From the IMG/VR virus record IMGVR_UViG_3300022745_000030, positions 1-64,000 of that record: a stretch of DNA of 64,000 nucleotides. The stretch is one strand, 5' to 3'. The DNA comes from a virus. The number at the start of each line of letters is the position of its first letter. Within the stretch, counting starts at the first letter, position 1. A program made the translations under genes and the position numbers. Positions 1-64,000 of the stretch are shown one piece after another. The notes beneath the pieces were generated by a model. The model worked only from the letters and a program-made list of their open reading frames with translations, was not told the origin of the DNA and ran no database searches.

Positions 1-80
1 ACCTGGGCACCTGGGCACCTGGGCACCTGGGCACCTGGGCACCTGGGCACCTGGGCACCTGGGCACCTGGGCACCTGGGC
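1..80. repeat. 8-bp tandem repeat array
   Basis: Ten exact head-to-tail copies of ACCTGGGC fill bases 1-80. Degenerate relatives (AACCGGGTAGC, ACCTGGGAAGCCGGGTAGC) continue to about 145. The array starts at the window edge, so its true length is unknown. Eight-base units without spacers exclude CRISPR. It may be a slippage-expanded version of the CCGGGTA/ACCTGGG words common elsewhere in this genome, or mark a genome end or origin; the sequence does not decide. Confidence 0.95.
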
Positions 81-190
81 AACCGGGTAGCAGAAAGGTC
101 GAGGCACCTGGGAAGCCGGGTAGCTGGGAAGCCGGGCAGAAGGGTGGAGGGCAGAGAATCGCCCTAGTAGAAGCCTTGGGTGAAGGCAAA

Positions 191-218
191 AAGAAACCCC
201 GGAGGGTTAGTCCGGGGT
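191..218 (-). terminator. Rho-independent terminator
   Basis: ACCCCGGA (196-203) and TCCGGGGT (211-218) form an 8-bp stem with a 7-nt loop. Read on the minus strand it is followed by TTTCTTTTTG. It lies just beyond the stop at 250 and should end the minus-strand transcript of the 250-3566 genes. Confidence 0.85.
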
Positions 219-249
219 TATGGAAGAGTTACTGGGTGTAGGGTACAGG

Positions 250-1881
250 CTACAGGTACTTGCGTACTTTGATGGTGTACTCGACATCGCCAGAAGTGAA
301 AAGGTCTCCTGTGTCGATACGGGTAACCACAGAGCCTGGGTTGTCGATCAGTTCCTTGGCCCGGTCCTTCATGGAGTTGTTGGTAAAGAATGGCTTACCG
401 GAAAGAGCAACAGGAGAAACGGGTTCCCAGGATTCCCGTTCTCGCCGGGCAATGAGTTCATTCATCGCCCCCACCAACTCCATTACCCAGTGAATCTCGT
501 TGATGCATTTGGGCCGGTCGGTGACATCCATCGGGCGTATGGTGTTGTGGGCAGATAGTTCGATGGTACCCACAGACGCAAACATTCGGCTATCCATCAG
601 TTTCTGAGTACCTGGGTACCTGACGGAGTCCATGACCGCGTAGTTGGGGTTGAGGCTCTTGAACTCGGTATGGATCTTGCCATCCTTGTACGTGAACTGG
701 GCATAGATAGGACGGCCTCCTGACTGATCCCGGCGAGTCTCGTAGTACGGGTGCGGTTGCGACATCTTAACGCCCGCGACCAGCGTCAAACCAAAGTGGT
801 TCATGATTTCCTTGTACTGAGCCACTTTATCCGTTTCCAGGTCCTTGGCCCTCGCATATCGGTAGTAGGCGGACCGGGCTGAGTTGTGGAGGCGGGTTAC
901 AGTCTCGTAACGTGTCCAGAGGTACTTGACGTATTCTTTCTGGGTTTCCCCTTCGAGTGGTTTGCGGCACGCGAGGTCAAAGGTACACCCGGTTCTGCGT
1001 CGATCCTGGTCTGGATCGGCATCAAACAACACGTATTCCGCATTGGCATCGGTACCCGGCTTACTTACCCGGAAACCGAAACGAGTGTTGCTGGTGTGCT
1101 CGAAGAATCTGTGCTGTCCAGACAGTTCCAACTGGAACAAAACCACTCCCGATGAGAAGTATCGGGCGGTAATATGTAGCTCCTGGGCCTCGGCGCCTGC
1201 GTTGGCCTTGGCCTGTTCCAGCTTGCTTGTGTACCGGGTAACCCGCTTGTTGCCATTGTCGTGCGGCTTGAAGCGGTACAAACGCTCCAGGGTGTCGAAT
1301 ACCTCAGTGGCGGCTGCCTCTACGTCCACCTTGGGCTTGCGAAGTGAGGCGAGGATATCCTCGATGTACTTCTTAGCCTGGGCATCGGCATCGTCGCCGT
1401 TGAAGTACTTGTCGCCGAAATCCGGTACTTTTTTATAGCCTTGGCCTGTAACAGCGACGTACGGGTACACGAAGATTTCCCGTTTGTTTGGGTTGTGGAG
1501 TCCAAAATGGATTTCAAGCTCCGAAAACCCAGCAAACTTGAGTTTGTATGCATGTGCCCACATCTTGGTACACTTCACGCCCTCGGTTCTCCCGTACTCG
1601 GCAGCCATTTCCACTACCAACTCTGCGTTGGTGAGTTTGTCCGCTGCGAGGTCGCTCTCGTTGATCCAGAGCGCTTGCTGTTTGCCCTGGGCACCGGTGA
1701 ACTCGACCTTGTACTCGGTACGCCCCGGCCATACGTGGGCAACGAACATGCGCTCCTTCACCACGCCTCGTAGCGGGATTGATTCCACTTTGACCCGGTC
1801 TCCCACCTTGAACTTGTACATGCTGATTTGCAAGTTATTCCCAGGAGACCACATACTGTCTGAAAATCCTAGTTTTGTCAT
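250..1881 (-). CDS. Hypothetical 543-aa protein with SH3/KOW-like N-terminus
   Basis: I do not recognise this family. After about 20 residues comes a basic beta-rich stretch, FKVGDRVKVESIPLRGVV, that looks like an SH3/KOW-type small barrel; the rest has mixed charge with no signal peptide or membrane segment. The start at 1881 overlaps the upstream stop as TAATG, which favours it over an internal Met at residue 21. It is the last gene of a five-gene minus-strand unit and is followed by a terminator. Confidence 0.75.
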   Translation of the reverse strand: MTKLGFSDSMWSPGNNLQISMYKFKVGDRVKVESIPLRGVVKERMFVAHVWPGRTEYKVEFTGAQGKQQALWINESDLAADKLTNAELVVEMAAEYGRTEGVKCTKMWAHAYKLKFAGFSELEIHFGLHNPNKREIFVYPYVAVTGQGYKKVPDFGDKYFNGDDADAQAKKYIEDILASLRKPKVDVEAAATEVFDTLERLYRFKPHDNGNKRVTRYTSKLEQAKANAGAEAQELHITARYFSSGVVLFQLELSGQHRFFEHTSNTRFGFRVSKPGTDANAEYVLFDADPDQDRRRTGCTFDLACRKPLEGETQKEYVKYLWTRYETVTRLHNSARSAYYRYARAKDLETDKVAQYKEIMNHFGLTLVAGVKMSQPHPYYETRRDQSGGRPIYAQFTYKDGKIHTEFKSLNPNYAVMDSVRYPGTQKLMDSRMFASVGTIELSAHNTIRPMDVTDRPKCINEIHWVMELVGAMNELIARRERESWEPVSPVALSGKPFFTNNSMKDRAKELIDNPGSVVTRIDTGDLFTSGDVEYTIKVRKYL

Positions 1882-2129
1882 TATTCATCTTTCTTTTGGG
1901 TGGCGACTACGATTTGTTCCAATAGTTTCCGTAAGTTTTGCAAGGCTCGCCACCGGATTTCGCTTTGCTTGACTTCGTCGCACTTGTGGCGCAACGTCTC
2001 TTCCAATCTATCGATCTCGCCGAGTAAACGCATTACCCAGCAAGCACAAAAAAGGGCGATAGCACAAGCTACCAGCCCTATTCCCCAAACAATACAGAAC
2101 AGTACGTCCTGTGTGTCTTGTGTGGTCAT
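1881..2129 (-). CDS. Small membrane protein with coiled coil
   Basis: 82 residues. A hydrophobic, Cys-containing helix at about residues 10-34 is followed by a charged heptad-like helix to residue 75. The topology suggests a membrane-anchored coiled coil. It follows another small membrane protein with a 2-nt gap. The pair could act at the envelope (spanin-like or superinfection exclusion), but no motif proves this. Confidence 0.7.
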   Translation of the reverse strand: MTTQDTQDVLFCIVWGIGLVACAIALFCACWVMRLLGEIDRLEETLRHKCDEVKQSEIRWRALQNLRKLLEQIVVATQKKDE

Positions 2130-2131
2130 GG

Positions 2132-2323
2132 CTACTCTTCCCCGTCTTCAAACACTTCGCGAGATAGCTCGACGTAGTGGGCTTGAAGATCGGCGATCTG
2201 GGCCGAGTGAACACCCAGCAGGTTTGCCTTGTTGTCCACTATGATTTTATGGTTCCGGTGGGCATTTAGCAAGTAGCCAAGCCCGAGGGACACCAACGAT
2301 ACAACGTAAAGGTTTAGGTCCAT
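2132..2323 (-). CDS. Small membrane protein
   Basis: 63 residues. The N-terminal hydrophobic segment (residues 4-20) is followed by an amphipathic helix rich in His, Asn and acidic residues. It is transcribed with the neighbouring coiled-coil membrane protein. Function unknown. Confidence 0.65.
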   Translation of the reverse strand: MDLNLYVVSLVSLGLGYLLNAHRNHKIIVDNKANLLGVHSAQIADLQAHYVELSREVFEDGEE

Positions 2324-2335
2324 GAATTGTTGGTC

Positions 2336-2830
2336 TCAGTCATGAATAGGGGTGAAAGGGGTACCGTCTACCTTGGTGTAGGCTAGCGGGATGCTTCGGA
2401 TATGTACCGGGTAGATCCGATCGATGCCTCCCGCGATTTGAGTGCAGTCACGTACTTGAAGATACGTGTCGGAAATACCCACAATTTTGTAGGTGCGATT
2501 GGAATAGGCGCCCTTAAACTCCAGGGTACCCTCACCGAGTTGCTCCAGAAACCGAATGAGATACTTCCATTTCTCCCACTGCTGGGCGTACGGGGGTTCC
2601 TGCAAATACACTCCGTAAGGCCCAGCATACTCAACCAGGACTGTAAACGACGGGTCTGTGGTGAAAATCTGCCGATCGCCGACATCCTTGCCAATGAGCA
2701 GATCGCACGGATGCAAAGTGCCATTGGGTTGCCGGTAATAGTCACCTTTCTTGATTTTTTCCGCAGGTTTGCGTTGCCGCAGCCTTGGCGTAGACGGCTC
2801 TTTAGCCAAACCTACTAGGGTAGTAGCCAT
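2336..2830 (-). CDS. Hypothetical basic/beta-rich protein
   Basis: 164 residues from the ATG at 2830, chosen because AAGGATCAAG sits just upstream; an in-frame start ten codons earlier lacks this. The gene overlaps the end of the methyltransferase gene by 29 nt. The N-terminus is rich in Lys/Arg and Pro; the rest alternates short hydrophobic strands. No recognised motif. Confidence 0.7.
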   Translation of the reverse strand: MATTLVGLAKEPSTPRLRQRKPAEKIKKGDYYRQPNGTLHPCDLLIGKDVGDRQIFTTDPSFTVLVEYAGPYGVYLQEPPYAQQWEKWKYLIRFLEQLGEGTLEFKGAYSNRTYKIVGISDTYLQVRDCTQIAGGIDRIYPVHIRSIPLAYTKVDGTPFTPIHD

Positions 2831-3566
2831 TCTTGATCCTTTCTCTTGCCGATTCAACATTCTCCAGCGAGATATCGAACCCGGTAAAACGTCTGTTTTC
2901 GCGATTTGCGACCAGTCCGGTGGTCCCGGAACCCGTAAAAGGGTCGCAAACCCAATCTCCGGGGTTAGTATACGCCAAAATCAGCCTGCGCAGGAACCGA
3001 ATCGGTAGCTGGTTAGGGTGATTTTTCCATCTTTCCTTGGAATTTCCGGTAACCCGGCCCCAGTGCGGCCCATCCGAGGGGATTCCCCATACGCAGCCGG
3101 GTACCCGAGAGCCACCTCGCGGGGAATCCTTGATTCGTTTGTCGCCGTATTTGACCCGCATCGAGGGCACCAAGACCGATTCTGGGTTCCAGGTGTAGTT
3201 TTCTGGATCTTTGGCATAGATCAGGCAGTGGGTTCGGCTGTCGATCCAGTTTGTGCGGCGACATTGGCCGAAGTTGTAGTGCCAATTGACCCAGGCAATG
3301 CGATGTAGCCCCAAAACCCTCTCAGCGTGCATGTAAAGCGTTGCGAGGTCGTCTGGGCCATAGAGACACAAAACGCCTTTCGTCGCGTACCACGCACATC
3401 CAACCCACTCTAACGTGAAATTCTCGAACTCGCATCTGGGCTTCCGGTCCTGGAAGCCCTTGTAGGGGTGCCCGATGTTGAATGGCGGGTCGGCAAAGAC
3501 CAAATCGTAGGTTGGGGCCATCGGGAGTGCATCTAGGCACGAACTGTGAATAACTTCTGCTTGCAT
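2802..3566 (-). CDS. DNA methyltransferase, N4/N6 beta class
   Basis: 254 residues. The catalytic motif DPPF (26-29) precedes the AdoMet-binding motif FTGSGTT (210-216), the order of beta-class amino-methyltransferases that modify adenine N6 or cytosine N4. No restriction enzyme gene lies beside it, so it probably protects phage DNA from host restriction or marks it for another purpose. The target sequence cannot be read from the protein. A minus-strand -10 TATACT (3594-3599) lies about 30 bp upstream, so this is the likely first gene of the 250-3566 operon. Confidence 0.93.
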   Translation of the reverse strand: MQAEVIHSSCLDALPMAPTYDLVFADPPFNIGHPYKGFQDRKPRCEFENFTLEWVGCAWYATKGVLCLYGPDDLATLYMHAERVLGLHRIAWVNWHYNFGQCRRTNWIDSRTHCLIYAKDPENYTWNPESVLVPSMRVKYGDKRIKDSPRGGSRVPGCVWGIPSDGPHWGRVTGNSKERWKNHPNQLPIRFLRRLILAYTNPGDWVCDPFTGSGTTGLVANRENRRFTGFDISLENVESARERIKNGYYPSRFG

Positions 3567-3593
3567 ACAAGGCTCCTTTCTGCTTGTTTTGGT

Positions 3594-3623
3594 AGTATAC
3601 GCAAAAATAGTTGCACAAAACCA
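3594..3623 (-). promoter_or_regulatory. Candidate promoter for methyltransferase operon
   Basis: On the minus strand TGGTTT (3623-3618), an 18-nt spacer and TATACT (3599-3594) precede the methyltransferase start at 3566. The -10 is good and the -35 weak. It overlaps the plus-strand promoter at 3611-3639, giving back-to-back promoters. Confidence 0.45.
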
Positions 3624-3639
3624 GGAAGTATGCTACAAT
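3611..3639 (+). promoter_or_regulatory. Sigma70-type promoter, extended -10
   Basis: TTGCAC (3611-3616), a 17-nt spacer ending in TGC, and TACAAT (3634-3639). The TG one base before the -10 makes it an extended -10 promoter. No open reading frame with support follows for 650 nt, so the product looks like a non-coding RNA. A near copy sits at 63884-63912. Confidence 0.7.
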
Positions 3640-4010
3640 GTCCCCCGAATCCCGTGCGCGGGCATTCTTCATACGTCGTCGGGGGCTCTCGAAAGGGACC
3701 AGACACTAGCAAAAACAAGGCTTCCATAGAAGTTATTGGTTGTTGGTTACGGCAGGGCGTATGTGACTAGCCATACTGTGGGGATTCCCGGATACATGGC
3801 AGACCTAGGCAACGCTGAGAAGGGTCAAGCCGGGAGGGGCAGTCGGATTTGCTCCTAAAGTAGCTTAGACTGTCGAACGGGCTCCGATGTACGTTCGATC
3901 TGCGATGGGCACGGCACTACAGCTATACTCACCATCAAGCAGGCGCACTTCCTTGGCTACCGCATAGCGGTTTCTAAAGCCGGGGAAGGCTCGGCGCGCC
4001 TGCTCCAAAC
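3640..4010 (+). ncRNA. Candidate structured non-coding RNA
   Basis: This gene-free stretch starts right after a good promoter and holds several perfect inverted repeats. CCCCCGA (3642-3648) pairs with TCGGGGG (3679-3685) around an inner CCCG/CGGG hairpin. TCGAACG (3873-3879) pairs with CGTTCGA (3892-3898). AGCAGGCGC (3938-3946) pairs with GCGCCTGCT (3996-4004), enclosing CCTT/AAGG, GGCT/AGCC and ACCGC/GCGGT stems. Nothing resembles a tRNA or a known riboswitch to me. The 3' end is unclear. Alternatives are a replication origin or a packaging site. Confidence 0.35.
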
Positions 4011-4238
4011 CGGGGATACGCGACCTCAGGCATATGTTGGGGCTTGGCTGCCCCGGTATACCCGGTAGCCGACCGGTTGGGTACCTGGACTGATACCCGG
4101 CTGCCGGGCAGTCCTGGGGCCTGGGGCCTGGGCGTCTGGGGACCGGTTGCTGGGATTCGATTGAGCAAGTGACCTGGGGTTTGAATTCCGGCTGTTACCG
4201 GGTAACGGTTACTGGGAATGCCCGGTTTAAGGGAAATT
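4010..4238. other. Gene-free GC-rich spacer with repeats
   Basis: No supported gene. It holds short G/C-rich repeats, including CCTGGGG repeated in tandem near 4111-4142, a CCCGGC/GCCGGG inverted repeat near 4097-4110, and GGTTACCGGGTAACGG-like palindromic text near 4195. These resemble the repeat words at the left end of the window. Confidence 0.6.
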
Positions 4239-4267
4239 CTGACATGATCCCATTTCTGTGCTATGTT
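4239..4267 (+). promoter_or_regulatory. Promoter for HU/IHF-like gene
   Basis: CTGACA (4239-4244), a 17-nt spacer ending TGTGC, and TATGTT (4262-4267), 29 bp before the ATG at 4297. It shares the TGC before the -10 with the promoters at 3611 and 63884. Confidence 0.55.
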
Positions 4268-4296
4268 GGGTATTCCACTAACCTATCGGGGAAACT

Positions 4297-4872
4297 ATGT
4301 CGGAAGAAAAAGTCGAGAAGAAAACGTACAAGCTATCTTTCACGGATAAGGTAGCCGCCAAAGTGGCAGCCAGAACTGGTTTTGCCAAATCGGTCGTTCG
4401 CCGCGTAATCATTGCTACCTGGGAAGAGGCAGCCAACCAGATCAAGGAAGATAATGGCGGAAACATTCCCCATATCGTGCGTATCTCTGGTAGCTACCGG
4501 GCAGGGCGAGTATTCTTCCCTTACGGCGAGGATACCCCAAAGATCACCCCACCACACTTCCAGACCTCTTGCCGGGCATCCAAAGAGATTCGGGACCACT
4601 TCAAGAGCGTCGATCCCGAGTCAGAACACGGCATCAGGATCAAGGTCAAGAAGACTTTGAAGCGAAAACCGGGCTCTGCTAGCGATCTCAATGAGCGAGC
4701 AAAGCTAAAGCGAGAAGAAGCCATGCGGCTGGTGTATGAGCAAATGAGTCGCCTGGACAAAGAGGCTCACGACTTCCTCATGAAGCAGCGAGCCCAGCAA
4801 CGCAAGCAGCAACGGGCACTAGAAGCCCTGGCCGAACAAGAGAACGATCAGTCGTCCCAGGCTGGATCGTAA
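4297..4872 (+). CDS. HU/IHF-like DNA-binding protein with C-terminal extension
   Basis: 191 residues. Residues about 15-105 follow the HU/IHF pattern: two N-terminal helices (VAARTGFAKSVVRRVI), a beta arm region beginning IVRISGSYRAGRVFF, and a final segment PHFQTSCRASKEIRDHFK that aligns with the HU C-terminus. A Lys/Arg/Gln-rich coiled-coil tail of about 70 residues follows. HU-like proteins bend or compact DNA, and near a terminase gene this could help packaging or transcription. It has its own promoter and converges on the gene at 4848. The family call is by eye. Confidence 0.6.
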   Translation: MSEEKVEKKTYKLSFTDKVAAKVAARTGFAKSVVRRVIIATWEEAANQIKEDNGGNIPHIVRISGSYRAGRVFFPYGEDTPKITPPHFQTSCRASKEIRDHFKSVDPESEHGIRIKVKKTLKRKPGSASDLNERAKLKREEAMRLVYEQMSRLDKEAHDFLMKQRAQQRKQQRALEALAEQENDQSSQAGS

Positions 4873-5213
4873 GGCTGGGTTTCCTGGTCGCCGTACTTTA
4901 CAGCGTGATTGGTGAGCCATTCACGCATTGTACTACCACAACTAGCTACGTGCCCGTTCGGATGCCGTAGCTGGTAGCCCCAGGGACCTGATTCCAGAAT
5001 GTAGCCCTGCTCTCGGATCTTCTTATCCACCAATTCGAACACTGGGAATATCTCTGCCCAGCTATTGTCCATCTGAACCGCAATCGCCAGCACCTCTTGT
5101 GCTAGCGTTACCGCAGCCGGTTTGTGTTGCTGGGGCCTGGACAGGATGTACTTCGCGCGGCGTTCCAGTTCCCGGAACTCGGCTCTTGTCACTTTTTTAG
5201 GCAGTTCTTTCAT
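4848..5213 (-). CDS. Hypothetical protein, 121 aa
   Basis: The ATG at 5213 fits the promoter better than an upstream in-frame TTG inside the -10 region. The protein has a basic N-terminal helix and a C-terminal region with a WGYQLRHPNGHV-type strand pair and an acidic tail. It overlaps the 3' end of the HU/IHF-like gene by 25 nt on the opposite strand. Function unknown; being single and separately promoted, it may be an early gene. Confidence 0.65.
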   Translation of the reverse strand: MKELPKKVTRAEFRELERRAKYILSRPQQHKPAAVTLAQEVLAIAVQMDNSWAEIFPVFELVDKKIREQGYILESGPWGYQLRHPNGHVASCGSTMREWLTNHAVKYGDQETQPYDPAWDD

Positions 5214-5249
5214 TTGGTGCTCATTTTTTAGGCATGTTGACAAAAATGT

Positions 5250-5279
5250 AGTATACAATAAGGATTGCTAATATGTCAA
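5250..5279 (-). promoter_or_regulatory. Strong sigma70 promoter, minus strand
   Basis: TTGACA (5279-5274), an 18-nt spacer and TATACT (5255-5250), close to consensus, directing transcription of the 4848-5213 gene. A second TTGACA lies inverted at 5237-5242, making a palindrome around the promoter. Confidence 0.75.
5264..5274 (+). promoter_or_regulatory. Possible extended -10 for terminase operon
   Basis: TTGC followed directly by TAATAT (5269-5274) matches the TGC-plus-hexamer pattern of the other plus-strand promoters. There is no good -35 at 17 nt. It overlaps the -35 of the divergent minus-strand promoter, so the two may exclude each other. Confidence 0.35.
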
Positions 5280-5298
5280 CGGGGTTTGGTGCCTAAAA

Positions 5299-6714
5299 AT
5301 GCAGCTATCTTACTACGAACTACTTGCCAACACTTGCCGAAACTCGTACTTCGAGTTCGTCAAGCGGTTCTGGCATACGGTTTCGCGGGAGCCTCTGGTT
5401 GCCAATTGGCACTTTCCGTACCTGTGTGCCGAGATCCAGGCATCGACCATCCGGGCAATGAATGGGGAACCCTGTCCCTACGATACCGTGGTGAATATCA
5501 GCCCCGGTACCAGTAAGAGCACCTTGTTCTCGATCTTTTTGCTCCCGTGGGCCTGGACGATCAATCCCAGCATCAAAATGATCGGGGCTAGCTTCACCGA
5601 GGCTCTGGCATTCGACTTGAGCGCAAAGTCACGGCAGGTCATAACCAGCCCTCTCTACCAGAAGTGCTTCCCGCACATCAAAATTCGGCCCGATGTGAAC
5701 AACAAAGGCCACTGGGAAAACACGCTACTGGGTGCCCGGTTCGCTGTCGGGGTGGGTGGGGACGTGATCGGTCGGCACGGTCACTTGATCGTGATCGACG
5801 ACCCTTTGAATCCCCAGGGTGCCCGATCGAAGGCAGATATCGAGCGTGCTCATATCTGGTGTAAAGAAACGATTCCAACGCGGAAGATCAACAAACAGGC
5901 AGCCTGGACAGCCCTGGTGATGCAGCGGCTATCAGTCGAGGACCCTACTGCCCTGTACCTCGCCCGCCCAAACGTCAAGCACATTTGCTTGCCCGGCGAA
6001 CTGACCGATAACGTATTTCCGGTAGAACTACGGGAAAAGTACGTGGACGGTCTATTCGACCCGGTGCGGCTTACCAGGGCATCCCTGGACAAGATGAAGT
6101 CGGACATGGGCACCTACGGCTATGCCGGGCAGATTCTCCAGACACCTATTCCGCCCGGCGGCGGGATGTTCAATACCGAGGCATTCCGGTACAGCACCGC
6201 CCAGCCGGAAGCTAGCGAATTTAAGCGGATTGTCCGGTACTGGGATAAGGCAGGGAGCGAAAAACAGGGCGATTACACCGTAGGTGTTAAAATGGGTCTC
6301 CATAAGGATGGCTCATACTGGGTGCTGGACGTGGTCCGGGGTCAATGGGCGTCCTCGGAACGGGAAGGCAAGATCAAATCGACTGCTCAGGCAGACGGGA
6401 TCGAAGTACGGATCGGACTAGAAGAGGAACCGGGTAGTGCCGGTAAGGACTCCAGTTTGATGACCATTCGTAATTTGCCTGGGTATTACGTCAGCGCGGA
6501 GAAGGCAACCGGGGACAAAGTCACCAGGGCAGATACGTTTAGCGTTCAAGTGAACGCAGGGAACGTGGTTCTGCTCCGGCGACCCTGGAACGATCGATAC
6601 GTCGAAGAGTTCATGCATTTCCCAGACGGCAAGAACGACGACCAAGTAGACGCTAGCTCGGGCGCGTTTTCGCGGCTATTCAACTATAAACCAAGATTGG
6701 GCGTATTCAAGTGA
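5299..6714 (+). CDS. terL: Terminase large subunit
   Basis: 471 residues. The ATPase half has a P-loop-like SPGTSKST (68-75) and Walker B LIVIDDP (163-169). The nuclease half has RYWDKAG (around 310), a central acidic cluster near EEEPGSAGKDSSL, and KNDDQVDASSG near 449, the acidic positions expected of the RNase H-like nuclease. It cuts and pumps concatemeric DNA into the prohead. It is the first gene of the virion operon and overlaps the portal gene by 4 nt. No small subunit is obvious; the HU/IHF-like protein or the 4848 gene are candidates by position only. Confidence 0.96.
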   Translation: MQLSYYELLANTCRNSYFEFVKRFWHTVSREPLVANWHFPYLCAEIQASTIRAMNGEPCPYDTVVNISPGTSKSTLFSIFLLPWAWTINPSIKMIGASFTEALAFDLSAKSRQVITSPLYQKCFPHIKIRPDVNNKGHWENTLLGARFAVGVGGDVIGRHGHLIVIDDPLNPQGARSKADIERAHIWCKETIPTRKINKQAAWTALVMQRLSVEDPTALYLARPNVKHICLPGELTDNVFPVELREKYVDGLFDPVRLTRASLDKMKSDMGTYGYAGQILQTPIPPGGGMFNTEAFRYSTAQPEASEFKRIVRYWDKAGSEKQGDYTVGVKMGLHKDGSYWVLDVVRGQWASSEREGKIKSTAQADGIEVRIGLEEEPGSAGKDSSLMTIRNLPGYYVSAEKATGDKVTRADTFSVQVNAGNVVLLRRPWNDRYVEEFMHFPDGKNDDQVDASSGAFSRLFNYKPRLGVFK

Positions 6715-8288
6715 TACCAGACCAAAAAATGAATCAGATGCTTGTGAATGCGTTCATTTCACGAAGCGCCCTGAATGCCCAGCTTCTGGACGGCAAGTAT
6801 GGTACCCGCGATATCGATTCGGAATGCGGATACCCAGAGGCTCTGGGACCGTCCGAATACGTTCAGATGTACGAGCGAAACGACATCGCTGCGCGAGTCG
6901 TGGACATCGAACCAGCGGAATGCTGGAAACAGTATCCCGAGATTTACGAAACCGAGGAAGAACGAGAAACCCCGTTTGAGAAAGCGGTGGACAAGGTCAT
7001 TCGCAAGACGAATCTCTATTCGTACTTGGCGAGAGTTGACCGTATCTCGGGTATCGGGCGATACGGCATCTTGTTCCTGGGTTTCGACGACGGGCAAGAA
7101 TTCGATAAACCAGTACCCGGATTCACCGTTGATGGGGAAGCGGATTCGGTAGGGAATGCGAATATCCTGTACTACCGGATATTCGAGGAATCCCAGGTAA
7201 TCATCAACGAATATGAGAACGACACAGCGAATCCCCGCTTCGGGCTGCCGAAATACTACAGCTTGACATTCGCGGAATACGTCGGTGATTTGCAGGATGG
7301 CTCCACGGTTCCGTCTGCCAAGGTACTCAAGGTACACTGGTCGCGGTGTATCCATATTGCAGACAATCTGGTGACGAGCGAATTGTTCGGAACGCCCCGG
7401 ATGAAGAACGTCTTCAACCGCCTCTTTGATCTTCGAAAGATCAATGGCGGCTCAGCCGAGATGTTCTGGAAGGGTGGCTTCCCAGGATACTCGTTCGAAG
7501 TTGATCCGAAAGCTGGTGAGTTCTCGACAGAGGAACGCGAAGCACTCAAAGCCGAAACCAAGGCGTACTCGGAAGGGCTCCAACGATATTTGACCACAGT
7601 TGGGGTCAGTGTCAAGAGCCTCAGCCCTCAGATTTCTAATCCTACGCCTTTTGTGGACAACATCCTGCGGACGATTGCGATCACCAAGGGCATTCCGCAA
7701 CAGGTTTTCGTTGGATCGGTACAGGGCAAAACAGATGCTGTCCAGGACTTGACTACCTGGGCAGAAAAGGTGGCACTTCGTCGCAATATGTACTGTAGCC
7801 CGCACATCATTCGACCTACCATCGATCGATTGATTCAGGCCGGAGCACTGCCAAAACCAACGGAAGACGAAGGCGAATACACCATCAAATGGATTCCGCT
7901 GGCAACCCTGACCGAAACTGAGAAGGCTCAGGTCGGTAAGGATCTCACGGAAGCCCTTGCGCGATACAGCACTGCTGGGGGCGAGGCGCTCGTTCCGTTG
8001 CCCGAGTTCTTGTCCAAGTTCCTCAAGTTCAGCTTCCAGGAAGTGGAAGCGATCATGAAGGCGCCCCACACCGAATTGTCGGTTGTGATCCAGGAACTCA
8101 ACGCCGGACTCGCGGGCGGAAACACCGGGGCAGCCAATGGCAACATGCCCACCTCGATCCCCAACATGGCGAAAGCCAAAGACCCAGGAAAGACGCCGCA
8201 GAACGTAGTTCAGCGGAAGAAAGGCTCGACCGTAACCCGGAAGGGCAAAGACCAAGGACTCAGTAACCCACCAACCGCACAAGGCTAA
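6711..8288 (+). CDS. Portal protein (DUF1073-like)
   Basis: 525 residues, placed directly after the terminase. Features typical of DUF1073-like portals are the N-terminal YERNDIAARVVDIEPAECW, the GRYGILFLGF strand and the central ITKGIPQQVFVGS. A Lys-, Gly- and Pro-rich tail ends it. It forms the dodecameric portal for DNA entry and joins the tail connectors. The start overlaps the terminase stop. Confidence 0.9.
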   Translation: MIPDQKMNQMLVNAFISRSALNAQLLDGKYGTRDIDSECGYPEALGPSEYVQMYERNDIAARVVDIEPAECWKQYPEIYETEEERETPFEKAVDKVIRKTNLYSYLARVDRISGIGRYGILFLGFDDGQEFDKPVPGFTVDGEADSVGNANILYYRIFEESQVIINEYENDTANPRFGLPKYYSLTFAEYVGDLQDGSTVPSAKVLKVHWSRCIHIADNLVTSELFGTPRMKNVFNRLFDLRKINGGSAEMFWKGGFPGYSFEVDPKAGEFSTEEREALKAETKAYSEGLQRYLTTVGVSVKSLSPQISNPTPFVDNILRTIAITKGIPQQVFVGSVQGKTDAVQDLTTWAEKVALRRNMYCSPHIIRPTIDRLIQAGALPKPTEDEGEYTIKWIPLATLTETEKAQVGKDLTEALARYSTAGGEALVPLPEFLSKFLKFSFQEVEAIMKAPHTELSVVIQELNAGLAGGNTGAANGNMPTSIPNMAKAKDPGKTPQNVVQRKKGSTVTRKGKDQGLSNPPTAQG

Positions 8289-8290
8289 CC

Positions 8291-8623
8291 ATGTTTTTCG
8301 ATCCGATCTCCGCACACAAGATGGCTTTGGCTCTCCAAGCTAACGATTTCACAGTCGCCAAGGACTTCGGGGTGCTCGTTACCTCGGTAGAGGATCTGGC
8401 AAATTCTGCGATTGTTCCGCCCAAGGTGTATAATCACCAGGAATTAGCAGAACTTATTCTGAACAACCTCCAACTCATGGCGACAGCGTCGGTAGCACAG
8501 GCGTACGGGCAATTCATTCCCGAGATCATGGGTGGAATCCTACAGTATCTGGAGCGATGGGCAAATGGAGAATTTGATAGCCAATCTGAGCAACAAGGTT
8601 CAGAAGAGACAGTTGCAGGGTAG
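8291..8623 (+). CDS. Hypothetical head-module protein
   Basis: 110 residues, mostly helical, with an acidic Gln/Glu-rich C-terminus. It lies two bases after the portal stop and overlaps the start of the next gene. Position suggests a head-assembly role; no motif recognised. Confidence 0.65.
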   Translation: MFFDPISAHKMALALQANDFTVAKDFGVLVTSVEDLANSAIVPPKVYNHQELAELILNNLQLMATASVAQAYGQFIPEIMGGILQYLERWANGEFDSQSEQQGSEETVAG

Positions 8624-9947
8624 ACAATACCTTGTAGCGCCTGTCGCTATGATGGTTGAGGGCGTTCTGCCCGGCAGCCGGGGGCCTTTGCTCTATTCAG
8701 AGGCCCAGATCATGAACTCCGTGGAAGCCTGGAACCACAAGCCAATCACCGTTCGTCACCCAGTGTTGCCGAACGGTGAGTACGGCACAGGTTGCGCGCC
8801 AGAGGCGCTCGATAACGTCGGCGTCGGGATGATCTTGAATACCAAGTACAACAAACGCACCAAGAAACTGGTGGCTGAGGCTTGGTTCGAGGTAGCCCGG
8901 CTGGACATCGTACCACAGGGCGACATTATCCGCAATGCCTTGGAATCCGGCATCAAAATGGAAGTCAGCACCGGTCTAACGGCTGACGTTGCCATCACCA
9001 ATGGTACGTTCAATGGCAAGGAATATGTTGGCGAAGCCACCAACTTCCGACCGGACCACTTGGCGATTCTGATCGATGTCGCTGGTGCCTGCTCGATCGC
9101 TGACGGCGCGGGGCTCCTGGTAAACCAGAAGCGAACTCGGGAAGCCGATCGACTCCTGGTCAACGCCAAGAAAGACCAGTCTCTCATGGAACTCATTAGT
9201 GAGGTCCGGGAAGCGGTCATGGAGACCTACTGCCCTATGCCCTCGGGACCTATGGGCTCCATGAACGATGTCTGGGTGGAAGATGTGTTCAAGGATAGCG
9301 TCATCTTCTACAAGAACGGGGAGTTCTTCAAGCAAAATTTTGCACAAAAAGATGGTTCTGTTACACTATTAGGAGATTTGATACAAGTGGAGCGAAAAAC
9401 CACTTACGAACCTCTAGTAGTAAATACGGCAGCCAAAATGGATCGAGACACACTCATTGCAAAGTTGGGCGACAGTCACAAGGAATTTGTTGCCAACCTG
9501 AGCGACGAACAGGTTTCCGCCTTGCTCGCTCTTTCGGTGCCCGTTGCAAACAGCACCGAGACCGAAACCAACCCAGAGCCAGCCCCGGAACCATCGCCTG
9601 CTCCCGCAGAAGTGGTTACGGAAGTAGTCGCAAACAGCGTCGAGGACGTTGTTGCCGCTGCACCAAAGCACATTCAGGCTCAATTGCGTGACGCCCTGGT
9701 AGCGAACGATCGCCTCCGCAGCGGCTACATCACTGCAATCATCGAAAACAAGAGCAACAAGTTCTCGAAAGACGACTTGGCCTCTTTCTCCACCAGCCAA
9801 TTGGAGCGAATCGCGGAATTGGCAACGGCACCCGTCGTTGTGGCAAACGCGAGCACCCAGCCCCAGCCACGGTTCGTAGGTTCGGCAGGTTCACTGCCTC
9901 CAGCCGAAGTCGAGGCACCTTTGACCCTCCCATCCACTGCCAAGTAA
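8565..9947 (+). CDS. DUF2213-like prohead protease/scaffold protein
   Basis: About 460 residues from the ATG at 8565; an in-frame ATG at 8532 would lengthen the overlap with the upstream gene. The N-terminal half has the DUF2213-like pattern: a VEGVLPG segment, EAWNHKPITVRHP, an ESGIKMEVSTGL segment and FRPDHLAILID. The C-terminal half contains a Pro/Glu-rich linker and helices, as expected of a scaffold. Such proteins combine head-maturation protease and scaffolding roles between the portal and capsid genes. The catalytic residues are not certain from reading alone. Confidence 0.75.
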   Translation: MENLIANLSNKVQKRQLQGRQYLVAPVAMMVEGVLPGSRGPLLYSEAQIMNSVEAWNHKPITVRHPVLPNGEYGTGCAPEALDNVGVGMILNTKYNKRTKKLVAEAWFEVARLDIVPQGDIIRNALESGIKMEVSTGLTADVAITNGTFNGKEYVGEATNFRPDHLAILIDVAGACSIADGAGLLVNQKRTREADRLLVNAKKDQSLMELISEVREAVMETYCPMPSGPMGSMNDVWVEDVFKDSVIFYKNGEFFKQNFAQKDGSVTLLGDLIQVERKTTYEPLVVNTAAKMDRDTLIAKLGDSHKEFVANLSDEQVSALLALSVPVANSTETETNPEPAPEPSPAPAEVVTEVVANSVEDVVAAAPKHIQAQLRDALVANDRLRSGYITAIIENKSNKFSKDDLASFSTSQLERIAELATAPVVVANASTQPQPRFVGSAGSLPPAEVEAPLTLPSTAK

Positions 9948-9963
9948 TTAGGAACACGTAGCA

Positions 9964-10416
9964 ATGACTACAGCAGCAGCACGAACGATCCACTTGAACG
10001 GCCCCCGAGGTCAACGCGAAGAAAAGGTCGCGGCTTCGGGTACCTCGATCAAACCAGGGATGCTTGTCCGCAAGACAAGCGCCGATGAATTCAACGTCCA
10101 CAACGTATCCGGTGGTGTCGGCCCAACGCTTCTCGTCCACGAAGACGAGTTCCAGGGCGATGCGACCTCGGGTTCCACTGGCGTAGGCAACACCTACTCC
10201 GTTGGTGCCCCAGTGTTCGCCGAATACTGCCTCCCAGGAGCACTCAAGTACGTGCTTCTCAAAGCAAGCGAAAACGTCGCGATCGGTGACTACCTGATCT
10301 CGGACGGAACAGGCTTGTTCATCAAGACCACCGGAACGCCTGCCAAGACGTTCTTCCAAGCTGAGGAAGCAAGTAACGTGGCTTCCAACCAGCTTATCAA
10401 AGCCCGCGTTGTTTAA
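9964..10416 (+). CDS. Head decoration protein
   Basis: 150 residues, beta-rich and Gly/Ala/Thr-rich, lying directly before the major capsid gene. The layout (ASGTSIKPGMLVRK, GNTYSVGAPVFAEY, ASENVAIGDYLISDGTG) matches small capsid decoration or stabilising proteins. AGGA lies a few bases before the ATG. Confidence 0.75.
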   Translation: MTTAAARTIHLNGPRGQREEKVAASGTSIKPGMLVRKTSADEFNVHNVSGGVGPTLLVHEDEFQGDATSGSTGVGNTYSVGAPVFAEYCLPGALKYVLLKASENVAIGDYLISDGTGLFIKTTGTPAKTFFQAEEASNVASNQLIKARVV

Positions 10417-10446
10417 TCCCCGGTTCGCAAAGAGAGAAATTCTACA

Positions 10447-11535
10447 ATGGAAACTGATTTCATTTTGAATGGCGCGGCCCACGGTTCTGTATCACAGAAG
10501 TGGCTCGCAGCAGGCGCAGATGCGGGGATGTTTCGTCCCTGGATCGGCAAGGACGGCAAGACTTACGTTTCGCTTTTCGCCGGTAACGACGACAACGGCG
10601 AACCGAAGTACAACACCGTTCATTTGGCTAACGCCGGGGCAACCCTGCGAAAGAACGAGTGGCAAAAGGTTGACGAGCAAGTTGTAAAGGCTGCCCGTAC
10701 CCGAATGCGTCTCGTCAACGACTTCCGCCAAGCGGGCCTCGTTGTCAATCTTCCAAACGCTTGGGGAACCTCGGTTTTCCAATATGAACGTCAGTCCGAT
10801 ATCTCGGCTGCACGGATCTCGATGGACGGATTGACCCCAGGGGATAACGATCGTCCAGTCTACGACATCGTCAACTTGCCACTGCCTGTTATCAGCAAGC
10901 AAGTCACGATGAACAGCCGGGCAATCGCGATCTCCCGCAACGGCAACACGCCTCTCGACACAGCGAACCTCGAATTGGCTGCAATCAAGGTTGCAGAACA
11001 AGCTGAGGCACTTGTAGCCGGTACCTACGGTACCTACAGTTTCGGTGGCGGCACCGTTTACGGTCTCACCAACTTCCCAAGCCGAATCACGGGCGCCTTC
11101 CTGAACCACACGGTCTCCGGTTGGACCCCAACGATGATGTACAACTCGGTCATCGAAATGATCGATGCGTCCACTCGATCGTTGCACTACGGTCCTTGGA
11201 AGCTGTACTACAGCACCGGCTTGCTCCGTCCGATGATGCAGCAATTCAGCCTGTACGATTCCCGATCGTTGCAAAACGTAATCGGACAACTCCCAGGCAT
11301 CCAAAGCGTCGGAATGCTCGACTATCTCACCGGTAACCAACTCTTGCTCGTCCAGCAAGACGCAAGCACCGCACGGATCGTCATGGGTATGGACATCACC
11401 ACCGTTCAATGGGGAAGCGGTAACGGCCTCGAAGAAAACTTCTTGGTCATGGCGATGATTGTGCCACAGATGAAGACCGATATCAACAGCACCTGTGGTA
11501 TCGTTCACTACACCGGAAACGCAACGACTACCTAA
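10447..11535 (+). CDS. Major capsid protein
   Basis: 362 residues, of a length and position expected for an HK97-fold capsid protein of the family without a long delta domain. It contains an N-arm, a central NLPLPVISKQVTMNSRAIA strand-helix region, a Gly-rich loop near GTYSFGGGTVYG, and a C-terminal domain ending in a beta-rich HYTGNATTT. It follows the decoration gene and is followed by a strong terminator, as usual for a highly expressed capsid gene. No close family name can be assigned by eye. Confidence 0.88.
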   Translation: METDFILNGAAHGSVSQKWLAAGADAGMFRPWIGKDGKTYVSLFAGNDDNGEPKYNTVHLANAGATLRKNEWQKVDEQVVKAARTRMRLVNDFRQAGLVVNLPNAWGTSVFQYERQSDISAARISMDGLTPGDNDRPVYDIVNLPLPVISKQVTMNSRAIAISRNGNTPLDTANLELAAIKVAEQAEALVAGTYGTYSFGGGTVYGLTNFPSRITGAFLNHTVSGWTPTMMYNSVIEMIDASTRSLHYGPWKLYYSTGLLRPMMQQFSLYDSRSLQNVIGQLPGIQSVGMLDYLTGNQLLLVQQDASTARIVMGMDITTVQWGSGNGLEENFLVMAMIVPQMKTDINSTCGIVHYTGNATTT

Positions 11536-11569
11536 TAACTGGTAGTCGGCACAAACCCCCTCCCCGCAG

Positions 11570-11611
11570 CACCCCCAGTGTAGTAGCAATACTGCACCGG
11601 GGGTGTTTTTC
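11570..11611 (+). terminator. Rho-independent terminator after capsid gene
   Basis: CACCCCC (11570-11576) pairs with GGGGGTG (11599-11605), with an inner GTG/CAC, followed by TTTTT. It should cut or reduce readthrough from the head operon into the membrane-protein cassette. Confidence 0.85.
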
Positions 11612-11634
11612 TGTCTCTAACCTTTCGAAGTATT

Positions 11635-11841
11635 ATGCCAGCAGAACAAGAACCAGTCGTATTCCGCAAGTACCGTATTGTGGAAGGTATGCACATGCAC
11701 GGTCAAGAACTCCTGAAAAAGGGCGATGAACTCGTCAGCGGAGATGATCTCGTCAAACTCTACGGGCCGAAGTTCGAGTTTATCGAGGAAGTCCCGGCAC
11801 CGGGGCAACCAGCACCAGAAGCCAAAAAGGCCAAGGCGTAA
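11635..11841 (+). CDS. Hypothetical small protein
   Basis: 68 residues with a predicted compact beta region (FRKYRIVEGMHMHGQELLKKGDELV) and a Pro/Ala/Lys-rich tail. It follows the capsid terminator and precedes small membrane proteins. Function unknown. Confidence 0.6.
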   Translation: MPAEQEPVVFRKYRIVEGMHMHGQELLKKGDELVSGDDLVKLYGPKFEFIEEVPAPGQPAPEAKKAKA

Positions 11842-11843
11842 CA

Positions 11844-12116
11844 ATGCCAAGACTTGGATTATTGCGAAAGCGACTCGCCGCGCGAGTCGCCAAGGACGCA
11901 TGGTTAGCGTCTAACGGGGACAAGGATGCCTACGAAGCCGCCGTCAAGGCGGACAGTCGCTTGGTTGGCATCGACCCGGCAACAATCATTCTCATTATCC
12001 GTTTGATTTGGGCAGCCTATGAGTGGTTCAAGAACCGCAAGGCGTCCGCAGACCAGCACCTTGCTACCTCTGAGGATGATATCCTCCTGGGAGCCGTGCC
12101 ATACTACAAGGGCTAA
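11844..12116 (+). CDS. Small membrane protein
   Basis: 90 residues. A basic N-terminus is followed by one hydrophobic helix (DPATIILIIRLIWAAYEWF, about residues 45-62) and a charged tail. It starts 2 nt after the previous stop. It could be a holin or anti-holin of the putative lysis cassette, but a single-helix protein has many possible roles. Confidence 0.6.
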   Translation: MPRLGLLRKRLAARVAKDAWLASNGDKDAYEAAVKADSRLVGIDPATIILIIRLIWAAYEWFKNRKASADQHLATSEDDILLGAVPYYKG

Positions 12117-12118
12117 TC

Positions 12119-12403
12119 ATGCCAGACCTAACAACCATTTTGAGTATCTTGGGCGCCGGTGGCGCCGGTATCTGGGGCCTGTGGGCGTTCGTCAAGAACA
12201 AGGCCCCTGTGGCTGCCGATCTCGTCGAAGAGATCGTATCCAAGCTCAATGACGCCAAACCAGTACCGAACGCGGCTCCGGGCCGTTTAGAGGCTCTGGA
12301 GAAGGCGGAGTCTTTGCTCCAATTCTTCGAGAGCAAGGGCAACACGGCTGGGGCAGATGCTATCCAGGTCGTAGTCAAGGAAATTCTTGCATCGAAGGCG
12401 TAA
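12119..12403 (+). CDS. Small membrane protein with helical tail
   Basis: 94 residues. An N-terminal hydrophobic segment (LTTILSILGAGGAGIWGLW, about 4-22) is followed by an amphipathic helical domain. Holin-like by size and shape only. Confidence 0.6.
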   Translation: MPDLTTILSILGAGGAGIWGLWAFVKNKAPVAADLVEEIVSKLNDAKPVPNAAPGRLEALEKAESLLQFFESKGNTAGADAIQVVVKEILASKA

Positions 12404-12407
12404 TCCG

Positions 12408-12812
12408 ATGCAAAAGAAAATCCCGATTTGGCCTGCTATCGTTTTGGCTTTGGTGTCCCTGGGCTCCCTGGGACTCAAGCACGCGCCGTCCGAGTGGACT
12501 TCCTGGGCATCCATTGTCCCGGTATCGATCGAGGGTACTGAGGTCCTGTTCGTCCATGAGACGCAGTACCCCACAGTGTCCGAGGTTCTAGCCCTCCGTG
12601 AACTTCCGAAGTTCTGTGAGGACAACAAATGCCGAGGGTTCACGGACGTAGACGACGATAGCGAATGGGCGCAGCCTATCCTATCGGCTGTCAAAGAGAA
12701 GTACAAGATCGAGTCGCCTTTCCTGGCAGCCGCTAAGGTATCCGATGGCAGTGTCACCGGGGTAGTCAAGGCGGTTCCGTTCAAGGAAAGCCTACAGGAC
12801 CTAAAGAAATGA
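12408..12812 (+). CDS. Exported protein of unknown function
   Basis: 134 residues from the ATG at 12408; the in-frame upstream Met lies inside the preceding gene. The N-terminus is a typical signal peptide or anchor (basic MQKK, then a hydrophobic core to about residue 22). The remainder is acidic with two Cys (PKFCEDNKCRGF) that could form a disulphide. It overlaps the start of the papain-like peptidase by 4 nt (ATGA), so the two are probably made together; it could be a partner or inhibitor. Confidence 0.6.
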   Translation: MQKKIPIWPAIVLALVSLGSLGLKHAPSEWTSWASIVPVSIEGTEVLFVHETQYPTVSEVLALRELPKFCEDNKCRGFTDVDDDSEWAQPILSAVKEKYKIESPFLAAAKVSDGSVTGVVKAVPFKESLQDLKK

Positions 12813-13708
12813 CCCAGGAACTAGAGACGTTCAAGCTAGAGGGCGGAGAAACAGTCCGTTGCGGGCTTTTGCTCCCTACCGAGGAACAGAAGCAACTGTG
12901 CCTCGCGTATCCTGAGTACGGCGAGAACTTCTACCTAGAAAAGAACGATATCCGCAAAGCACTCCAGAATGACGTGTACAAGACGTTTCGCCGACTGCGA
13001 TCGCCTTGGATCACGAATCAGGCTGATATGGGTGCTTGTGGTGCGTTTGCAGAAGTAAATGCCCAGCACAACCGCCGAGGCATCCAGGGTCTTCCGCACG
13101 TTGTCCTGAGCGCTCATTACCTGTACATGAATATCAACGGGGGCCGGGATAACGGTAGCGCCTTGGTGGACTCTTTGGAGTTCAGCAAGAAAGGCATCGC
13201 ACCTCGCGAGTTAGATGTCGGGGGCAAGAAAGTCCTGTTCCCGGCAGCCTACAACAAAAATTCGGTATCGGCAAGCATTTACAAGGCAGCCGCTGAACAG
13301 TCCGTACTGTACCGCAGCTACGAGGCATACCGGCTACCGTCTCAGGACTACAGTACGTTCAGTATCGCTTTAGCCTCGGCCCTAGCAAGAGATCATCAAG
13401 TGGTCTTTGCGTGGCACGTAGGTCGGTATTCTAATCGCCTGAAAAACGGGTACGTCGTTACCGGCAACGGGCCAGGAAACCACGCCAATGTTTTCCATAG
13501 TGGAAAATGGGTAGATGGAGAGGATTTGGTTCACCCAGATGGCGAAAATAGCTGGGGACCAACAAAGAACCCACTTTACGGCCCACTGGGTGCCGGGTGG
13601 GGCGAGGATGGATTCGGGCTATTCACCATGCAGCAGGCTTACCAGTGCGCTCGGAATCATACCTTTTGGGTTTACACGGGGAATGTAATCACTAAGGAGT
13701 CACTATGA
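12809..13708 (+). CDS. Papain-like (C1A) cysteine peptidase
   Basis: 299 residues. The catalytic set is visible: Gln71 and Cys77 in NQADMGACGAFAE, six apart as in papain; His225 in GNHANVFHSG; Asn247 in NSWG; and a downstream WGEDGFGLF matching the end of C1A domains. There is no signal peptide. About 50 residues precede the domain, possibly a propeptide. It lies among membrane and exported proteins between capsid and fibre genes. I infer a role in lysis or in breaching a protein-rich envelope; virion processing is the alternative. A cell-wall hydrolase of a classic type was not found in this window. Confidence 0.85.
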   Translation: MTQELETFKLEGGETVRCGLLLPTEEQKQLCLAYPEYGENFYLEKNDIRKALQNDVYKTFRRLRSPWITNQADMGACGAFAEVNAQHNRRGIQGLPHVVLSAHYLYMNINGGRDNGSALVDSLEFSKKGIAPRELDVGGKKVLFPAAYNKNSVSASIYKAAAEQSVLYRSYEAYRLPSQDYSTFSIALASALARDHQVVFAWHVGRYSNRLKNGYVVTGNGPGNHANVFHSGKWVDGEDLVHPDGENSWGPTKNPLYGPLGAGWGEDGFGLFTMQQAYQCARNHTFWVYTGNVITKESL

Positions 13709-14181
13709 GTGACGCATGGAAATTCGTAGTCGCTGGGTTTGTCGCTTTCTGCCTGATGAATTCGGTTCAAAAGATCACCGAACAGCAAAAGAAGTTGCGG
13801 GAGCAGGTCTCCCAGGCAATCGAACTGCTCGAAAAGGTACCTTTGCCCGATAACCTCGTTCCGGGAGCCCCGCAAGAGGTAGCCCAGGAACCGGTAGCCG
13901 AGAAGCCGGTTCCCAAGGAACCCGAGAAGCCTGCGGCCCCTGAAAAGCAGAAAATGGTAGTCGTCCAGCATACCATGAATGGTTGCGGGTGGTGCGACTA
14001 CGACAAGCGGCGAATTCTGCCTACTTGGGCAGCGATCGGTTATACTATTAAGACGGTAGACGAGAAATCGGGAATCCCCGGAAAAAGCTACCCATACTAC
14101 GAAATATATGGACCAAACGGGGAAGTTCAGAGCCACGTCGGGTCCCTATCCGCATTTGGTACCCCACCTAGAAAGCCGTAA
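13705..14181 (+). CDS. Membrane-anchored thioredoxin-like protein
   Basis: 158 residues: an N-terminal membrane anchor (about 6-20), a short coiled coil, a Pro/Glu/Lys-rich linker (about 50-82), then a thioredoxin-like domain. The redox motif is CGWC (94-97), and SYPYYEIYGPNGE supplies a candidate cis-proline. The topology would place the domain outside the cytoplasmic membrane if the N-terminus stays in. It overlaps the papain-like gene by 4 nt (ATGA) and may keep that cysteine peptidase, or virion disulphides, in the right redox state. Confidence 0.8.
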   Translation: MSDAWKFVVAGFVAFCLMNSVQKITEQQKKLREQVSQAIELLEKVPLPDNLVPGAPQEVAQEPVAEKPVPKEPEKPAAPEKQKMVVVQHTMNGCGWCDYDKRRILPTWAAIGYTIKTVDEKSGIPGKSYPYYEIYGPNGEVQSHVGSLSAFGTPPRKP

Positions 14182-14183
14182 CT

Positions 14184-14513
14184 ATGTTATTTGCTCAGGT
14201 TCCCACCGAATCAGTAGACCAGATAACAAAAATCGCCTCGGGAACCGGGTACACGGCAACCGGGGTTCTTTTGATTGTGCTTGCCGCAATCGGCTACGCG
14301 ATTTGGAAGGTAGCCCTGTGGGCAGGAGTCCGGGTCGATAAGTTGCTGGAACGGGCATTCAGTCACCTGGATGACGTGAAATCGGTGATGGGCAGCCTGG
14401 AAGCCAGTATCTCCAAGATCCCCACGCGCCTCGATTCGATCGAGGGCAAGGTGGACGGTCTTACAACCCGAGTCGATAAGCTGGACGATCACCTGTTCAA
14501 GGATTCCAAATAG
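14184..14513 (+). CDS. Holin-like membrane protein with coiled coil
   Basis: 109 residues. A hydrophobic helix (about 24-45, TATGVLLIVLAAIGYAIW) precedes a long heptad-like helix (LDSIEGKVDGLTTRVDKL). The shape recalls XhlA-type lysis proteins, though their helix is usually C-terminal. It lies in the candidate lysis cassette. The final base of its TAG stop is the first base of the fibre gene GTG. Confidence 0.55.
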   Translation: MLFAQVPTESVDQITKIASGTGYTATGVLLIVLAAIGYAIWKVALWAGVRVDKLLERAFSHLDDVKSVMGSLEASISKIPTRLDSIEGKVDGLTTRVDKLDDHLFKDSK

Positions 14514-16972
14514 TGGTTGCTGCCTACGCGGGTACCCGAAAAGCATTCACCGACGTTGTTCGGTACGGCACTGCGCAGATTCTTTCTAGCTTGCAGAAGG
14601 ATATCGCGCGGGGTAACATCGGACTAGCTGCCACGGACAGTGTAGCGTTCAAAAGTGTTACAGTAGCGGGCGACCCAGTAGACGGCTACTCTGGGGTTCT
14701 CGGACTTTACGATCCAACTGTGGGGGAAGCTAGAGAACTTTTCTCGTATGACGGGGAACTGCTTTACGCAGGCTATCAAGTTGCCCGCGATCACGGCGCT
14801 CCGACATTTGCAAACGTCAAACTTGATCCGACTGGCACCATTTCGTTCAACAATGGAACTTCGTATATTCCGCTCGGCCTAAGCGGCTCTGATCTGGCGT
14901 TCAATGGCTCTCGAATTGCATTGTTTAGCGACTTGTCATCCTATCAACCACTTGATGCCGACCTCACGGCGATTGCAGCGTTGACGACAACGACGTTTGG
15001 TCGTTCGCTGTTGACGCAGGCTGACGCGGCAACAACGCGGGCGACAATTGGAGCAGGCACATCTAGCTTTGACGGTGCGTTCTCGTCGCTGAGTGGTAAG
15101 CCGACAACTCTGAGCGGCTACGGTATAACCGACGCAACCACCAACGCTCGTTCTGCTCTTTCGTTCGTCGCTGGTTCTGGTGCGTACAATTCGACGACTG
15201 GCGTTATCACAATCCCGACGAATACAAGCCAGTTATCAAACGGGGCTGGCTATTTAACCGGAAACCAAAGCATTACGGTTTCAGGTGATGCTACTGGCAG
15301 CGGAACGACTTCGATTGCTTTAACGCTGGCTACAGTTGCAACGGCTGGAACGTACCGAAGCGTAACTGTCAACGCAAAGGGCCTTGTTACTGCTGGAACA
15401 AACCCAACGACGTTGGCTGGTTATGGGATTACCGACGCTGTCACCTCTGGCGGTGCGTTAGGCACTCCATCTAGCGGAACGCTTACCAATTGCACTGGAT
15501 ACACTTTTGCAAACATTGCAAGCAAGCCGACGACGCTAAGCGGATACGGTATCACTGATTCTGTCGCTTTGACAACTGGCAAGCTATCCCAATTCGCAGC
15601 GACCACATCAAGCGAGCTGGCTGGCGTCATTAGCGACGAGACTGGAAGCGGGGCGTTGGTGTTCGGAACTGCTCCAACGATTAGCAACCCGACGTTCAAT
15701 CAATTCAATCTCAGCGGCAACATTAGTTCGGCTGCATGGACAACTAGCGGCATTCGCATCAAGGGTGTACCGGCGACGTTTACTGATACAACATCAGCAG
15801 GAACAGTTGCGGCAGCGTACACGAATCATTTGGGGGGCAACACGATCGCGGCTAGCAACGCCGTCACGTTCACCAATTACATCACGACATTCATTCAGGA
15901 CCCAGTCGCTGGTACGAATGTCACGTTTACTAACCGATGGGCACTCGGCGCAGAATCGGCACGATTCGGAACATCGAATCAAGTAACGATCTCGAATAGT
16001 GGCGTGCTCTCTGCGATTTCGCCAGTATTCACAGGAACGCCCGTATGTCGTTTCGCGTCTGGCACGCCTGGAACGGACGAGCTTGAGTTGTCCCATGATG
16101 GAACGTATGCGACTCTTTACAACAAGAAGTACACGACTAGCCAAGCAGGGCGAATGCGGCTTGGTAATAACTCTGTATTGTTCGGTGCCGAATCAACGGT
16201 CATCGGGTTTAGAGCAACCTGGAGCACATCGACTAATCGGGTCACTTTCTCCATGGGGAGTGATACAGGGGCTCAGGTAGCGAATGTGACTATGGCGAAC
16301 GTCACGGCAAGCGCTGGCTTGAGACTGACTGGCGCTGGAACTGGGTTTATCGAGTTCTGGAACGCAGCGGACACCGCACAGGATTTGGTTATTGTTCGCG
16401 ATGCTGCTGACACACTTGGTCAGCGTCGCGGCACTAACGCACAAACATGGCGACTGTACGGCACCTACACAGATGCCAGTAACTATCGGAGACTGTACCT
16501 GTCTAGCACCACTGGAGGGGCTTTCACTCTGGGTGTGGAAGGGCTGGGGACAGGTGCCGCCGGAAACACGTTGGCGATAGCCGGTTTGTCAACAATAACT
16601 GGAGCTTCTGGCGACATAATCATCAATTCTTCGACTGGGACCGATGTCGTCTTTCAATCAAACGGAACTGAAACGTTCCGCGTAAAATCCGGGTCGCAAG
16701 GAATTGCGTTTGTTTCAACGTCTCAAATTATCAAATTTGCCGGTACAACCGGACTAGCACAAAACGCGAACGGCGTGGTTGAAGTCAATAGCGGCACAGC
16801 AGGCACTCTGCGAGACCTCTTGTTGCGAGATATCACGCTCACACCATCGACCACGAGAACACTTAGCACGAATGGTCAATTCTCAATCGAGATGACCTCG
16901 AACACGGCAGGAAATCTCGTCTATCGCGGCTCAGATGGAGTTACCCGTAGATTTGCATTCACTGTTTCATAG
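14513..16972 (+). CDS. Tail fibre / receptor-binding protein
   Basis: 819 residues starting at GTG. After about 190 residues there are tail-fibre collagen-like-type repeats built on (K/N)PTTLxGYGITDA, three copies near residues 197, 304 and 339, then long Ser/Thr/Gly-rich beta segments ending in a YRGSDGVTRRFAF motif as in many fibre tips. It likely binds the host surface. The coding DNA is nearly free of the CCGGGTA-type words common in its neighbours, so it may have been exchanged horizontally. It lies between capsid and connector genes, which is unusual. Confidence 0.85.
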   Translation: MVAAYAGTRKAFTDVVRYGTAQILSSLQKDIARGNIGLAATDSVAFKSVTVAGDPVDGYSGVLGLYDPTVGEARELFSYDGELLYAGYQVARDHGAPTFANVKLDPTGTISFNNGTSYIPLGLSGSDLAFNGSRIALFSDLSSYQPLDADLTAIAALTTTTFGRSLLTQADAATTRATIGAGTSSFDGAFSSLSGKPTTLSGYGITDATTNARSALSFVAGSGAYNSTTGVITIPTNTSQLSNGAGYLTGNQSITVSGDATGSGTTSIALTLATVATAGTYRSVTVNAKGLVTAGTNPTTLAGYGITDAVTSGGALGTPSSGTLTNCTGYTFANIASKPTTLSGYGITDSVALTTGKLSQFAATTSSELAGVISDETGSGALVFGTAPTISNPTFNQFNLSGNISSAAWTTSGIRIKGVPATFTDTTSAGTVAAAYTNHLGGNTIAASNAVTFTNYITTFIQDPVAGTNVTFTNRWALGAESARFGTSNQVTISNSGVLSAISPVFTGTPVCRFASGTPGTDELELSHDGTYATLYNKKYTTSQAGRMRLGNNSVLFGAESTVIGFRATWSTSTNRVTFSMGSDTGAQVANVTMANVTASAGLRLTGAGTGFIEFWNAADTAQDLVIVRDAADTLGQRRGTNAQTWRLYGTYTDASNYRRLYLSSTTGGAFTLGVEGLGTGAAGNTLAIAGLSTITGASGDIIINSSTGTDVVFQSNGTETFRVKSGSQGIAFVSTSQIIKFAGTTGLAQNANGVVEVNSGTAGTLRDLLLRDITLTPSTTRTLSTNGQFSIEMTSNTAGNLVYRGSDGVTRRFAFTVS

Positions 16973-16980
16973 GTTCAATC

Positions 16981-17247
16981 ATGATTGATCTATCTCAACT
17001 CACTCAAGAACAACAATGGGGCCTTGCCTTTGTAGCCGGGCAGCGAAACGCCAACAAGGCGGAAAGCGAACCAGACTGGACACCGGAAGAGTATGCTCTG
17101 CATGTTCTTTCGACTGCCTGTGATTCGTATTTTCAGTCGCTGGTCGAGTACAAAAAGCAAGTCACCATCGAAAAGTTCAATGCAGCAACACCGGATAAAC
17201 AACAACAGGTATTCGAGATTCTCGAAGTCCCTGATGTTGTAAACTAG
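16981..17247 (+). CDS. Small protein following the fibre gene
   Basis: 88 residues, acidic and helical. Its place directly after a fibre gene fits small fibre-assembly or chaperone proteins, but no motif shows this. Confidence 0.6.
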   Translation: MIDLSQLTQEQQWGLAFVAGQRNANKAESEPDWTPEEYALHVLSTACDSYFQSLVEYKKQVTIEKFNAATPDKQQQVFEILEVPDVVN

Positions 17248-17332
17248 CCGGGCACCCGTTTTTCGGCAAGTACCGGAATCCGGGTTATACTGCTACCTGT
17301 TTCTTTTGTTTCATTTACCGGGGAAAATTACA

Positions 17333-17551
17333 ATGCCGCAAGACCGCCAACAACTCGCCAAAGACCTTGATTCCGTAGCCTTCGCTGTGCAAGAACTCCA
17401 GGGCAAATGGGATCTGCTTGTATCCGTTCGATCGAGCTTCGCTCGGATCGCCGAAGCCCTTGGGTTCCGGCAGTCGGAAGCCCCGGTCCCAGAGACACCG
17501 GTAGCGGCAGAGACACCAGCATCTGAGACCCAAGAACCCAAAGCCGAATAG
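17333..17551 (+). CDS. Hypothetical small protein
   Basis: 72 residues from the ATG at 17333, preceded by CCGGGGAAAATTACA; an in-frame TTG at 17306 is less likely. One amphipathic helix is followed by a Pro/Glu/Thr/Ala-rich tail. Function unknown. Confidence 0.55.
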   Translation: MPQDRQQLAKDLDSVAFAVQELQGKWDLLVSVRSSFARIAEALGFRQSEAPVPETPVAAETPASETQEPKAE

Positions 17552-17553
17552 TC

Positions 17554-18372
17554 ATGGCAAATCGTCCTTTCGAGTGGGCTGATTCAACGGGGCTAGTCCT
17601 CTACGCATTCCCGGCGTCCCAGAGCCTCGGCGACTGGACAACGCACCGGGAATTGCTGGTGGAACGCTCTGCGCCCAATCTCGGAATGTACGATGCCACG
17701 CTAGACGACGCCAAAGGATTTGTCTGGTACGTGTTCGAGGGGGCTACTCAGCCTGCCTCCTGGGCTGACCACGTCTCAGAGCCGATCAATCTACCAGACA
17801 CCACAAATCAGGGCACCGGGGCATATACCATTACGTTCACTGCCCGAGATTCGGATACGAGCGCTCCGATCGCGGGAGCCCTGATTACGGTATCCGTCTC
17901 GGGGTCAATCGTCGCCTGGGGCAACACGAACGCATCTGGGGTGCTTGCTTTGGCGCTGAATTCCGGGGCAAACGCCTACACTGTCAAGGCATCTGGGTAC
18001 TCTACCTTGTCTTCCAGTGTCACCGTATCAGCGAACGCATCGGTCACCGCAAGCCTGTCGCACCAGTCGCCAACGCCTAGCGATCCAGGCCGGGTAACCG
18101 GGTACTGGGTCGTCTACGACGAACAGGGCAACGTGGAACCCAATACGCGGGTCAATATGCAGGTAGTCGAGGTCCCGGCGACCTCGACCGGGCTAGCACT
18201 CATTGACACCGTAAGACATGCGGACAGTAACTCTAGCGGGGTAGCCGAATTCGCTAACCTATTCCCCGGTGTTACCTACGTGGCATACCTCCAAGGTTCC
18301 CAGAAACAGACACTGGTTACGGTACCCGCCAATGCAACTAGCCCAGTGGCTCTCGGGAGTATCATAGGATGA
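17554..18372 (+). CDS. Virion protein with Ig-like / carboxypeptidase-regulatory-like domains
   Basis: 272 residues. After an N-terminal region, residues about 90-165 form a beta-sandwich-like repeat (ITVSVSGSIVAWGNTNASGVLALAL) and residues 185-272 a second one containing DSNSSGVAEFANLFPGVTYVAY, both resembling carboxypeptidase-regulatory or Big-type domains. Such domains often decorate phage heads or tails and bind surface sugars weakly. It overlaps the next gene by 4 nt. Confidence 0.7.
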   Translation: MANRPFEWADSTGLVLYAFPASQSLGDWTTHRELLVERSAPNLGMYDATLDDAKGFVWYVFEGATQPASWADHVSEPINLPDTTNQGTGAYTITFTARDSDTSAPIAGALITVSVSGSIVAWGNTNASGVLALALNSGANAYTVKASGYSTLSSSVTVSANASVTASLSHQSPTPSDPGRVTGYWVVYDEQGNVEPNTRVNMQVVEVPATSTGLALIDTVRHADSNSSGVAEFANLFPGVTYVAYLQGSQKQTLVTVPANATSPVALGSIIG

Positions 18373-18761
18373 CTGTAACCACAACGGTAGCCGCTGTCAA
18401 CAAAATCATCGTGTACGATACCACAGTCATACCCGATGTCCAGCCTTTTATCGATTCCGCGATCGTGATCGTATCGAGTATTGTCGCAATCGACAATACT
18501 CCTACCGATGCGATGCTAGAACTGGTTACCCGGTACGTTACGGCGCACCTGATCTCAATCACCGATACTCGGATCGCCAGCGAACAGGTCAAATCGCTCC
18601 AACAAAGTTTCCAGTACAAGCTATCGGACGGCCTAGGTCTCAGTCACTTCGGCGCCACCGCCATGCTACTAGATACTACCGGGCGACTGGCAGCCTGGAA
18701 CAACCGGGTAGTCAACGGGCTTCTGAAACCGCAATTCTTCTGGGCGGGTAGCGACGAATGA
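18369..18761 (+). CDS. Head-tail adaptor (DUF4054-like)
   Basis: 130 residues, helical, with a VTRYVTAHLIS segment followed by RIASEQVKSLQQSFQY, as in DUF4054-like head-completion proteins. It is the first of three small connector genes that overlap start to stop. Confidence 0.65.
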   Translation: MTVTTTVAAVNKIIVYDTTVIPDVQPFIDSAIVIVSSIVAIDNTPTDAMLELVTRYVTAHLISITDTRIASEQVKSLQQSFQYKLSDGLGLSHFGATAMLLDTTGRLAAWNNRVVNGLLKPQFFWAGSDE

Positions 18762-19102
18762 GCCTCGTAACTCGGGCACAGAGACAAACACTGGTCTATT
18801 GGGCACCGGGTAAAGCTAACTCGGACGGGGAGCCCACGTACCTTGCACCAGTCGAGCTATCCTGCCGCTGGGACAACCGGGTACAGGAAATCCAAACGGA
18901 TGTCGGCACCACAGTCGTCTCCCGCGTAGAACTCATTACCCAGGATTTGCTAACAGTCGGCGGCTGCGTCTTGTACGGTACCCTGAACTCCGTCCCGTAC
19001 CTAGCCAACCCTAAAAGAAATTCCGGGGCGTACGAGGTACTCAAAGTATCCTCGACTCCACCGATCACCCGAGGCGATACGCTATACGAGGCATGGGCAT
19101 GA
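18758..19102 (+). CDS. Head-tail connector / stopper protein
   Basis: 114 residues, beta-rich, with LVTRAQRQTLVYW at the start and a C-terminal YEVLKVSSTPPITRGDTLYEAW strand pair. Size and place between the adaptor and the gp10-like gene fit a head-closure protein. Confidence 0.6.
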   Translation: MSLVTRAQRQTLVYWAPGKANSDGEPTYLAPVELSCRWDNRVQEIQTDVGTTVVSRVELITQDLLTVGGCVLYGTLNSVPYLANPKRNSGAYEVLKVSSTPPITRGDTLYEAWA

Positions 19103-19485
19103 AAGCACAACTCGTAGGCGCAGACGCCATGATCCGGGCACTTACAAGGCATGGCGACAAGCTGGCGAAAGCCTTCGAAAAGGGTATCACCAAGGCGTCC
19201 AAGGTATTGTTCGAGGAAGCCAAGCAAGAAACTCCGGTAGATACCGGGGCACTTCTGGCATCCGGGGTCCAGTACACCGAGGGAACCGGCTGGAAAACAG
19301 TAGCGATCGTGGGTTTCGGTACCCCGGTGCGGGGGTTTTTCAAGAATGGCCGGGAACGGCACCCCGAGGAATACGCTTGCTGGCAGCACGATGACCCCTA
19401 CAACCGGAAATGGCTCGAAATCACAGTCGATGCCGAGTACGACAACATCCACGACATAGTATACACCTACCTCGCCAAAGCATGA
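19099..19485 (+). CDS. HK97 gp10-like tail completion protein
   Basis: About 128 residues from the ATG that overlaps the previous stop (ATGA). The pattern KAFEKGITKASKVLFEEAKQETPVDTGALLAS is typical of HK97 gp10-like proteins, which act at the head-tail joint. Confidence 0.8.
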   Translation: MKAQLVGADAMIRALTRHGDKLAKAFEKGITKASKVLFEEAKQETPVDTGALLASGVQYTEGTGWKTVAIVGFGTPVRGFFKNGRERHPEEYACWQHDDPYNRKWLEITVDAEYDNIHDIVYTYLAKA

Positions 19486-19895
19486 CACGTAGCCCAGCCG
19501 AAATTTTCGCAGAAGTGATCCGGGCGGACCAGGAAGCCCTGGGCTACTCCGTGTACGTGAACCACATGCCAGATCAACCGGATGCGGCAATTATGGTGTT
19601 TGACCAGCCTTCCGGGCAGCTAGAGGGCCGTAGTCTTCGCTCGGGCGACGTTGTCGAGCACCCCGTGGTCCAAGTCATCGTCCGGGGTCCCAAGGGGCCA
19701 GGAAGCACGATATCGGGCTATACGGCGATTTCCACGGTATGGGGTACCGTGAAGCAGGTACACCAGCAGGTGCTCTCGCAGGGCGAAATTCTGCAATGTA
19801 TCACAAAAACTAATACAATAGGGTCTTTGGGGCTAGAACCACAGACTCGCCGTGCCCGGTTTTCGCAGCAATTTAGAATGACATTTTCGGAGTAG
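19482..19895 (+). CDS. Minor capsid / tail terminator-like protein
   Basis: 137 residues, starting in an ATGA overlap. The mixed alpha-beta pattern (AEVIRADQEALGYSVYVNHMP, then VVQVIVRGPKG) and gene order fit the small terminator or minor capsid proteins found just before the tail tube gene. Confidence 0.65.
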   Translation: MTRSPAEIFAEVIRADQEALGYSVYVNHMPDQPDAAIMVFDQPSGQLEGRSLRSGDVVEHPVVQVIVRGPKGPGSTISGYTAISTVWGTVKQVHQQVLSQGEILQCITKTNTIGSLGLEPQTRRARFSQQFRMTFSE

Positions 19896-19897
19896 GT

Positions 19898-20365
19898 ATG
19901 CCTTACCAATTGATGAAGGACGGGTTTAAGACCCTTATCGCGATCAACGGGGTTACCCCGGTGTTCGAGGAAATTGAGGTAACACCACCTGCGCTCGATG
20001 CCGGTGGCACCATTACGCAAACCACGATGCGTAACACCAAGATGCGCACCATGCTTGGTAAGCAATTGGTAACCCTGGGCAAGATTTCGGTCAAGGTCGC
20101 ATACGACCCCAAAGCCTATGCCCAGATTTTCGCAGTCTTGGGTTCCAATCGCTACATCACTGTGACCTTCCCGGACAATAGCACCCTGGTTTTCTACGCT
20201 GTCGTGGACAAGTTCACGCCAGATGCCCTCAAGGAAGGTGAACGACCCGAGGCTACCCTGGAACTCGAACCAAGCAACCTCACCACGGCGAACCCACCTG
20301 TGGAATTCCAGCCGGTGTTCTCGACGGGAACAACCGTTACCACGACTACCACGGCTGTACCATAA
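19898..20365 (+). CDS. Major tail tube protein
   Basis: 155 residues, beta-rich, placed directly before the tail chaperones. A central YITVTFPDNSTLVFYAVVDKF strand pair and a Thr-rich C-terminus fit siphovirus tube proteins. A hairpin terminator follows it, as expected for a high-copy structural gene. Confidence 0.75.
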   Translation: MPYQLMKDGFKTLIAINGVTPVFEEIEVTPPALDAGGTITQTTMRNTKMRTMLGKQLVTLGKISVKVAYDPKAYAQIFAVLGSNRYITVTFPDNSTLVFYAVVDKFTPDALKEGERPEATLELEPSNLTTANPPVEFQPVFSTGTTVTTTTTAVP

Positions 20366-20386
20366 CCAGCTTTTTGATGACCTTCT

Positions 20387-20418
20387 GGGTACGGTAGCTC
20401 GGCTGTCGTACCCTTTTT
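20387..20418 (+). terminator. Rho-independent terminator after tail tube
   Basis: GGGTACG (20387-20393) pairs with CGTACCC (20407-20413), followed by TTTTT. It would lower transcription of the chaperone and tape-measure genes relative to the tube gene. Confidence 0.75.
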
Positions 20419-20436
20419 GCACTTACGGGGAAAACG

Positions 20437-20793
20437 ATGAATATCAAAGTCAAACTTACCAAAAAGTCGATTCCGGTAGAACTCGAAGTTGCCGATGGGC
20501 AATGCATGACCTACCAAGTCAAAGAAATGTCCGGGGCACAACGGGACGAATACCAGTCCCGACTCGCCAAAAAGGCGACCGTGGATGCCCAGGGCAACGT
20601 CATCGAGATCAAGGATACCACGGGCCTGTATAGCTCGCTCTTGGCCCACACTCTCTATGACCCAGACGGGAAACTGGTTCCAGAGGCAACGATCCAATCT
20701 TGGCCGGATTCGGCCCAGAGAGCCTTGTTCGAGGTAGCTCGGGAAGTCAACGGCTACAACGACAAACAGGACGACCCCGAAAAAAAAGATTAG
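20437..20793 (+). CDS. Tail assembly chaperone (G-like)
   Basis: 118 residues, short form of the tail chaperone pair. It ends in EKKD, coded over a run of eight A, where a -1 frameshift can join it to the downstream frame. Size, location between tube and tape-measure genes, and the slippery site support the role of lambda G. Confidence 0.85.
   Translation: MNIKVKLTKKSIPVELEVADGQCMTYQVKEMSGAQRDEYQSRLAKKATVDAQGNVIEIKDTTGLYSSLLAHTLYDPDGKLVPEATIQSWPDSAQRALFEVAREVNGYNDKQDDPEKKD
20781..20787 (+). promoter_or_regulatory. Programmed -1 frameshift site
   Basis: The heptamer A AAA AAA is in exact register with the upstream frame (GAA AAA AAA GAT TAG). Slipping back one base gives AGA TTA GAG CCA and continues into the 3' frame, bypassing the TAG six bases on. 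The fusion would be about 226 residues (117 + 109). Confidence 0.85.
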
Positions 20794-21116
20794 AGCCAGA
20801 AGAGTATCTCTGGTTCTACTTAGCACACGAACTGGGCTTGCCCCTCTCGCTTGTGAAACACTGGGTGACAGTGTCCGAGTTCGAGAAATGGCAAGCCTAT
20901 TTTCGTATGCGGAGAGATCAACACGAAAAGCAGGATTGGTACATGGCTTCCCTCGCACATAGCATCCACGCTGTAAACGGGGGCAAGGGAGACATAGCTG
21001 ATTTCCTACTCTCGTTCAAGGTCTCCGACAGCAAGGCCGCCGAGGTTGATCCAGAGGTAGCCGCTGAAATGTCCAAACAAACTTGGTGCGCATTCCTTAA
21101 CGTGGTGCCTGAATAA
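20787..21116 (+). CDS. Tail assembly chaperone, frameshifted part (T-like)
   Basis: This is the -1 frame extension of the gene at 20437, about 109 residues after the shift, starting RLEPEEYLWFYLAHELG. It has no well-placed start of its own, and the frame is open through the slippery site, so it is probably made only as a G-T fusion that helps tail assembly on the tape measure. Its TAA overlaps the tape-measure ATG as TAATG. Confidence 0.85.
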   Translation, partial: RLEPEEYLWFYLAHELGLPLSLVKHWVTVSEFEKWQAYFRMRRDQHEKQDWYMASLAHSIHAVNGGKGDIADFLLSFKVSDSKAAEVDPEVAAEMSKQTWCAFLNVVPE

Positions 21117-23560
21117 TGTCAACAGAACGCGAACTACCTCCATTACGAGTAAAGCTGATAGGGGATGCGTCCAGCTATAACAAAATGGTTCAGGATGCGG
21201 TCGCCAAGACTAAAGACCTGGGCAACGCAATCGGGGCTATAGGCAAAACGATAACAAAGCAGGCGGCGACTACTAAGAAAGAGATAGAGGATAACGCAAA
21301 AGCCGAGGCGCGAGCCAAGAAAGCTAACGAGAAAGCTACCTGGAATATCATAGAGGCTGCGGAAGAGGCGAATAAACTCGTCACGAAGCACCAGAAAGAC
21401 CAAGTAGCGGAAGCGGTCAAGTCTGCGCAAATAAAATCCGCAGCAGAAAAAGCCAACAATAAGTGGTGGCAGAACCACTTCAAATCGCTGACCTCGATGA
21501 CTAAGTCTGTCGCAAGAGAATCGGTATCGGCAGCGGGCGTAGTCAAGACTGCTTGGAGTGTGGCTGCCGCTAGTATGCGGAATGCGTGGGCATCACCAAG
21601 ATCATCCAATATGGGCGGCAGTGGTTTAGGTGCCGGGCTATCCAGCCGGGCTGACATCTACATGCACATGAATGCCCTGCGATCCTTGGCACAAAATACG
21701 TCCAGTATCGCTAATGCCTTCATGGAATGGCAAAGCATTTCTGTCTCTATCCAAGCCTTCACCAAGGATGCGGCCGAGGCTGCCCAGGTGATGGCTGAAT
21801 TGAAGAAACAAGCCCTCGCCAGCCCATTTGGCATAAAGGATGTAGGACAAGCGGCAACCATGCTTATGGGCTACGGCGTCGAGACGCAGAAAGCTGTAGA
21901 ACTCACAGGGATGTTGGGCGACGTGGCTATGGGCAACAAGGACAAGCTGAACCGGCTTGCTCTTGCTATGGCCCAGATCAATTCGCTCTCCAAGCTGCAA
22001 GGCCAAGAACTCCGCCAGTTGACGGAACACGGCTTCAACCCTTTGATGACGATCGCTAAGCAGACAGCGGCATCTCAGAGTGTAGAAGATATCCGTAAGC
22101 GGTACGCTGAACTGGACGCGATGAAGCGAGACGGGCTCATTACTTCCGAGGCAGTTATTGCTGCATTGAAGGTTGAGACCTCTGAGGGTGGACGGTTCGC
22201 TGGTATGGCCCAAAAGATGGCGAATAGCGTGCAGGGTCTTATCCAACAGATTCGCGAGAACATTTGGTATACGGTAGCTCATGCTATTGGGTACATGGAA
22301 GGCAACCTACAACGTGCCCTTGCTACGGTCCTACACTACACCAAGATGGCTCGGGAATGGGTCGAAACGCACAAAGAAGCCACAATTCGGATCTTGCGAA
22401 CGGCGGCGGCGTTGCTGGCAACGGCGGCTGCATTTCACATGGTTGGATTTGCTATTTCGGTATTCCGCTGGCAACTGTCTTCCGTATTCACCATTTTCAC
22501 TTCTATTCGAGCAGTCCTATTCCCAGTTACGATGGGGATTGGTCTGCTGAGCACGGCATTTGGGCAATTCGGATCGATCTTCCGGGGTACCTGGGGAATG
22601 ATATCGTCTCTTCTGATGCGAAATCCACTTGGGTTCTTTACTAATCTAGCCGGAATGGCTGGTCCGTTACTCACTGTAGCTGCCGCATTCGGTGGCATCG
22701 GTATCATGGTTGCCCTGGTGCGAGATAGCATATCCCAAGGATTGAATGTCAGTGTGGCTGAATTCATTGTTTGGATGGAAAAAGCAGGCAAGGCGGTTAC
22801 CGGGTTTTTTGCGAACTTCGAAGAGAACATTCGTATACTGGTGCCCTGGTTGGGGGCCAATATGAAGCAAATCCAGACTGCGGCTGAGATCACTTTCAGC
22901 AACATGCTGAGTGCTATGGCGCACAACATTGCTGTGTTCGCCGAGAACCTGCCGATGCTACTGGTCAAGGGTATCCAGGCAGGTATGCCTGCAATGCGGA
23001 AAGCTATGCAGGAAAGCGTAGGTTTTCTATTCTCGCCTTTCGACGCCCAGGCCCGAGGCTCTCTAGCCAATAAAATGGCGGACCTGATGACCGGGAATTT
23101 CCACGGTAAGCGAGGCCGAGACGCAGCTAAGGCGACCACTGCCAAAGACATTGTAATGGGTATGGTAGGTAGTTTCAAGCACGGCTTTGAGGACGGTAAC
23201 CCTTGGAGCAATATCCAGCTTCCCGCGTTCAATCTCAAAGTACCAGAACTCGGCGGGGTCGAGATGCCTAATGTCTCCGTTCCGCCTGCATTCAAGGCTG
23301 ATTGGGACAAATTACTGGGTGGCGGTGCTGCTAAGCAGGGCACCGCTACTATCAGTGATGCTGTGCTGTCGGGTTCTGGCGACCATGCAAAGAAACAATA
23401 CGAGTACATGGAACGACTTCGTGGTGCCCGGAAAGGCGTGGCAGCCGTGGACCCACAATTGGCTCAGCAAATCAAGGCTACCCAGTTGCTGGAAATGATT
23501 GCCAAGAACACCACGCCTAAAGAGGGTGGAGCGAAACTCGAACCGGTAAACCTGGAGTAA
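21116..23560 (+). CDS. Tape measure protein
   Basis: 814 residues. Long helical N-terminal part rich in Ala, Lys and Glu, an MNALRSLAQNTSSIANAF tape-measure-like segment, several hydrophobic helices in the middle (about 430-545), and a Lys-rich C-terminus. The position after frameshifted chaperones is diagnostic. It sets tail length and passes into the host membrane at injection. Confidence 0.92.
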   Translation: MSTERELPPLRVKLIGDASSYNKMVQDAVAKTKDLGNAIGAIGKTITKQAATTKKEIEDNAKAEARAKKANEKATWNIIEAAEEANKLVTKHQKDQVAEAVKSAQIKSAAEKANNKWWQNHFKSLTSMTKSVARESVSAAGVVKTAWSVAAASMRNAWASPRSSNMGGSGLGAGLSSRADIYMHMNALRSLAQNTSSIANAFMEWQSISVSIQAFTKDAAEAAQVMAELKKQALASPFGIKDVGQAATMLMGYGVETQKAVELTGMLGDVAMGNKDKLNRLALAMAQINSLSKLQGQELRQLTEHGFNPLMTIAKQTAASQSVEDIRKRYAELDAMKRDGLITSEAVIAALKVETSEGGRFAGMAQKMANSVQGLIQQIRENIWYTVAHAIGYMEGNLQRALATVLHYTKMAREWVETHKEATIRILRTAAALLATAAAFHMVGFAISVFRWQLSSVFTIFTSIRAVLFPVTMGIGLLSTAFGQFGSIFRGTWGMISSLLMRNPLGFFTNLAGMAGPLLTVAAAFGGIGIMVALVRDSISQGLNVSVAEFIVWMEKAGKAVTGFFANFEENIRILVPWLGANMKQIQTAAEITFSNMLSAMAHNIAVFAENLPMLLVKGIQAGMPAMRKAMQESVGFLFSPFDAQARGSLANKMADLMTGNFHGKRGRDAAKATTAKDIVMGMVGSFKHGFEDGNPWSNIQLPAFNLKVPELGGVEMPNVSVPPAFKADWDKLLGGGAAKQGTATISDAVLSGSGDHAKKQYEYMERLRGARKGVAAVDPQLAQQIKATQLLEMIAKNTTPKEGGAKLEPVNLE

Positions 23561-23562
23561 TC

Positions 23563-24462
23563 ATGACGGTACGAAACAACAACATAGTAGCCCAGTCAAT
23601 GACTCGCGATATCGAAGGACATCGCGAGTACACGGTAACGTGGCACATCGTAACCTCTACTCCGCTTCACGGTCCCGAGATTATCTTGGCCTCGGGGATT
23701 CTTCCGGCTGTCGGGTCTCCGTATTCGATTGACGACGATTACGATCCCTGGGCGTTCTGCACGCCTGAACTCACTATCGCCCCGCACCGAAATGCTCCTG
23801 ACGGAGAGCCTACGGTAGACTGGTATGTGACACAGAAGTTCTCGACCAAAACAACGTGGCGATGCCAGACGTTCCCAATTGACAATCCGCTTCTGGAACC
23901 TTACGAAATCTCCGGTGACTTCACCCACGAACAGCGGGAACCATCGAAGGACAAAGACAACAAGCCGCTTCTGTTCCCGAACTTCCAACCGATCACCGGA
24001 CCCAAAATCGAGCAGAAGTATAGCTACCCTACGATCTCGATCAAGTTCAACTCGGCAACCCTGCCGCTGAGTACCTACGTTCTCCTGATTAACCGGGTGA
24101 ACGACTCGCCACTGTGGGGTATGCCTGCTCGGTGTGTCCGATTTATCGACGCCAAGTGGGAGCGAAAACTGTACGGGGTGTGCTATTACTACTTCACCAC
24201 GACATACACCTTCGAATTCAATCTCGATACCTTCGACCCGAAAATCCCGGCAGTAGGTACCAAGTACCTGCGAAACGGGGGCGATCCCAGCAACCCGGAC
24301 GACTTCATCCAAAAAGAGGATGCTACCGGACACTCGGTAGAGGTGCTGCTCAACGCAAGAGGCGAACCCATCGATAAGATCGAGGATCAGTACATCGCCC
24401 AGCCGCAGATCGCTAAGGAAGGAAATTTACTACTTCTCGGAATCCCTGCTACAATACCATAA
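23563..24462 (+). CDS. Minor tail protein
   Basis: 299 residues, beta-rich and aromatic-rich, two bases after the tape-measure gene, where distal-tail or tail-tip proteins lie. The body (YTFEFNLDTFDPKIPAVGTKYL) suggests a beta-sandwich. No catalytic motif. Confidence 0.7.
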   Translation: MTVRNNNIVAQSMTRDIEGHREYTVTWHIVTSTPLHGPEIILASGILPAVGSPYSIDDDYDPWAFCTPELTIAPHRNAPDGEPTVDWYVTQKFSTKTTWRCQTFPIDNPLLEPYEISGDFTHEQREPSKDKDNKPLLFPNFQPITGPKIEQKYSYPTISIKFNSATLPLSTYVLLINRVNDSPLWGMPARCVRFIDAKWERKLYGVCYYYFTTTYTFEFNLDTFDPKIPAVGTKYLRNGGDPSNPDDFIQKEDATGHSVEVLLNARGEPIDKIEDQYIAQPQIAKEGNLLLLGIPATIP

Positions 24463-24464
24463 CC

Positions 24465-24935
24465 ATGAGCAAAGAACCAGTAATCTCCGTTCGTCAGTCC
24501 GGGTCCCCAGTAGAGCAAGATCGATGCACCATTACGATTATGGCGCATTACCAGGAGTGGGACCCACCAACGGTAACCCACGTCCGGCACGCATTCGACT
24601 ACTTGGAAGACCCGGCTAGCGTTCCGCAGCAATCGACCATCCGGGTAGACGTTACCCAGCGAACCGAGGTCCCTCGCGGGACCTCAGAACCGGGGCATTG
24701 TGTCTACATCCTGGAGCACCAAATAGCGAAGATTTCGTCGAAATCAGAGCACAAGGATCTATTGCAAAAAGCCCAGGAATCGAATATCATTACTTTATCT
24801 AATGAAGACGGGGTTGCTATGGGTATCCTACTGCCTAATCGATCCTGTGTTTGCCACTTCCCAGGCAAAGTCTACGCGCAGGGTTCCTCCGCTACGTCTT
24901 TGCTGCACGTATCAGTGATGCCAGCCAATGCCTGA
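24465..24935 (+). CDS. Minor tail protein, small
   Basis: 156 residues, with beta strands and three Cys. It is coupled to the next gene by an 8-nt overlap. Tail-tip role inferred from position only. Confidence 0.6.
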   Translation: MSKEPVISVRQSGSPVEQDRCTITIMAHYQEWDPPTVTHVRHAFDYLEDPASVPQQSTIRVDVTQRTEVPRGTSEPGHCVYILEHQIAKISSKSEHKDLLQKAQESNIITLSNEDGVAMGILLPNRSCVCHFPGKVYAQGSSATSLLHVSVMPANA

Positions 24936-27900
24936 ACCACGCTATTATCTGTGTGAGCAAGACAAGCAACTCCTGGAGGGAATGCACCGCAGGAGTAAGT
25001 CTGACCCACCACGACCAATTGCGGCTAGGGCTGAACCGATCGAGAAGTCTGAGGCGGATTCGTACTATGCGCTTCCGCCTTGCGATACCGGGATTCCCCG
25101 TGCATCTACAGAATTTGTAGGCGCGCCTGGGCTACTTCCCGGTAGGGCGTCATGCTGCCTATACAAACTCAACCGCGAAACAGGGATACTTGATCCGTAT
25201 GTGGACGACAGTGGGGTACCATACCGTGCGACTGTACACAATCCCACGGACTTTAGTATCATCGACATGGTACCTATCTCGCAGACGCGAGAAGGCGACT
25301 GGGTGGCTATGCCTATCCTTGGGCAAAATGCGTTGCAATCGCTTATCAATGCAAGCACCACCCAACCCCCTGTCACTACGATTGGGCCGAATAGTCCTCT
25401 CTGCGAGGGGGAATGTCTATGGACAGAAGATGGCACCGGCAAATGGGCAGCGGTAACCGGGGGATGTCGCAACACGTCCACCACGTCGAGCACCGCTCCG
25501 CCCACAACGATTGTACCATCAACAAGCACATCTAGCACGTCCACGACTACACTCAACCCCTGTTACCCGTACGGATGTACTCTCAAATGCGTTCGGGTAT
25601 CCACCACAACCGGCGCCCCAGGAACCAGCACCACTCCAGGTCCAGCGAATACCGGCTTAGTTTACCAGCAAGACGGGGCAGGTTGTGCGGGTGGTTGCAC
25701 CTGTTATGGCGCAGGGGACCCATGCTTCCTGGAAGGCGCAACCATTGATTCTCGGTGCCTGTATGTCTCACCGACTACATCCAGCACCCCGCGACCCACA
25801 ACCACGCCTTGGCCGGATGAAGCGTGCCAGATTGTAGGCAACGCTTTCGGTGCCGCATACACGAATATCTATCGCGCGGCGCTGAATGTCCGAGATACCG
25901 CCGCAGGGTGGAAGGTATGCCAAGACTGCCCCGATGGGACTGTACCATACAATTACCCACAAGCCGCAGTACATTCTGACGCAGCCAATACCTTTGAAAG
26001 TACATTCGATCGCCTGGAATTGGCGGAAGACGACAGCGCTCCCACCTCTTCGGGTAAGAAGGGCGCGTGGCTTTTTGAGTCACCCTGTGTGTTCCCAGCC
26101 TGCCAAAACTTGGCGCCGCCACCTTCGGGAATGGCGCGGTTCACAGTAACAGATACCCAGAACATGCACTTGCGAACAGCGGCGCAGCTACTGGGATCGA
26201 TTCGCCCTGGTACCCGTCTATACGAGTATCTATCTAAGATCGCTTCCGAGGGAGGTGATGTAAATTTCAGCATCTTCCAGAAAACCAGCGTCTACGGGTT
26301 AGACTCGCTCCTGAGTGCGGAGCTACTTGGAAGAGAGCTACCTGTTTCTATAAACGAATGCGTATCCTGCCCCAGTGGTACCCGCGTAAAGTTCTCGCCG
26401 ATGGATACCATCAGCTATAGCCCAGGACCTGTCAAGGGGGGCTTTCTGCGGCAAGCCCACAACACGGATGGTATCGACGATGACGCAAACATCTACAATG
26501 TAAACAGCGTCGTACGCTACGTCATCGATGTTCCGTGTGTTTCTGGGCTATCTTGTGATGTATGTCCTCCCGTTCGTATCCTGGAACCACTAGCTAATAC
26601 ATCGGTAACCCTGGGCACCACAACTACCACATCATCTACCCGGCCACCCTGCGGCTGCATTCCGCCTGATTTCTGCCCGGCAACCGGGCAATGCGTACGC
26701 ACAGGATGTGTACCCGGTGGCGCGGGATATGGAACCGTGACCACCAAGATGCCGCAATGCCCGACCACGGCACCCCCAACGGGTGCGTGCTTTAACGGCA
26801 TCCGGTGGTGCAATTGCTACGCTTCTACATCGTCCACCTCGTCTACATCGTCCACCTCTACCCAGCCGCCGAGTGCGTTCAAATGCACATGGCGATGCCT
26901 GAATAATGATACTGGGGGTTATTCAGCTACGCTGATCTATACCAACACAGGCTACCCGACGTGCTACAAATGTGTCAAGCCTACTTGTACCGGTTGCGGT
27001 ATTGTCATTACGGACGGCACCTATGACCAGACGCTGTGCTCCACCACTACCTCGGGACCACCTACCAGTACCTGTAGTCCCCCTTCTGGGTCTTGTAAAT
27101 GGGCTGCCGATCCTGACGGATTCGATTCATCCGGTATGCCTATCTCATTCAAATGGCGATCTGTTGGTACAGGCATCATAAATCTGTTCCCGTGCAATCC
27201 TAGCGATCGTCCGCCGTTGTATGCTGGTACCCAGTGCAATTGCTGCCGTCCTCCTAACTCGCCCCCAGGGAGCATTTGCGAGACTGCCTATACACCATGC
27301 GAAGCCTGTGGCCCGCAACGTGACGACTGTGGTTGCTGCCAGGGCAACGCCTGCGATAAGGTATGTCGCTACAAGGGCGATGGTTCTGGTTGGTGGATTA
27401 TTATGTCTAACCCATGCTCGGGTCCTTGCCCTTGCCCGCTGCCTAATTTCCCGTCAAAGGATAGCTGTGATACGGTGCAATACAAGTGCGGTACCGTAGT
27501 CACATCAACGACGAGCAGTACCCCGGCACCCGTTGGAATGTGCTGTCTCTATGGCGATGTGGCCCACACGGTTCCTCACGGCAGCGCCTGCCCTAAGACA
27601 AATGCGGAATGTGCCTCCCTGGCGGCCTCGTACGGTCCATATTACATCTGGACAGCCGGGGCACCTTGCGGCACAGTATGCTCCACATCAACCACTTCGT
27701 CAACCTCGACATCGAGCACCCCAGCCCCTACAGGTCGATGCTGTCTGTTTAACGCAGATGGTACTGCGATCGCTACCGGGACAACTGGGTGCGTGGATGG
27801 TAAGACCGCAGCCGAATGCGTTCCTGGACTTCTGGGAGCACCTCGCGTGATTTGGACAGCGGGCGCTACCTGCACCATCATTACGGGTGTGGGGTGCCCA

Positions 27901-28260
27901 ACGTCTACTACCCCGGTGCCCACCGGTAAGTGTTGTCGGTACACCGACTACACTTACACGGTACCGGTGACTTGCGACGAGGGCGTTACCCAGGCAGACT
28001 GTGCTGGATTCTCGGTTCCGTACCACTGGTCTAACGGTAGCGTTTGCTTTGGTACACTAACCGAAAGCTGTCCGACGAGTACGACTACCACCACGACATC
28101 GACTACGACAAACACAACAACCAACACCACAGCAACACCACCTACTGGCGCCTGCTGTATAAACGGTATCTGTGTGCAGACGTATGCCGGTATCTGCGGT
28201 GCTAATGGCGGTACTTGGTTCGGTGGTACCTGTGCCGGGGTAGTTTGCCCGGAAGTGTAG
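24928..28260 (+). CDS. Giant Thr/Ser- and Cys-rich tail protein
   Basis: 1110 residues. An N-terminal region of about 160 residues is followed by many Thr/Ser-rich linkers of the STSSTSTSST type separating Cys-rich blocks. The last 240 residues hold four related modules beginning GMCC, GRCC, GKCC and GACC at about residues 868, 936, 998 and 1073, each with further Cys and a late Trp. No signal peptide is seen. As the last large tail gene it is a candidate adhesin or receptor-binding tip whose linkers could be glycosylated; the next gene encodes a glycosyltransferase. Confidence 0.8.
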   Translation: MPEPRYYLCEQDKQLLEGMHRRSKSDPPRPIAARAEPIEKSEADSYYALPPCDTGIPRASTEFVGAPGLLPGRASCCLYKLNRETGILDPYVDDSGVPYRATVHNPTDFSIIDMVPISQTREGDWVAMPILGQNALQSLINASTTQPPVTTIGPNSPLCEGECLWTEDGTGKWAAVTGGCRNTSTTSSTAPPTTIVPSTSTSSTSTTTLNPCYPYGCTLKCVRVSTTTGAPGTSTTPGPANTGLVYQQDGAGCAGGCTCYGAGDPCFLEGATIDSRCLYVSPTTSSTPRPTTTPWPDEACQIVGNAFGAAYTNIYRAALNVRDTAAGWKVCQDCPDGTVPYNYPQAAVHSDAANTFESTFDRLELAEDDSAPTSSGKKGAWLFESPCVFPACQNLAPPPSGMARFTVTDTQNMHLRTAAQLLGSIRPGTRLYEYLSKIASEGGDVNFSIFQKTSVYGLDSLLSAELLGRELPVSINECVSCPSGTRVKFSPMDTISYSPGPVKGGFLRQAHNTDGIDDDANIYNVNSVVRYVIDVPCVSGLSCDVCPPVRILEPLANTSVTLGTTTTTSSTRPPCGCIPPDFCPATGQCVRTGCVPGGAGYGTVTTKMPQCPTTAPPTGACFNGIRWCNCYASTSSTSSTSSTSTQPPSAFKCTWRCLNNDTGGYSATLIYTNTGYPTCYKCVKPTCTGCGIVITDGTYDQTLCSTTTSGPPTSTCSPPSGSCKWAADPDGFDSSGMPISFKWRSVGTGIINLFPCNPSDRPPLYAGTQCNCCRPPNSPPGSICETAYTPCEACGPQRDDCGCCQGNACDKVCRYKGDGSGWWIIMSNPCSGPCPCPLPNFPSKDSCDTVQYKCGTVVTSTTSSTPAPVGMCCLYGDVAHTVPHGSACPKTNAECASLAASYGPYYIWTAGAPCGTVCSTSTTSSTSTSSTPAPTGRCCLFNADGTAIATGTTGCVDGKTAAECVPGLLGAPRVIWTAGATCTIITGVGCPTSTTPVPTGKCCRYTDYTYTVPVTCDEGVTQADCAGFSVPYHWSNGSVCFGTLTESCPTSTTTTTTSTTTNTTTNTTATPPTGACCINGICVQTYAGICGANGGTWFGGTCAGVVCPEV

Positions 28261-28262
28261 TC

Positions 28263-28291
28263 TTGACACAAACAGCAGTTTAGGTTATGAT
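28263..28291 (+). promoter_or_regulatory. Sigma70 promoter
   Basis: TTGACA (28263-28268), a 17-nt spacer and TATGAT (28286-28291) lie directly after the stop of the Cys-rich tail gene. The 5' leader then has AAGTGC ... GCACTT as a small hairpin before AGAGGAAATA and the ATG at 28330. The glycosyltransferase gene therefore has its own promoter. Confidence 0.8.
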
Positions 28292-28329
28292 AAGTGCCGC
28301 TTATTTCGTAGCACTTATCAGAGGAAATA

Positions 28330-30372
28330 ATGAGCAAACCTAAACTTACTGTCGGCATGGCAACGTACTCGGACTTCGATGGAACCTTTTTCTCCATCCA
28401 GGCCGCCCGGATGTACCAAGATGTCGAAGACGTTGAATTCCTGGTCATCGATAACAACCCGGACAGCGAATACGGTGAAGCAACCAGGGGATTTTGCCAA
28501 AGCGCATCTTCCCGGCACAGTCCTATCCGGTACATCCCGTATACCGAGAATACCGGCACCACCCAAACCCGGCAACGACTTTTCGATCACGCTGAGGGCG
28601 ACTGGGTCTTGGTTATGGATTGCCACGTTCTCCTGGAAGCCGGAGCCCTGGCAGCCCTCAAGCATTTCTATGCGAATTGCAGCCAGGACGAAATCAAGGA
28701 CCTGTATACCGGCCCCCTATTGATGGACTCCCTCAAATTCCAGCAGAGCCATTTCGAGCCCGAATGGCGGGAACAAATGCTGGGCACCTGGGCAACCGCG
28801 TGGATTAATCCCGAGGGCGTCTACAAGGTAGGACGCAACGTGGACAACATGCTGGAACTCAAGACCCTGAACACAGACGGACCTTGGGAAGCAACCAACA
28901 TCCCATACGCCGGGCACGAAAACGTGCTCTACGACACCGGGTACCGAATCGCCGGATGGGGAAGCGATACTACCCCATTCGAAGTCCCAGGCCAAGGTCT
29001 CGGGATGTTCTCGTCTGCCAAGGAACATTGGCTGGGATTCAATCCGCATTTCCGATCGTTCGGTGGCGAAGAAATCTACATCCACTGGAAGTACAAGAAA
29101 GCTGGACGTAAGACCACTTGCTTGCCATTCCTCAAGTGGAATCACCGATTCGGGCGCGTCGGAGGACCCAAGTACCCGATCACCGTCGAAGGCAAGATGC
29201 GTAACTATATCCTGGGTTACCAGGAACTGGGTATGGATCTTGAGCCCGTCCGCGCACACTTCGTCGATAATCAAGGCGTCAATCCCAAGGTTTGGGAATA
29301 CGTCATCGCGGACCCGATCAACTTTGACCCGATGGACAACCCATTCCGCAAGAACCATCCAAATACGTTCATGCACAACATCAAACCAGAAGCTAAGAGC
29401 AACCTCGGTATGCCTCTTCCGCTTGTGTTCGACAACCTGCAAACGATCGCTCTGTTCCTGCAAACCGAGGGTGCCCGAGACCTGGACAAGCACGCTCCTA
29501 TGCTGTACGCACTCGCAAGCGAGTGCGAATCGGCAGTCGAGGTAACCAAACGACGAGAAAGCACCGCTTTCCTTCTCGCCGGGTTATCACGTCGTCGCAA
29601 ATGCGACGACGGCGAGTGCTTGGTGTCCGGGTGCAAGAAAACCTGCGTAGCCCCTGCTACCCTGCATTCCTACCAGGAAGAACGCGATAGCCTTCTCAGC
29701 TTGCTAGCGAGCGCGGTAAGTACGACAGCCGGGCGACATCTTACCTACACGGATTACGCAGTGCAACTGGACAACCCACCGGCGATCCAGGGCGAACACG
29801 ATCTCCTGTTCATCGACACCCGGCATACTTACAACCGCGCTCGCGCAGAACTTCAAGTGTATGCTCCGCACATTAAGAAGTACATTGTGATGCACGATAC
29901 CGCAGCCTCGGGACTCAAAGGCGACGACGGGGAAAAGGGTTTGCTGTTTGCTATCCGGGACTTCCTCCAAGACAATCCTGAATGGTTTGTTCTCCACCAT
30001 ACCCCAGAGCAGTACGGCTTGACCGTACTTTGCCGTCTGGAAGAGAAGCGACCGGAAACCCCGATCGTTATTTGGCCGAAGTCGGATGCCCAGGGTAACG
30101 CCTGCGGTGCCGGCCAGCAACTCAAAAAGCAACTCAAGCGACTCGGCTTCGAGGCTACCGAGGGCTGTTCCTGCAATCTCAAGGCAGCCGAAATGGATGC
30201 CAAGGGGCCGCAGTGGTGCCGGGATAACATCGAGGAACTTCTCGATTGGCTAAAGAAAGAAGCGGACGCAAGAAACCGGGGATTCTTGTTCATCCGTCCC
30301 GTGGTTAAGCGGGTCTTGCTCCATGCCATCCGGGAAGCCGAGAAGGAAGCCGCAGCGGGCAAGTGCTACTGA
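28330..30372 (+). CDS. Glycosyltransferase (GT2-like) fused to methyltransferase-like and Cys-rich domains
   Basis: 680 residues in three parts. Residues 1-300 are a GT-A glycosyltransferase: LTVGMATYSDFDG start, ENTGTTQTRQRLFDHAEGDW nucleotide-sugar region and LVMDCHV where the metal DxD lies. Residues about 440-575 resemble a class I methyltransferase (HSYQEERDSLL, LLFIDTRHTYNRARAEL, YIVMHDT), but the Gly-rich AdoMet loop is missing, so it may be inactive. The end holds a Cys-rich domain (GCSCNLKAAEMD, WCRDNIEELLDWL). It may modify tail or host glycans. I recall the last domain from planctomycete proteins, which is memory only. Confidence 0.85.
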   Translation: MSKPKLTVGMATYSDFDGTFFSIQAARMYQDVEDVEFLVIDNNPDSEYGEATRGFCQSASSRHSPIRYIPYTENTGTTQTRQRLFDHAEGDWVLVMDCHVLLEAGALAALKHFYANCSQDEIKDLYTGPLLMDSLKFQQSHFEPEWREQMLGTWATAWINPEGVYKVGRNVDNMLELKTLNTDGPWEATNIPYAGHENVLYDTGYRIAGWGSDTTPFEVPGQGLGMFSSAKEHWLGFNPHFRSFGGEEIYIHWKYKKAGRKTTCLPFLKWNHRFGRVGGPKYPITVEGKMRNYILGYQELGMDLEPVRAHFVDNQGVNPKVWEYVIADPINFDPMDNPFRKNHPNTFMHNIKPEAKSNLGMPLPLVFDNLQTIALFLQTEGARDLDKHAPMLYALASECESAVEVTKRRESTAFLLAGLSRRRKCDDGECLVSGCKKTCVAPATLHSYQEERDSLLSLLASAVSTTAGRHLTYTDYAVQLDNPPAIQGEHDLLFIDTRHTYNRARAELQVYAPHIKKYIVMHDTAASGLKGDDGEKGLLFAIRDFLQDNPEWFVLHHTPEQYGLTVLCRLEEKRPETPIVIWPKSDAQGNACGAGQQLKKQLKRLGFEATEGCSCNLKAAEMDAKGPQWCRDNIEELLDWLKKEADARNRGFLFIRPVVKRVLLHAIREAEKEAAAGKCY

Positions 30373-30385
30373 TCGCTGAGGCAAA

Positions 30386-30415
30386 GAAAAAGCCCCGCTT
30401 TCGCGGGGCTTTTTC
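30386..30415. terminator. Bidirectional terminator at convergent operons
   Basis: AGCCCCGC (30391-30398) pairs with GCGGGGCT (30403-30410), with an A run before and a T run after, so it works on both strands. It lies between the plus-strand virion operon and the minus-strand early operon. Confidence 0.92.
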
Positions 30416-30421
30416 GTTTGG

Positions 30422-31177
30422 TTACCAGTCGCCCAGGAAGGATGCCGTGGGCTGTTTCTTACCCTCTTCCAGCACCCAGAGTGCCTCTTGGGTATACCGG
30501 GGAACCAGTGGCCCGGTTGACCGGGAAACCGGCACCCGTTCATACCACTTCTCGCAGGCGTAGCCTTCGCTGTGCCCGGAAGCGTGGTCGCCCTGCGTCA
30601 ATTCCCACATATAGACATAGTGGTTGCCTGCATCGCCTGGATCTCCACCGAACTTCCGCATCCGGCCCAGAGCCTGTTGATCGAACGATACCTGACGACA
30701 TTCATCGAATCCGCCCATATCGTTGTACAGTTGCCGGGTAAGGGCGCTGCTTGCCCAGAACCGGCCCCCAGTTTCCTCGGTGCGAAGTGCTTGCCCGTAT
30801 GTGGAGAACACCCAGCTAGGGTGATTCCACTTGCTTCCTCCGATCAACATCACGTTAGCGTGGTGCAGTAGATGCTTCGGGAAATAGAGATCGTCGTCAT
30901 CCCAGATCGCGATCGCATCCCATTCGATGCCTGCGTCGGTCGCTTCTTTGACCATCGCATTGTACTTGGCACCCATCGTCGAAAACCGGGTATCGGATGT
31001 AAACACCGAGATACCTTGTTTCCAATCATGCATGGGTTCCAGGCGATTCGCCGCTGGGCGATCGTCCATGATGACCAAGTGTTTGTCGCCGTACGTTTGA
31101 TGCAGGAACTGCATCACAGCGTTTTCAGTAAGTTCTTGCCGGTGATTATACACCGGGCATAAGCATAGAAATTTCAT
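30422..31177 (-). CDS. GT2-like glycosyltransferase
   Basis: 251 residues from the ATG at 31177, which overlaps the previous stop as ATGA. MKFLCLCPVYNHR starts a GT-A fold, VIMDDR follows, and the metal-binding DDDD lies at residues 93-96 (IWDDDDLYFP); WASSALTRQLYNDMGGFDE matches the acceptor-side region of GT2 enzymes. It probably attaches sugar to phage DNA, virion or host surface structures. Confidence 0.85.
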   Translation of the reverse strand: MKFLCLCPVYNHRQELTENAVMQFLHQTYGDKHLVIMDDRPAANRLEPMHDWKQGISVFTSDTRFSTMGAKYNAMVKEATDAGIEWDAIAIWDDDDLYFPKHLLHHANVMLIGGSKWNHPSWVFSTYGQALRTEETGGRFWASSALTRQLYNDMGGFDECRQVSFDQQALGRMRKFGGDPGDAGNHYVYMWELTQGDHASGHSEGYACEKWYERVPVSRSTGPLVPRYTQEALWVLEEGKKQPTASFLGDW

Positions 31178-31401
31178 AGACACTCGTTTACCCAAAAAGG
31201 TGAAAGAACAACGCAGTAGAAAACCAGTCCAATGGTTCCCGCCGCCACACAGAAGTCACTTGCAAGATCGATCGCCTTCGCCGTGTTCGGTAGGCTACCG
31301 GCATCTTGGCAGTACGCCGCTAGGATATTGCCTCCTAGACCCAGGATTATTGACAACAATCCCCCGCAGCCAATCAAGGCCAAAACCTTTAACTTACTCA
31401 T
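31174..31401 (-). CDS. Small membrane protein
   Basis: 75 residues with two hydrophobic helices (about 5-27 and 48-70). A good Shine-Dalgarno-like GGAGAAAAGGA precedes the ATG. Stop and start overlap with both neighbours (ATGA). Function unknown. Confidence 0.65.
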   Translation of the reverse strand: MSKLKVLALIGCGGLLSIILGLGGNILAAYCQDAGSLPNTAKAIDLASDFCVAAGTIGLVFYCVVLSPFWVNECL

Positions 31402-31576
31402 TCCTTTTCTCCAAAGTGAAGGCCACTAGGCAGCAAACCAAGCCACCTAAAAACAAGAACCCCAGAAAGGGGTTCTTTGAATCCAGTATACACCCGACAC
31501 AGCCGCTGATAAAGCATGTGTCAGCAAGAATGAAGCATAACAGTATTTTAGTATGCCTCGAATGGGCGGATTTCAT
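31394..31576 (-). CDS. Possible small membrane protein
   Basis: 60 residues with two Cys-rich hydrophobic segments. Its stop overlaps the next start (ATGA), which favours a real gene. However, a terminator-like hairpin and a -10-like TATACT both lie inside it, so the region may instead be regulatory. Confidence 0.45.
   Translation of the reverse strand: MKSAHSRHTKILLCFILADTCFISGCVGCILDSKNPFLGFLFLGGLVCCLVAFTLEKRNE
31455..31477 (-). terminator. Terminator-like hairpin, possibly an attenuator
   Basis: AAGAACCCC and GGGGTTCTT flank a 5-nt loop, and on the minus strand are followed by GTTTTTAGG. TATACT at 31490-31485 lies just upstream. Either it ends the transcript coming from 31820, or it attenuates a local transcript, or it is a coincidence within a coding region. 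Confidence 0.5.
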
Positions 31577-31817
31577 CTGGCAACGGTCCTTTCCACCCAG
31601 AGAAATCTACCCGGTCGCTGGGGTGCCATAGAGGCATCCCTTGTTCTGCTCGCTTGCGAAGAATCTCAACTTTCTCCTGGGAGCCCGGCAGCGCGTCCGT
31701 TGGTGCGAAATAGTTCGATGGATCTGGGTCACCGAACACCAGAATAGCAGTTTCTTCGTCCTCTGGCAGAAATACCTCGGGACCGGGTAACTGATGTGGG
31801 GGTTTCTTGCCGGTCAT
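31548..31817 (-). CDS. Hypothetical protein
   Basis: 89 residues, rich in Pro and acidic residues, soluble. It begins 2 nt after the nucleotidyltransferase stop. No recognised motif. Confidence 0.6.
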   Translation of the reverse strand: MTGKKPPHQLPGPEVFLPEDEETAILVFGDPDPSNYFAPTDALPGSQEKVEILRKRAEQGMPLWHPSDRVDFSGWKGPLPDEIRPFEAY

Positions 31818-31819
31818 AG

Positions 31820-32482
31820 TTACGCCTTACTGTATCCTTTGGGGCACTCGAACTTGATCCCGAAACGCGAAGAGAACTTCTCGATGCGTTTTTCGAGCAC
31901 TTCCTTAGTAGGGTGGTAACTGGTGATGCGGGCTTTGGTTATCCCGGATGTCAGTTTCATCCAGTCGAACTCGTTCTGAAATTTGTGATGGATGATAAGA
32001 CTTTCTCGCGATGGACTCAGGATCGCATAGCCTTGGTTGATGTCGAAATCGAAGTTGTCAATCAACTGACCGGGTGTCGTAGCTTTGCTAATCATTACCT
32101 GGATCTCAGGGTAATTTGGATTACCGGTATCCTCTAAACCTGCCACAAGGATATTCCCGGAGCGAGCGTAATTCATACAATCCTCCCAGCATATTGGGAT
32201 GGTGTGGAAGCCCGCCTCTACCAGCTTTTCTGCAAATACCACATCGTCTGCTTCTCCCATGATGTGATTATAGCCCAACACAAAGATGTCGATGTCGCGG
32301 GTGAATGCGTTTTCCCGGTTGCCGTATTCACGGAGCATAAAATCCCGGACACAGCCCCCTGCCGCTACTACCGTAGGATTGAATCTCCCTCGGAGAAGAA
32401 AGGCGCTGTCGATGACCTTCTGCACTTTGTTGAGGGCGTTCAGGATACCGAGATGCTCATAAGGATCTACTACAATTTCCAT
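31820..32482 (-). CDS. Nucleotidyltransferase of the pol-beta / CCA-adding type
   Basis: 220 residues. AGGCVRD (41-47) and RDIDIFV (62-68) match the GG...VRD and metal-binding DxD of the poly(A) polymerase/CCA-adding nucleotidyltransferase core. The C-terminal head, body and tail domains of cellular CCA enzymes are absent, so the target is unclear: a tRNA end, another RNA, a protein or an antibiotic-like molecule. It sits at the end of the recombination gene cluster. Confidence 0.75.
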   Translation of the reverse strand: MEIVVDPYEHLGILNALNKVQKVIDSAFLLRGRFNPTVVAAGGCVRDFMLREYGNRENAFTRDIDIFVLGYNHIMGEADDVVFAEKLVEAGFHTIPICWEDCMNYARSGNILVAGLEDTGNPNYPEIQVMISKATTPGQLIDNFDFDINQGYAILSPSRESLIIHHKFQNEFDWMKLTSGITKARITSYHPTKEVLEKRIEKFSSRFGIKFECPKGYSKA

Positions 32483-32483
32483 T

Positions 32484-33041
32484 CTATACCTCGATCACAT
32501 TCCCCCGAACGAATTCGGGCACATGGGTTACCGCAATGATCTGCACCCCTAGCTCCTTTGCCAGGGAATCCAACAGATCAACAAAGTTTCCTCGGTACTG
32601 CTTGGACAAGAACCTTGCGGGCTCGTCCAAGATCAGAATCTTCTCGGGAGATGGGCGTTGCAGCATCAGGCAGGCTAACCTCAACCCGAATGCCACCACG
32701 TCCATAACCCCGCCACCGGTACTCTCCACCGGGTCGTACTCATTGCCAGAAGCATCGGTGAGTACACACCGGGCCTCGGTCTGGTTCCGCTTCTCTTCGA
32801 ATACAAGCCTGAACTTGTATTTGGAGTCCGGGAATACCGCTGTGAGGCACCGTGTAACTACGTTACTGATTCGTTCCTGGCACCGGGTTTGGCACAACAC
32901 GGCTGCGGCCTGGAGCGAAGCTAGTGCTTCTTTGCAGGCCGAATACCGGTACTCGTTCTTGGCGTGCTGTGCCTGGGCCGCCGTGTGCTCTGCTTTGGCT
33001 ACTTGATAGCGAAGCGACCACTTAGATATTTGCGATTGCAT
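32484..33041 (-). CDS. SbcC/Rad50-like ATPase, C-terminal half
   Basis: 185 residues from the ATG at 33041. It has a helical N-terminus, the ABC signature-like STGGGVMDVV (107-116), Walker B ILILDEP (135-141) and a final H-loop-like VTHVPEF. There is no Walker A, so it cannot bind ATP alone and should pair with the Walker A protein at 34322-35530. Together they would form the ATPase head of an SbcCD-like nuclease. It overlaps the coiled-coil gene by 20 nt. Confidence 0.8.
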   Translation of the reverse strand: MQSQISKWSLRYQVAKAEHTAAQAQHAKNEYRYSACKEALASLQAAAVLCQTRCQERISNVVTRCLTAVFPDSKYKFRLVFEEKRNQTEARCVLTDASGNEYDPVESTGGGVMDVVAFGLRLACLMLQRPSPEKILILDEPARFLSKQYRGNFVDLLDSLAKELGVQIIAVTHVPEFVRGNVIEV

Positions 33042-33264
33042 CCCCGTACTCCTGCATAAATGCAGCATGGGCTGCGTCATACTCTTTGTTCTTGGCGTCG
33101 TAGTTCGCGCGAAGATCGGCGAGAATAGCACTCGCCTCTTCAATGGTACTGACGCCGAACTCGTCTCGCAACTGGGAAAGCACTGCTTCCCGTTTGCCTT
33201 TGAGCCGGTTGACTTCGCTATCGAGTTTTTTCAGTTTCTCTTGCAGACTAGCTACGGCATCCAC
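33022..33264 (-). CDS. Coiled-coil protein of the split SbcC system
   Basis: 80 residues, almost entirely coiled coil (LQEKLKKLDSEVNRLKGKREAVLSQL, EEASAILADL). It lies between the SbcD-like gene and the C-terminal ATPase half, overlapping both of its neighbours. It could be the second coil arm that normally sits in one polypeptide with the ATPase half. Confidence 0.7.
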   Translation of the reverse strand: MDAVASLQEKLKKLDSEVNRLKGKREAVLSQLRDEFGVSTIEEASAILADLRANYDAKNKEYDAAHAAFMQEYGDAIANI

Positions 33265-33457
33265 AATTTTTGGCCTTTATGTTACAGGTCTTCGGGTCAT
33301 TTGAATACGGGCAGGATACCTGGGTCCCGCCGCCCAGTTCGGGCGGCATCGATCCAATTACCTCGCCACAGTCACGGCAAACGATTGCCGTACTATTTAC
33401 GGTAGATGTGGTCCCGGAGTTCTCGGAAGATTTCTCGGGGTCCTGGGTTTGACTCAT
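33248..33457 (-). CDS. Small zinc-ribbon-like protein
   Basis: 69 residues from the ATG at 33457, preceded by AAGAGG. Cys pairs CRDCG and two further Cys (VSCPYSNDPKTC) could bind one zinc, and the last residues add two more Cys. It overlaps the 3' end of the SbcD-like gene by 65 nt in another frame, so its reality rests on the start signal and the coupled neighbours. Confidence 0.55.
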   Translation of the reverse strand: MSQTQDPEKSSENSGTTSTVNSTAIVCRDCGEVIGSMPPELGGGTQVSCPYSNDPKTCNIKAKNCGCRS

Positions 33458-34295
33458 TCTCAAGCCTCTTGATTACGTCTTCGAACGAAATGCTGTCCAC
33501 CGATAGGCTCGCCAATTCAGACATCAGCGCCTCGGTTTCCTGTGACTTCTGGGTCTCTCCTACCTCGTCAAGTACACTTTGTACCCATTTCTTCTGCTCC
33601 GTGCAAGGGAGCAATTGGATTGAACCGTCTTCCATGAGAAGACCTTCTCGCGGTTCGTGGTCGATCTGTGCCTTGGTAGTCGAAAACAGGCTGCCGTGGT
33701 TGAAGAACTTCCCGGCTTTCCAGGGGATGTGGTTATCCCCGATGACCACGGCATCGAAGTGATCGTTACACCAGGAAAGGGACGCCACGTTGTCCGAATC
33801 AGCGGCGCCCACGTACCCGGTTTCCTTGGTTACCCAGGCGTACTTGTGCATGACACCAAGGCGTACCTTCGCGTGGTCTTTCGCATCGAGTTTGGGGGGA
33901 TCGTACGCCCCCCACGGCATAGCGTAAACGCACAGCCCTTTCGATATGTGTGTCCACTCCCCGGCAGGAAGGTTGTGGATACGGCCTGCCTTTTCCAGGG
34001 CACCGTAGGCACCCATGCTCCGGGCTTCCAGTCGGTGCTGGGGGAGATCGTGCTGCCCTGGGATTGCCCAGATGCTGGGCATGTGATCCATGCACCAGGA
34101 TACCAACTCACTAGGCGGATTCCACCGATCGAAGATGTCGCCAGCGACGATGATCGGCACATTGTAGTCGCTGCTAATCGCCTGCATGTATTCCATGCGA
34201 TCCCGCATCACGGTGAACCAATCGGGTTCTGCTCGGGATTGCGGGGTGGTTACGCGAAGGTGCCAGTCACTGGAAAGAATTGCTAAGGGTTTCAT
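33393..34295 (-). CDS. SbcD/Mre11-like nuclease
   Basis: 300 residues. The metallophosphoesterase motifs are in order: SDWHL (9-13), AGDIFDR (about 51-57), GQHD in place of GNHD, MHKY and GDNHIP. The GNHD Asn-to-Gln change is notable but conservative. The C-terminus is a helical capping region. It should work with the split SbcC-like ATPase in end processing and recombination. Confidence 0.88.
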   Translation of the reverse strand: MKPLAILSSDWHLRVTTPQSRAEPDWFTVMRDRMEYMQAISSDYNVPIIVAGDIFDRWNPPSELVSWCMDHMPSIWAIPGQHDLPQHRLEARSMGAYGALEKAGRIHNLPAGEWTHISKGLCVYAMPWGAYDPPKLDAKDHAKVRLGVMHKYAWVTKETGYVGAADSDNVASLSWCNDHFDAVVIGDNHIPWKAGKFFNHGSLFSTTKAQIDHEPREGLLMEDGSIQLLPCTEQKKWVQSVLDEVGETQKSQETEALMSELASLSVDSISFEDVIKRLENESNPGPREIFRELRDHIYRK

Positions 34296-34321
34296 GGGGA
34301 TTTGTCCTTGGGGTTGAAGGC

Positions 34322-35530
34322 CTAAAGTGCCCTACCGCAGGTGGGGCACTTCGGCTTCTCGTTCTCTAATTTCTTCTGGAGTGTAGTTAGTTCTTCATGC
34401 TGTACCTCCCAGGCACCTTGGCCTAAAAGAATTTGCCCGTCCAGAGTTTCTATCTGGCGGACGTGTTCCTCTATTCTGGTGATCTTCTCCCGGAACGTAT
34501 TCTTTGAGTCCCGGAGGTCTGATAACGAAGACAGTTTACGCCCAGCCGATTCCACAATAGCAGACTTTTTGGAGATTTCTTCCTCGTCGGTTTTTGCTTG
34601 CTTTACGAGAGTACTGAGTTTCTTCCCCTTGGCTACCAGGGTATCCCGTTCCAGACCAATGCCCACCAAACCCTCCAAAATCGCTTTAGCCGCTACTTTG
34701 CGGTCCAGCGTCTGAATTGCTACTAGGCTACTGTGCAGCGATTCCAGCGTAGCGTGGCGCTGTTTGGTGCGGGCGATATCGCCTGCAAGCATTCCCAGCT
34801 TGGCTACGATCAGTTCCAGCGGCTCGGCTAGGGCTTCCTTCGACCGAACCTGGGCATCCAGTTCCAGGATATTGTCCCGGAGCAGGATTAGGGATTTCTG
34901 GGATTCGTAGAGTTTCTGTGATTCGTTGTCGAGTTCCTGGATTCTAGCCCAGTCTTCCTCGGCTTTGGGAACCCAGTACATGGATGCAAGGTCCTCGGCT
35001 GCCGTGGCTACCCGCTTAGCGGAGTCGGCTTCCAGGATCTTGGCTGCCGATACCCATTGCTTCAAGGTACCGATCGCGGTGTCGATCACCGAAAGATCGA
35101 CTACCTTGTTGATTTCTTTGGCGATCTGGCCTGGGGTCATACCCAGAAGGTAAGGTGTATCGTGCTGCCCCTGGAAGCAGATGTCGGGTAGATTGATCGC
35201 TTGCCGGATTTCCTCTGGCTGGTTAGCGGCGCAAGCGGTAAACTTCGTGGGTGCTTGGTTGCCGATCTCACCAAGCGTATACCCGGATTCCTTGGTTGTC
35301 TTGTACCGGGTAACAACATGCGAGTCGGTAATGAGCCCGACTCGCATGTTGCTCTCCCCGTGAGTCACTAACCCCGTTGCCGGAGAATGCTGGGCAAGCC
35401 ATCTGATTGCGCGAATGATAGCAGACTTCCCAGAATCGGTGGGTCCGGTTATCACATTCAACCCCGGCTTAAACTCGACTTCTAGGGAGCCGTGTGCTTG
35501 GACATTCTTGAGTCGCAATCTATGTAACAT
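34322..35530 (-). CDS. SbcC/Rad50-like ATPase, N-terminal half with zinc-hook end
   Basis: 402 residues. The Walker A motif GPTDSGKS (29-36) follows an N-terminal ABC-type strand (VQAHGSLEVEFKPGLNVI). A long coiled coil then ends exactly at CPTCGRAL (395-402), one CxxC zinc hook. The returning coil and Walker B half are missing and lie in separate genes. Its ATG overlaps the preceding stop. Confidence 0.88.
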   Translation of the reverse strand: MLHRLRLKNVQAHGSLEVEFKPGLNVITGPTDSGKSAIIRAIRWLAQHSPATGLVTHGESNMRVGLITDSHVVTRYKTTKESGYTLGEIGNQAPTKFTACAANQPEEIRQAINLPDICFQGQHDTPYLLGMTPGQIAKEINKVVDLSVIDTAIGTLKQWVSAAKILEADSAKRVATAAEDLASMYWVPKAEEDWARIQELDNESQKLYESQKSLILLRDNILELDAQVRSKEALAEPLELIVAKLGMLAGDIARTKQRHATLESLHSSLVAIQTLDRKVAAKAILEGLVGIGLERDTLVAKGKKLSTLVKQAKTDEEEISKKSAIVESAGRKLSSLSDLRDSKNTFREKITRIEEHVRQIETLDGQILLGQGAWEVQHEELTTLQKKLENEKPKCPTCGRAL

Positions 35531-35699
35531 TGCCGTCTTTCTGTGGTTTAGAGGTTAGGTGCCATCCACCGCAAAGGTTGCATCGGTATGCCCGTACTGG
35601 GAACTTACCGATCTCGGCCCCTGCGTCTTCTTGGCTTTTTGCTCTCTTTGAGATCGTTCGGATTCGGTCCTTGGCTTGATTCCGATCCCGAAATCTCAC
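35520..35699 (-). CDS. Small zinc-ribbon protein (RAYRC type)
   Basis: 59 residues from a GTG at 35699; longer in-frame extensions overlap the upstream gene and look less likely. The basic helix is followed by VRAYRCNLCGGWHLTSKP, a pattern I associate with small phage zinc proteins. It overlaps the start of the ATPase half gene by 11 nt and probably belongs to the same transcript. Confidence 0.55.
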   Translation of the reverse strand: MRFRDRNQAKDRIRTISKRAKSQEDAGAEIGKFPVRAYRCNLCGGWHLTSKPQKDGNVT

Positions 35700-35904
35700 C
35701 TTCGAGCATAGGTGTGAGAAACACTGTGTCCCAGTATCCCTCTTCCTCAAACGCTTCGCGCTGTTGCTCATTGAATTTCTCCCACTCGTCATGTTGTTCC
35801 TTCGCCGATTGCCGGATGCGTTTTTCCATGCATTCCGGGCAAACCGGCTTATTGGATACAAAGTAAGGGGAATCTACACTGGCACCACAATCGATGCAAA
35901 TCAC
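35605..35904 (-). CDS. Small zinc-binding protein
   Basis: 99 residues from a GTG that overlaps the previous stop. CIDCG and CPECM form a four-Cys zinc site at residues 3-25; the rest is an acidic helix and a basic RRRRGRDR end. It overlaps the next gene by 95 nt in another frame, which casts some doubt on one of the two. Confidence 0.6.
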   Translation of the reverse strand: MICIDCGASVDSPYFVSNKPVCPECMEKRIRQSAKEQHDEWEKFNEQQREAFEEEGYWDTVFLTPMLEGEISGSESSQGPNPNDLKESKKPRRRRGRDR

Positions 35905-36251
35905 GACGCGAGTTCCTTGTTGGACTGCGAAGCCATCTCCACTAAAGCCTTTAGGGATGCGAGGAGCATTTCCAGCGAAGGCCGGATGCGGGTGAACCGG
36001 AACAAGAATGGCACACCGATCGTGATTCCGATGTGGGACCGAAGGTAGAGTAGGGGGGATTTGTATGGGAAAATATCGAGTACCGATACCGAAAGGTCTT
36101 TGTGTACCATACCGAAACGCAGCACGGCGCCGGTATCTTTCGCAAAGTAATCGACAATGAATTTACCGCCGGATACCGAAAATCGCCGTGCTCGCTTTGG
36201 CTGGGCGACTGGGGCCGAGGGTTGTTGATCCTTTACAGTTTCTTCTGACAT
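35901..36251 (-). CDS. Hypothetical protein
   Basis: 116 residues. A disordered Pro/Ala/Lys N-terminus is followed by beta strands (FSVSGGKFIVDYFAKDTGAV). It overlaps the upstream exonuclease gene by 19 nt. Function unknown. Confidence 0.6.
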   Translation of the reverse strand: MSEETVKDQQPSAPVAQPKRARRFSVSGGKFIVDYFAKDTGAVLRFGMVHKDLSVSVLDIFPYKSPLLYLRSHIGITIGVPFLFRFTRIRPSLEMLLASLKALVEMASQSNKELAS

Positions 36252-37444
36252 CGCAAGAACTCCAAGTTAGTTGAGTAGAACTTTTTGCTGAGACCGTTCT
36301 CAGTCATTTGTAGTATACCCAGGTCCAACTCAGAAAGAGAGTCCAAGGCATTATATTCCAGCAATTTGTGTGTCGGTACCCGGTGGATCTGGTTGAGTTG
36401 GTTCGAACCATCGGAGCCAAAGAATGGCTCTACATCGCCAGCGTAATACGGAACACCCAGTCGCGCGAAGGCTTGAAATTTCAAGCCCGCCACCGTTTTC
36501 CCTGGGTCTTCCATGTGTGCTGTGATGACGGTATCCAAGCACCAGCTACGCACCGGGGTACCCAGCAATTGACGTGACCAGCGTTCTTCGAATTTTAGGT
36601 TGGCTGCTATCTTGGGTACTGGGGACTTGAGATAGTCCACCAGATAAGGTGTGCTATCAGGAGTCACCATGAACGATACGCAATGCGGGGTGTTGTCTTC
36701 CTGGAGCCACGCTACTGCACAGCTAATGATCTTGTGTCCGAAAGCCTCGGGCTTGAGCCCGGTGGTTTCGTAGTCGAATGCCGTTATGCTGGACTGTTTA
36801 GCCATGTCCAGCATGATCCGGGTTTTGTTCAAGTCATAGCTGAGTGTGTACTGCTTGGCGTACTGGGGTGGCTTGGTATAGGGTCTCCCGGATAGCCGCA
36901 GTGCCGATCGCATGTGCCGGTATGCCCACAACTGGGATACCTCGGCATTCATCAGCTTGCGGGAGTACCCGACAGGGCATATCCAGGCATTCAGTTCCCG
37001 GCATGGTATCTGATGCCCGTACCACCTGTCGTAGAGCCCGGCATCCTCGCCCCACAACCACTTCGAGATCGATTGCATGGCTTCGTTGCCAAAGACAATG
37101 ATCTTCTCTGGATTGATGGCTTTGATTTGCCTGGATAGAAGGGGCAGGCAGTGTCTCCAGGAGCCCTCTCCTGCCTCGGTGCAAGCAGAAGCCGGTACGA
37201 TCGCAAACTGGGCGAAGCTGGGCCCGCCCACCCGGTCTAGGAGTGCCCGAAGAGTCTTGAACTCCCCGAACTCCAAAGACTTGGCAACGTCGCTATCCGG
37301 GCGATCGACTACGATTACCGTCTTTCGTGGATTCTTCACATGATCCCAGGATTGCGAAGGGGCCTTGCATTTCTGCAAGGCCCCACACGTCTGGCAATCT
37401 GGAATAACCGGCAATTGGTTATTGGTTTTGGGTAGGATGAACAT
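36233..37444 (-). CDS. UDG-like domain fused to 3'-5' exonuclease (PolA type)
   Basis: 403 residues. The first 190 residues resemble family 4-type uracil-DNA glycosylases: a Cys cluster at 17, 20 and 26, a central VPASACTEAGEG and INPEKIIVFGNEAM. Residues about 215-400 hold the DnaQ-like exonuclease: FDYETTGL with D224 and E226 (Exo I), NLKFEERW (Exo II) and LEYNALDSL (Exo III). The matching polymerase domain is encoded separately at 46928, so this is the proofreading part of a split family A polymerase. Confidence 0.82.
   Translation of the reverse strand: MFILPKTNNQLPVIPDCQTCGALQKCKAPSQSWDHVKNPRKTVIVVDRPDSDVAKSLEFGEFKTLRALLDRVGGPSFAQFAIVPASACTEAGEGSWRHCLPLLSRQIKAINPEKIIVFGNEAMQSISKWLWGEDAGLYDRWYGHQIPCRELNAWICPVGYSRKLMNAEVSQLWAYRHMRSALRLSGRPYTKPPQYAKQYTLSYDLNKTRIMLDMAKQSSITAFDYETTGLKPEAFGHKIISCAVAWLQEDNTPHCVSFMVTPDSTPYLVDYLKSPVPKIAANLKFEERWSRQLLGTPVRSWCLDTVITAHMEDPGKTVAGLKFQAFARLGVPYYAGDVEPFFGSDGSNQLNQIHRVPTHKLLEYNALDSLSELDLGILQMTENGLSKKFYSTNLEFLRCQKKL
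37359..37384. repeat. Perfect inverted repeat in exonuclease gene
   Basis: GGGGCCTTGC and GCAAGGCCCC flank a 6-nt loop inside the 5' part of the UDG-exonuclease gene. It may form a hairpin in the mRNA near the start codon. Confidence 0.6.
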
Positions 37445-38445
37445 CAGACGGCCTCTAGTGCTAACGCGTAAATGAATGACTCTCCCCGGATACGCAGGGC
37501 GTTGTCGGTGAGTTCGCAGGGTAGCCCGTGCTTAATCAGATTGCTTGCGTACTTCGGATTGATACCGAAAGACACAGGAACCCCATCGTAATCGAGTTCC
37601 CGCGATTCCTCGTACCATCCATCGTGATTCAGAGCCCGGATAATCATCTTGCCGGGCTCCAGTCGCACGATACCCGCCTTCCCGGTAGAAGTGGATGCCA
37701 TGAACGGGCTCGCCCGATCGAGTGCTTCCATGACGCCTGCCGGAAGCATCAGACTGCCCTTTGAGGGCATATCGACTACTCCCGATAAGTCCGGGTACTC
37801 TTTGTCGTACTTGCGTACTGAGAGCACAAGACCAGTATACGTCTTCCAGTGAAGCCAGTTATCGGATTCCGCTGACGCTGCCACCCCGAGACCCTGAACT
37901 GCCATGCAACTTTGTTTGCGAATCAGCGTAGGCGCAGAGAGCCCGGTATCCACTCGATACTGCACAAGCTGTGACTCGTCGCAGGCTTGCATGGTAGTCG
38001 GTGTAAGATGTACGCAGTTCAATTCGAACCGATCGTTGTCCTTCGCCGCACACCCGGCAACCAGAGTCAAGGCATCAGCAAACGCCGGGCACATATCCCG
38101 CCACTGGTGAGCCTCTTCTACGATGCCGCTAGGCAGAAGAATCTCGGTGCTGAGTCGCACCACCATTCTCCTGCCTGCACCTTTGATGCGGAGTTCCTTC
38201 TCGGTAGCCGTGATCGCGATCTCGTCCTCGGATAGCTTGCGCATGATTTCAAGCAGTGGCTTGTGGGGCACAGCGCCTGTGATCTCTAGCGGGGTATCCT
38301 GGCGACAAAGTATCTCGTCGTTGAACGTCGTGATCTTGTTCGGGGAGAAGATGAAACAGGATGACTGCTCCACCGATTCCTTCGAACTAACGCCCGGTAG
38401 CGTGGCTTCCAGGGCAGACAGAAATTCTCTTCGATTCAGAAGCAT
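37444..38445 (-). CDS. Sliding clamp (DnaN-like)
   Basis: 333 residues from the ATG at 38445, preceded by GAGGG. Length and the repeated beta-alpha pattern (LLEIMRKLSEDEIAITATEKELRIKG) suggest a DnaN-type clamp. No clamp-specific motif is as clear as for the polymerase genes. It ends at the first base of the exonuclease gene start. Confidence 0.7.
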   Translation of the reverse strand: MLLNRREFLSALEATLPGVSSKESVEQSSCFIFSPNKITTFNDEILCRQDTPLEITGAVPHKPLLEIMRKLSEDEIAITATEKELRIKGAGRRMVVRLSTEILLPSGIVEEAHQWRDMCPAFADALTLVAGCAAKDNDRFELNCVHLTPTTMQACDESQLVQYRVDTGLSAPTLIRKQSCMAVQGLGVAASAESDNWLHWKTYTGLVLSVRKYDKEYPDLSGVVDMPSKGSLMLPAGVMEALDRASPFMASTSTGKAGIVRLEPGKMIIRALNHDGWYEESRELDYDGVPVSFGINPKYASNLIKHGLPCELTDNALRIRGESFIYALALEAV

Positions 38446-38452
38446 GGAACCC

Positions 38453-38926
38453 TCACTGCGGTATGGTAAGCACGAATTTGTACTGGTCATTCACAATACC
38501 ACGGACTCCCGGTACTTTGAATCCCTGGCTACGCAAAAATAGTTGGCTGGTCAGATCAATCTCGGGAACCATGCAAGCAAACCGAATCACGTTGGGTGGT
38601 CGGTCAACGGCGATAACAGTACGAAAGATACTGCTACCCACGCCCTGTCTTTGGTATTGTGGGATGACGGCGAACCGGGAAATGATTCCCTCATACATCG
38701 CATCCCCGAACGGGGAAAGGTGCATGAGCAAGTAGCCCACTGTCTTGCCTGTGGATGCCAGGGACCCAGTGTAGCACACCACGTCGTCTGGACTGCCAAG
38801 AATTTGCTTGGAGAACCAGCGACGGGGCTTGCTTGCCGCTTCGAACGCGAGAGCATCGATTTCGGCAAGAGTCTGGATATCCGCAGGCCCGGCTTCAAAG
38901 CTGAGGATTAGAGGCTTTTTGGTCAT
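38453..38926 (-). CDS. GNAT acetyltransferase
   Basis: 157 residues starting in an ATGA overlap. It contains the acetyl-CoA-binding ISRFAVIPQYQRQGVGSS strand-helix (R/QxxGxG type), preceded by VGYLLMHLS and followed by a C-terminal GFKVPGV strand as in RimI-like enzymes. Substrate unknown; phage enzymes of this type may modify host proteins. Confidence 0.85.
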   Translation of the reverse strand: MTKKPLILSFEAGPADIQTLAEIDALAFEAASKPRRWFSKQILGSPDDVVCYTGSLASTGKTVGYLLMHLSPFGDAMYEGIISRFAVIPQYQRQGVGSSIFRTVIAVDRPPNVIRFACMVPEIDLTSQLFLRSQGFKVPGVRGIVNDQYKFVLTIPQ

Positions 38927-39459
38927 ACTAATGCTTTCAGGAATTGGCGGTTCTCGTAGCAAAGAAAGTCCTCAAGGGGCAAAGCGTACCCGGTACTCCA
39001 GGCATCATATACCCAAGGGATCGCATTGAAACCAATCATTTTCGAGCGATCTTGTGGCTGTGGTATGTTGGTGAATACCAGTGCTTTGCGGCGATCCCTC
39101 TTTCGCACCAGTGCCCAGTACGGGGTACCGGATAGCGAGGCTTGCCGGGTGGCTTGGTCCAAGAAATCCTGGAGCAAACATTTGGGCTTGTCCAAAAGAT
39201 CCTCGATCGTGTGTGCGTTATACCCTCGCTTGAGTTCGAAGGTAACCAGCTTGAGTAGCTGATGGGCTTCAGCACTCTGGGCGCTGATATCCCCAACGCT
39301 GTTGATCGTTGTCTTCCCGGCTTTTGCCCGCTGGGTTGCCCGGCCCCCGGATGCCGAGGACCTCCAGAACCAGTCGTCATGCTGTCCGTCTGACCACCAG
39401 AGGGACAGTTCTTTGGCGAACTCGCGTTCGAACGCGCCGCCTTTTCGGCTACTTGGCAT
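38923..39459 (-). CDS. PD-(D/E)XK nuclease
   Basis: 178 residues from the ATG at 39459. GAFEREFAKEL gives the first acidic helix, GDISAQSAEA a central Asp, and VTFELKRGY the E-x-K of the nuclease core. It could be a Holliday-junction resolvase or RecB-like nuclease for recombination-dependent replication. It overlaps the upstream gene by 11 nt. Confidence 0.75.
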   Translation of the reverse strand: MPSSRKGGAFEREFAKELSLWWSDGQHDDWFWRSSASGGRATQRAKAGKTTINSVGDISAQSAEAHQLLKLVTFELKRGYNAHTIEDLLDKPKCLLQDFLDQATRQASLSGTPYWALVRKRDRRKALVFTNIPQPQDRSKMIGFNAIPWVYDAWSTGYALPLEDFLCYENRQFLKALV

Positions 39460-39790
39460 CTTGCTCGCCTTCCTTTGGCTGGATTTGCATCGAAAGGATT
39501 TGCGAGGATAGCTCCTGTACCGATGCCTTGCTACCACTGAGCAAGCGGTATGCGGTAGCCCGGCCCATTGTCTCGCAGTAGGCTTCGACTCGCGCTGGGT
39601 CCAAGGTGCCCGCAGCAAACTGCCGCACGTTGCGGGCACGGATGCGATACACCTTCACCGCAGGGACCGGTCGATTGATTGCTCGATCCATTTGCTGTGC
39701 TTCGAACTCTCGTCGCTTTCGCTTACGTTCAAAGAAATGAAACTTGCGGCGACGTTCGATTCGGATTTGTTTTTTCTCTGCTGTTTTCAT
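39449..39790 (-). CDS. Basic hypothetical protein
   Basis: 113 residues with a strongly basic N-terminal helix (IRIERRRKFHFFERKRKRREF) and a helical C-terminal half. It may bind nucleic acid. It lies between the nuclease and a hypothetical gene. Confidence 0.65.
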   Translation of the reverse strand: MKTAEKKQIRIERRRKFHFFERKRKRREFEAQQMDRAINRPVPAVKVYRIRARNVRQFAAGTLDPARVEAYCETMGRATAYRLLSGSKASVQELSSQILSMQIQPKEGEQDAK

Positions 39791-39798
39791 GGTTCTTG

Positions 39799-40212
39799 TT
39801 AATCCTTGCTAGCGTATCGTTCTTTGAGGACGTCTACATATGCTATCCCGTTTTCGGTCAGGTCGCACCCGCCGTGTTCGTTCCAATCCCAGTAATTGTC
39901 AGTATCATGCAGTCTTTGCAGATTCTGCCAGAAATGAATGCTGTGTCCCCGATACTCGGGTTTGAGTGCGCGGTCCAGACTTTCGGTATTCCATTGCTGG
40001 GACACTGGACACACACCAGCGTCTTCTGGGTTTTCCAGACATCGCCCCACAGCGCACATATCCCCCACCTTTACGTGTGGTGCGGGGAATTCGCTGAGGT
40101 TTTCGGCTGTGACGTAGTAGAGACAGCCCCACGCTGTCATAGCCCGGTTGCGGGTGCGATAATACTCAACGGTCTCGTTGATAATTTCGATCTTGGTTTT
40201 TGTCTGGGTCAT
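39799..40212 (-). CDS. Hypothetical protein
   Basis: 137 residues, with a VKVGDMCAVGRCLENP segment and several Cys and Trp. It overlaps the 5' nuclease stop by 4 nt. No motif recognised. Confidence 0.6.
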   Translation of the reverse strand: MTQTKTKIEIINETVEYYRTRNRAMTAWGCLYYVTAENLSEFPAPHVKVGDMCAVGRCLENPEDAGVCPVSQQWNTESLDRALKPEYRGHSIHFWQNLQRLHDTDNYWDWNEHGGCDLTENGIAYVDVLKERYASKD

Positions 40213-41045
40213 ATCCCAAATCCTCCAATTTCCTCTTTGATGTAAAAACCGGACTCACGCCCGATCAAGTTCCAATCGATCTCGCCCACTTCCTCAGCGG
40301 TGCATTTCAGCTTTCCGAAAAAAGGCAGCCGGGTGAGTTGTATGTTTCTGTTATACACCTCGATGTTGTCGAAAAACAACTGTTGTTTGGTTTTTAGTTT
40401 GCCCATCATGAACTTGGAGGCGGTCTTTTCGGCTACTCCGGGTAGTCCTTCGATGTTGTCCGACGTGCAGCCTGACCACGCCTTCACCGATGCCCAGAGA
40501 GCCGGGGGTACACCAAACTCGGCTTGTAGGGACTCTTCGGTGTAGTAGTCCTTGGTCTTTTGCTTGTAGATCATAACCCGCTTGCCGTCCAGGCATTGGT
40601 AGAGATCCTGGTCCGAGGATACGATGTAGATTTTGTCGAAAGCGGGGGAGTTCATCGCGACCGAGGCGATGATGTCGTCGGCCTCGTATCCGTGTTCCTG
40701 TACGACGTTGGCTGCCGGGAACCCCATAGCCGGTAGGAATGTGCGGCGAAGTGCATGTACTTGATCGTACATCGCTAACCGGGCTGCCCTGGAGTCTGGG
40801 TCTTCCTTCTCCCGGTCTGCCTTACGCTTGGCTTTGTATTCCGGGTAGATTTCCGATCGGAAGTTGTACCCTGAATCGAACGCGAATACGAAGTTGTTGG
40901 TATCGAAGGTGTCCCGCAAAAGTAGCAGGGATTTCCAAACTCCGTAGAGAACTCCGGTCGGTTCCCCGTCCCGAGATAAAGCCCCGGTTGTGTGCAGGGC
41001 TTTGTGGGCTAGATTGCTTACGTCAACTACTACCAGTCGTTTCAT
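40209..41045 (-). CDS. 5'-3' exonuclease (FEN-type)
   Basis: 278 residues from the ATG at 41045, with GGAGGAAAC just upstream. VVDVSNLAHKAL carries the first metal Asp, followed by FDSGYNFRSEIYPEYKAKR, EADDIIASVA and SSDQDLYQC (further metal ligands), and the H3TH-like CTSDNIEGLPGVAEKTA. It removes RNA primers and flaps during replication. It has its own promoter region after a terminator. Confidence 0.93.
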   Translation of the reverse strand: MKRLVVVDVSNLAHKALHTTGALSRDGEPTGVLYGVWKSLLLLRDTFDTNNFVFAFDSGYNFRSEIYPEYKAKRKADREKEDPDSRAARLAMYDQVHALRRTFLPAMGFPAANVVQEHGYEADDIIASVAMNSPAFDKIYIVSSDQDLYQCLDGKRVMIYKQKTKDYYTEESLQAEFGVPPALWASVKAWSGCTSDNIEGLPGVAEKTASKFMMGKLKTKQQLFFDNIEVYNRNIQLTRLPFFGKLKCTAEEVGEIDWNLIGRESGFYIKEEIGGFGI

Positions 41046-41079
41046 GTTTCCTCCGTACACTGCGGTTGAGTTCTATTGC

Positions 41080-41085
41080 AGTATA
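41080..41085 (-). promoter_or_regulatory. Possible -10 for the 5' nuclease gene
   Basis: TATACT on the minus strand lies about 35 nt upstream of the 5' nuclease ATG, just after the terminator hairpin. The -35 region falls in the hairpin and is poor. TATACT recurs upstream of several minus-strand units. Confidence 0.3.
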
Positions 41086-41100
41086 CGGTCGGAAAACAGA

Positions 41101-41124
41101 ATCCGGGAGCCTGGGCTCCCGGAT
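41101..41124 (-). terminator. Terminator after RecA-like gene
   Basis: ATCCGGGAGC and GCTCCCGGAT form a 10-bp stem with a CTGG loop; on the minus strand TTCTGTTTT follows. It lies just after the RecA-like stop at 41133. The T run is interrupted, so termination may be partial. Confidence 0.7.
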
Positions 41125-41132
41125 TTCTTCAA

Positions 41133-42212
41133 TTAGTCTTGGTACCTGGGCTTGCGGCCTGGGTGCAGCTTCTCTTCGATCTCAAGCCACTTCTCTTGCA
41201 GGAAGTCCATGACTTCCGTGTGCTTGTTGTCGTCATCCAGTTTTCGCAGTAGTTCGTCCCGGTAGTAGGTTGCCTCGTACCAGGGGCTCTTGATTCGGCC
41301 CCCGCCGTTGGGCAGGAACTTCTCTTCCAGGAGCCAATCGATCGCGCTTCCCAGATCATCGATACCGTACTCTGGTAGCACAGATATCTCAACCATGCGG
41401 GCCTTACCGTTCACTCGGTTCTTCCGCACGTTGCATCGTGCCTTGGTGCCGATCACCCGTTCCTTATCGTTGACTTTCTTTTTGATCTCTCCCGCGTTCT
41501 TTAGCCACACTTCGACGTGGCTGTAGAATTTGAGAGCCCGGCCCCCGGATCGCGTGTCTTTAGGTCCGTATAGCCCGGCGTCGATGTTGTCTCGAAGCTG
41601 GGAGATAATGAACAGGATAGACCCGGATTCCGCCAGATGGTTGACCACAAAACGCAGCCGGGAACTATGGATCTTGGCTTTGCCGTCACCGTAGTCCCCC
41701 TTGGTTTCCTTGTCCTCCGCGCGACGCTTGGCGTTCTCTTCGACGCTTTCTCGCTCTTTGCGAGTCGAGAAGCCGTCTGCCGAATCCATGATCGCGATGT
41801 ACTTGGTGCCGCTGTCGGCTAGGCTATCCAGGTAATCGTAGGCGTCTTCCATGTACAGAGGGGAAACCACTTTGATTCGCCGGGCTGCCTTGCTACCAAA
41901 GAACCGGGTGAAGTCCATACATGCCCCGTTCTCGCTGGAAATGAAGATCAGTTCGTAGTCCTCGTAAGCTGGGTTCCGGGCAGCCTCAGCCAGTGTGGTG
42001 AGCAGTAGGAAGGTCTTCCCACTGCCCGAGTCCCCGACGAACAAAACGTAGGTGCCGGGTGCCACACCCACATCAGCGCGGCCAGAGATCGAGAGGTTCA
42101 AAAGCCCACACCCGGTCGATAGATTCGGTGCTATGCTGGGGGCTGGGTTGAGGTCCTCCGTGGCTTGCTGTAGGGTGTCCATGATCTCTTCTGACTGCTT
42201 TTTTCGTGCCAT
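41133..42212 (-). CDS. RecA-like recombinase
   Basis: 359 residues. Walker A GDSGSGKT (60-67), ISSENGACMDF, the Walker B-like YIAIMDS and ILFIISQLRDNIDAGLYG (L2-like region) support a RecA/UvsX-type recombinase. It would pair strands in recombination-dependent replication with the SbcCD-like and 5' nuclease proteins. It overlaps the next upstream gene by 140 nt. Confidence 0.85.
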   Translation of the reverse strand: MARKKQSEEIMDTLQQATEDLNPAPSIAPNLSTGCGLLNLSISGRADVGVAPGTYVLFVGDSGSGKTFLLLTTLAEAARNPAYEDYELIFISSENGACMDFTRFFGSKAARRIKVVSPLYMEDAYDYLDSLADSGTKYIAIMDSADGFSTRKERESVEENAKRRAEDKETKGDYGDGKAKIHSSRLRFVVNHLAESGSILFIISQLRDNIDAGLYGPKDTRSGGRALKFYSHVEVWLKNAGEIKKKVNDKERVIGTKARCNVRKNRVNGKARMVEISVLPEYGIDDLGSAIDWLLEEKFLPNGGGRIKSPWYEATYYRDELLRKLDDDNKHTEVMDFLQEKWLEIEEKLHPGRKPRYQD

Positions 42213-42408
42213 CGTATGTCCTTCCGAACGTGATGTTTTTGGTTGCTCTTACTTGGTTGTTGGGGAATTCCCATATCTCCCCGGTGTCTTGGATGATACA
42301 GGTAAACAGCTTAGGCTGTTCCCACCCGTATTCGGTGACCAGGAATGCCATTCCTCGGCCTTGGGGTGTTTCTAGCTCGATCGGGCATTTGAGTTCGTGA
42401 ATCTTCAT
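42073..42408 (-). CDS. Hypothetical protein with long overlap
   Basis: 111 residues. The first 65 residues look like a genuine compact domain (FLVTEYGWEQPKLFTCIIQDTGEIWEF); the last 46, which overlap the RecA-like start in another frame, look like shadow sequence (Pro/His/Ser-rich). A real gene may end earlier, or the overlap may be genuine. Confidence 0.5.
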   Translation of the reverse strand: MKIHELKCPIELETPQGRGMAFLVTEYGWEQPKLFTCIIQDTGEIWEFPNNQVRATKNITFGRTYDGTKKAVRRDHGHPTASHGGPQPSPQHSTESIDRVWAFEPLDLWPR

Positions 42409-42947
42409 CGCACCATCTGCCCCCAGAGTCTTGCGGATCGCACCGTGGCTTCGTAGTCCATCGGAACCGGGTTATACGAAGACTCGTTCCAGGGTTGCTT
42501 GAACAGGATGGCAAGGCCGTCACCTTCCATGTACTTGTTCCAATTCTCGATGTAGTCATCGATCAGCAATGTATCTGAGGTACTGAATCGCCACTTCTCG
42601 GCGCAGGTGAATACGTGAGAGGGCTTGACTCCGAAATGGTGCTTCATCCATCGCTGCTTGGCTGATGCAGCGTGTACGCATTCCCCGGTCGATGTGATGT
42701 ACCGCACTTCTGCAATCTTGTTGCATTCATCGATTAAAGCCCCTGCCCAGGGGTAAGGTTCGAGGGTTTCCCAGAATGTCGGGTTAAGCGATCGCCAGAA
42801 TGCCCCAGCGTCGATGCCAAAGTCGGGGAAGAAATCCCACCGGCGTACTTCGTCTTCGCGATTCGGCTTGTTCATCCATTTGAATACACCCCGCACGAAG
42901 TTTGCCAGGACGCCATCGATGTCGATATTGATTGTCGGTTTTGCCAT
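42405..42947 (-). CDS. HAD-like 5'(3')-deoxyribonucleotidase
   Basis: 180 residues from the ATG at 42947, with AGGAAAA upstream. NIDIDGVLANF holds the catalytic D9-x-D11 of HAD phosphatases, and TSTGECVHAA and LLIDDYIENW are the later motifs. It probably hydrolyses deoxynucleotides for the phage pool. A terminator sits upstream of it on the coding strand. Confidence 0.85.
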   Translation of the reverse strand: MAKPTINIDIDGVLANFVRGVFKWMNKPNREDEVRRWDFFPDFGIDAGAFWRSLNPTFWETLEPYPWAGALIDECNKIAEVRYITSTGECVHAASAKQRWMKHHFGVKPSHVFTCAEKWRFSTSDTLLIDDYIENWNKYMEGDGLAILFKQPWNESSYNPVPMDYEATVRSARLWGQMVR

Positions 42948-42965
42948 GATTTTCCTGTAGGTACA

Positions 42966-43002
42966 CAAAAAAACCCGGCACCCAGTTTCCCAGGTGCCGG
43001 GT
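42966..43002 (-). terminator. Rho-independent terminator after SSB gene
   Basis: ACCCGGCACC (42973-42982) pairs with GGTGCCGGGT (42993-43002), followed on the minus strand by a run of T. It ends the SSB transcript that stops at 43040. Confidence 0.9.
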
Positions 43003-43039
43003 ACCCCAATGCAGCATCCCCATGCTGCTTGCTTCAATG

Positions 43040-44173
43040 CTACTTGTCCCAAGCCTCGTCCCACGGGGCTTCCGCTTCTGCGGCAACGGCTACCGGTTCA
43101 GCGGGTGGAGTTGCCTTTTTGGTTTCCTTTGGCTTCTCCGGTCGGGGTCGTGGGGCTTTGGTGAGTTCCGATACCGATACTCGGTATGGCTCGCCATCAG
43201 CGTCTTCCACGTTGACAACGTCATCCGATACCTTTCGGACCTCGACCTCCTTTTCGTAGAGGAACATCTTGTCCCCCTTGTTGATCGTGGGTGCCGCAGG
43301 TTGCGGCGGAGCGATCGGTGCAGGTGCAGCCGGTGCTGGTGCAGCAGGCGCCGCTGGGGCTGGTGCTGCCGGAGCAACAGGCGATGCCACAGCCGCAGGC
43401 GCGGCGGGAACCGCAGCCGGTGCTGGGGTAGCTGGAAGCACCACACCGAAAAACGCTCGGGACTGTTCTTCGTAGGACATGTCAACCAAAAGCGTCTCAA
43501 GGTCGTGACCCTGGCTCAGCATTTCCGGCTTCAAGCCGCCGTGCTTGTCAAAGTCGAACGAGACCGCCTTGTAGAACTTGTGCCCGCCGAAGGTATCTTC
43601 CTTGAACGTGACCGTGATCCAGCAACCACGCACTGGGTGTGCCATGTCCTTGAGGAAAGCGTACTTCTCGGCGATCGTCTTGTTAAGGCTGTTCGCCTTG
43701 GACTTGACTTCTTCCATCAACGGCTCAAAGAAGTTCGCGAAGGCGTGTTCGAACAAGACAACCTTGTTCTGGAACCGGTCGCCTGCTCCGTCTTTGATGT
43801 AGATGTTGCACAAGGTCATGTGCTGGCTACGAGGCTTCTTTTCGTCCCCGGTGCCCACCCAGCTTCGAAGGCTGTCGGTGATCGCACAAGGGCGTCCGAA
43901 AGTCTTCGCGGCGTCGATGCCACTCATTTTGCGGGTTGGACCCAGGCGACGGTACACCCAGTAGTCCGAAACGTAGTGAGGGGAACCGGGAGCCGCCGTG
44001 CGGTGACGTGAAGTAATGTATGGAATAAATGCGAAAGTGACAACACATTCTTCCTTGGGTCGCCAAAGGTCGATGCCCTTGGGGATGCGAAGAACACCGA
44101 GTTCCTGGGAATCTTCTCCCAGGGAACCCATCAAACCAAAACTGTCGAAATCGCCGAATGCGTCCATTGACAT
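43040..44173 (-). CDS. Single-stranded DNA-binding protein (gp32-like)
   Basis: 377 residues. The N-terminal 230 residues look like a single-domain OB-fold SSB (YWVYRRLGPTRKMSG, HPVRGCWITVTFKED). A long Pro/Ala linker follows, then a small SH3/KOW-like domain and an acidic tail ending in DEAWDK, as expected for partner docking. It binds ssDNA and recruits the replication proteins. A strong terminator follows. Confidence 0.82.
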   Translation of the reverse strand: MSMDAFGDFDSFGLMGSLGEDSQELGVLRIPKGIDLWRPKEECVVTFAFIPYITSRHRTAAPGSPHYVSDYWVYRRLGPTRKMSGIDAAKTFGRPCAITDSLRSWVGTGDEKKPRSQHMTLCNIYIKDGAGDRFQNKVVLFEHAFANFFEPLMEEVKSKANSLNKTIAEKYAFLKDMAHPVRGCWITVTFKEDTFGGHKFYKAVSFDFDKHGGLKPEMLSQGHDLETLLVDMSYEEQSRAFFGVVLPATPAPAAVPAAPAAVASPVAPAAPAPAAPAAPAPAAPAPIAPPQPAAPTINKGDKMFLYEKEVEVRKVSDDVVNVEDADGEPYRVSVSELTKAPRPRPEKPKETKKATPPAEPVAVAAEAEAPWDEAWDK

Positions 44174-44175
44174 AA

Positions 44176-44574
44176 TTATTTACCCATTGGGGACATAGAA
44201 ATGAAACCTTTGGAGATCAACTCCACCATGTACTTGACGTTCGAACGCTGGGCGTCCAAACCGTCTACCACTGCTCGGGTCGCGAGGAACGTCGCTGTGG
44301 CTTCCACCGTCTTGGCTTTGGCGTCGATGACAGCCTGCTCCAAGAGGATCTTCGCTTTGATACCATCTTCGGTAGGCTTTGCCAAGCCGTAGTCGAGGGG
44401 ATTCTGGCGAATGCGAATGTTGGTCTGAGCGATGATTCGTTCTTCCTCGATCTCGGCTTGCATCTTGGCGATGGTAGCGCGAGCGAGGTCCTCGGACCAA
44501 TTCTTGATGTCGTCTGCCAGCGTTTCCAGCTTTTCGGGCAGCGACTCAACTGTGATTTTCAACGATAAACTCAT
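44176..44574 (-). CDS. Hypothetical helical protein next to SSB
   Basis: 132 residues from the ATG at 44574, with GGAG upstream. Long amphipathic helices (LEKLETLADDIKNWSEDLARATIAK) dominate. It ends 2 nt before the SSB gene, so the two are coexpressed; it may be an SSB partner. Confidence 0.65.
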   Translation of the reverse strand: MSLSLKITVESLPEKLETLADDIKNWSEDLARATIAKMQAEIEEERIIAQTNIRIRQNPLDYGLAKPTEDGIKAKILLEQAVIDAKAKTVEATATFLATRAVVDGLDAQRSNVKYMVELISKGFISMSPMGK

Positions 44575-44608
44575 GTGTTGCTCCATTGTACAGAACGGGT
44601 TGACAAGT

Positions 44609-44640
44609 AAGGTCACTGGAACCTAAATCCCAGTGACCTT
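44609..44640. terminator. Hairpin, probable terminator of clamp-loader operon
   Basis: AAGGTCACTG and CAGTGACCTT form a perfect 10-bp stem around a 12-nt loop, downstream of the clamp-loader stop. The T run on either strand is weak, so it may instead protect the mRNA end or act as a binding site. Confidence 0.5.
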
Positions 44641-44678
44641 CTCTGTAGGCCAAGGCAGATTACCTGGAGTCAGTATAC

Positions 44679-45620
44679 TCAGGCACCTTCGACGAAGTAA
44701 ACAATTTTCGCCAAAAATTCTGGACGCTTCCCGTCGAAGAACGGTTTCGACATGGCAGCCGCCAGCCGGGCAGCCCGTTTTCGGAACGTAGCCCGGTTAT
44801 CCCCCATGCACTTTTCCGCGTACTTGAGAATCATCCACCGGGCAGATTCGAGTTCTGAGTCCTGAATAGCCTGCACCGATCGATAGATTACTGACCATTC
44901 CGGCTTGTCCTTAATCAGTTCCCGGCACAGGTCAATCAGGTGCGGGGGTTCGTCCTTGGCGGACTCCACCAGGGCTTGCATTGCCTCGGTGGTGGACCCG
45001 GCTGCCACCCACTGCTCTGCCAGCACCAGGGCTTTCCGAGGCGATCCAGACGCCGCAACAGCCAGTTTCTCCAGCATGGTACCGCAGCACTTGGAGCCGT
45101 ACTCAGCGTAAAGCACGCTGTCCAGCATTTGCATCAGGTCGCGGTCTACCACGAAGTCCAGCTTGATGTGCGTGAGCCGGGTATTGAGCGCCTTGGCGAT
45201 CTTTTGGGGCTCGCTGGTAGCGACAAAGAAGTAGACGTGCTTTGGGGCATCCTCGAACATCTTCAAGAACGCCTGGGCAGCCGCTGCCGTGATCGAGTGG
45301 AACTCGTCCAAGATGTATACTTTGTGGTTGCCGATCAAAGGCCGCAGGTTGATGCGGGATTCGATCTCGCGGACGGTATCGATACCCCGAGAATCCGCCA
45401 CGTTGATCTCGGTAATCTCGCTGGGTACCGCGCCGATTTCCTTGGCTAGAATTCGGGCAAGGGTAGTCTTGCCGCAGCCGCTGGGTCCCGAGAACAGGAT
45501 CGCGTGAGGCACGTTCCCGGCTTTCAGGAATCCCTGCAACTGTTTGACGGCGGAAGGCTGCCCGACAACGCTATCGAAGTTGTTGGGTCGGTACTTTTTG
45601 TATAGTTCGCTGGTTGTCAT
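44679..45620 (-). CDS. Clamp loader ATPase (DnaX/RFC-like)
   Basis: 313 residues. P-loop GPSGCGKT (45-52), Walker B YILDEFH (about 102-108) and a sensor ATSEPQKI fit an AAA+ clamp loader. It would load the clamp encoded at 37444 for the family A polymerase. The start overlaps the previous stop by 4 nt. Confidence 0.92.
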   Translation of the reverse strand: MTTSELYKKYRPNNFDSVVGQPSAVKQLQGFLKAGNVPHAILFSGPSGCGKTTLARILAKEIGAVPSEITEINVADSRGIDTVREIESRINLRPLIGNHKVYILDEFHSITAAAAQAFLKMFEDAPKHVYFFVATSEPQKIAKALNTRLTHIKLDFVVDRDLMQMLDSVLYAEYGSKCCGTMLEKLAVAASGSPRKALVLAEQWVAAGSTTEAMQALVESAKDEPPHLIDLCRELIKDKPEWSVIYRSVQAIQDSELESARWMILKYAEKCMGDNRATFRKRAARLAAAMSKPFFDGKRPEFLAKIVYFVEGA

Positions 45621-46246
45621 ACGTCACTTTGAAAAGGAATGGTTTGTGGGTGCCCTTCGTATCGGTCGAGAATCTCTTCGATCCTCGCGTGCAGTCGATC
45701 GAGACTGGATTCGTTCCATAGCTCGTAATCGGAATACTTTGCCCGGCAAAGTTGCTCCGAGATGTGCGTATCTGAGGCGTTTTGTTCCTTACCGGGGCGT
45801 CGTACCCAGATAATGATTCCGCCGTGATCCCGGATGAAATTCACTTCGTTTTCGAAGCGAACATCACAGATCGCTAGGTATCGGGCATCCTTGGATCGCT
45901 GATCCATGATGTGTACCCAGCAATCAGGCCCGTGTATATCTCGCCCAGCTTCGGTGCCGACTTTCTTGAGATATTCCCGAACATCGGAGTAGGTTCGTTT
46001 CGCCATGTCCCAGCCCAGGCGATTGACTACATCCTGTAGTCGTTCGAAGGTCGCTGGTGCTGTGTCAGGATGGCTGACGCAGACCCAGGGATTGATTGCC
46101 CAGGCAGCATCGTAGACTGGGCTCGCGAATTGCCGCACAACGTAGCCGTACGTTGCGGCGAGGTATTCGCCACAAGCATTCTTGCCCGCGTTCTGGGCGC
46201 CGATGAATCCCACCATAGGTGGGATTCGTAGCGTCTGGTGTTTCAT
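45617..46246 (-). CDS. Deoxynucleoside monophosphate kinase
   Basis: 209 residues from the ATG at 46246. GAQNAGKN (16-23) is a P-loop with an unusual Asn before GK, and CDVRFENEVNFIRDHGG is the substrate-side motif of phage dNMP kinases. It would feed dNTP synthesis. It overlaps the HNH gene stop as ATGA, so the homing endonuclease may have inserted in its leader. Confidence 0.82.
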   Translation of the reverse strand: MKHQTLRIPPMVGFIGAQNAGKNACGEYLAATYGYVVRQFASPVYDAAWAINPWVCVSHPDTAPATFERLQDVVNRLGWDMAKRTYSDVREYLKKVGTEAGRDIHGPDCWVHIMDQRSKDARYLAICDVRFENEVNFIRDHGGIIIWVRRPGKEQNASDTHISEQLCRAKYSDYELWNESSLDRLHARIEEILDRYEGHPQTIPFQSDV

Positions 46247-46908
46247 TCTGAGTATGCCTTTTTGTTTGCGACCGGTGTTGTTAGCATCCGATCTGGGTTC
46301 CATTTCAGTTTACTGTATCTACCGTACAAGACCTGTAGGGGAATCCCAGTCACACGGCTCCAATGCGATAATGTTCTGGTTTCTCCCTTATACGTGATTC
46401 GTATCACGTTTCGTCGGTTTTCCGCTTGTTCTTGTCTTGTGGCCCATTTGCAGTTCGCTGGTGTATAATCCCCGTTCGTGTCGATTCTCTCTACGGTCAT
46501 GCCGGGACTTGGGGGATTGCCCATGTCCGCTAGAAATGCCAGGAAACCATTATTAGGATTATCCCAACTTTGGCATACCCGAATACCACGCCCACCATAG
46601 TTAGGCCAGGATGCGTTTTTAGGATTATTACACCTAGCCCGCATAGTTCTCCATACTTTGTAGAGGGGTGTCTTGGATAGTCCATGCGTTATACTTTCTT
46701 CTGCCGTGCGTTGATTTCTATAGCAGCCACAACTTTTTGTTTTACCGGAAACCACATTATCCGAATAGTAAATGGACAGGTCGCCGCACTGACATTCCGC
46801 CACTACAAGCCACTCTACTCTCTTGGGACGCACCCGGACGCGAAACGATGGACCGAGCACAGTCAATCTGCTACTAGAAGGGGTGACTATGCTCTTCGTT
46901 TTAATCAT
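46243..46908 (-). CDS. HNH homing endonuclease
   Basis: 221 residues from the ATG at 46908. YKVWRTMRARCNNPKNASW, NYGGRGIRVC and the HNH core PGMTVERIDTNGDYTPANCKWATRQEQA are typical of free-standing phage HNH enzymes. A Cys-rich N-terminal zinc part (CQCG, SCGCY) and a C-terminal NUMOD-like segment (THTLSHWSRVTGI-type) help DNA binding. The DNA here looks poorer in CCGGGTA words. It lies between polymerase and dNMP kinase genes, and probably cleaves an allele lacking it. Confidence 0.9.
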   Translation of the reverse strand: MIKTKSIVTPSSSRLTVLGPSFRVRVRPKRVEWLVVAECQCGDLSIYYSDNVVSGKTKSCGCYRNQRTAEESITHGLSKTPLYKVWRTMRARCNNPKNASWPNYGGRGIRVCQSWDNPNNGFLAFLADMGNPPSPGMTVERIDTNGDYTPANCKWATRQEQAENRRNVIRITYKGETRTLSHWSRVTGIPLQVLYGRYSKLKWNPDRMLTTPVANKKAYSE

Positions 46909-46927
46909 TGCTGATGCCACGTTTTTG

Positions 46928-48337
46928 TTATCCTTTATATGCTGTTTTATCGTACCAGGAGTCCCTGCCGACCTCAACCTCTACTTTTAAGTCCATAATG
47001 ATCCACTTCCACTTTGCTTGCAGGCTCGTTGTCATTATCCGAGTGGACATGGCAATGTAATCGTCCAGTTCGTCCAAAGCGACTTCTGATACCATGGAGT
47101 CGTGGATCTCTAAAATAGGTCTGGAACGCATACCTCTACGCTTTGCTTCTGCTTGAACATCAATTACGGCTTGCAGGAGACAGTGAAATGCAGAGCCCTG
47201 TACCGGGCTGTTGATGACCTCGTTTCTTTTCCAAACCCCGTGTACCCGGAACCCGGTAAGCGTCTCAAAGTAACCTTTTGTGCAGTACGAACGAAACCAG
47301 TCCTTCCGCCAGCGGTCATATACTGGAAACCGTTTACCCCAAAATGCTTCTTCTACCCGTTTGATATGCTGCACATAAGTATTAGGTGCGTAAACTACCC
47401 TACATTCTTCTCCCTCAGGAACCACACCTAGACTGGTAATACCTTTCGCGGCCAAATGCTCCAGTAAACCCATCTTCCGGGCGACCTTCCATAGTTGTTT
47501 CGCCATATCTACGTGGTAGTTACCGTACATAGCCGAAAAAACAAACCCGGACTTGGTTTCTTGGCGAATCTGTTTGAACTTCTTTGGGTTAGCTTGTCGG
47601 TAACCGTCTTCCAGCAAAAAGCACTCCACAGCCATGTCTGAGTGCATATCGTACCCAGATTCTAGGTAGTGCATCATCGTCGGGTCTTTGTGGTAGCACG
47701 CCGCGATATGCACTTCCAGTGCTGAGTAATCGATTTCCACAATCGCGAATCCCGGCGTCGGGACGATCGCCCCTTTGATGTGCTTCGCAACGAGAGGGTT
47801 TCGTGTGGGTAGGTTGTTCAGGTTCGGGGAATCCGCGCTTCCCCGATACGTGGTAACTGAGTGCAGGTTGATGAATCCGTGAATACGCCCATTGACGGTT
47901 TCCTTTCGCAAACCGTCAATATAGGTACCCTGCAACTTGTACAGCTTCTGGAGTGCCCGGTATGTTTCCAGGTAGTCATGGATGTTGTCGGGCACCTCAA
48001 GTTCGGCAATAACTTCGTCGTCAAACTTGTATTTGCCGGAACTCGATTTACCCAGATGCGGTACACCGAGTTCGTGGAATAGGATGTGGGCAAGCTGTGG
48101 CCTGGAATTGATGTTGGTTTCCTTGCCGAATCGCATTCGCTGGGCTTCGTACACTGGATGTTCCCGCAGCGTGGATTCCAGTTCCCGGATATTTTGCCGC
48201 ACCTCGATCTCAGAGGCATCCAGGCGTTCTAAACTGATCGGAATACCAATGCACTCCATTTCCGCAAGGGCTACTGCGCCCTTGTGAAACAGAGTGAAGG
48301 CTTCCTTGGTTGCTGGTCTGAGATCCTGTGCGTGCAT
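46928..48337 (-). CDS. Family A DNA polymerase, polymerase domain
   Basis: 469 residues from the ATG at 48337, in TAATG overlap with the upstream stop. Motif A EIDYSALEVH (201-210), motif B RQETKSGFVFSAMYG (258-272) and motif C IHDSMVS (HDS at 412-414, where HDE is usual). There is no exonuclease domain; that function is at 36233. It is the replicative polymerase of the phage. Confidence 0.93.
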   Translation of the reverse strand: MHAQDLRPATKEAFTLFHKGAVALAEMECIGIPISLERLDASEIEVRQNIRELESTLREHPVYEAQRMRFGKETNINSRPQLAHILFHELGVPHLGKSSSGKYKFDDEVIAELEVPDNIHDYLETYRALQKLYKLQGTYIDGLRKETVNGRIHGFINLHSVTTYRGSADSPNLNNLPTRNPLVAKHIKGAIVPTPGFAIVEIDYSALEVHIAACYHKDPTMMHYLESGYDMHSDMAVECFLLEDGYRQANPKKFKQIRQETKSGFVFSAMYGNYHVDMAKQLWKVARKMGLLEHLAAKGITSLGVVPEGEECRVVYAPNTYVQHIKRVEEAFWGKRFPVYDRWRKDWFRSYCTKGYFETLTGFRVHGVWKRNEVINSPVQGSAFHCLLQAVIDVQAEAKRRGMRSRPILEIHDSMVSEVALDELDDYIAMSTRIMTTSLQAKWKWIIMDLKVEVEVGRDSWYDKTAYKG

Positions 48338-48648
48338 TACTGCTTGATCTTTCCGATGATTCGCCCCTGCCAATCGCGTACAACCAATTCCCGACCCTCG
48401 GTAATCGTGTACTGTACGCGACCTTGCCAATCCTTGGCTACTGCTCCTGATTGTGTGCGTTGCAGGGTACCCTGTACCCTGCCCCGATCGTCTCGGATCG
48501 TTACGGATCTCTGAGGGAGATAGCCTTTGCCTGGGATGTACTTCATGGTTTCCCCGGACCAGCCGGTAGCCGCATAAAGCAGAAACGAGGTAAAGGCGAT
48601 ACCGTATACGATATACCCGAGACGGAAAAGATCGATTACCTTACTCAT
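48337..48648 (-). CDS. Small membrane protein with DWQGR repeats
   Basis: 103 residues from the ATG at 48648. One hydrophobic helix (about 8-28) is followed by a soluble part holding two copies of the DWQGR repeat (AVAKDWQGRVQYTI, LVVRDWQGRIIGKI) and a related RDDRGRV, which looks like a short beta-repeat outside or inside the membrane. Function unknown. Confidence 0.6.
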   Translation of the reverse strand: MSKVIDLFRLGYIVYGIAFTSFLLYAATGWSGETMKYIPGKGYLPQRSVTIRDDRGRVQGTLQRTQSGAVAKDWQGRVQYTITEGRELVVRDWQGRIIGKIKQ

Positions 48649-48790
48649 GGAGGGCTTCCCCATCGTAAAACCCACCAAGGTACGCGATGTTGGCAATCAC
48701 CGGCACAAAGCACGCCGCTATAGTAGGGTCGATGCAGTAAATCAGTGACCAGCCAACAGGCGCCAGAAATCCCACGGTGATGTGTTGCAT
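48641..48790 (-). CDS. Small membrane protein, 49 aa
   Basis: This very small gene encodes 49 residues with hydrophobic segments (GFLAPVGWSLIYCI and TIAACFVPVIANIAYLGGF). It starts 1 nt after the MazG-like stop with GAAAG upstream, and its TAA overlaps the next ATG by 8 nt, so translation is coupled on both sides. Function unknown. Confidence 0.7.
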   Translation of the reverse strand: MQHITVGFLAPVGWSLIYCIDPTIAACFVPVIANIAYLGGFYDGEALHE

Positions 48791-48791
48791 G

Positions 48792-49172
48792 TTAGAACTT
48801 CTTTCCGCCCTCGGCGTCTCGGTGTTCCTGGGTATGGTCTACCCGCACGGCGTTGTAATTCAACTTGTCTCTGATGATCCAGCCAATGTCGATTCCACGC
48901 GCCCCTGCGAGATCGAGTAGACGGATGATCGCGTCGGCGATCTCAACGTCCACCATTTCGTACTGAGGTAGTTTGTCGTCCATCAACCCCTTGCGAACGC
49001 CCTCGATCGCTTCCGATACCTCGGTCACCACAAGCGCCAGCTTGACGGTCACGTCCTTGGGATTCTTGGGGTCCATGTCGGTCCACCACTTTTTGTTCGC
49101 TGAGTGGATCTGCTCAGATACATCAGTAATCTCGTACGCCTGGATATCGAAAATTACTACATCACTATTCAT
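48792..49172 (-). CDS. MazG-like nucleotide pyrophosphohydrolase
   Basis: 126 residues from the ATG at 49172, in TAATG overlap with the helicase stop. TEVSEAIEGVRKG and VEIADAIIRLLDLAG carry the acidic Mg-binding pattern (ExxE... ExxD) of MazG-like enzymes. It may remove non-canonical or excess NTPs, or alter host ppGpp signalling. Confidence 0.8.
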   Translation of the reverse strand: MNSDVVIFDIQAYEITDVSEQIHSANKKWWTDMDPKNPKDVTVKLALVVTEVSEAIEGVRKGLMDDKLPQYEMVDVEIADAIIRLLDLAGARGIDIGWIIRDKLNYNAVRVDHTQEHRDAEGGKKF

Positions 49173-50554
49173 TACTTCACCCATTCCGAAATGATTGCGG
49201 GGCACCCTACTACCATGTTCCCAGCCACCCCGCAAATGTGGCTCGGGTTGTCTTTCTGTGACTCTTCCTCGCGGAGCACCACCCAGTTAAATCGGGTTAC
49301 CCCCATCTTTTTCTCGTACAGCGTGGCATTGATGCCAACTACCCCAGTGGGGTGATCCAAGATTCTTCGGTCGCCGTTGAAGTTCGTGGGTCCCAGGAGC
49401 CATGCGTCCATTCCGGCTGTATCCGCCTGGGTAGCCGTAAGATACAAGCAGTGAAACCGGGTAGAGGTAGCCCGCATTTCCATCCAGTTGTAGTTGATCC
49501 TTTCTCGCTGGTCTTTATGCGACGGCAGCCCTGCCATGATGTCCGCGTAGTCGGTAACCACGATATCGGGTACCCAGCCTTGATCGGCCCATCGCTCGAT
49601 CATTCCGGCTATGTCCCCGGCTGTAGTAGTGGCTGCACCTTTGCAGACTACTCGCAGTCGCTTGGTGTCGTCTTCTAGGGCTGCCTTGAGTTTGATTTTG
49701 GCTAACTCTTTGGTCATGCCTTGGCTGGTATAGTGCTCCCGATACTCCACTCGGGGCTCCTTACCTTCATATGTTAGCCCGGTCGGGATGCGGAACGATC
49801 CTGGCATTACCGGGTTCTTGGCTGCCTTATGCAGGAATCGACGTACTACCTGGGCTTGGCTCATGTCGCCCAGCGATATATACACCACCCGCTTCTTTGC
49901 CAGAATCCCTCGCCATGCGAGTTCAATGAGCCATGTCGATTTCCCACGCTTAGAAGGGGCCAGGAACGCTATGAATGAGTCCCGGCTAAGCATCGGACCA
50001 AAGAACTTGCCGAGTGCGCCAGGATACGCGATAAGAGGCTCAGGCGTGAAATTATCATACCCGGCATCGATCGCGTTATCGTCCTCGGCTAAAAATACCC
50101 CGTCTGTGGCTACCCCTACCTGGGGCCTGCGCCATGATTCGCTGAGGGCTGCCGCTTCCTCGATCTTTCCATTAGCTAGGGCTCCCTGGATTTTCTCCGC
50201 AAGGGATCGGGTGCTGTTTCTGAGCCCGATCTTGGCTATGAGTTCCACGGTGTATTCCGTAGAAGCCAAAGAATTGGGGTCCAGGGAGCCCACTAGCTTT
50301 CCAACAATATCGACTGTGTCTTTGTCTGCGGACCTTGCCCAGTCGGCAAACATGGCTGTAATGCCTGCTTGCCCTGGGGCTTCCTTGAACTGGTTGTAGT
50401 GCCGTACGCACCACCCGGCAACCACGTTAGACCATCGGGACGAGAAGACTTCCGGCTGCCACGTAGAAGCTACGGCTGCCAGGACCTGGGTATTCAGGCA
50501 CATGCCTACCAGGGCTAGTCGTTCGTCGTCTCCCGAATATCTAACGATGTCCAC
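49172..50554 (-). CDS. DnaB-like replicative helicase
   Basis: 460 residues. An N-terminal helical domain (1-145) is followed by the RecA-fold motor with P-loop APSKRGKST (199-207), ISLGDMSQAQVVRR (motif 1a/ B-like) and DIVVTDYADIMAG (Walker B). It unwinds DNA ahead of the family A polymerase and probably contacts the TOPRIM primase made nearby. Confidence 0.85.
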   Translation of the reverse strand: MDIVRYSGDDERLALVGMCLNTQVLAAVASTWQPEVFSSRWSNVVAGWCVRHYNQFKEAPGQAGITAMFADWARSADKDTVDIVGKLVGSLDPNSLASTEYTVELIAKIGLRNSTRSLAEKIQGALANGKIEEAAALSESWRRPQVGVATDGVFLAEDDNAIDAGYDNFTPEPLIAYPGALGKFFGPMLSRDSFIAFLAPSKRGKSTWLIELAWRGILAKKRVVYISLGDMSQAQVVRRFLHKAAKNPVMPGSFRIPTGLTYEGKEPRVEYREHYTSQGMTKELAKIKLKAALEDDTKRLRVVCKGAATTTAGDIAGMIERWADQGWVPDIVVTDYADIMAGLPSHKDQRERINYNWMEMRATSTRFHCLYLTATQADTAGMDAWLLGPTNFNGDRRILDHPTGVVGINATLYEKKMGVTRFNWVVLREEESQKDNPSHICGVAGNMVVGCPAIISEWVK

Positions 50555-50946
50555 AAGTTGCCTCTGTTTCCGTGTTCTCTGCGGTCTTCGCGTTCGGGGT
50601 CAAAGGTAGTGTAGGTTTCCCTGAATAGCTTCCCTGTCACTACCCACCGCACCACCTTTGTGCCCCGGAGCGTGGATTCGCGGTTTACCGTTGCCGTAGT
50701 TCCGGCTGCGTTGTGTCGGATCTTGAAAGTGGCATTGTTGACATCCTGCAAGATCCAGTCCAGTACGTGGTATTTACCATCCTCAACGTCATGGTACCAG
50801 AATATGCACTGATCGTAAACTATTTTCCCTGTTTTCTTGTCTACGAAGTGATTCAGTTCTACCAGATCGACGCTGCGATACTGGGTGCCGGGCAACTCGT
50901 ACGGTAAACCGCACAACAATGCAGCGATTATTCCTGTACGCCACAT
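50515..50946 (-). CDS. Possible exported hypothetical protein
   Basis: 143 residues with a short hydrophobic N-terminus (MWRTGIIAALLCGLPYELPG) that could be a signal peptide. The body has VDLVELNHF and CIFWYHDVEDGKYHVLDWILQ. It overlaps the helicase start by 40 nt. The family is not recognised with certainty. Confidence 0.6.
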   Translation of the reverse strand: MWRTGIIAALLCGLPYELPGTQYRSVDLVELNHFVDKKTGKIVYDQCIFWYHDVEDGKYHVLDWILQDVNNATFKIRHNAAGTTATVNRESTLRGTKVVRWVVTGKLFRETYTTFDPEREDRREHGNRGNLWTSLDIRETTND

Positions 50947-51350
50947 GGCATGCCGCTGTCGTACGTAAAGTGCTTGAACAAGTCGGCTGGCGTGCTTGGG
51001 CCGTACGAGGTCACATGCACACTACCATTAGCGTACATAGCTGTCACCATCAGTTTGTCGCCGCTGCTCTTGAGTTTCAGTACCAGCCCGACAGGGACGT
51101 GTAACTTGAGTTCCTCGACGGTGAACGGTCGGTAAGTCGGAGCGACTTTGTCCAGAATCGGTCGCATGTAACCGAACTCGGGATCATTTCCCAGTTCCGT
51201 AGAAAGGCATCCGGAAGATACCCGCACGCAGCCGCTGTTTGATTGATACGATTCACCGGGCTGTGGCTCCCGGAACGCGACCACTTTATACCCCTTTGGG
51301 CAATCGTGGGGCCAAGGGACTTGCTTAGGTGTTGTGACATATACTGGCAT
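50928..51350 (-). CDS. Hypothetical protein
   Basis: 140 residues from the ATG at 51350, with a Pro-rich N-terminus and a VPVGLVLKLKSSGDKLMVTAMY strand pair. It overlaps both neighbouring genes by about 20-25 nt. Function unknown. Confidence 0.6.
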   Translation of the reverse strand: MPVYVTTPKQVPWPHDCPKGYKVVAFREPQPGESYQSNSGCVRVSSGCLSTELGNDPEFGYMRPILDKVAPTYRPFTVEELKLHVPVGLVLKLKSSGDKLMVTAMYANGSVHVTSYGPSTPADLFKHFTYDSGMPCGVQE

Positions 51351-52221
51351 AATGTTCTCCGAATGCGAATTTTCGTAAAGCGTAAATCTCGGAATCGCTA
51401 GCAGATCCAGGGTCCTCGGCATCCAGGTTTACCCGAATGGTTTCCCCCGGAAACAGCGAAAGTTCTTGGGCCAAGGTATCTGCGATCTTTTGTGCTCGTT
51501 CCGAGTTGTCGAAAACCAGTATACGCCGAGGGATGCTCGCGATGATAGAAAATTGTGCGCGAGTGACCGAAGTTCCTAAAGTACCTACAGCACCAGGACC
51601 TACCCGGAGAACGTCAAATGGACCTTCCAGAACGATCGTAGTTTCTCGTATAAAGTCGATTCCATAGAGAATCCGCTTCTCGTCTAAGGACTTTTGATGC
51701 GGGGCAGCCGTCTGATACCTGGGCTCCTGCCCATGTGTAGCGCGGGAAGTCCAGGATACCGGGCGATTCTGGTAGTAGATGGGTAGGAATACGCGGAACG
51801 GGTACTCAGCCCAGGGTCCCAGCCCCCGGATGCCCCATACCTTTGTGCAGTATTCGGGGTCGAGTCCCCTCTGCTTCAAGTAAGCAATGTGAGTAGAATC
51901 GAGGTCGCATACGCCTCGGGGCTCGGTGTAGACTCCCGCATTCCCGGTATCCAGTGTGGGCGGGATATAGATGCGACCCCCGACAAGGAATTTCACCTCG
52001 GACCAGGGAGCCTTTGTCACGTCGAGTAGGAGCCGGGCTACGTTGAACCCGCCGCACTTATAGCAGTTCGCGCGGCTGCAATCGTTCTTGATACCTAGGT
52101 GATAGTTGCGAGAATAGCATCGGGGGCACTCTTCTAACTGCGTCCAGCCCGGTCGCCCGTGCTTTCGGTGGTTAGTATCGTACTTTACCCGATGCTCTTG
52201 CAGAAACTCGACTAGGTTCAT
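51325..52221 (-). CDS. TOPRIM primase-like protein
   Basis: 298 residues. An N-terminal zinc ribbon (CPRCYSRNYH, CYKCGG at about 34-58) and a TOPRIM domain (IVLEGPFDVLRVG carrying the Glu, then RILVFDNSERAQ) fit a DnaG-like primase. The second TOPRIM acidic pair is FDNSE rather than DxD, so catalysis may be altered. It starts in an ATGA overlap and sits next to the helicase genes. Confidence 0.8.
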   Translation of the reverse strand: MNLVEFLQEHRVKYDTNHRKHGRPGWTQLEECPRCYSRNYHLGIKNDCSRANCYKCGGFNVARLLLDVTKAPWSEVKFLVGGRIYIPPTLDTGNAGVYTEPRGVCDLDSTHIAYLKQRGLDPEYCTKVWGIRGLGPWAEYPFRVFLPIYYQNRPVSWTSRATHGQEPRYQTAAPHQKSLDEKRILYGIDFIRETTIVLEGPFDVLRVGPGAVGTLGTSVTRAQFSIIASIPRRILVFDNSERAQKIADTLAQELSLFPGETIRVNLDAEDPGSASDSEIYALRKFAFGEHYASICHNT

Positions 52222-52826
52222 TTCAGTTTATCGATGCAGTCTGAGATACAGGCATTGATTCGATCATCACTCACGCCCATGTTTCTGCCCCACGCTCGCA
52301 CGTAGGACCGGAATTCATGGCTATCCAGCACCAGCCTGCGGTGCCGGGGTGTGCCGTTCGGCTTGATGTCCCGGTACCACTCGATAGCGAAATCCCAGGC
52401 AGCCGGGAGTCGGCTCCAGATCATCATACCTACAAACACATCATCGCTGTAGGCTTGCAATTCACGCAAGAACAGCCGGTAGCGATCGAGAGCCTGTTGC
52501 ACATACTCTTCTGAGATGCCGTAGACCAGCGACCGGTTGACCATTTCCTTGGCTTCATCGGTCACTGGGTATCCAGATAGTTCTGGGTCCTGTTCAGCCT
52601 GGGCCATCAAGGTATCCAGGTTTCTTACCAGCCAAGGGCTGGAAGGGAAACTTGAGAAGTTCCGGGTGACGAAGGTGTACAGGAGTTCAGCCTTCTGCTC
52701 CCCCACTCGCTCCACGATCGTCTTCCAATCTTTTAGTTGCGACTTGCCGCTAGAGATTGGGTTGTACTGCAAGTGGAGCCCGGTTGCCTTTGATGGCTTT
52801 GCCGGTGTTTTTGGTATGAATCCCAT
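52218..52826 (-). CDS. Hypothetical replication-module protein
   Basis: 202 residues, helical, with a KAELLYTFVTRNFSSFPSSPWL segment. Placed between the primase and an EWPP-type gene, it may be a helicase loader or primase partner, but there is no diagnostic motif. Confidence 0.6.
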   Translation of the reverse strand: MGFIPKTPAKPSKATGLHLQYNPISSGKSQLKDWKTIVERVGEQKAELLYTFVTRNFSSFPSSPWLVRNLDTLMAQAEQDPELSGYPVTDEAKEMVNRSLVYGISEEYVQQALDRYRLFLRELQAYSDDVFVGMMIWSRLPAAWDFAIEWYRDIKPNGTPRHRRLVLDSHEFRSYVRAWGRNMGVSDDRINACISDCIDKLK

Positions 52827-52827
52827 G

Positions 52828-53679
52828 CTACTTGGCTCCCTGAATCCGGCGAGCGAACCTCCATGTCATTGCCCGTCCTTCGTCCCTTGGCGATATTACC
52901 ATAGGAACGTCGCCGCACCCGCCGTTAGCTACCTGACAAACGTATTGGTTGCGTGTCGTGTCGATTCCGATAGCCAGTAGTTTACGCTTGTACCACAAAT
53001 TACCGGTATCGCTCACTTCGATGATCGTACCCACGTCGTGTTGATCGATCGGACGAGAAGGATCTCTTTCCGGGGGGACTTCCTGGGTATCCTGCGGGGT
53101 AACTTCAACAAAGGCGTGCCGCCAACCTGTGCTATCCTCGTCTTGCCACCCGTGCGTCCAATCGGGAAAATACCCATAGATAGTGGACTTTTTCCAGTTC
53201 TCCAGCGGTTCTTTTTCATTGTCTGTGAACCACGCCTCTTTGCCCCAGTCTTCCGGCATTTGTGCCGGGCGCGTTTGAATCTTGGGCTCTGGCTTTGCTT
53301 CTGATGAGCACCAATAAACCGGAACGGCGTAGCCCCCATCACAGGTGACTAAGGTGCGGTCACTGGCTCGCAATCGTTTCAGTTGCACCCATGTGCCCCT
53401 GCGCCCGTCCAGACCATTTGCCCATGTAACACAGTCGAATGGGTGTTTATGCGTGGGTTTGCAGAACTTGACCCAGCCGCCGTCGCAGTACCCAGGAACA
53501 GGTGGATACACTACGTCCTCGCCCCATTCGACATCGAGTGGTATGCACTTGAACCAGTCGTCGCCGTTTTCGCGGATACGAATCATATCGTCAACCGAAG
53601 TGACCGCGATCATGTCGGCGCTTGGGTATAGGATTTTGACTCGATCGAATGCCTCTTGTGGGGCTAGCTTTTGGGTCAT
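52828..53679 (-). CDS. Paralogue of TPQEAF small-protein family
   Basis: 283 residues from the ATG at 53679, in ATGA overlap. It begins MTQKLAPQEAFDRVKILYPSADMI, and the same N-terminus recurs in the proteins at 60490 and 62521. It also carries a central DWGKEAWFTDN and later DVGTIIEVSD strands also seen in the 62521 protein. Function unknown; three paralogues in one genome suggest diversification. Confidence 0.7.
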   Translation of the reverse strand: MTQKLAPQEAFDRVKILYPSADMIAVTSVDDMIRIRENGDDWFKCIPLDVEWGEDVVYPPVPGYCDGGWVKFCKPTHKHPFDCVTWANGLDGRRGTWVQLKRLRASDRTLVTCDGGYAVPVYWCSSEAKPEPKIQTRPAQMPEDWGKEAWFTDNEKEPLENWKKSTIYGYFPDWTHGWQDEDSTGWRHAFVEVTPQDTQEVPPERDPSRPIDQHDVGTIIEVSDTGNLWYKRKLLAIGIDTTRNQYVCQVANGGCGDVPMVISPRDEGRAMTWRFARRIQGAK

Positions 53680-54329
53680 TTCATTGCCTCTACTATTTCT
53701 TTGAGTCGCTTGCCGCTGCCTGCTCGGGTGGGCCAAGTTCCCTGGGTACTTTCTTTCCCCAGCCACTCCATCCCGCCCGAGATAACACCGACTACTTTGC
53801 CCTTCACCAGCATCGGACCACCCGACTGCCCTGGCAGAGCCACGCCATCAGTATACACATATCCGTCTTTGAGCAAAGAGAGAAATCCGATACTTTCTGT
53901 CGCTGATTCCCTGCCACCGGCAAATCCTAGCCATTTGCAGGGCACCCTGGGCGGCGCATAATCGGGTCCGCCTTCGCCTACCCATTCATCAGGAGCCCCG
54001 ATCTCCAGCACCGGGATATCGACTTCCGGGGTCTGAACGATCGCTAGATCGCTGGCAGCTTCTACTGCGACACAGGTACCCTGAATCGAGTCGCCCGAGG
54101 GCAGAATGATCGTGTAGGAGTTCCCGGAATAGATTTGCTGCTTACTTTCCCGGTACTGTACTACGTGGGCTGCGGTACCAAAGAATGTTTTGCCGGGTAT
54201 CGTCTTCACAGCAAAACAGGTACCAGATGCGTTGTCGGGAGTTCTAATCCTTGCGATCGAATCCCGTTCCCCGGCTGCCGCAACACTCGACAGCAAAACC
54301 AATACTAGACACCATACTTTCGTTGCCAT
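53676..54329 (-). CDS. Secreted trypsin-like serine protease
   Basis: 217 residues. The signal peptide (MATKVWCLVLVLLSSVAAA) precedes a chymotrypsin-fold triad: His55 in GTAAHVV, Asp94 in ASDLAIV and Ser169 in PGQSGGPM. It is exported and could act on host surface proteins, or on a protein layer during lysis. Lying in the replication module, it may act early at the envelope. It overlaps the preceding small gene by 25 nt. Confidence 0.9.
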   Translation of the reverse strand: MATKVWCLVLVLLSSVAAAGERDSIARIRTPDNASGTCFAVKTIPGKTFFGTAAHVVQYRESKQQIYSGNSYTIILPSGDSIQGTCVAVEAASDLAIVQTPEVDIPVLEIGAPDEWVGEGGPDYAPPRVPCKWLGFAGGRESATESIGFLSLLKDGYVYTDGVALPGQSGGPMLVKGKVVGVISGGMEWLGKESTQGTWPTRAGSGKRLKEIVEAMK

Positions 54330-54526
54330 TCTACACCATTCTTTCTTCGGACCCTCGCTGAGTGTACCGAAAATGCTAAAGACTCTTCTTTTTCAATCGC
54401 GCGAATCATCAAAATCTCAATCACCTCTCCGTAGTCCCAGCCGTTTGCCCGGCACATGGCTGCGAAGTCCTCGACCACCGCTGTCTGGATATCAGAAATC
54501 TTTAGCGAACAGCGTTTAGTCGGCAT
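54305..54526 (-). CDS. Hypothetical small protein
   Basis: 73 residues, mostly helical, starting 11 nt inside the end of the helicase gene. It resembles small RHH- or anti-type regulators only vaguely (CSLKISDIQTAVVEDFA). Function unknown. Confidence 0.6.
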   Translation of the reverse strand: MPTKRCSLKISDIQTAVVEDFAAMCRANGWDYGEVIEILMIRAIEKEESLAFSVHSARVRRKNGVEWQRKYGV

Positions 54527-56882
54527 AGGTCTCTTTCAGCATGTCCCAGATAGGTAGGCTCTTGGTCACCTGTCCGTCGATGACTTGATCCTGGATAGCC
54601 TGTTTCTTTTGGATGGCTTCGCAGAGGCGTTCCTCGATCGTACCCTTAGCCACAAGGAAGTAGATTTCTACTTCCTTGTCCTGGCCGATGCGGTGGTTGC
54701 GGTCCTGCCCCTGGGATACCTTGGTTGGGTTCCAAGGTAGCTCGCACCAGATCGTTGTAGTGGCTGCGGTCAGCGTGATACCCGAGTTACCCGATACGAT
54801 GTTGCAGACGATGACTTGGCACTCGGGGTCTTTTTGGAATCGTTCGATAGCCTCTTGCCGTTTCTTAGCGTTCACGCTCCCGTTAATCAGTACCGATCGC
54901 TGAGGATCGATTCTTCGCATTAGGACATCGGCAAAAGCGATATGGGTGCAGAAGATAATGATCTTCTTTTCCGGGTGTGTTTTTCGGTAGTTCAGAATCC
55001 ACTCAACGGTTGCCCTAGCCTTTAGCCGGGCGGATAGTCCTAGGGTGACCGACACCTTGGTCAGCGCTGCGGCTTTGAGTTCTTTCTTGATCTTGCCTTT
55101 GGCAAACCGGGATTCTTTCACCCAGTTCTTGAGATCGGTTTCTGCCTTGTCGTACTCTTCCCGATTGTCGATCTCTAGCGGAACCACAGTTGTAGTGCGT
55201 TCCGGGAGCCCGAGAATTTCTTTCTTGCGGCGAATGGTAAACGGTTTGATTCTCTGGTGTAGTTCATCTAGGTTGCTAGCGCCCGAGTAGTCCACGCCCC
55301 AGGGCGTCCTGCGCGGAGCACAGTACCGGGCACCGTATGCCGTGAAACTCGGGAACATCGCGGGCTTAATCATGTGCAGCGTCGGGTAGAAGTCCTCGGG
55401 GCGGTTCCCGATAGGAGTTCCCGACATACAGATACACTGCTTCGCGCGACGAGATAGCGAGATCGCGGCTTTGGTTACCTTGGCTGCCCGGTTGCTCAGA
55501 TTCTGCGACTCGTCGCAGATGAAGATTTCGTAGAACCAGCTACCAATTGCTGGGGCTTGGTGGTGCAGAATCGGGTAGTTGACTACCACTAGCTGGGTAT
55601 CTGGTTCGATCTCGTTAGGCGTCTCGCCTTCGAGCACCTGCACCTTGATGCCGGGTGCCCACATTTCAGCCTCGATACGCCAGTTATGCTTCACCGAGGT
55701 AGGACATACTACTATCGCAGGCCACACCTTGTCTGTGTGCAAGTATGACAGAATGCTGCCAGTATTGTGCGTTAGAATGTACCCACGTGTGACATACAAG
55801 CTGTCTGGCGCGTCTACCTTTATACATACGCACTCTTCGAATTCGCCAGTAGGTTCTACACTGGCGATTCTGCGGAATACCGCTTTCCTGCATTTTGTTG
55901 GACTGAACCTGGAAGCCTTCCGGGGAACGCTAAATGGGTTTTCCCAGTCTAGCAGTCGGATGCAGACCTGAAACTCTGTGGGTTTTCCGTGGGCTTCTCG
56001 GTTATACTCGCGGATACCGGCTGATCCTCCTATGCTTAATACTAGCTCGCTCACGTCGTGCGCTAATCTACGGCTAGTCGTATGATACGTTACTTTATTC
56101 CCTGTCTTAGATATAGACCCGTCGCAGTCCATTAGTCCTTGCAGAAGTGCTTTCCTGTCGGCTACAGAGGCTCTCTTATATTCCTCTGGTATAAACTTGC
56201 CGCCTGACAGCACATTCAAGCCTAGGCTATCAATAATACGGCGATACGGCTGCGACGTTAATCCTGTGGCGACGCACCCGATCTTTTGCCTGCTTTTTGT
56301 TATGCTCACGCCTTCCGCTTGCAACCGAGATAAAACATGCGGAGAGTCTTCGTTATGCGATGTGATAACTATACACCCTTTATGCAGACTGCCGTTTGCG
56401 ATTAGGCATCCCATTGTGTATGGGCCTATTTCGAGAGTACTTGCTACCGAGAACTCGACCGGACTTAATGCCGGTAGCAGAACAGAACGATAGCTATCGC
56501 ATCCTGACACCAATTGCTTCGCAACATCTGCTGTAGTGCATGTTCTCCAAACCCTATCCCCCTTGCGTGTAGCTCGGTTGGATATTGTCCACAGATGGGT
56601 GTTGGTGCATCTGGTGTATTGTCCAGTCTGCGTTTCCACTTTGTAAATGGGCTTTATGCCTTGGGGATATACCCCAAGCACCTTTGTCGGTTTGCCGTTG
56701 GAGCCAATAACGTAGTCCCCCACCTGTAGTGAGCCTATCGGCTTCCAACCATCAGGCGTGAGAGCAGGCTCCGACACTGGCTGGTCTTTACCTAAGCCTT
56801 GGTCGTCTGCTACAAGTGCAGTTCCATTCACGTCATGAAGGAACTGCACTGCTTCCTCTTGGTGTGGGTACAGCGTGTACAT
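54516..56882 (-). CDS. SNF2-type helicase interrupted by an intein
   Basis: 788 residues of precursor; the mature helicase would be 447. Motif I is DDQGLGK...T (26-32, then the first residue after the intein), motif II DESQ (ICDESQNLSN), motif III MSGTPIGN, and motif VI QGQDRNHRIGQ. This is the SNF2/DEAD-like core of phage helicases. The insertion splits the GKT exactly after the Lys, so the enzyme should be active only after splicing. It starts at 56882. Confidence 0.92.
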   Translation of the reverse strand: MYTLYPHQEEAVQFLHDVNGTALVADDQGLGKDQPVSEPALTPDGWKPIGSLQVGDYVIGSNGKPTKVLGVYPQGIKPIYKVETQTGQYTRCTNTHLWTISNRATRKGDRVWRTCTTADVAKQLVSGCDSYRSVLLPALSPVEFSVASTLEIGPYTMGCLIANGSLHKGCIVITSHNEDSPHVLSRLQAEGVSITKSRQKIGCVATGLTSQPYRRIIDSLGLNVLSGGKFIPEEYKRASVADRKALLQGLMDCDGSISKTGNKVTYHTTSRRLAHDVSELVLSIGGSAGIREYNREAHGKPTEFQVCIRLLDWENPFSVPRKASRFSPTKCRKAVFRRIASVEPTGEFEECVCIKVDAPDSLYVTRGYILTHNTGSILSYLHTDKVWPAIVVCPTSVKHNWRIEAEMWAPGIKVQVLEGETPNEIEPDTQLVVVNYPILHHQAPAIGSWFYEIFICDESQNLSNRAAKVTKAAISLSRRAKQCICMSGTPIGNRPEDFYPTLHMIKPAMFPSFTAYGARYCAPRRTPWGVDYSGASNLDELHQRIKPFTIRRKKEILGLPERTTTVVPLEIDNREEYDKAETDLKNWVKESRFAKGKIKKELKAAALTKVSVTLGLSARLKARATVEWILNYRKTHPEKKIIIFCTHIAFADVLMRRIDPQRSVLINGSVNAKKRQEAIERFQKDPECQVIVCNIVSGNSGITLTAATTTIWCELPWNPTKVSQGQDRNHRIGQDKEVEIYFLVAKGTIEERLCEAIQKKQAIQDQVIDGQVTKSLPIWDMLKETYAD
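55764..56786 (-). other. Class 3-type intein with LAGLIDADG endonuclease
   Basis: 341 residues in the helicase gene. It begins with Asp (DQPVSEPALTPDGW), not Cys or Ser, and ends THN before Thr of the extein. The class 3 triplet is visible: Trp66 in TNTHLW (block B), Cys321 in CVCIKV (block F) and Thr+1. The middle has two LAGLIDADG-like motifs, GCLIANGSL and LLQGLMDCDGS. It sits in the P-loop, a favoured site. Confidence 0.9.
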
Positions 56883-57289
56883 TAGAGGCTTTCGTCACAG
56901 ACTTCGACTTGGTCCCACTGGGTTTCCGAATTGTAATCGACTTCTCCGTCCGTGTCTATTTCTGCGATTTGAAATGCGTTTTGGTAAATCGCTACAATTG
57001 CTCCAACGCCTCGGAAAAGATCATTCACCGACAGCACCCATTCTGTGTTGTGGGTATCCCGGTATCGGATTGTACGCGGCTGTCCCAGGTCTTCCAGCCG
57101 GGGCTTCCGCCACTTGGTCTTTTGCAGGATGGCGGCAATGAACGTGACTTTTCCTGAGTACTTTGTAGGCTTACCATGCTCGTTGATAAACCACTCACCC
57201 GGCTTCACCCATCCGATCCGGGTAATTTCATACCCGTTGATCGAGATACCCTCTTCCAATGGAATTTTGTCTACTGATGTTTCCGACAT
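56882..57289 (-). CDS. GYEI-R-IG family hypothetical protein
   Basis: 135 residues from the ATG at 57289, with GGAG upstream. It shares a domain with the 57291 gene: GYEITRIGWVKPGEWFINEHG against PYELVRIGFPEMGEQYLDSNG, and a later RDTHNTEWVL against RDKYNEPWVY. Paralogues in tandem; function unknown. Confidence 0.7.
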   Translation of the reverse strand: MSETSVDKIPLEEGISINGYEITRIGWVKPGEWFINEHGKPTKYSGKVTFIAAILQKTKWRKPRLEDLGQPRTIRYRDTHNTEWVLSVNDLFRGVGAIVAIYQNAFQIAEIDTDGEVDYNSETQWDQVEVCDESL

Positions 57290-57290
57290 T

Positions 57291-57659
57291 TCATTCTCCA
57301 ACGTAAAATTCACAACGCTTAAACCACATACCAGTGTCCCCGTCTTTCCACTTATGGGTAAGGCTGGGGACGTATTCAACTACGGTTCCGTAAACCCAGG
57401 GCTCGTTGTACTTGTCCCGGAATCTTGCCGCTATCGGCAACCGGGCAGCCTCCGCATGGGTAGCCTGTCTCCAGCCTTTCGGGTTGTAGAGCACAGGCAC
57501 TGGTCCTGGGAATTCTTCCTTGCCAAAGGCGACCCGTACCGTGGTGCCATTGCTGTCCAGGTACTGTTCCCCCATCTCCGGGAAGCCGATACGAACAAGT
57601 TCGTAAGGCTCTGGGATGCCGGGGACCTTGGCAAAGGTCATAAAGTACGGCGAAGACAT
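57291..57659 (-). CDS. GYEI-R-IG family hypothetical protein
   Basis: 122 residues from the ATG at 57659, in TAATG overlap with the sigma-like gene. Same domain order as its neighbour: an N-terminal PYELVRIG part and a C-terminal WVYGTVVEYVPSL strand. Function unknown. Confidence 0.7.
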   Translation of the reverse strand: MSSPYFMTFAKVPGIPEPYELVRIGFPEMGEQYLDSNGTTVRVAFGKEEFPGPVPVLYNPKGWRQATHAEAARLPIAARFRDKYNEPWVYGTVVEYVPSLTHKWKDGDTGMWFKRCEFYVGE

Positions 57660-58135
57660 TATACGCACGCCTCTTCGATGAAAACGGAAGTCTTTGGTTC
57701 TTTTCGGTAGACAAAGTCTACGGCTTCCCGGACTTTGGATGGGGCGAGTTTAGCGATCTCAGCCCGGAGCGCCTTCGTTCGCAGGCGTTCGTTGCAGGCG
57801 TTTTCCGCCAGACGCAGGCACTCAGCGTAGCCTTCTGGCATGGTTTCGGGCTCGGGTGCTGCTACCTCGATTCGGCGACCAGTGAGAGCCTTTGGGGTGC
57901 GTTTCAGCCGTTGCTGATACTTCTTTGGGAGCCTGGAAATGATGACCCAGGAGAAAAAGGTTGACGGTTTGCCGCGTTCTGGGTTATACTTATGTTTGGA
58001 TTTGAGCCACTCCACGATGCAATCTTGGATTACGTCGTCGAACTCCTGGTGGTAGGTATGGGCTAGTTGTGTAGCCAAACCGTGGAAAAATCGATAGAGT
58101 CCATCACAATCATCAGCGGTGTACGGGGATGCCAT
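57659..58135 (-). CDS. Sigma-factor-like protein (region 2)
   Basis: 158 residues from the ATG at 58135, with AGGAACC upstream. Residues about 10-75 (LYRFFHGLATQLAHTYHQEFDDVIQDCIVEWL, FFSWVIISRL) resemble sigma region 2. A clear region 4 helix-turn-helix was not found. It may direct late transcription or modify host RNA polymerase. It has its own promoter and divides the divergent operons. Confidence 0.6.
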   Translation of the reverse strand: MASPYTADDCDGLYRFFHGLATQLAHTYHQEFDDVIQDCIVEWLKSKHKYNPERGKPSTFFSWVIISRLPKKYQQRLKRTPKALTGRRIEVAAPEPETMPEGYAECLRLAENACNERLRTKALRAEIAKLAPSKVREAVDFVYRKEPKTSVFIEEACV

Positions 58136-58180
58136 TTTATGGTTCCTAGGGATTGGGGTCGAAAACCGAATGAGCACAAG

Positions 58181-58208
58181 ATTGTACGGATGATCGATCG
58201 TTCTGCAA
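58181..58208 (-). promoter_or_regulatory. Promoter for sigma-like gene operon
   Basis: On the minus strand TTGCAG (58208-58203), a 16-nt spacer and TACAAT (58186-58181), 46 nt before the ATG at 58135. It is the first promoter of a long minus-strand run and lies between divergent genes. Confidence 0.7.
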
Positions 58209-58249
58209 GCAGTTTGGGCATCTATTTTGGAAAATCTAGGAAATAATTT

Positions 58250-58999
58250 ATGAAGCCGTTGAAGGTAGGAATCATCCCGGATACCCATGTCCCGAACCAC
58301 GACGAAGAGGCTCTTGCCTGTGCCGTCAAAATCCTGGGCTGGTACAAACCGGATAAAATTGTGTTCCTCGGCGATTTCTTAGATTATGATCCACTTTCAA
58401 GACATAACCGCGACTCGATCGCTCACCGGGCATCGGTCTCAATGGAGAAAGAATTCGAAGCCGGTAACCGGGCTTTTGATCGAATCACCAAGCATTGCCA
58501 GGACGTGGTTTACATCAAAGGGAACCACGAAGATCGCGCCGGGCCATATGTTGACCAGCACCCGGAAGTCCGGGGTCTGGTGGAAGTGGAACGAGGGCTA
58601 GAGTTCTCGGCCCGGAGAAAAGACGGCTACTCGATCCGGGTGCTGGAGTACAACGAAGTCTACCGTACCGGGCACCTGCACTATACCCACGGCTGGTATA
58701 CCAATCAGCACCACGCCCAGAAGCACCTGCAATCGTTCCAGGTATCTATCGTTTACGGGCACATACACGACTACCAAGTAGCCACGTATGTTAGCCCGAT
58801 CAGCGCCAGTCGTAAGCATACGGCTACCTGTCTTGGATGCCTCTGCACCTTGGCTCCCGACTACATGCGAAATGCCCCGAACAAGTGGGTTCACTGTGTG
58901 GGGCTTGCCCATATCCGGGAAGACGGGGATTTCGGCCTAGACCCGGTAATCATCTGCGGCGGAAAGGCAAGTTACGCCGGAAAAGTGTTCTCGGCATGA
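58250..58999 (+). CDS. Calcineurin-like phosphoesterase
   Basis: 249 residues. PDTHVP (D11, H13), FLGDFLDYD, KGNHEDR and GHIHDYQ are the metal ligands of the calcineurin-like family in order, and YTHGW adds one more. Substrate unknown (nucleotide, phosphoprotein or DNA). AGGAAATAATTT precedes the ATG. It is followed by an SprT-like gene in ATGA overlap, one of the few plus-strand genes in this half. Confidence 0.85.
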   Translation: MKPLKVGIIPDTHVPNHDEEALACAVKILGWYKPDKIVFLGDFLDYDPLSRHNRDSIAHRASVSMEKEFEAGNRAFDRITKHCQDVVYIKGNHEDRAGPYVDQHPEVRGLVEVERGLEFSARRKDGYSIRVLEYNEVYRTGHLHYTHGWYTNQHHAQKHLQSFQVSIVYGHIHDYQVATYVSPISASRKHTATCLGCLCTLAPDYMRNAPNKWVHCVGLAHIREDGDFGLDPVIICGGKASYAGKVFSA

Positions 59000-59307
59000 A
59001 ACCAGTACACCAGCTAGCCAATTTGTTGCGGAAGCGGGTGCAGGCGAACAGATTTTCGGTTCGCCTTACCTGGGTGGCCGGGAACGCGGCTGCCCTAACA
59101 TATTTCGACCACAAACGAGGTTTGTTTGTGATCGAAATCGAGAAGAGTTTGCCCGACTACGCACAGCCGTTCTACTTGATCCATGAAATGGGTCACGTAG
59201 TATCCTGGGACATGGAACACCCAGAAACCGGCAAAGAGCACGGTCCAGCATTCTGGCGGGCTATGGAGTCCCTATACCCGATCTACGAGTCGTTCTGCGA
59301 AAGCTGA
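58996..59307 (+). CDS. SprT-like zinc metalloprotease
   Basis: 103 residues. HEMGH (63-67) is the HExxH zinc motif, preceded by a hydrophobic helix and followed by EHGPAFWRAM, as in SprT/WLM-type proteins. SprT-like proteins can degrade DNA-crosslinked proteins, so a role in replication-fork clearing is possible. Confidence 0.78.
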   Translation: MKPVHQLANLLRKRVQANRFSVRLTWVAGNAAALTYFDHKRGLFVIEIEKSLPDYAQPFYLIHEMGHVVSWDMEHPETGKEHGPAFWRAMESLYPIYESFCES

Positions 59308-59385
59308 GTTGAACTAGCTGTCTGAGTCGATTCCGCTTCTCACGATCTCTGTTTCGTGTTTAAGTACGTTGCCATGCGAGTCGGT

Positions 59386-59544
59386 TTATACCAGTGGCAA
59401 GAATCGCCTATCCGATGGACGCACCCAGTAGCCACAAAACAGACAGTCGTTGCCCGATGGGCTGTGTCTGTCTCTGGTAGTCTCCCACCATTCGCCTTTG
59501 CATTCATCGCATGCAAAAAATCGCCAGCCTGCTTTACTTTCCAT
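59386..59544 (-). CDS. Small zinc-ribbon protein, 52 aa
   Basis: A 52-residue reading frame from the ATG at 59544, with AAGGGGAAAACA just upstream. CDEC and CLFC (C12-x2-C15, about C34-x2-C37) form one zinc-ribbon site. It has clear coding character and follows the convergent plus-strand genes. Function unknown. Confidence 0.72.
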   Translation of the reverse strand: MESKAGWRFFACDECKGEWWETTRDRHSPSGNDCLFCGYWVRPSDRRFLPLV

Positions 59545-59554
59545 TGTTTTCCCC

Positions 59555-59824
59555 TTACTTCCTGACTCCCGAGAATGTGGGTTGTAGGTCCATGTAAACT
59601 TCTACATCAGCCAAGGCGTCTCCGTCTTCGCTGGAGTAGAGTCGAATAACCAAAGGCCAAGTACACTCATAGCCCTGACCATTCGACCAATAATGCTCAG
59701 CGCACTGCTCGGCAATATCGATCTGCTCGCGAGGGCGAGTAATATCCACTTGCCCGGAAAGTTTCATTCGAACACGGCTGTCTGGGCATACTTCTGGTAC
59801 TGCGTACCACACTTCCTTACTCAT
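59555..59824 (-). CDS. Hypothetical small protein
   Basis: 89 residues with a CAEHYWSNGQGYECTWPLVIRLY core that I recognise only as recurring in phage genomes. It overlaps the upstream gene by 4 nt (ATGA). Function unknown. Confidence 0.65.
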   Translation of the reverse strand: MSKEVWYAVPEVCPDSRVRMKLSGQVDITRPREQIDIAEQCAEHYWSNGQGYECTWPLVIRLYSSEDGDALADVEVYMDLQPTFSGVRK

Positions 59825-60042
59825 TCCCCCACCTCTCGCCCGTAAGCACTCACAAACTCTTTCCAGCCAAGCAACTCGATCACTTTTCGCGTTTCGTGTT
59901 GCGAACGAAGTCCGTCAACGACGTACCATCGTTTTTCACCGCTCAGTCGAACGAATATATTTGCAGGTCCGTTTGTGTGCTGGCCCGTCGTCTGCTCTGG
60001 ATGGTAATAATTAGATGTTTTTAGTTCGTACTGCTGGTTCAT
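59821..60042 (-). CDS. Hypothetical small protein
   Basis: 73 residues, polar N-terminus (NYYHPEQTTGQHTNG) and a compact C-terminal alpha-beta part. Coupled by ATGA and TAATG to its neighbours. Confidence 0.6.
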   Translation of the reverse strand: MNQQYELKTSNYYHPEQTTGQHTNGPANIFVRLSGEKRWYVVDGLRSQHETRKVIELLGWKEFVSAYGREVGE

Positions 60043-60281
60043 TAGTACACCTCGACAAACTCATCCCCAAGAACGGCACCAAACGAAGCGTGAGGCCAAG
60101 CGTCCCATTTGACCCAATGCCCTTCATGGTCGTTGTATCCAGTAACTTCACCAAAGCCACCCTTCTCGGCGTATATGCAAGCTGGACTATCTTCTGTCGC
60201 ATCACCGTACAGGCTTTTCACGAATCGAATTCGAGTGCCGATGGGCAGTAAGACCCATGAGCTTTTTATTTCCGTTTTCAT
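60042..60281 (-). CDS. Small KOW/SH3-like hypothetical protein
   Basis: 79 residues, beta-rich, with GTRIRFVKSL and a charged GEVTGYNDHEGHWVKW strand pair like small barrel proteins. Tightly coupled to neighbours (TAATG, ATGA). Confidence 0.6.
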   Translation of the reverse strand: MKTEIKSSWVLLPIGTRIRFVKSLYGDATEDSPACIYAEKGGFGEVTGYNDHEGHWVKWDAWPHASFGAVLGDEFVEVY

Positions 60282-60490
60282 TCCCCCACCTCAAAGCTCC
60301 CCGTTTCAAGCCACGCCGACAAGTGGGCTACGAGTTCGCGGACTTGGGATTTGTTGCAAATCATCAATACGCTCTTAGCCCAAAAATAAACCGAATAATT
60401 TTTAGGCGAGTGGGTGATGCAGAAACGCTCACCCATTACGTCGTCAAACTCAAATCTTTCGATCCCTCGTTCGTCCTTTTCTATCTTCAT
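60278..60490 (-). CDS. Hypothetical small protein
   Basis: 70 residues from the ATG at 60490, which overlaps the stop of the next gene (TGATG). Acidic, helical C-terminal part. Confidence 0.6.
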   Translation of the reverse strand: MKIEKDERGIERFEFDDVMGERFCITHSPKNYSVYFWAKSVLMICNKSQVRELVAHLSAWLETGSFEVGE

Positions 60491-60849
60491 CACTTCCCCC
60501 TCGGCCACTTGTTGCGGTCTATGCGGCAGTAGTTATACGGTTGATTCGTAGACCTCCATTTCATGCGATATGTTTGGACATAACCAATTAGCATCGCTTC
60601 AACCCATTCTTTCCCATCATCACTAAACTCGCATTCCTTGCCTCCATCATCCGGCAGCACCGGCGTCTCCCATCGCGGTTGCGGAGGCCACTCGGTAACG
60701 CCTTCGGGCCAGTCGATGGGGACAGAGCATGCTTCGTTTTGTTTATAGCAAATTGCGTAACCAGAACCCAACTTGGTTATAGATTCAGCACTCGGCCACA
60801 ACGCCTTCACATGCTCAAACACTTCTTGCGGGGTTAGCTTGTTGCTCAT
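60490..60849 (-). CDS. Paralogue of TPQEAF small-protein family
   Basis: 119 residues. The N-terminus MSNKLTPQEVFEHVKALWPSAESI matches the 52828 and 62521 proteins, and DWPEGVTEWPPQP is the shared EWPP motif. This is the shortest of the three paralogues. Confidence 0.7.
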   Translation of the reverse strand: MSNKLTPQEVFEHVKALWPSAESITKLGSGYAICYKQNEACSVPIDWPEGVTEWPPQPRWETPVLPDDGGKECEFSDDGKEWVEAMLIGYVQTYRMKWRSTNQPYNYCRIDRNKWPRGK

Positions 60850-60861
60850 TCAGCACATCCT

Positions 60862-61569
60862 TCACTCGAAAAGCGTGTCTAAATCCAAAGTCTGCTCAAT
60901 CCTGGAATCCCGGTCACAGAGAGCCTTGTACTGGGTTTTGAGTGTGGTGAACCATGTTCTGCCGTTCCACCACTCAAACCCGTCAAAGTCTGCTTTGTAC
61001 TTGCAGGACTGATCGTACCCGAACATAGTATACACATACTTGATCGCTCGGCTACTCGCAATTTCGCATTCAATCGCCTGGGAAATGGCTCCCAGGTTGT
61101 ATGGCTTCCGAACAGCAACATGCTGTAGGGATACCATGTTGTGGCTTTCGGTCCATAGCAGGGTGTAGGCTACCGGGGTGTTCTCGTCGTTCGCCCGGAT
61201 TACGATGCACTCATGTGCGAAATCCAGGATTTCGTCTACATCGAGGTAAGAGTTAAAATTGTGCTGGGAGATGAATTCTTCGTAGCGGTGTCGCACATGC
61301 TTGCGATCGACCTCTGCCACCGGTTTGACTTCGTAGGTGATCCCTGCCCGGTTCATGGCTTTCCGGGTGCTGCGACTTGGCTTGTGGGTAGCTGCGATTC
61401 GTACCGAACGCCCTTGGTACCACATATCGTTCTGCCAGGGGCACCAGCCCTCTTCTAGCAGATTGTGGACTAAGTCCATCGGCTCCCGAGTGCCACATAC
61501 CTCGGTGAACATATAGTCGCGCTGGGACATTGCCCCGAAACCATGTACATGGTTAAAACGGATTTTCAT
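60862..61569 (-). CDS. Arginyl/leucyl-tRNA-protein transferase-like protein
   Basis: 235 residues. The C-terminal half resembles the GNAT-like fold of arginyl- or leucyl-tRNA-protein transferases: VSLQHVAVRKPYNLGAISQA, then IKYVYTMFGYDQSCKYKADF and an aromatic FEWWNGRTW. If real it could tag host or phage proteins for N-degron turnover. The call rests on pattern only; a general GNAT is the alternative. It overlaps the upstream gene by 17 nt. Confidence 0.5.
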   Translation of the reverse strand: MKIRFNHVHGFGAMSQRDYMFTEVCGTREPMDLVHNLLEEGWCPWQNDMWYQGRSVRIAATHKPSRSTRKAMNRAGITYEVKPVAEVDRKHVRHRYEEFISQHNFNSYLDVDEILDFAHECIVIRANDENTPVAYTLLWTESHNMVSLQHVAVRKPYNLGAISQAIECEIASSRAIKYVYTMFGYDQSCKYKADFDGFEWWNGRTWFTTLKTQYKALCDRDSRIEQTLDLDTLFE

Positions 61570-62074
61570 CTGTATCGTCCTCGTCAGATTGGGGATTGAT
61601 TTCCGGTAGAATTATCTCCGGGTAATTGACGGTGGGCACCTTGGTTGCCCGGACCCTGGCAAGCCTCTCGGCTTGGTTGATTCCTTGTATTGAGAACCGC
61701 TTGCAGGGCTTGGTTCCCTGAATTAGATCACCCCTGCCCCAAATAATCAATAGGGCTACCTTGTTCGGGCTCAAAAGAATCCATTCTTCCGATCCTTTGC
61801 CCAAACCCTTGGAATAGATGGCTTGACAGCCGGTGTGCTTCTCGACTTCCTTCACCCAAACGGGCTTAGGATGCACTACGGGGTCGGGCTTCCTGGGTTT
61901 CCGGTTGCCCAGGCACACGGTTTCTTTATTAGAGCACAGAACTCCCTGCACGTCTTGCCCGGTTACCCCGAGTTTCTTTGCGATGTCCTTAACAGAAAAT
62001 CCCGCGCGATACAATTCTCGTACCTCGCGGGATTTTTGCTGGTTTAGGGGTATGCGGCCTTTGAATGTTCCCAT
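61553..62074 (-). CDS. HTH DNA-binding protein
   Basis: 173 residues from the ATG at 62074, in TGATG overlap. LYRAGFSVKDIAKKLGVTGQDVQGVL is a resolvase/LuxR-like helix-turn-helix. The rest has no recognised motif. Candidate early transcriptional regulator. Confidence 0.7.
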   Translation of the reverse strand: MGTFKGRIPLNQQKSREVRELYRAGFSVKDIAKKLGVTGQDVQGVLCSNKETVCLGNRKPRKPDPVVHPKPVWVKEVEKHTGCQAIYSKGLGKGSEEWILLSPNKVALLIIWGRGDLIQGTKPCKRFSIQGINQAERLARVRATKVPTVNYPEIILPEINPQSDEDDTDENPF

Positions 62075-62511
62075 CAGAGCACCACGAACAAGCGATCGGT
62101 AAGCGGGCTGTAGGATACGCCGCATCGCACAAAGTCCACCACATCCTCGGGTGTGAACCACCGCGATAGGTAGAAGAACGGGATATCCAGCATCAGCATG
62201 TTTCCCGGACTGATGGCCCAGTATGTTTTGCTGCTGGCGGTTGTCTCGGGCCAAGTGAGCCCTTCGTCTGTGCATCGCACCAAAGCCTCCACAGCGATGT
62301 CGCTTAGGACGGCGATCGCTACCAGTTCCCTTGTTGAAATATCCGGTAGCTTTTGCAATCCTTTGGATGTGATCCGTTCGATACGATCGCTCCGCATCCA
62401 CTCGCCAGAATCGTGTTCGATCTTCTGGTAGTAATCACGAACACGATCGGCGCGGACTTTTCTTCCAGCTTCCGTTGATAAATCTAATCCTGAATCAAAT
62501 TCGTTTTGCAT
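62074..62511 (-). CDS. Hypothetical protein
   Basis: 145 residues, helical N-terminus and a hydrophobic core (NMLMLDIPFFYL). Coupled to the HTH gene by a TGATG. Function unknown. Confidence 0.6.
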   Translation of the reverse strand: MQNEFDSGLDLSTEAGRKVRADRVRDYYQKIEHDSGEWMRSDRIERITSKGLQKLPDISTRELVAIAVLSDIAVEALVRCTDEGLTWPETTASSKTYWAISPGNMLMLDIPFFYLSRWFTPEDVVDFVRCGVSYSPLTDRLFVVL

Positions 62512-62520
62512 GGTTTCCTC

Positions 62521-63084
62521 TTATTCCTCGACTTCGCAGAACTTCCAACGATTGCCCATTCTGCTGAGCCAAGCGGGTTCTTCATGGCAATGCCCAGCAA
62601 GTACGCCTTTCGTCCAAATTTCGCCATCATCCCGGAACCAAGCCCGCTTCCCATAATCCTCCGGCATTTTTGCAGGGCGGCGGGTGGGCTTCTTTGGAGT
62701 TGGTTCGACGGCGATGCGAGCCTGTTGCCATCCAACAAACTCTTTTTCTCCCGTTAGCGATTCCACCAGGAATCGAGCTTGTATGTCGGACGGAAACACC
62801 GCGATAAGTTTCCTGGATCTCCAACATTGGTAGTCGTGGTCCCGCACATCGACCATCTTGCCTATATCGGCAGGCGTGGGCTCCCGGTACTCGATCTCTG
62901 GTTCCGGTTTTGGGATTGGGGGCCACTCGGTAAGGGAGCCCCAGTCAATTTCTACTGTTCCCGCTTCGTAGTTATCCTGGTTGGAAGCTACAAAGTCGTT
63001 GCCGATCCTCACAATCTTGGTCATTGTAGGGAAAATTACCTTTGCAGCGTTGAACGCTTCTTCCGGTGTAATCGACTTTGTCAT
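62521..63084 (-). CDS. Paralogue of TPQEAF small-protein family
   Basis: 187 residues from the ATG at 63084, with AAAGAGG upstream. The N-terminal family motif (SITPEEAFNAAKVIFP), DWGSLTEWPPIP, and a later DIGKMVDVRD / KMPEDYGKRAWFRDD region shared with the 52828 protein. It is the longest chain of the family after that one. Confidence 0.7.
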   Translation of the reverse strand: MTKSITPEEAFNAAKVIFPTMTKIVRIGNDFVASNQDNYEAGTVEIDWGSLTEWPPIPKPEPEIEYREPTPADIGKMVDVRDHDYQCWRSRKLIAVFPSDIQARFLVESLTGEKEFVGWQQARIAVEPTPKKPTRRPAKMPEDYGKRAWFRDDGEIWTKGVLAGHCHEEPAWLSRMGNRWKFCEVEE

Positions 63085-63105
63085 GGTATACCTCTTTCTG
63101 TTGTT

Positions 63106-63136
63106 AAAACTCTGTGCCCCAACGAGGGGCACAGAG
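63106..63136 (-). terminator. Rho-independent terminator
   Basis: CTCTGTGCCCC (63110-63120) pairs with GGGGCACAGAG (63126-63136), with TTTT on the minus strand. It ends the transcript of the 63170 membrane gene. Confidence 0.88.
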
Positions 63137-63169
63137 GGAACCTGAGTTCCATCCCAGGTCGCAAGGACC

Positions 63170-63547
63170 CTAATTCCCGCTGACGATGCGGGATACCTTT
63201 TCCAGAATCACTACTCTCGGGGCGACGATGCCTTTGACCACTGCCATCGTGGAGACAATAGTACAGACCGAGAAAATCACTAATGGCATCACAGTAAGTA
63301 TCCCTAGGCAGACTATGTCTGAGCCTACTTTCTGCCTTGCTCTCCAAAGGTAAACTGCCCCGGCGATCGAGGCTAGCAGCATTGCCGCGAACACGGTTGC
63401 TTCGACGCCATGCGAGAGCAAGTACCAGGAAATGTATTCCTTGGCTACTTCTGGCGCTTCCTGGGACATAAAATCCCCGGCGTTCTTTGTTGATGCTTCC
63501 AGGGCGTCCAGGTACCCCGAGAACCGTTCTTTCATTGCCTCGTCCAT
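63170..63547 (-). CDS. Membrane protein with three hydrophobic helices
   Basis: 125 residues. An N-terminal soluble part is followed by hydrophobic helices at about 48-66, 75-98 and possibly 100-110. AAAGGTAGACA precedes the ATG at 63547. It stands alone between two non-coding stretches with its own terminator. A holin-like role is possible but unproved. Confidence 0.6.
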   Translation of the reverse strand: MDEAMKERFSGYLDALEASTKNAGDFMSQEAPEVAKEYISWYLLSHGVEATVFAAMLLASIAGAVYLWRARQKVGSDIVCLGILTVMPLVIFSVCTIVSTMAVVKGIVAPRVVILEKVSRIVSGN

Positions 63548-63829
63548 TGTCTACCTTTCGTTGTATGGTTGGGCCTTATGGTGCGTTCGCTAAGTCGTTT
63601 ATCAGGGTCCAAGTCCCTGTGACCGCAGCACCCCAATCCTCGCTGGTGGTAGCCCAAGGTTCACCAGTTCAGCCGGTCGCTATCCGACATCTTGCTTGTA
63701 AAAGGATCGAGTAGGATTGGCTACCTGCTTGCAACCGCCCGCTAAAAGCCGTTGCTGGCATCTCAGAATGCGGGTTCCGATCGTGGTTATCGCCACGCCG
63801 CCGATCCAAGACCTGTCAAGTCCACCCAC
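63548..63829. other. Gene-free region upstream of the 63547 start
   Basis: No supported gene. A CAGGG-TCCAAGT-CCCTG hairpin lies near 63608-63624, but without the rest of a tRNA. TATACT (63835-63830) on the minus strand is a possible weak promoter for the membrane gene. Confidence 0.55.
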
Positions 63830-63883
63830 AGTATACGCCGGGCACCCGGCACTCGGTAGTCCTATTCCCAGTTTTTTATCTGG

Positions 63884-63912
63884 TTGACAAAACCGGGTAA
63901 ATATGCTACCAT
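63884..63912 (+). promoter_or_regulatory. Sigma70-type promoter, extended -10
   Basis: TTGACA (63884-63889), a 17-nt spacer ending TGC, and TACCAT (63907-63912). It is a near copy of the promoter at 3611-3639 and also lies in front of a gene-free, hairpin-rich stretch. Confidence 0.75.
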
Positions 63913-64000
63913 GCCGGGGCTCATTCGTAGCGGGCTGCGGTGGCAGATCGGGCCGACGACGTGGTTGCAATAGCAACGGGGTCGTGCGAAAGTGGCGATA
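63913..64000 (+). ncRNA. Candidate structured RNA, truncated by window
   Basis: After the promoter comes a nested hairpin: ACGAC (63956-63960) with GTCGT (63981-63985), and GTTGC (63964-63968) with GCAAC (63973-63977), joined by 3-nt internal loops and a 4-nt loop. No reading frame is supported. The transcript continues past the window. Confidence 0.35.

Follow-up and report, generated by a model that had tools for sequence, protein, structure and literature searches.

The viral metagenome record IMGVR_UViG_3300022745_000030 comprises 69,333 bases, of which bases 1–64,000 form the stretch analysed here (the window). A simple codon-usage gene finder predicts ~90 genes and a coding density of 89%. 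The genome is organized in a leftward block carrying the replication genes (DNA polymerase, helicases, clamp loader and recombinase) and a rightward block that starts at 5299 with the terminase, portal and head genes. At the junction between leftward and rightward genes, ~1 Kbp upstream of the large terminase, lies a 730-nt non-coding gap (3567–4296) bounded by two divergent genes. On the left is an N6/N4 DNA methylase gene (2802–3566, − strand; PF01555, E 8e-33); on the right, a gene (4297–4872, + strand) encodes a 191-aa protein that is weakly HU/IHF-like (Pfam PF00216, E 0.011, under its curated cut-off; phrog_379, DNA binding, E 0.031) and for which homologue searches returned no relative. 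We considered this gene as a candidate small terminase and discarded the assignment, as it did not match the relatives' genes at the same place; a single-sequence structure model of the protein was too weak for use. A leftward gene called by the gene finder (4848–5258) stands between the HU/IHF-like gene and that of the terminase large subunit (5299–6714, + strand; phrog_38, E 1e-75).

The gap is devoid of coding signal, as judged by the gene finder and by frame inspection. Its longest stop-free frames span 69–109 codons and none matches a gene call, so that a hidden protein gene was rejected for lack of a supported frame. The codon-usage gene finder thus agrees with the earlier note, made from the letters of this DNA, which had described 730 nt without a supported reading frame in an otherwise gene-dense phage. 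The truly non-coding stretches longer than 500 nt are this gap, a second one at 63548–64639 and a tandem-repeat stretch at 68238–68814. Two other candidates were dismissed: 55695–56881 is coding and corresponds to an intein inside a helicase, and 46304–46927 belongs to an open frame that looks HNH-type endonuclease-like by eye. The former lies in an SNF2-type helicase gene (54516–56894, − strand) whose Walker A motif is split by the in-frame intein with its LAGLIDADG domain (PF14528, E 1e-10), and the latter in a frame among the replication genes (46243–46980, − strand) that resembles a homing endonuclease and has no Pfam match. The gap is not a repeat of another part of the genome, to which it shows solely short matches at chance level. 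No tRNA or tmRNA was found in the window, nor any tRNA in the remainder of the record. No Rfam family matched the window at the gathering score, and a relaxed Rfam search of 3400–4500 gave unrelated weak matches only.

The promoter scan identified a rightward sigma-70 promoter of the extended −10 type at 3611–3639 (+ strand; TTGCAC-N17-TACAAT, with TG before the −10), in full accordance with what the earlier note had read there. A near-copy (TTGACA-N17-TACCAT, with TG; 63884–63912, + strand) opens the other long divergent gap and points into it. The two promoter regions align with a Smith-Waterman local score of 43, compared to 20.4 (sd 3.7) for shuffled sequences, and 0 of 300 shuffles reach 43. 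The word TATGCTACNAT occurs twice in 64 kb where 0.04 are expected, both occurrences being the promoters that fire into the long non-coding gaps; with this recurrence, the promoter prediction is well supported. On the opposite strand, the leftward −10-type word GCGTATACT, present four times in the window (expected 0.32), is also common to both gaps, at 3594–3602 (− strand), where it is probably the methylase promoter, and at 63830–63838. As one genome holds two matching divergent promoter pairs, both pairs, in the first and in the second gap, are likely in use. A second, weaker promoter-like site (CTGACA-N17-TATGTT, with TG; 4239–4267, + strand) was detected by the same scan ahead of the HU/IHF-like gene. 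One further match to the promoter pattern (L073) was set aside, its downstream sequence not being similar.

The second gap (63548–64000 in the window, running on to 64639; L034/L072; gene finder) is, besides the first, the sole very long non-coding stretch between divergent genes. It holds ~650 nt of non-coding DNA behind the near-copy promoter, from 63920 to ~64580, with a fold z-score of −3.1 to −3.6, and closes with an intrinsic-terminator-like sequence, CCCGGCTGCCGGG-TTTTT, after which the phoH gene starts at 64640, preceded by a TATAAT word seen by eye. The two units are alike in their promoter pair, in being non-coding and in the similar spacing between promoter and gene (about 660 vs 730 nt). 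They differ in that the second one displays an unrelated body, the alignment of the two bodies being no better than that of shuffles, as well as a clear terminator and a stronger fold. In the first gap, the terminator scan found no intrinsic terminator between the promoter and the HU/IHF-like gene; the 13-mer CCCGGCTGCCGGG is present at 4096–4108 (+ strand), identical to the 13-mer that makes up the second unit's terminator stem, without a T-run here. The motifs ACCGGG and GCCGGG are ~3–4 times enriched in both gaps. The second unit is a stronger candidate for a non-coding RNA than the first.

From the spacing to the −10 element, transcription would start at ~3646, and the predicted non-coding transcript covers 3646–4235 (+ strand). 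The folding of the gap was compared with that of shuffled sequences. The + strand gives z-scores from −2.0 to −2.2 and the − strand from −0.7 to −1.0; over 3646–4296, the + strand reaches −2.2, a fold equalled by 1 of 100 shuffles, and the − strand −1.0. The best + strand values are ~−2.6 in 200-nt windows, and base-pair uncertainty is slightly below that of shuffles. Once dinucleotide content is regressed out, the gap is ordinary among all 600-nt windows of the genome, and windows of equal size often fold better. Note that such computed figures are consistent with the presence as well as with the absence of a functional RNA structure, and neither prove nor exclude it.

Several local elements are predicted with confidence on the + strand. 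A three-way junction (3670–3763) is composed of a closing helix (3670–3681/3750–3763), a GAAA-capped hairpin (3687–3698) and a second hairpin (3705–3747), with pair probabilities of 0.64–0.98. It is followed by an 8-bp hairpin (3835–3856; p 0.95), by a 7-bp hairpin (3872–3899; p 0.94) and by a long interrupted hairpin of 9 + 11 + 5 pairs (3938–4004; p 0.91–0.99) with no U-tract after it. The latter is the one element that stands out, with a z-score of −4.7 for a hairpin selected after the fact, and its 70-nt window ranks 182 of 13,854 genome-wide. The earlier note had seen five stacked stems at this position; the prediction instead gives one interrupted hairpin made of three helices. It had also described at least three perfect inverted repeats in the gap and given positions for three. 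These three exist, and those at 3873–3898 (the 7-bp hairpin) and 3938–4004 are well supported by the fold (p 0.91–0.99), but their number is not above that of shuffles and the stem of the third one is unsupported. This third repeat (3642–3685, CCCCCGA/TCGGGGG) is present in the DNA; since the predicted start at ~3646 falls inside its left arm, the transcript would miss most of that arm and the stem could not form. It receives no support when folding begins at 3646 and appears in the minimum-energy fold when folding begins at 3640. Perfect inverted repeats with arms of at least 7 number 4 in the gap and 2.0 in shuffles (16.5% of shuffles reach this), those with arms of at least 9 number 1 and 0.1, respectively (10.5% reach this), and the palindrome count is near chance.

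We searched for relatives of the gap at several levels. Blastn gave nothing meaningful among phages, and no homologue was found in the phage, plasmid and viral-contig sequences searched; DNA-pattern searches found no homologue either, and neither gap was significantly matched in 223 loci. The closest terL relatives are ~50% identical at best, none of them with a similar gap sequence, and the closest DNA polymerase relatives ~38–40% identical; capsid and PhoH searches returned no relatives. No relative was found that shows a conserved RNA shape. Of the 33 distinct distant relatives that have a divergent junction near terL, 21 keep at least 400 nt there without a predicted gene, as counted with a crude gene finder after hand deduplication of the list of relatives. 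These gap sequences are unalignable with ours, and only a few of them have even short stretches in common. A further distant relative (L142) has a gap upstream of terL (3352–4787) that is packed with GGCATACGGCCGTATGCC-type palindromes and reaches z ~−5 on folding in places; such a wealth of palindromic repeats would be expected of a DNA control region.

How does this locus compare to known systems? GOLLD and ROOL, two large phage RNAs, are likewise several hundred nt long, phage-encoded and non-coding, with extensive predicted pairing. They differ from the gap in that it matches no Rfam covariance model, at either the gathering or a relaxed threshold. GOLLD and ROOL often lie near tRNA islands (PMC12286853), if not obligatorily, whereas no tRNA was found in this record. 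The divergent early/late control regions of tailed phages share with the gap their back-to-back promoters between leftward and rightward blocks and an adjacent DNA-binding-like gene. The gap is, however, far longer than two promoters need and contains a second promoter-like site.

As would be expected of large structured non-coding RNAs in general, the gap combines a promoter of its own with the lack of a reading frame. Since a strong promoter fires into it and a near-copy fires into the second non-coding gap, non-coding transcripts appear likely on these sequence grounds, including a promoter-driven one from the first gap. This much of the proposal of a large structured non-coding RNA with its own promoter is likely, but the structural part does not fare as well: the local hairpins are confident, the whole fold surpasses shuffles by a modest margin (z −2.0 to −2.2) and is ordinary for this genome, and "large structured RNA" is, on the modelling, weakly supported as a description.

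We give about an even chance to the gap being a divergent control region, with a rightward promoter that produces a ~600-nt non-coding RNA (either a discrete one or a leader) and with a sister unit in another part of the genome. It would then be one of two divergent control regions sharing a common promoter pair; a host-type RNA polymerase would start rightward at ~3646 and a non-coding transcript of ~590–650 nt would span the gap, probably stopping before the HU/IHF-like gene, or else reading into it, that gene having a promoter-like site of its own at 4239–4267. The RNA may form local domains, namely the three-way junction (3670–3763), the hairpins within 3835–3899 and the 25-pair hairpin (3938–4004). 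What the sequence shows directly is that coding is absent, that the promoter recurs and that a terminator ends the sister unit; we infer transcription, the ends of the RNA and a role for the RNA itself instead of the DNA. In favour of this reading we counted the 730 nt without coding signal in an 89%-coding genome, the twin promoters, each leading into a long non-coding gap and similar far above shuffles, the shared leftward −10 word, the order of promoter, structured body, terminator and phoH in the second unit, and the better folding of the + strand over the − strand in the gap. Counted against it were the modest fold, the lack of a terminator in the gap, the unrelated bodies of the two units and the failure to find a homologue.

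The same promoter could simply drive the HU/IHF-like gene, and perhaps the terminase and head genes, behind a long 5′ leader acting in cis on read-through or translation. The direct succession of that gene on the same strand, the rightward head genes beyond it and the lack of an intrinsic terminator in between agree with such a leader, but the promoter-like site at 4239–4267 could serve the gene, the sister unit carries a terminator ahead of its own gene and the leftward gene at 4848–5258 breaks the path to the terminase; we take a leader alone to be possible, on the improbable side. The locus could also work as DNA, either as an operator-rich divergent switch or as a packaging or replication site upstream of the terminase, its hairpins being incidental or DNA elements. 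The gene-free junctions of unalignable sequence kept by 21 of the 33 relatives, the palindrome-filled gap of L142 and the adjoining DNA-binding-like gene all fit a DNA site. Palindromes in this gap are nevertheless not above chance, GC skew shows no turning point here (at 4-kb resolution), and position alone is a weak argument because terL identity to the relatives is no more than ~50%; we hold this reading to be unlikely.

It is decidedly unlikely, in our view, that the gap is for the most part GC-rich DNA drifting neutrally between its two flanking genes, with the promoters as the sole functional parts. The near-chance counts of inverted repeats and palindromes are compatible with drift, as are the enrichment of ACCGGG and GCCGGG in both gaps, which by itself favours hairpins, and the fact that no relative shows conservation. 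Against this, only 1 of 100 shuffles equals the fold of the whole gap, and it would be odd for a dense genome to keep 650 nt of spare DNA downstream of a strong promoter at two places. A bolder extension of the favoured reading as a transcribed control region, namely that two large non-coding RNAs from unknown families are encoded by this phage, co-regulated by twin promoters ahead of the HU/IHF-like gene and of phoH, seems to us doubtful. To our knowledge, no function is known for GOLLD, ROOL and similar large phage RNAs, and a phage in which matching promoters lead into a pair of long non-coding units would offer a compact test case; if the locus were just a control region, it would be ordinary.

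Some minor observations concern the rest of the record and the relatives. Downstream of phoH lie an RF-1-domain gene (peptide release type; 65495–65923) and a methyltransferase gene. Both ends of the record lie in tandem repeats (1–81 and about 69060–69333; ACCTGGGC ×10 and GCCCGTGTTCCSGTN units), at which the record probably stops owing to assembly, and GGGAAACA repeats are found near 68240. In two relatives (L008 and L007), the minus strand of the gaps upstream of terL carries sequence resembling a tRNA T-arm and acceptor, with no corresponding ARAGORN call. Rfam searches of the relatives' contigs gave nothing in their gaps and one twister ribozyme elsewhere, a Twister-P5 (RF02684, 52.7 bits) at 1873–1926 on the − strand of L141.

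Follow-up and report, generated by a model that had tools for sequence, protein, structure and literature searches.

We have found that six adjacent genes (11844-14513), lying between the major capsid gene and the fibre gene of a phage, form a block confined to a close group of relatives. They encode two small membrane proteins, an exported protein, a papain-like peptidase, a membrane-anchored CxxC protein and a membrane/coiled-coil protein. We give about an even chance to the reading that the block is a lysis cassette, in which a cysteine-peptidase lysin would be released by a holin and would have a redox partner. A new finding within the block is that a 154-bp segment of the peptidase gene is traded between otherwise near-identical phages. 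The window is the 64,000-nucleotide stretch that was analyzed, taken from a viral record of 69,333 bases of which the remaining 5.3 kb was likewise read.

Organization of the gene block

Our own ORF calls recovered all seven ORFs described in an earlier note on this DNA, with the same ends (11635-11841 through 14184-14513). Where that note had spoken of small membrane proteins, the products of 11844-12116 and 12119-12403 fit the description, but the 68-amino-acid product of 11635-11841 (plus strand) has no transmembrane (TM) segment. Because HMM searches placed relatives of this last gene directly 3′ of the capsid gene (10447-11535 in the window; DUF6260, E = 8e-26) in most capsid-relative phages, including those that lack the block, we regard it as a general head-region gene outside the cassette.

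All six block genes are on the plus strand. The first (11844-12116) encodes a 90-amino-acid protein with one TM segment (IDPATIILIIRLIWAA), a holin candidate, and the second (12119-12403) a 94-amino-acid protein with an N-terminal TM segment. The third (12408-12812) encodes a 134-amino-acid signal-anchored or exported protein, in which an N-terminal hydrophobic stretch is preceded by basic residues; its ORF spans 12387-12812, and we prefer the ATG at 12408 as the start because the part upstream of it is absent from the relatives. The 299-amino-acid peptidase (12809-13708) is followed by the 158-amino-acid CxxC protein (13705-14181) and by a 109-amino-acid protein (14184-14513) with a TM segment and a C-terminal coiled coil, which resembles XhlA-type holin accessory proteins. 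The fibre gene (14513-16972) forms the downstream flank in this uncultured phage. The ATGA overlap reported between the peptidase and CxxC genes is real (13705-13708), and there is a second one between the exported-protein and peptidase genes (12809-12812). A promoter scan gave matches at chance level, and one weak terminator-like stem was found on the plus strand at 11594-11606.

Conservation of the block among relatives

Per-gene HMMs were searched against all ORFs of the loci collected earlier and of 79 more that had been retrieved with the capsid protein. The six genes were restricted to the window phage and nine IMG/VR relatives (L003, L005, L006, L007, L008, L009, L010, L011 and L012), in identical order; the first two block genes were also present on a truncated contig (L017). 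The peptidase is the best-kept protein of the block (54 to 58% identity to the window protein, with 59 to 63% for the capsid protein and about 18 to 45% for the other block genes, among them the exported protein at 30 to 37%). Among close relatives, dN/dS was 0.06 to 0.15 for the peptidase gene and reached 0.45 for the thioredoxin-like gene; the peptidase thus evolves under purifying selection. L005 and L006 are near-identical. The whole records of L005 and L007, however, are collinear with the window at protein identities of roughly 23 to 70%, and the sample is therefore a divergent viral group rather than a single strain seen repeatedly.

The 90-amino-acid protein is restricted to the cassette phages, and its hydropathy maximum (KD19) was 1.9 to 2.4 in the relatives measured. 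The 109-amino-acid protein is conserved in all relatives; its TM segment has a KD19 of 2.19, and it gave weak matches to XhlA (E = 0.039) and to PHROG hemolysin/holin families, and a match to phrog_12015 (E = 3e-8), a family that has no assigned function. No block protein significantly matched a holin family in Pfam or PHROG, so that it is the TM segments and the weak XhlA-like match that point to holins. In most relatives an extra gene for a holin-like protein of 67 to 69 amino acids follows the 94-amino-acid gene directly (9406-9615 in L005); it is missing from the window. When searched against the 4,947 ORFs of the viral papain loci described below, its sole match (E = 0.048) lay directly upstream of the papain gene of one of them, L117.

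A papain-like cysteine peptidase

The full catalytic set claimed for the peptidase is real. The oxyanion-hole glutamine and the catalytic cysteine, histidine and asparagine (Q71, C77, H225 and N247) occur in that order and are invariant in the homologues, in a gene of a distant capsid relative (L077) and in two bona fide phage papains that match PF00112. Sequence analysis indicated that the protein is leaderless, with no signal peptide. Single-sequence searches of Pfam, NCBIfam, PHROGs and PDB gave no significant family match, and scans of genome contigs for peptidase homologues found none. The peptidase HMM (A13), however, matched one gene of L077 (193-996; E = 1.2e-5), which itself matches phrog_16701, "peptidase" (8e-5), and weakly PF00112 (0.44). 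Through L077 we reached two isolated phages, Burkholderia phage FLC9 (PF00112, 1.9e-12) and Alicyclobacillus phage MMB025. A profile built from the FLC9 and MMB025 sequences plus one more phage papain, with the window-group sequences left out, aligned in register with A13 over the cysteine loop with an hhalign probability of 78% (94% with L077), against 5% or less for column-shuffled controls; the scores were 42.6 to 56.6, against a shuffled maximum of 20.9 to 25.8. When A13 was run on 79 further papain loci, its best matches were the papain genes (E = 1e-4, lowest 1.1e-4, to 0.03). On the basis of these HMM matches, the shuffled controls and the four invariant residues, the predicted membership of the peptidase in the papain family (C1A, xylellain type) is well supported.

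An AlphaFold2 model of the peptidase built from four sequences had a pLDDT of 33, and the papain fold is thus a prediction from sequence. Two further results did not enter into the assignment. A pooled alignment (A16) that matched xylellain at 6e-32 was discarded as circular, since true papains had been included in it, and a match to Vibrio phage 367.14 (E = 5) was a chance match in a tail region.

Exchange of an active-site segment

L005 and L006, which come from different metagenomes, differ at 59 of 20,594 sites, and 43 of these differences fall within 154 bp of the peptidase gene. Within this block the two are 72% identical, against 99% elsewhere in the gene. It starts just 5′ of the catalytic cysteine codon and ends at a loop that we take to correspond to the one forming the S2/S3 subsites in papain; the matching segment of the window gene (13019-13174, plus strand) surrounds C77 and this presumed S2/S3 loop. 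Comparison of L007 with L011 gave 82% identity inside the block and 97% outside it, and that of L009 with L011 gave 100% and 96%, respectively. Two linked states are seen, N78-S117-G122 and A78-A117-A122, and the window has G78-S117-S122.

The substitutions in the block are mixed and often silent, and it therefore looks like an imported old allele and not like the product of targeted mutagenesis. A diversity-generating retroelement was rejected as the cause because the substitutions show no adenine bias and many are silent. The exchange points to selection for different versions of the active cleft, which would suit an enzyme confronted with host substrates or inhibitors that vary; the alternative is that localized gene conversion made the patch without selection. 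The main caution is that the patch could be an artefact of chimeric assembly, against which stands the identical block common to L009 and L011.

A membrane-anchored thioredoxin-like protein

In the alignment of homologues of the 158-amino-acid protein, the CxxC motif (C94-G-W-C97 in the window) and a cis-proline are invariant, with CGWC, CVAC, CPAC, CPPC, CKQC and CSAC as variants of the motif. Single-sequence searches of Pfam, NCBIfam, PHROGs and PDB gave nothing significant, and a profile of the protein matched DsbC/DsbG weakly (E = 0.5 to 1.3). An AlphaFold2 model of the domain had a pLDDT of 84.7 and a pTM of 0.73, and a Foldseek search of PDB with it returned thioredoxins, DsbD-gamma and thioredoxin fusions as top matches (E = 5e-4, probability 1.00). 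A thioredoxin fold for the CxxC domain is thus supported by modelling. The N-terminal hydrophobic stretch is weak in the window protein (KD19 1.5) and stronger in the relatives. Between the membrane segment and the domain the relatives have a cysteine-rich stretch (e.g., CSNAACPCEDCTCKDCKCG), where the window protein has a linker rich in proline, glutamate and lysine. The charges flanking the membrane segment do not reveal the orientation of the domain, and it is for this reason that we can only infer that the peptidase is kept reduced by this partner. The idea that the exported protein (12408-12812) has a second thioredoxin fold found no support, as no profile linked it to the thioredoxin domain.

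Papain genes in other phages

In L077, the papain-like gene is overlapped by the next gene, which encodes a thioredoxin-like protein that has a signal peptide and a cysteine-rich tail (Thioredoxin_7, E = 0.009), and a TM/coiled-coil-like protein is encoded about 2 kb further on. Relative to the capsid gene, the pair is positioned differently from the window block. This pairing, seen in one contig, is independent of the window block, and because the lineage is far removed it is unlikely to be an accident.

We also compared 79 viral papain loci. When all were pooled, giant phages included, the neighbours of papain genes showed no enrichment in TM or CxxC proteins. Only after this unsplit test were contigs of ordinary size separated from those of giant phages. 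In the former, small TM genes were 2.8-fold enriched within 1.5 kb of papains (0.20 versus 0.07 per kb; permutation p = 0.001); beside giant-phage papains they were not enriched. As giant-phage papains lack a lysis context, we rejected the general rule that a papain means a lysin. Among the individual neighborhoods, three that were assigned by eye look like lysis cassettes: L117 (holin-like protein, papain, exported protein, coiled-coil/TM protein), L121 (papain, glycoside-hydrolase-like protein, holin-like protein) and L146 (XhlA-like protein, second cysteine-peptidase-like protein, papain, holin-like protein). L064 has, downstream of its capsid and connector genes, a holin-like and a lipoprotein-like gene followed by a canonical papain gene, and the annotated endolysin of MMB025 joins PF00112 to an Rv2525c-type glycoside hydrolase and PG_binding_1.

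Search for classical lysins

The observation that no classical lysin is visible in the window extends to the whole 69,333-base contig and to two long relatives. Pfam searches of the 72 noncassette ORFs of the contig found no lysin family, six-frame searches for Amidase_2, SLT, Phage_lysozyme, Peptidase_M15_3, M23 and CHAP found none, and the 61- and 53-kb relatives contained no known lysin family. Since many genes of the phage match no family, there may be a lysin of unfamiliar fold elsewhere, or one encoded on a part that the contig lacks; alternative candidates are a 543-amino-acid gene at 250-1881 and a trypsin-like gene at 53676-54329.

Discussion

Our reading of the block as a lysis cassette draws on its conservation, on three long contigs free of classical lysins, on the L077 pairing and on the papain neighborhoods. 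In this scheme the small membrane proteins, serving as holin and holin accessory, would breach the inner membrane. The peptidase, which is leaderless, would fold and be active in the reducing cytoplasm, would exit in the way that classical endolysins do and, once released, might cut proteins of the envelope or peptide cross-links. The thioredoxin-fold protein, anchored in the membrane, would keep the catalytic cysteine reduced outside the cytoplasm, open disulfides in envelope substrates, or both. Papains encoded beside holin-like genes, and one that is joined to wall-binding and glycoside-hydrolase domains in a phage "endolysin", lend the lysis reading comparative support. Of the interpretation in the earlier note, a protein-degrading lysis system kept reduced by a redox partner, the cysteine peptidase and the thioredoxin fold are supported and their pairing recurs in L077; the redox coupling we still infer, as we do topology, lysis, the export of the peptidase and the role of the holin-like proteins. 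That these phages use a distinct mode of lysis, in which C1A proteolysis of a protein-dependent and perhaps disulfide-rich envelope is combined with a dedicated membrane thioredoxin and a traded module for active-cleft specificity, is a tentative proposal and rather unlikely to hold in full.

Several facts would also suit an intracellular protease for host takeover or antidefense, with the thioredoxin-like and membrane proteins serving separate neighboring functions: the peptidase is leaderless, it would need no redox partner in a reducing cytoplasm, the canonical papains of giant phages occur in varied contexts without TM neighbors, and exchange at the active site would be in keeping with an arms race against host targets or inhibitors. 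We consider this unlikely because the peptidase gene is strictly linked to one set of membrane and redox genes in each of the 10 phages, within the late head-tail region, and because L077 again pairs such a gene with an exported thioredoxin. A role for the peptidase, and perhaps for the redox protein too, in the virion or in its processing (e.g., head, tail or fibre maturation) is weaker than the lysis reading and seems to us quite unlikely. The block does sit between capsid and tail genes, next to the 68-amino-acid head-region gene, but block-less capsid relatives have complete sets of head-tail genes, several of the partner proteins are membrane proteins, and the head module has a DUF2213 protein of its own (by position and size, gene 8532-9947), of a family that we take to be usually annotated as prohead protease or scaffold.

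The thioredoxin-fold protein could instead be a disulfide isomerase or reductase for a tail protein of the phage or for the host envelope, with the peptidase a lysin that is independent of it. The weak DsbC/DsbG matches fit this, as does a 1,110-amino-acid tail protein rich in cysteine and threonine (24928-28260), whose homologue in the L007 record is 8.2% cysteine; a plasmid search with this protein found nothing. The cytoplasm in which tail proteins assemble is reducing, however, and the redox gene is coupled to the peptidase gene in L077 as well, where the full tail region lies outside the contig, which makes the idea improbable. Least probable, in our estimation, is a role of the peptidase and redox protein in changing the surface proteins of the host during infection, as surface remodelling or superinfection exclusion. 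Exported and membrane proteins do adjoin the fibre genes and the active-site segment is variable, but such a role would leave these phages with no known lysin and does not account for the holin-like genes of the block.

C1A enzymes have already been reported in Caudoviricetes (PMC10380794), and the literature that we searched contains no report combining a C1A phage enzyme with a thioredoxin and a holin. Xylellain-type bacterial C1A peptidases (PDB 3OIS; PF00112; phrog_16701) share the Q-C-H-N set, the GxCxA and NSWG motifs and the leaderless state with the window peptidase, which, by contrast, has no PF00112, NCBIfam or PHROGs sequence match and represents a divergent branch that is linked to a block of membrane and thioredoxin genes. 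The endolysin of MMB025 (PV686781, CDS0095) likewise places a papain domain in what is annotated as a phage lysis protein, but there it is fused to glycoside-hydrolase and peptidoglycan-binding domains, whereas the window enzyme has a single domain. Holin-endolysin cassettes of the PBSX XhlA-XhlB-XlyA type have the same small TM proteins, TM/coiled-coil protein and adjacent leaderless enzyme; the window block differs in having a C1A peptidase as its enzyme and a thioredoxin-fold protein besides. With thioredoxin, DsbD-gamma and DsbC proteins the window protein has the CxxC motif, the cis-proline and the fold in common, but in its group the protein is membrane anchored, is phage encoded within the block and, in the relatives, carries a cysteine-rich linker. 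The nearest working precedent for the proposed mechanism is PeiP, a cysteine peptidase of an archaeal phage for which lysis requires a reducing environment (PMC2989375). The pseudomurein endoisopeptidases PeiP and PeiW of methanogen phages (C71) are likewise reduction-dependent cysteine peptidases that lyse the host wall (PMC2989375); they belong to another peptidase family and have wall-binding repeats, and the text consulted mentions no dedicated redox partner.

Annotation pipelines may miss lysis genes of this kind, because the key protein matches no family model. The exchange at the active site provides a natural experiment that could show what an enzyme of this kind must match. To our knowledge, nearly all known lysis enzymes of double-stranded DNA phages cut peptidoglycan. 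A conserved block of protease and thioredoxin genes in phages with no known lysin suggests that protein cleavage is the means by which some bacteria are opened, which would be informative about their envelopes.

Segment exchange in the peptidase gene

Comparison of two relatives that share the gene block at 11844-14513 (L005 and L006) showed that a 154-bp block around the codon for the peptidase catalytic cysteine (L005 10204-10357) has been swapped between copies of the same gene in phages that are elsewhere 99.7% identical. The residues of this block are linked in two states, and its counterpart in the window lies at about 13019-13174.

Other genes of the phage and its relatives

The tail region encodes a Cys- and Thr-rich protein of 1,110 amino acids with repeated CC...C motifs (24928-28260, + strand), a homologue of which, at 836-3970 in L102 (the record of relative L007), has a Cys content of 8.2%. 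A trypsin-like serine protease (53676-54329, − strand; PF13365, E = 1.1e-13) is encoded on the same strand as the replication genes. On the − strand, an SNF2-type helicase gene (54516-56882) is apparently split by an intein-like insertion, as judged from a LAGLIDADG family match in the phage and from intein-like residues after the Walker region. The helicase homologue at 7070-8503 in L100 (the record of L005) is shorter. Relatives (record L100) encode a CsrA homologue and thymidylate synthase, neither of which was among the family matches of the window phage. Pfam and PHROG searches with the 543-amino-acid protein at 250-1881 (− strand) gave no matches.

The contig end

The contig ends in a short tandem repeat of the GNTGYGNTG type, open in several frames (9054-9334 of L002, which covers the far end), and this repeat is probably why assembly stopped there. 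Also beyond the window, the phage encodes a small RF-1 (GGQ) domain protein (contig 65495-65923; L002 5496-5924), possibly a ribosome-rescue factor.
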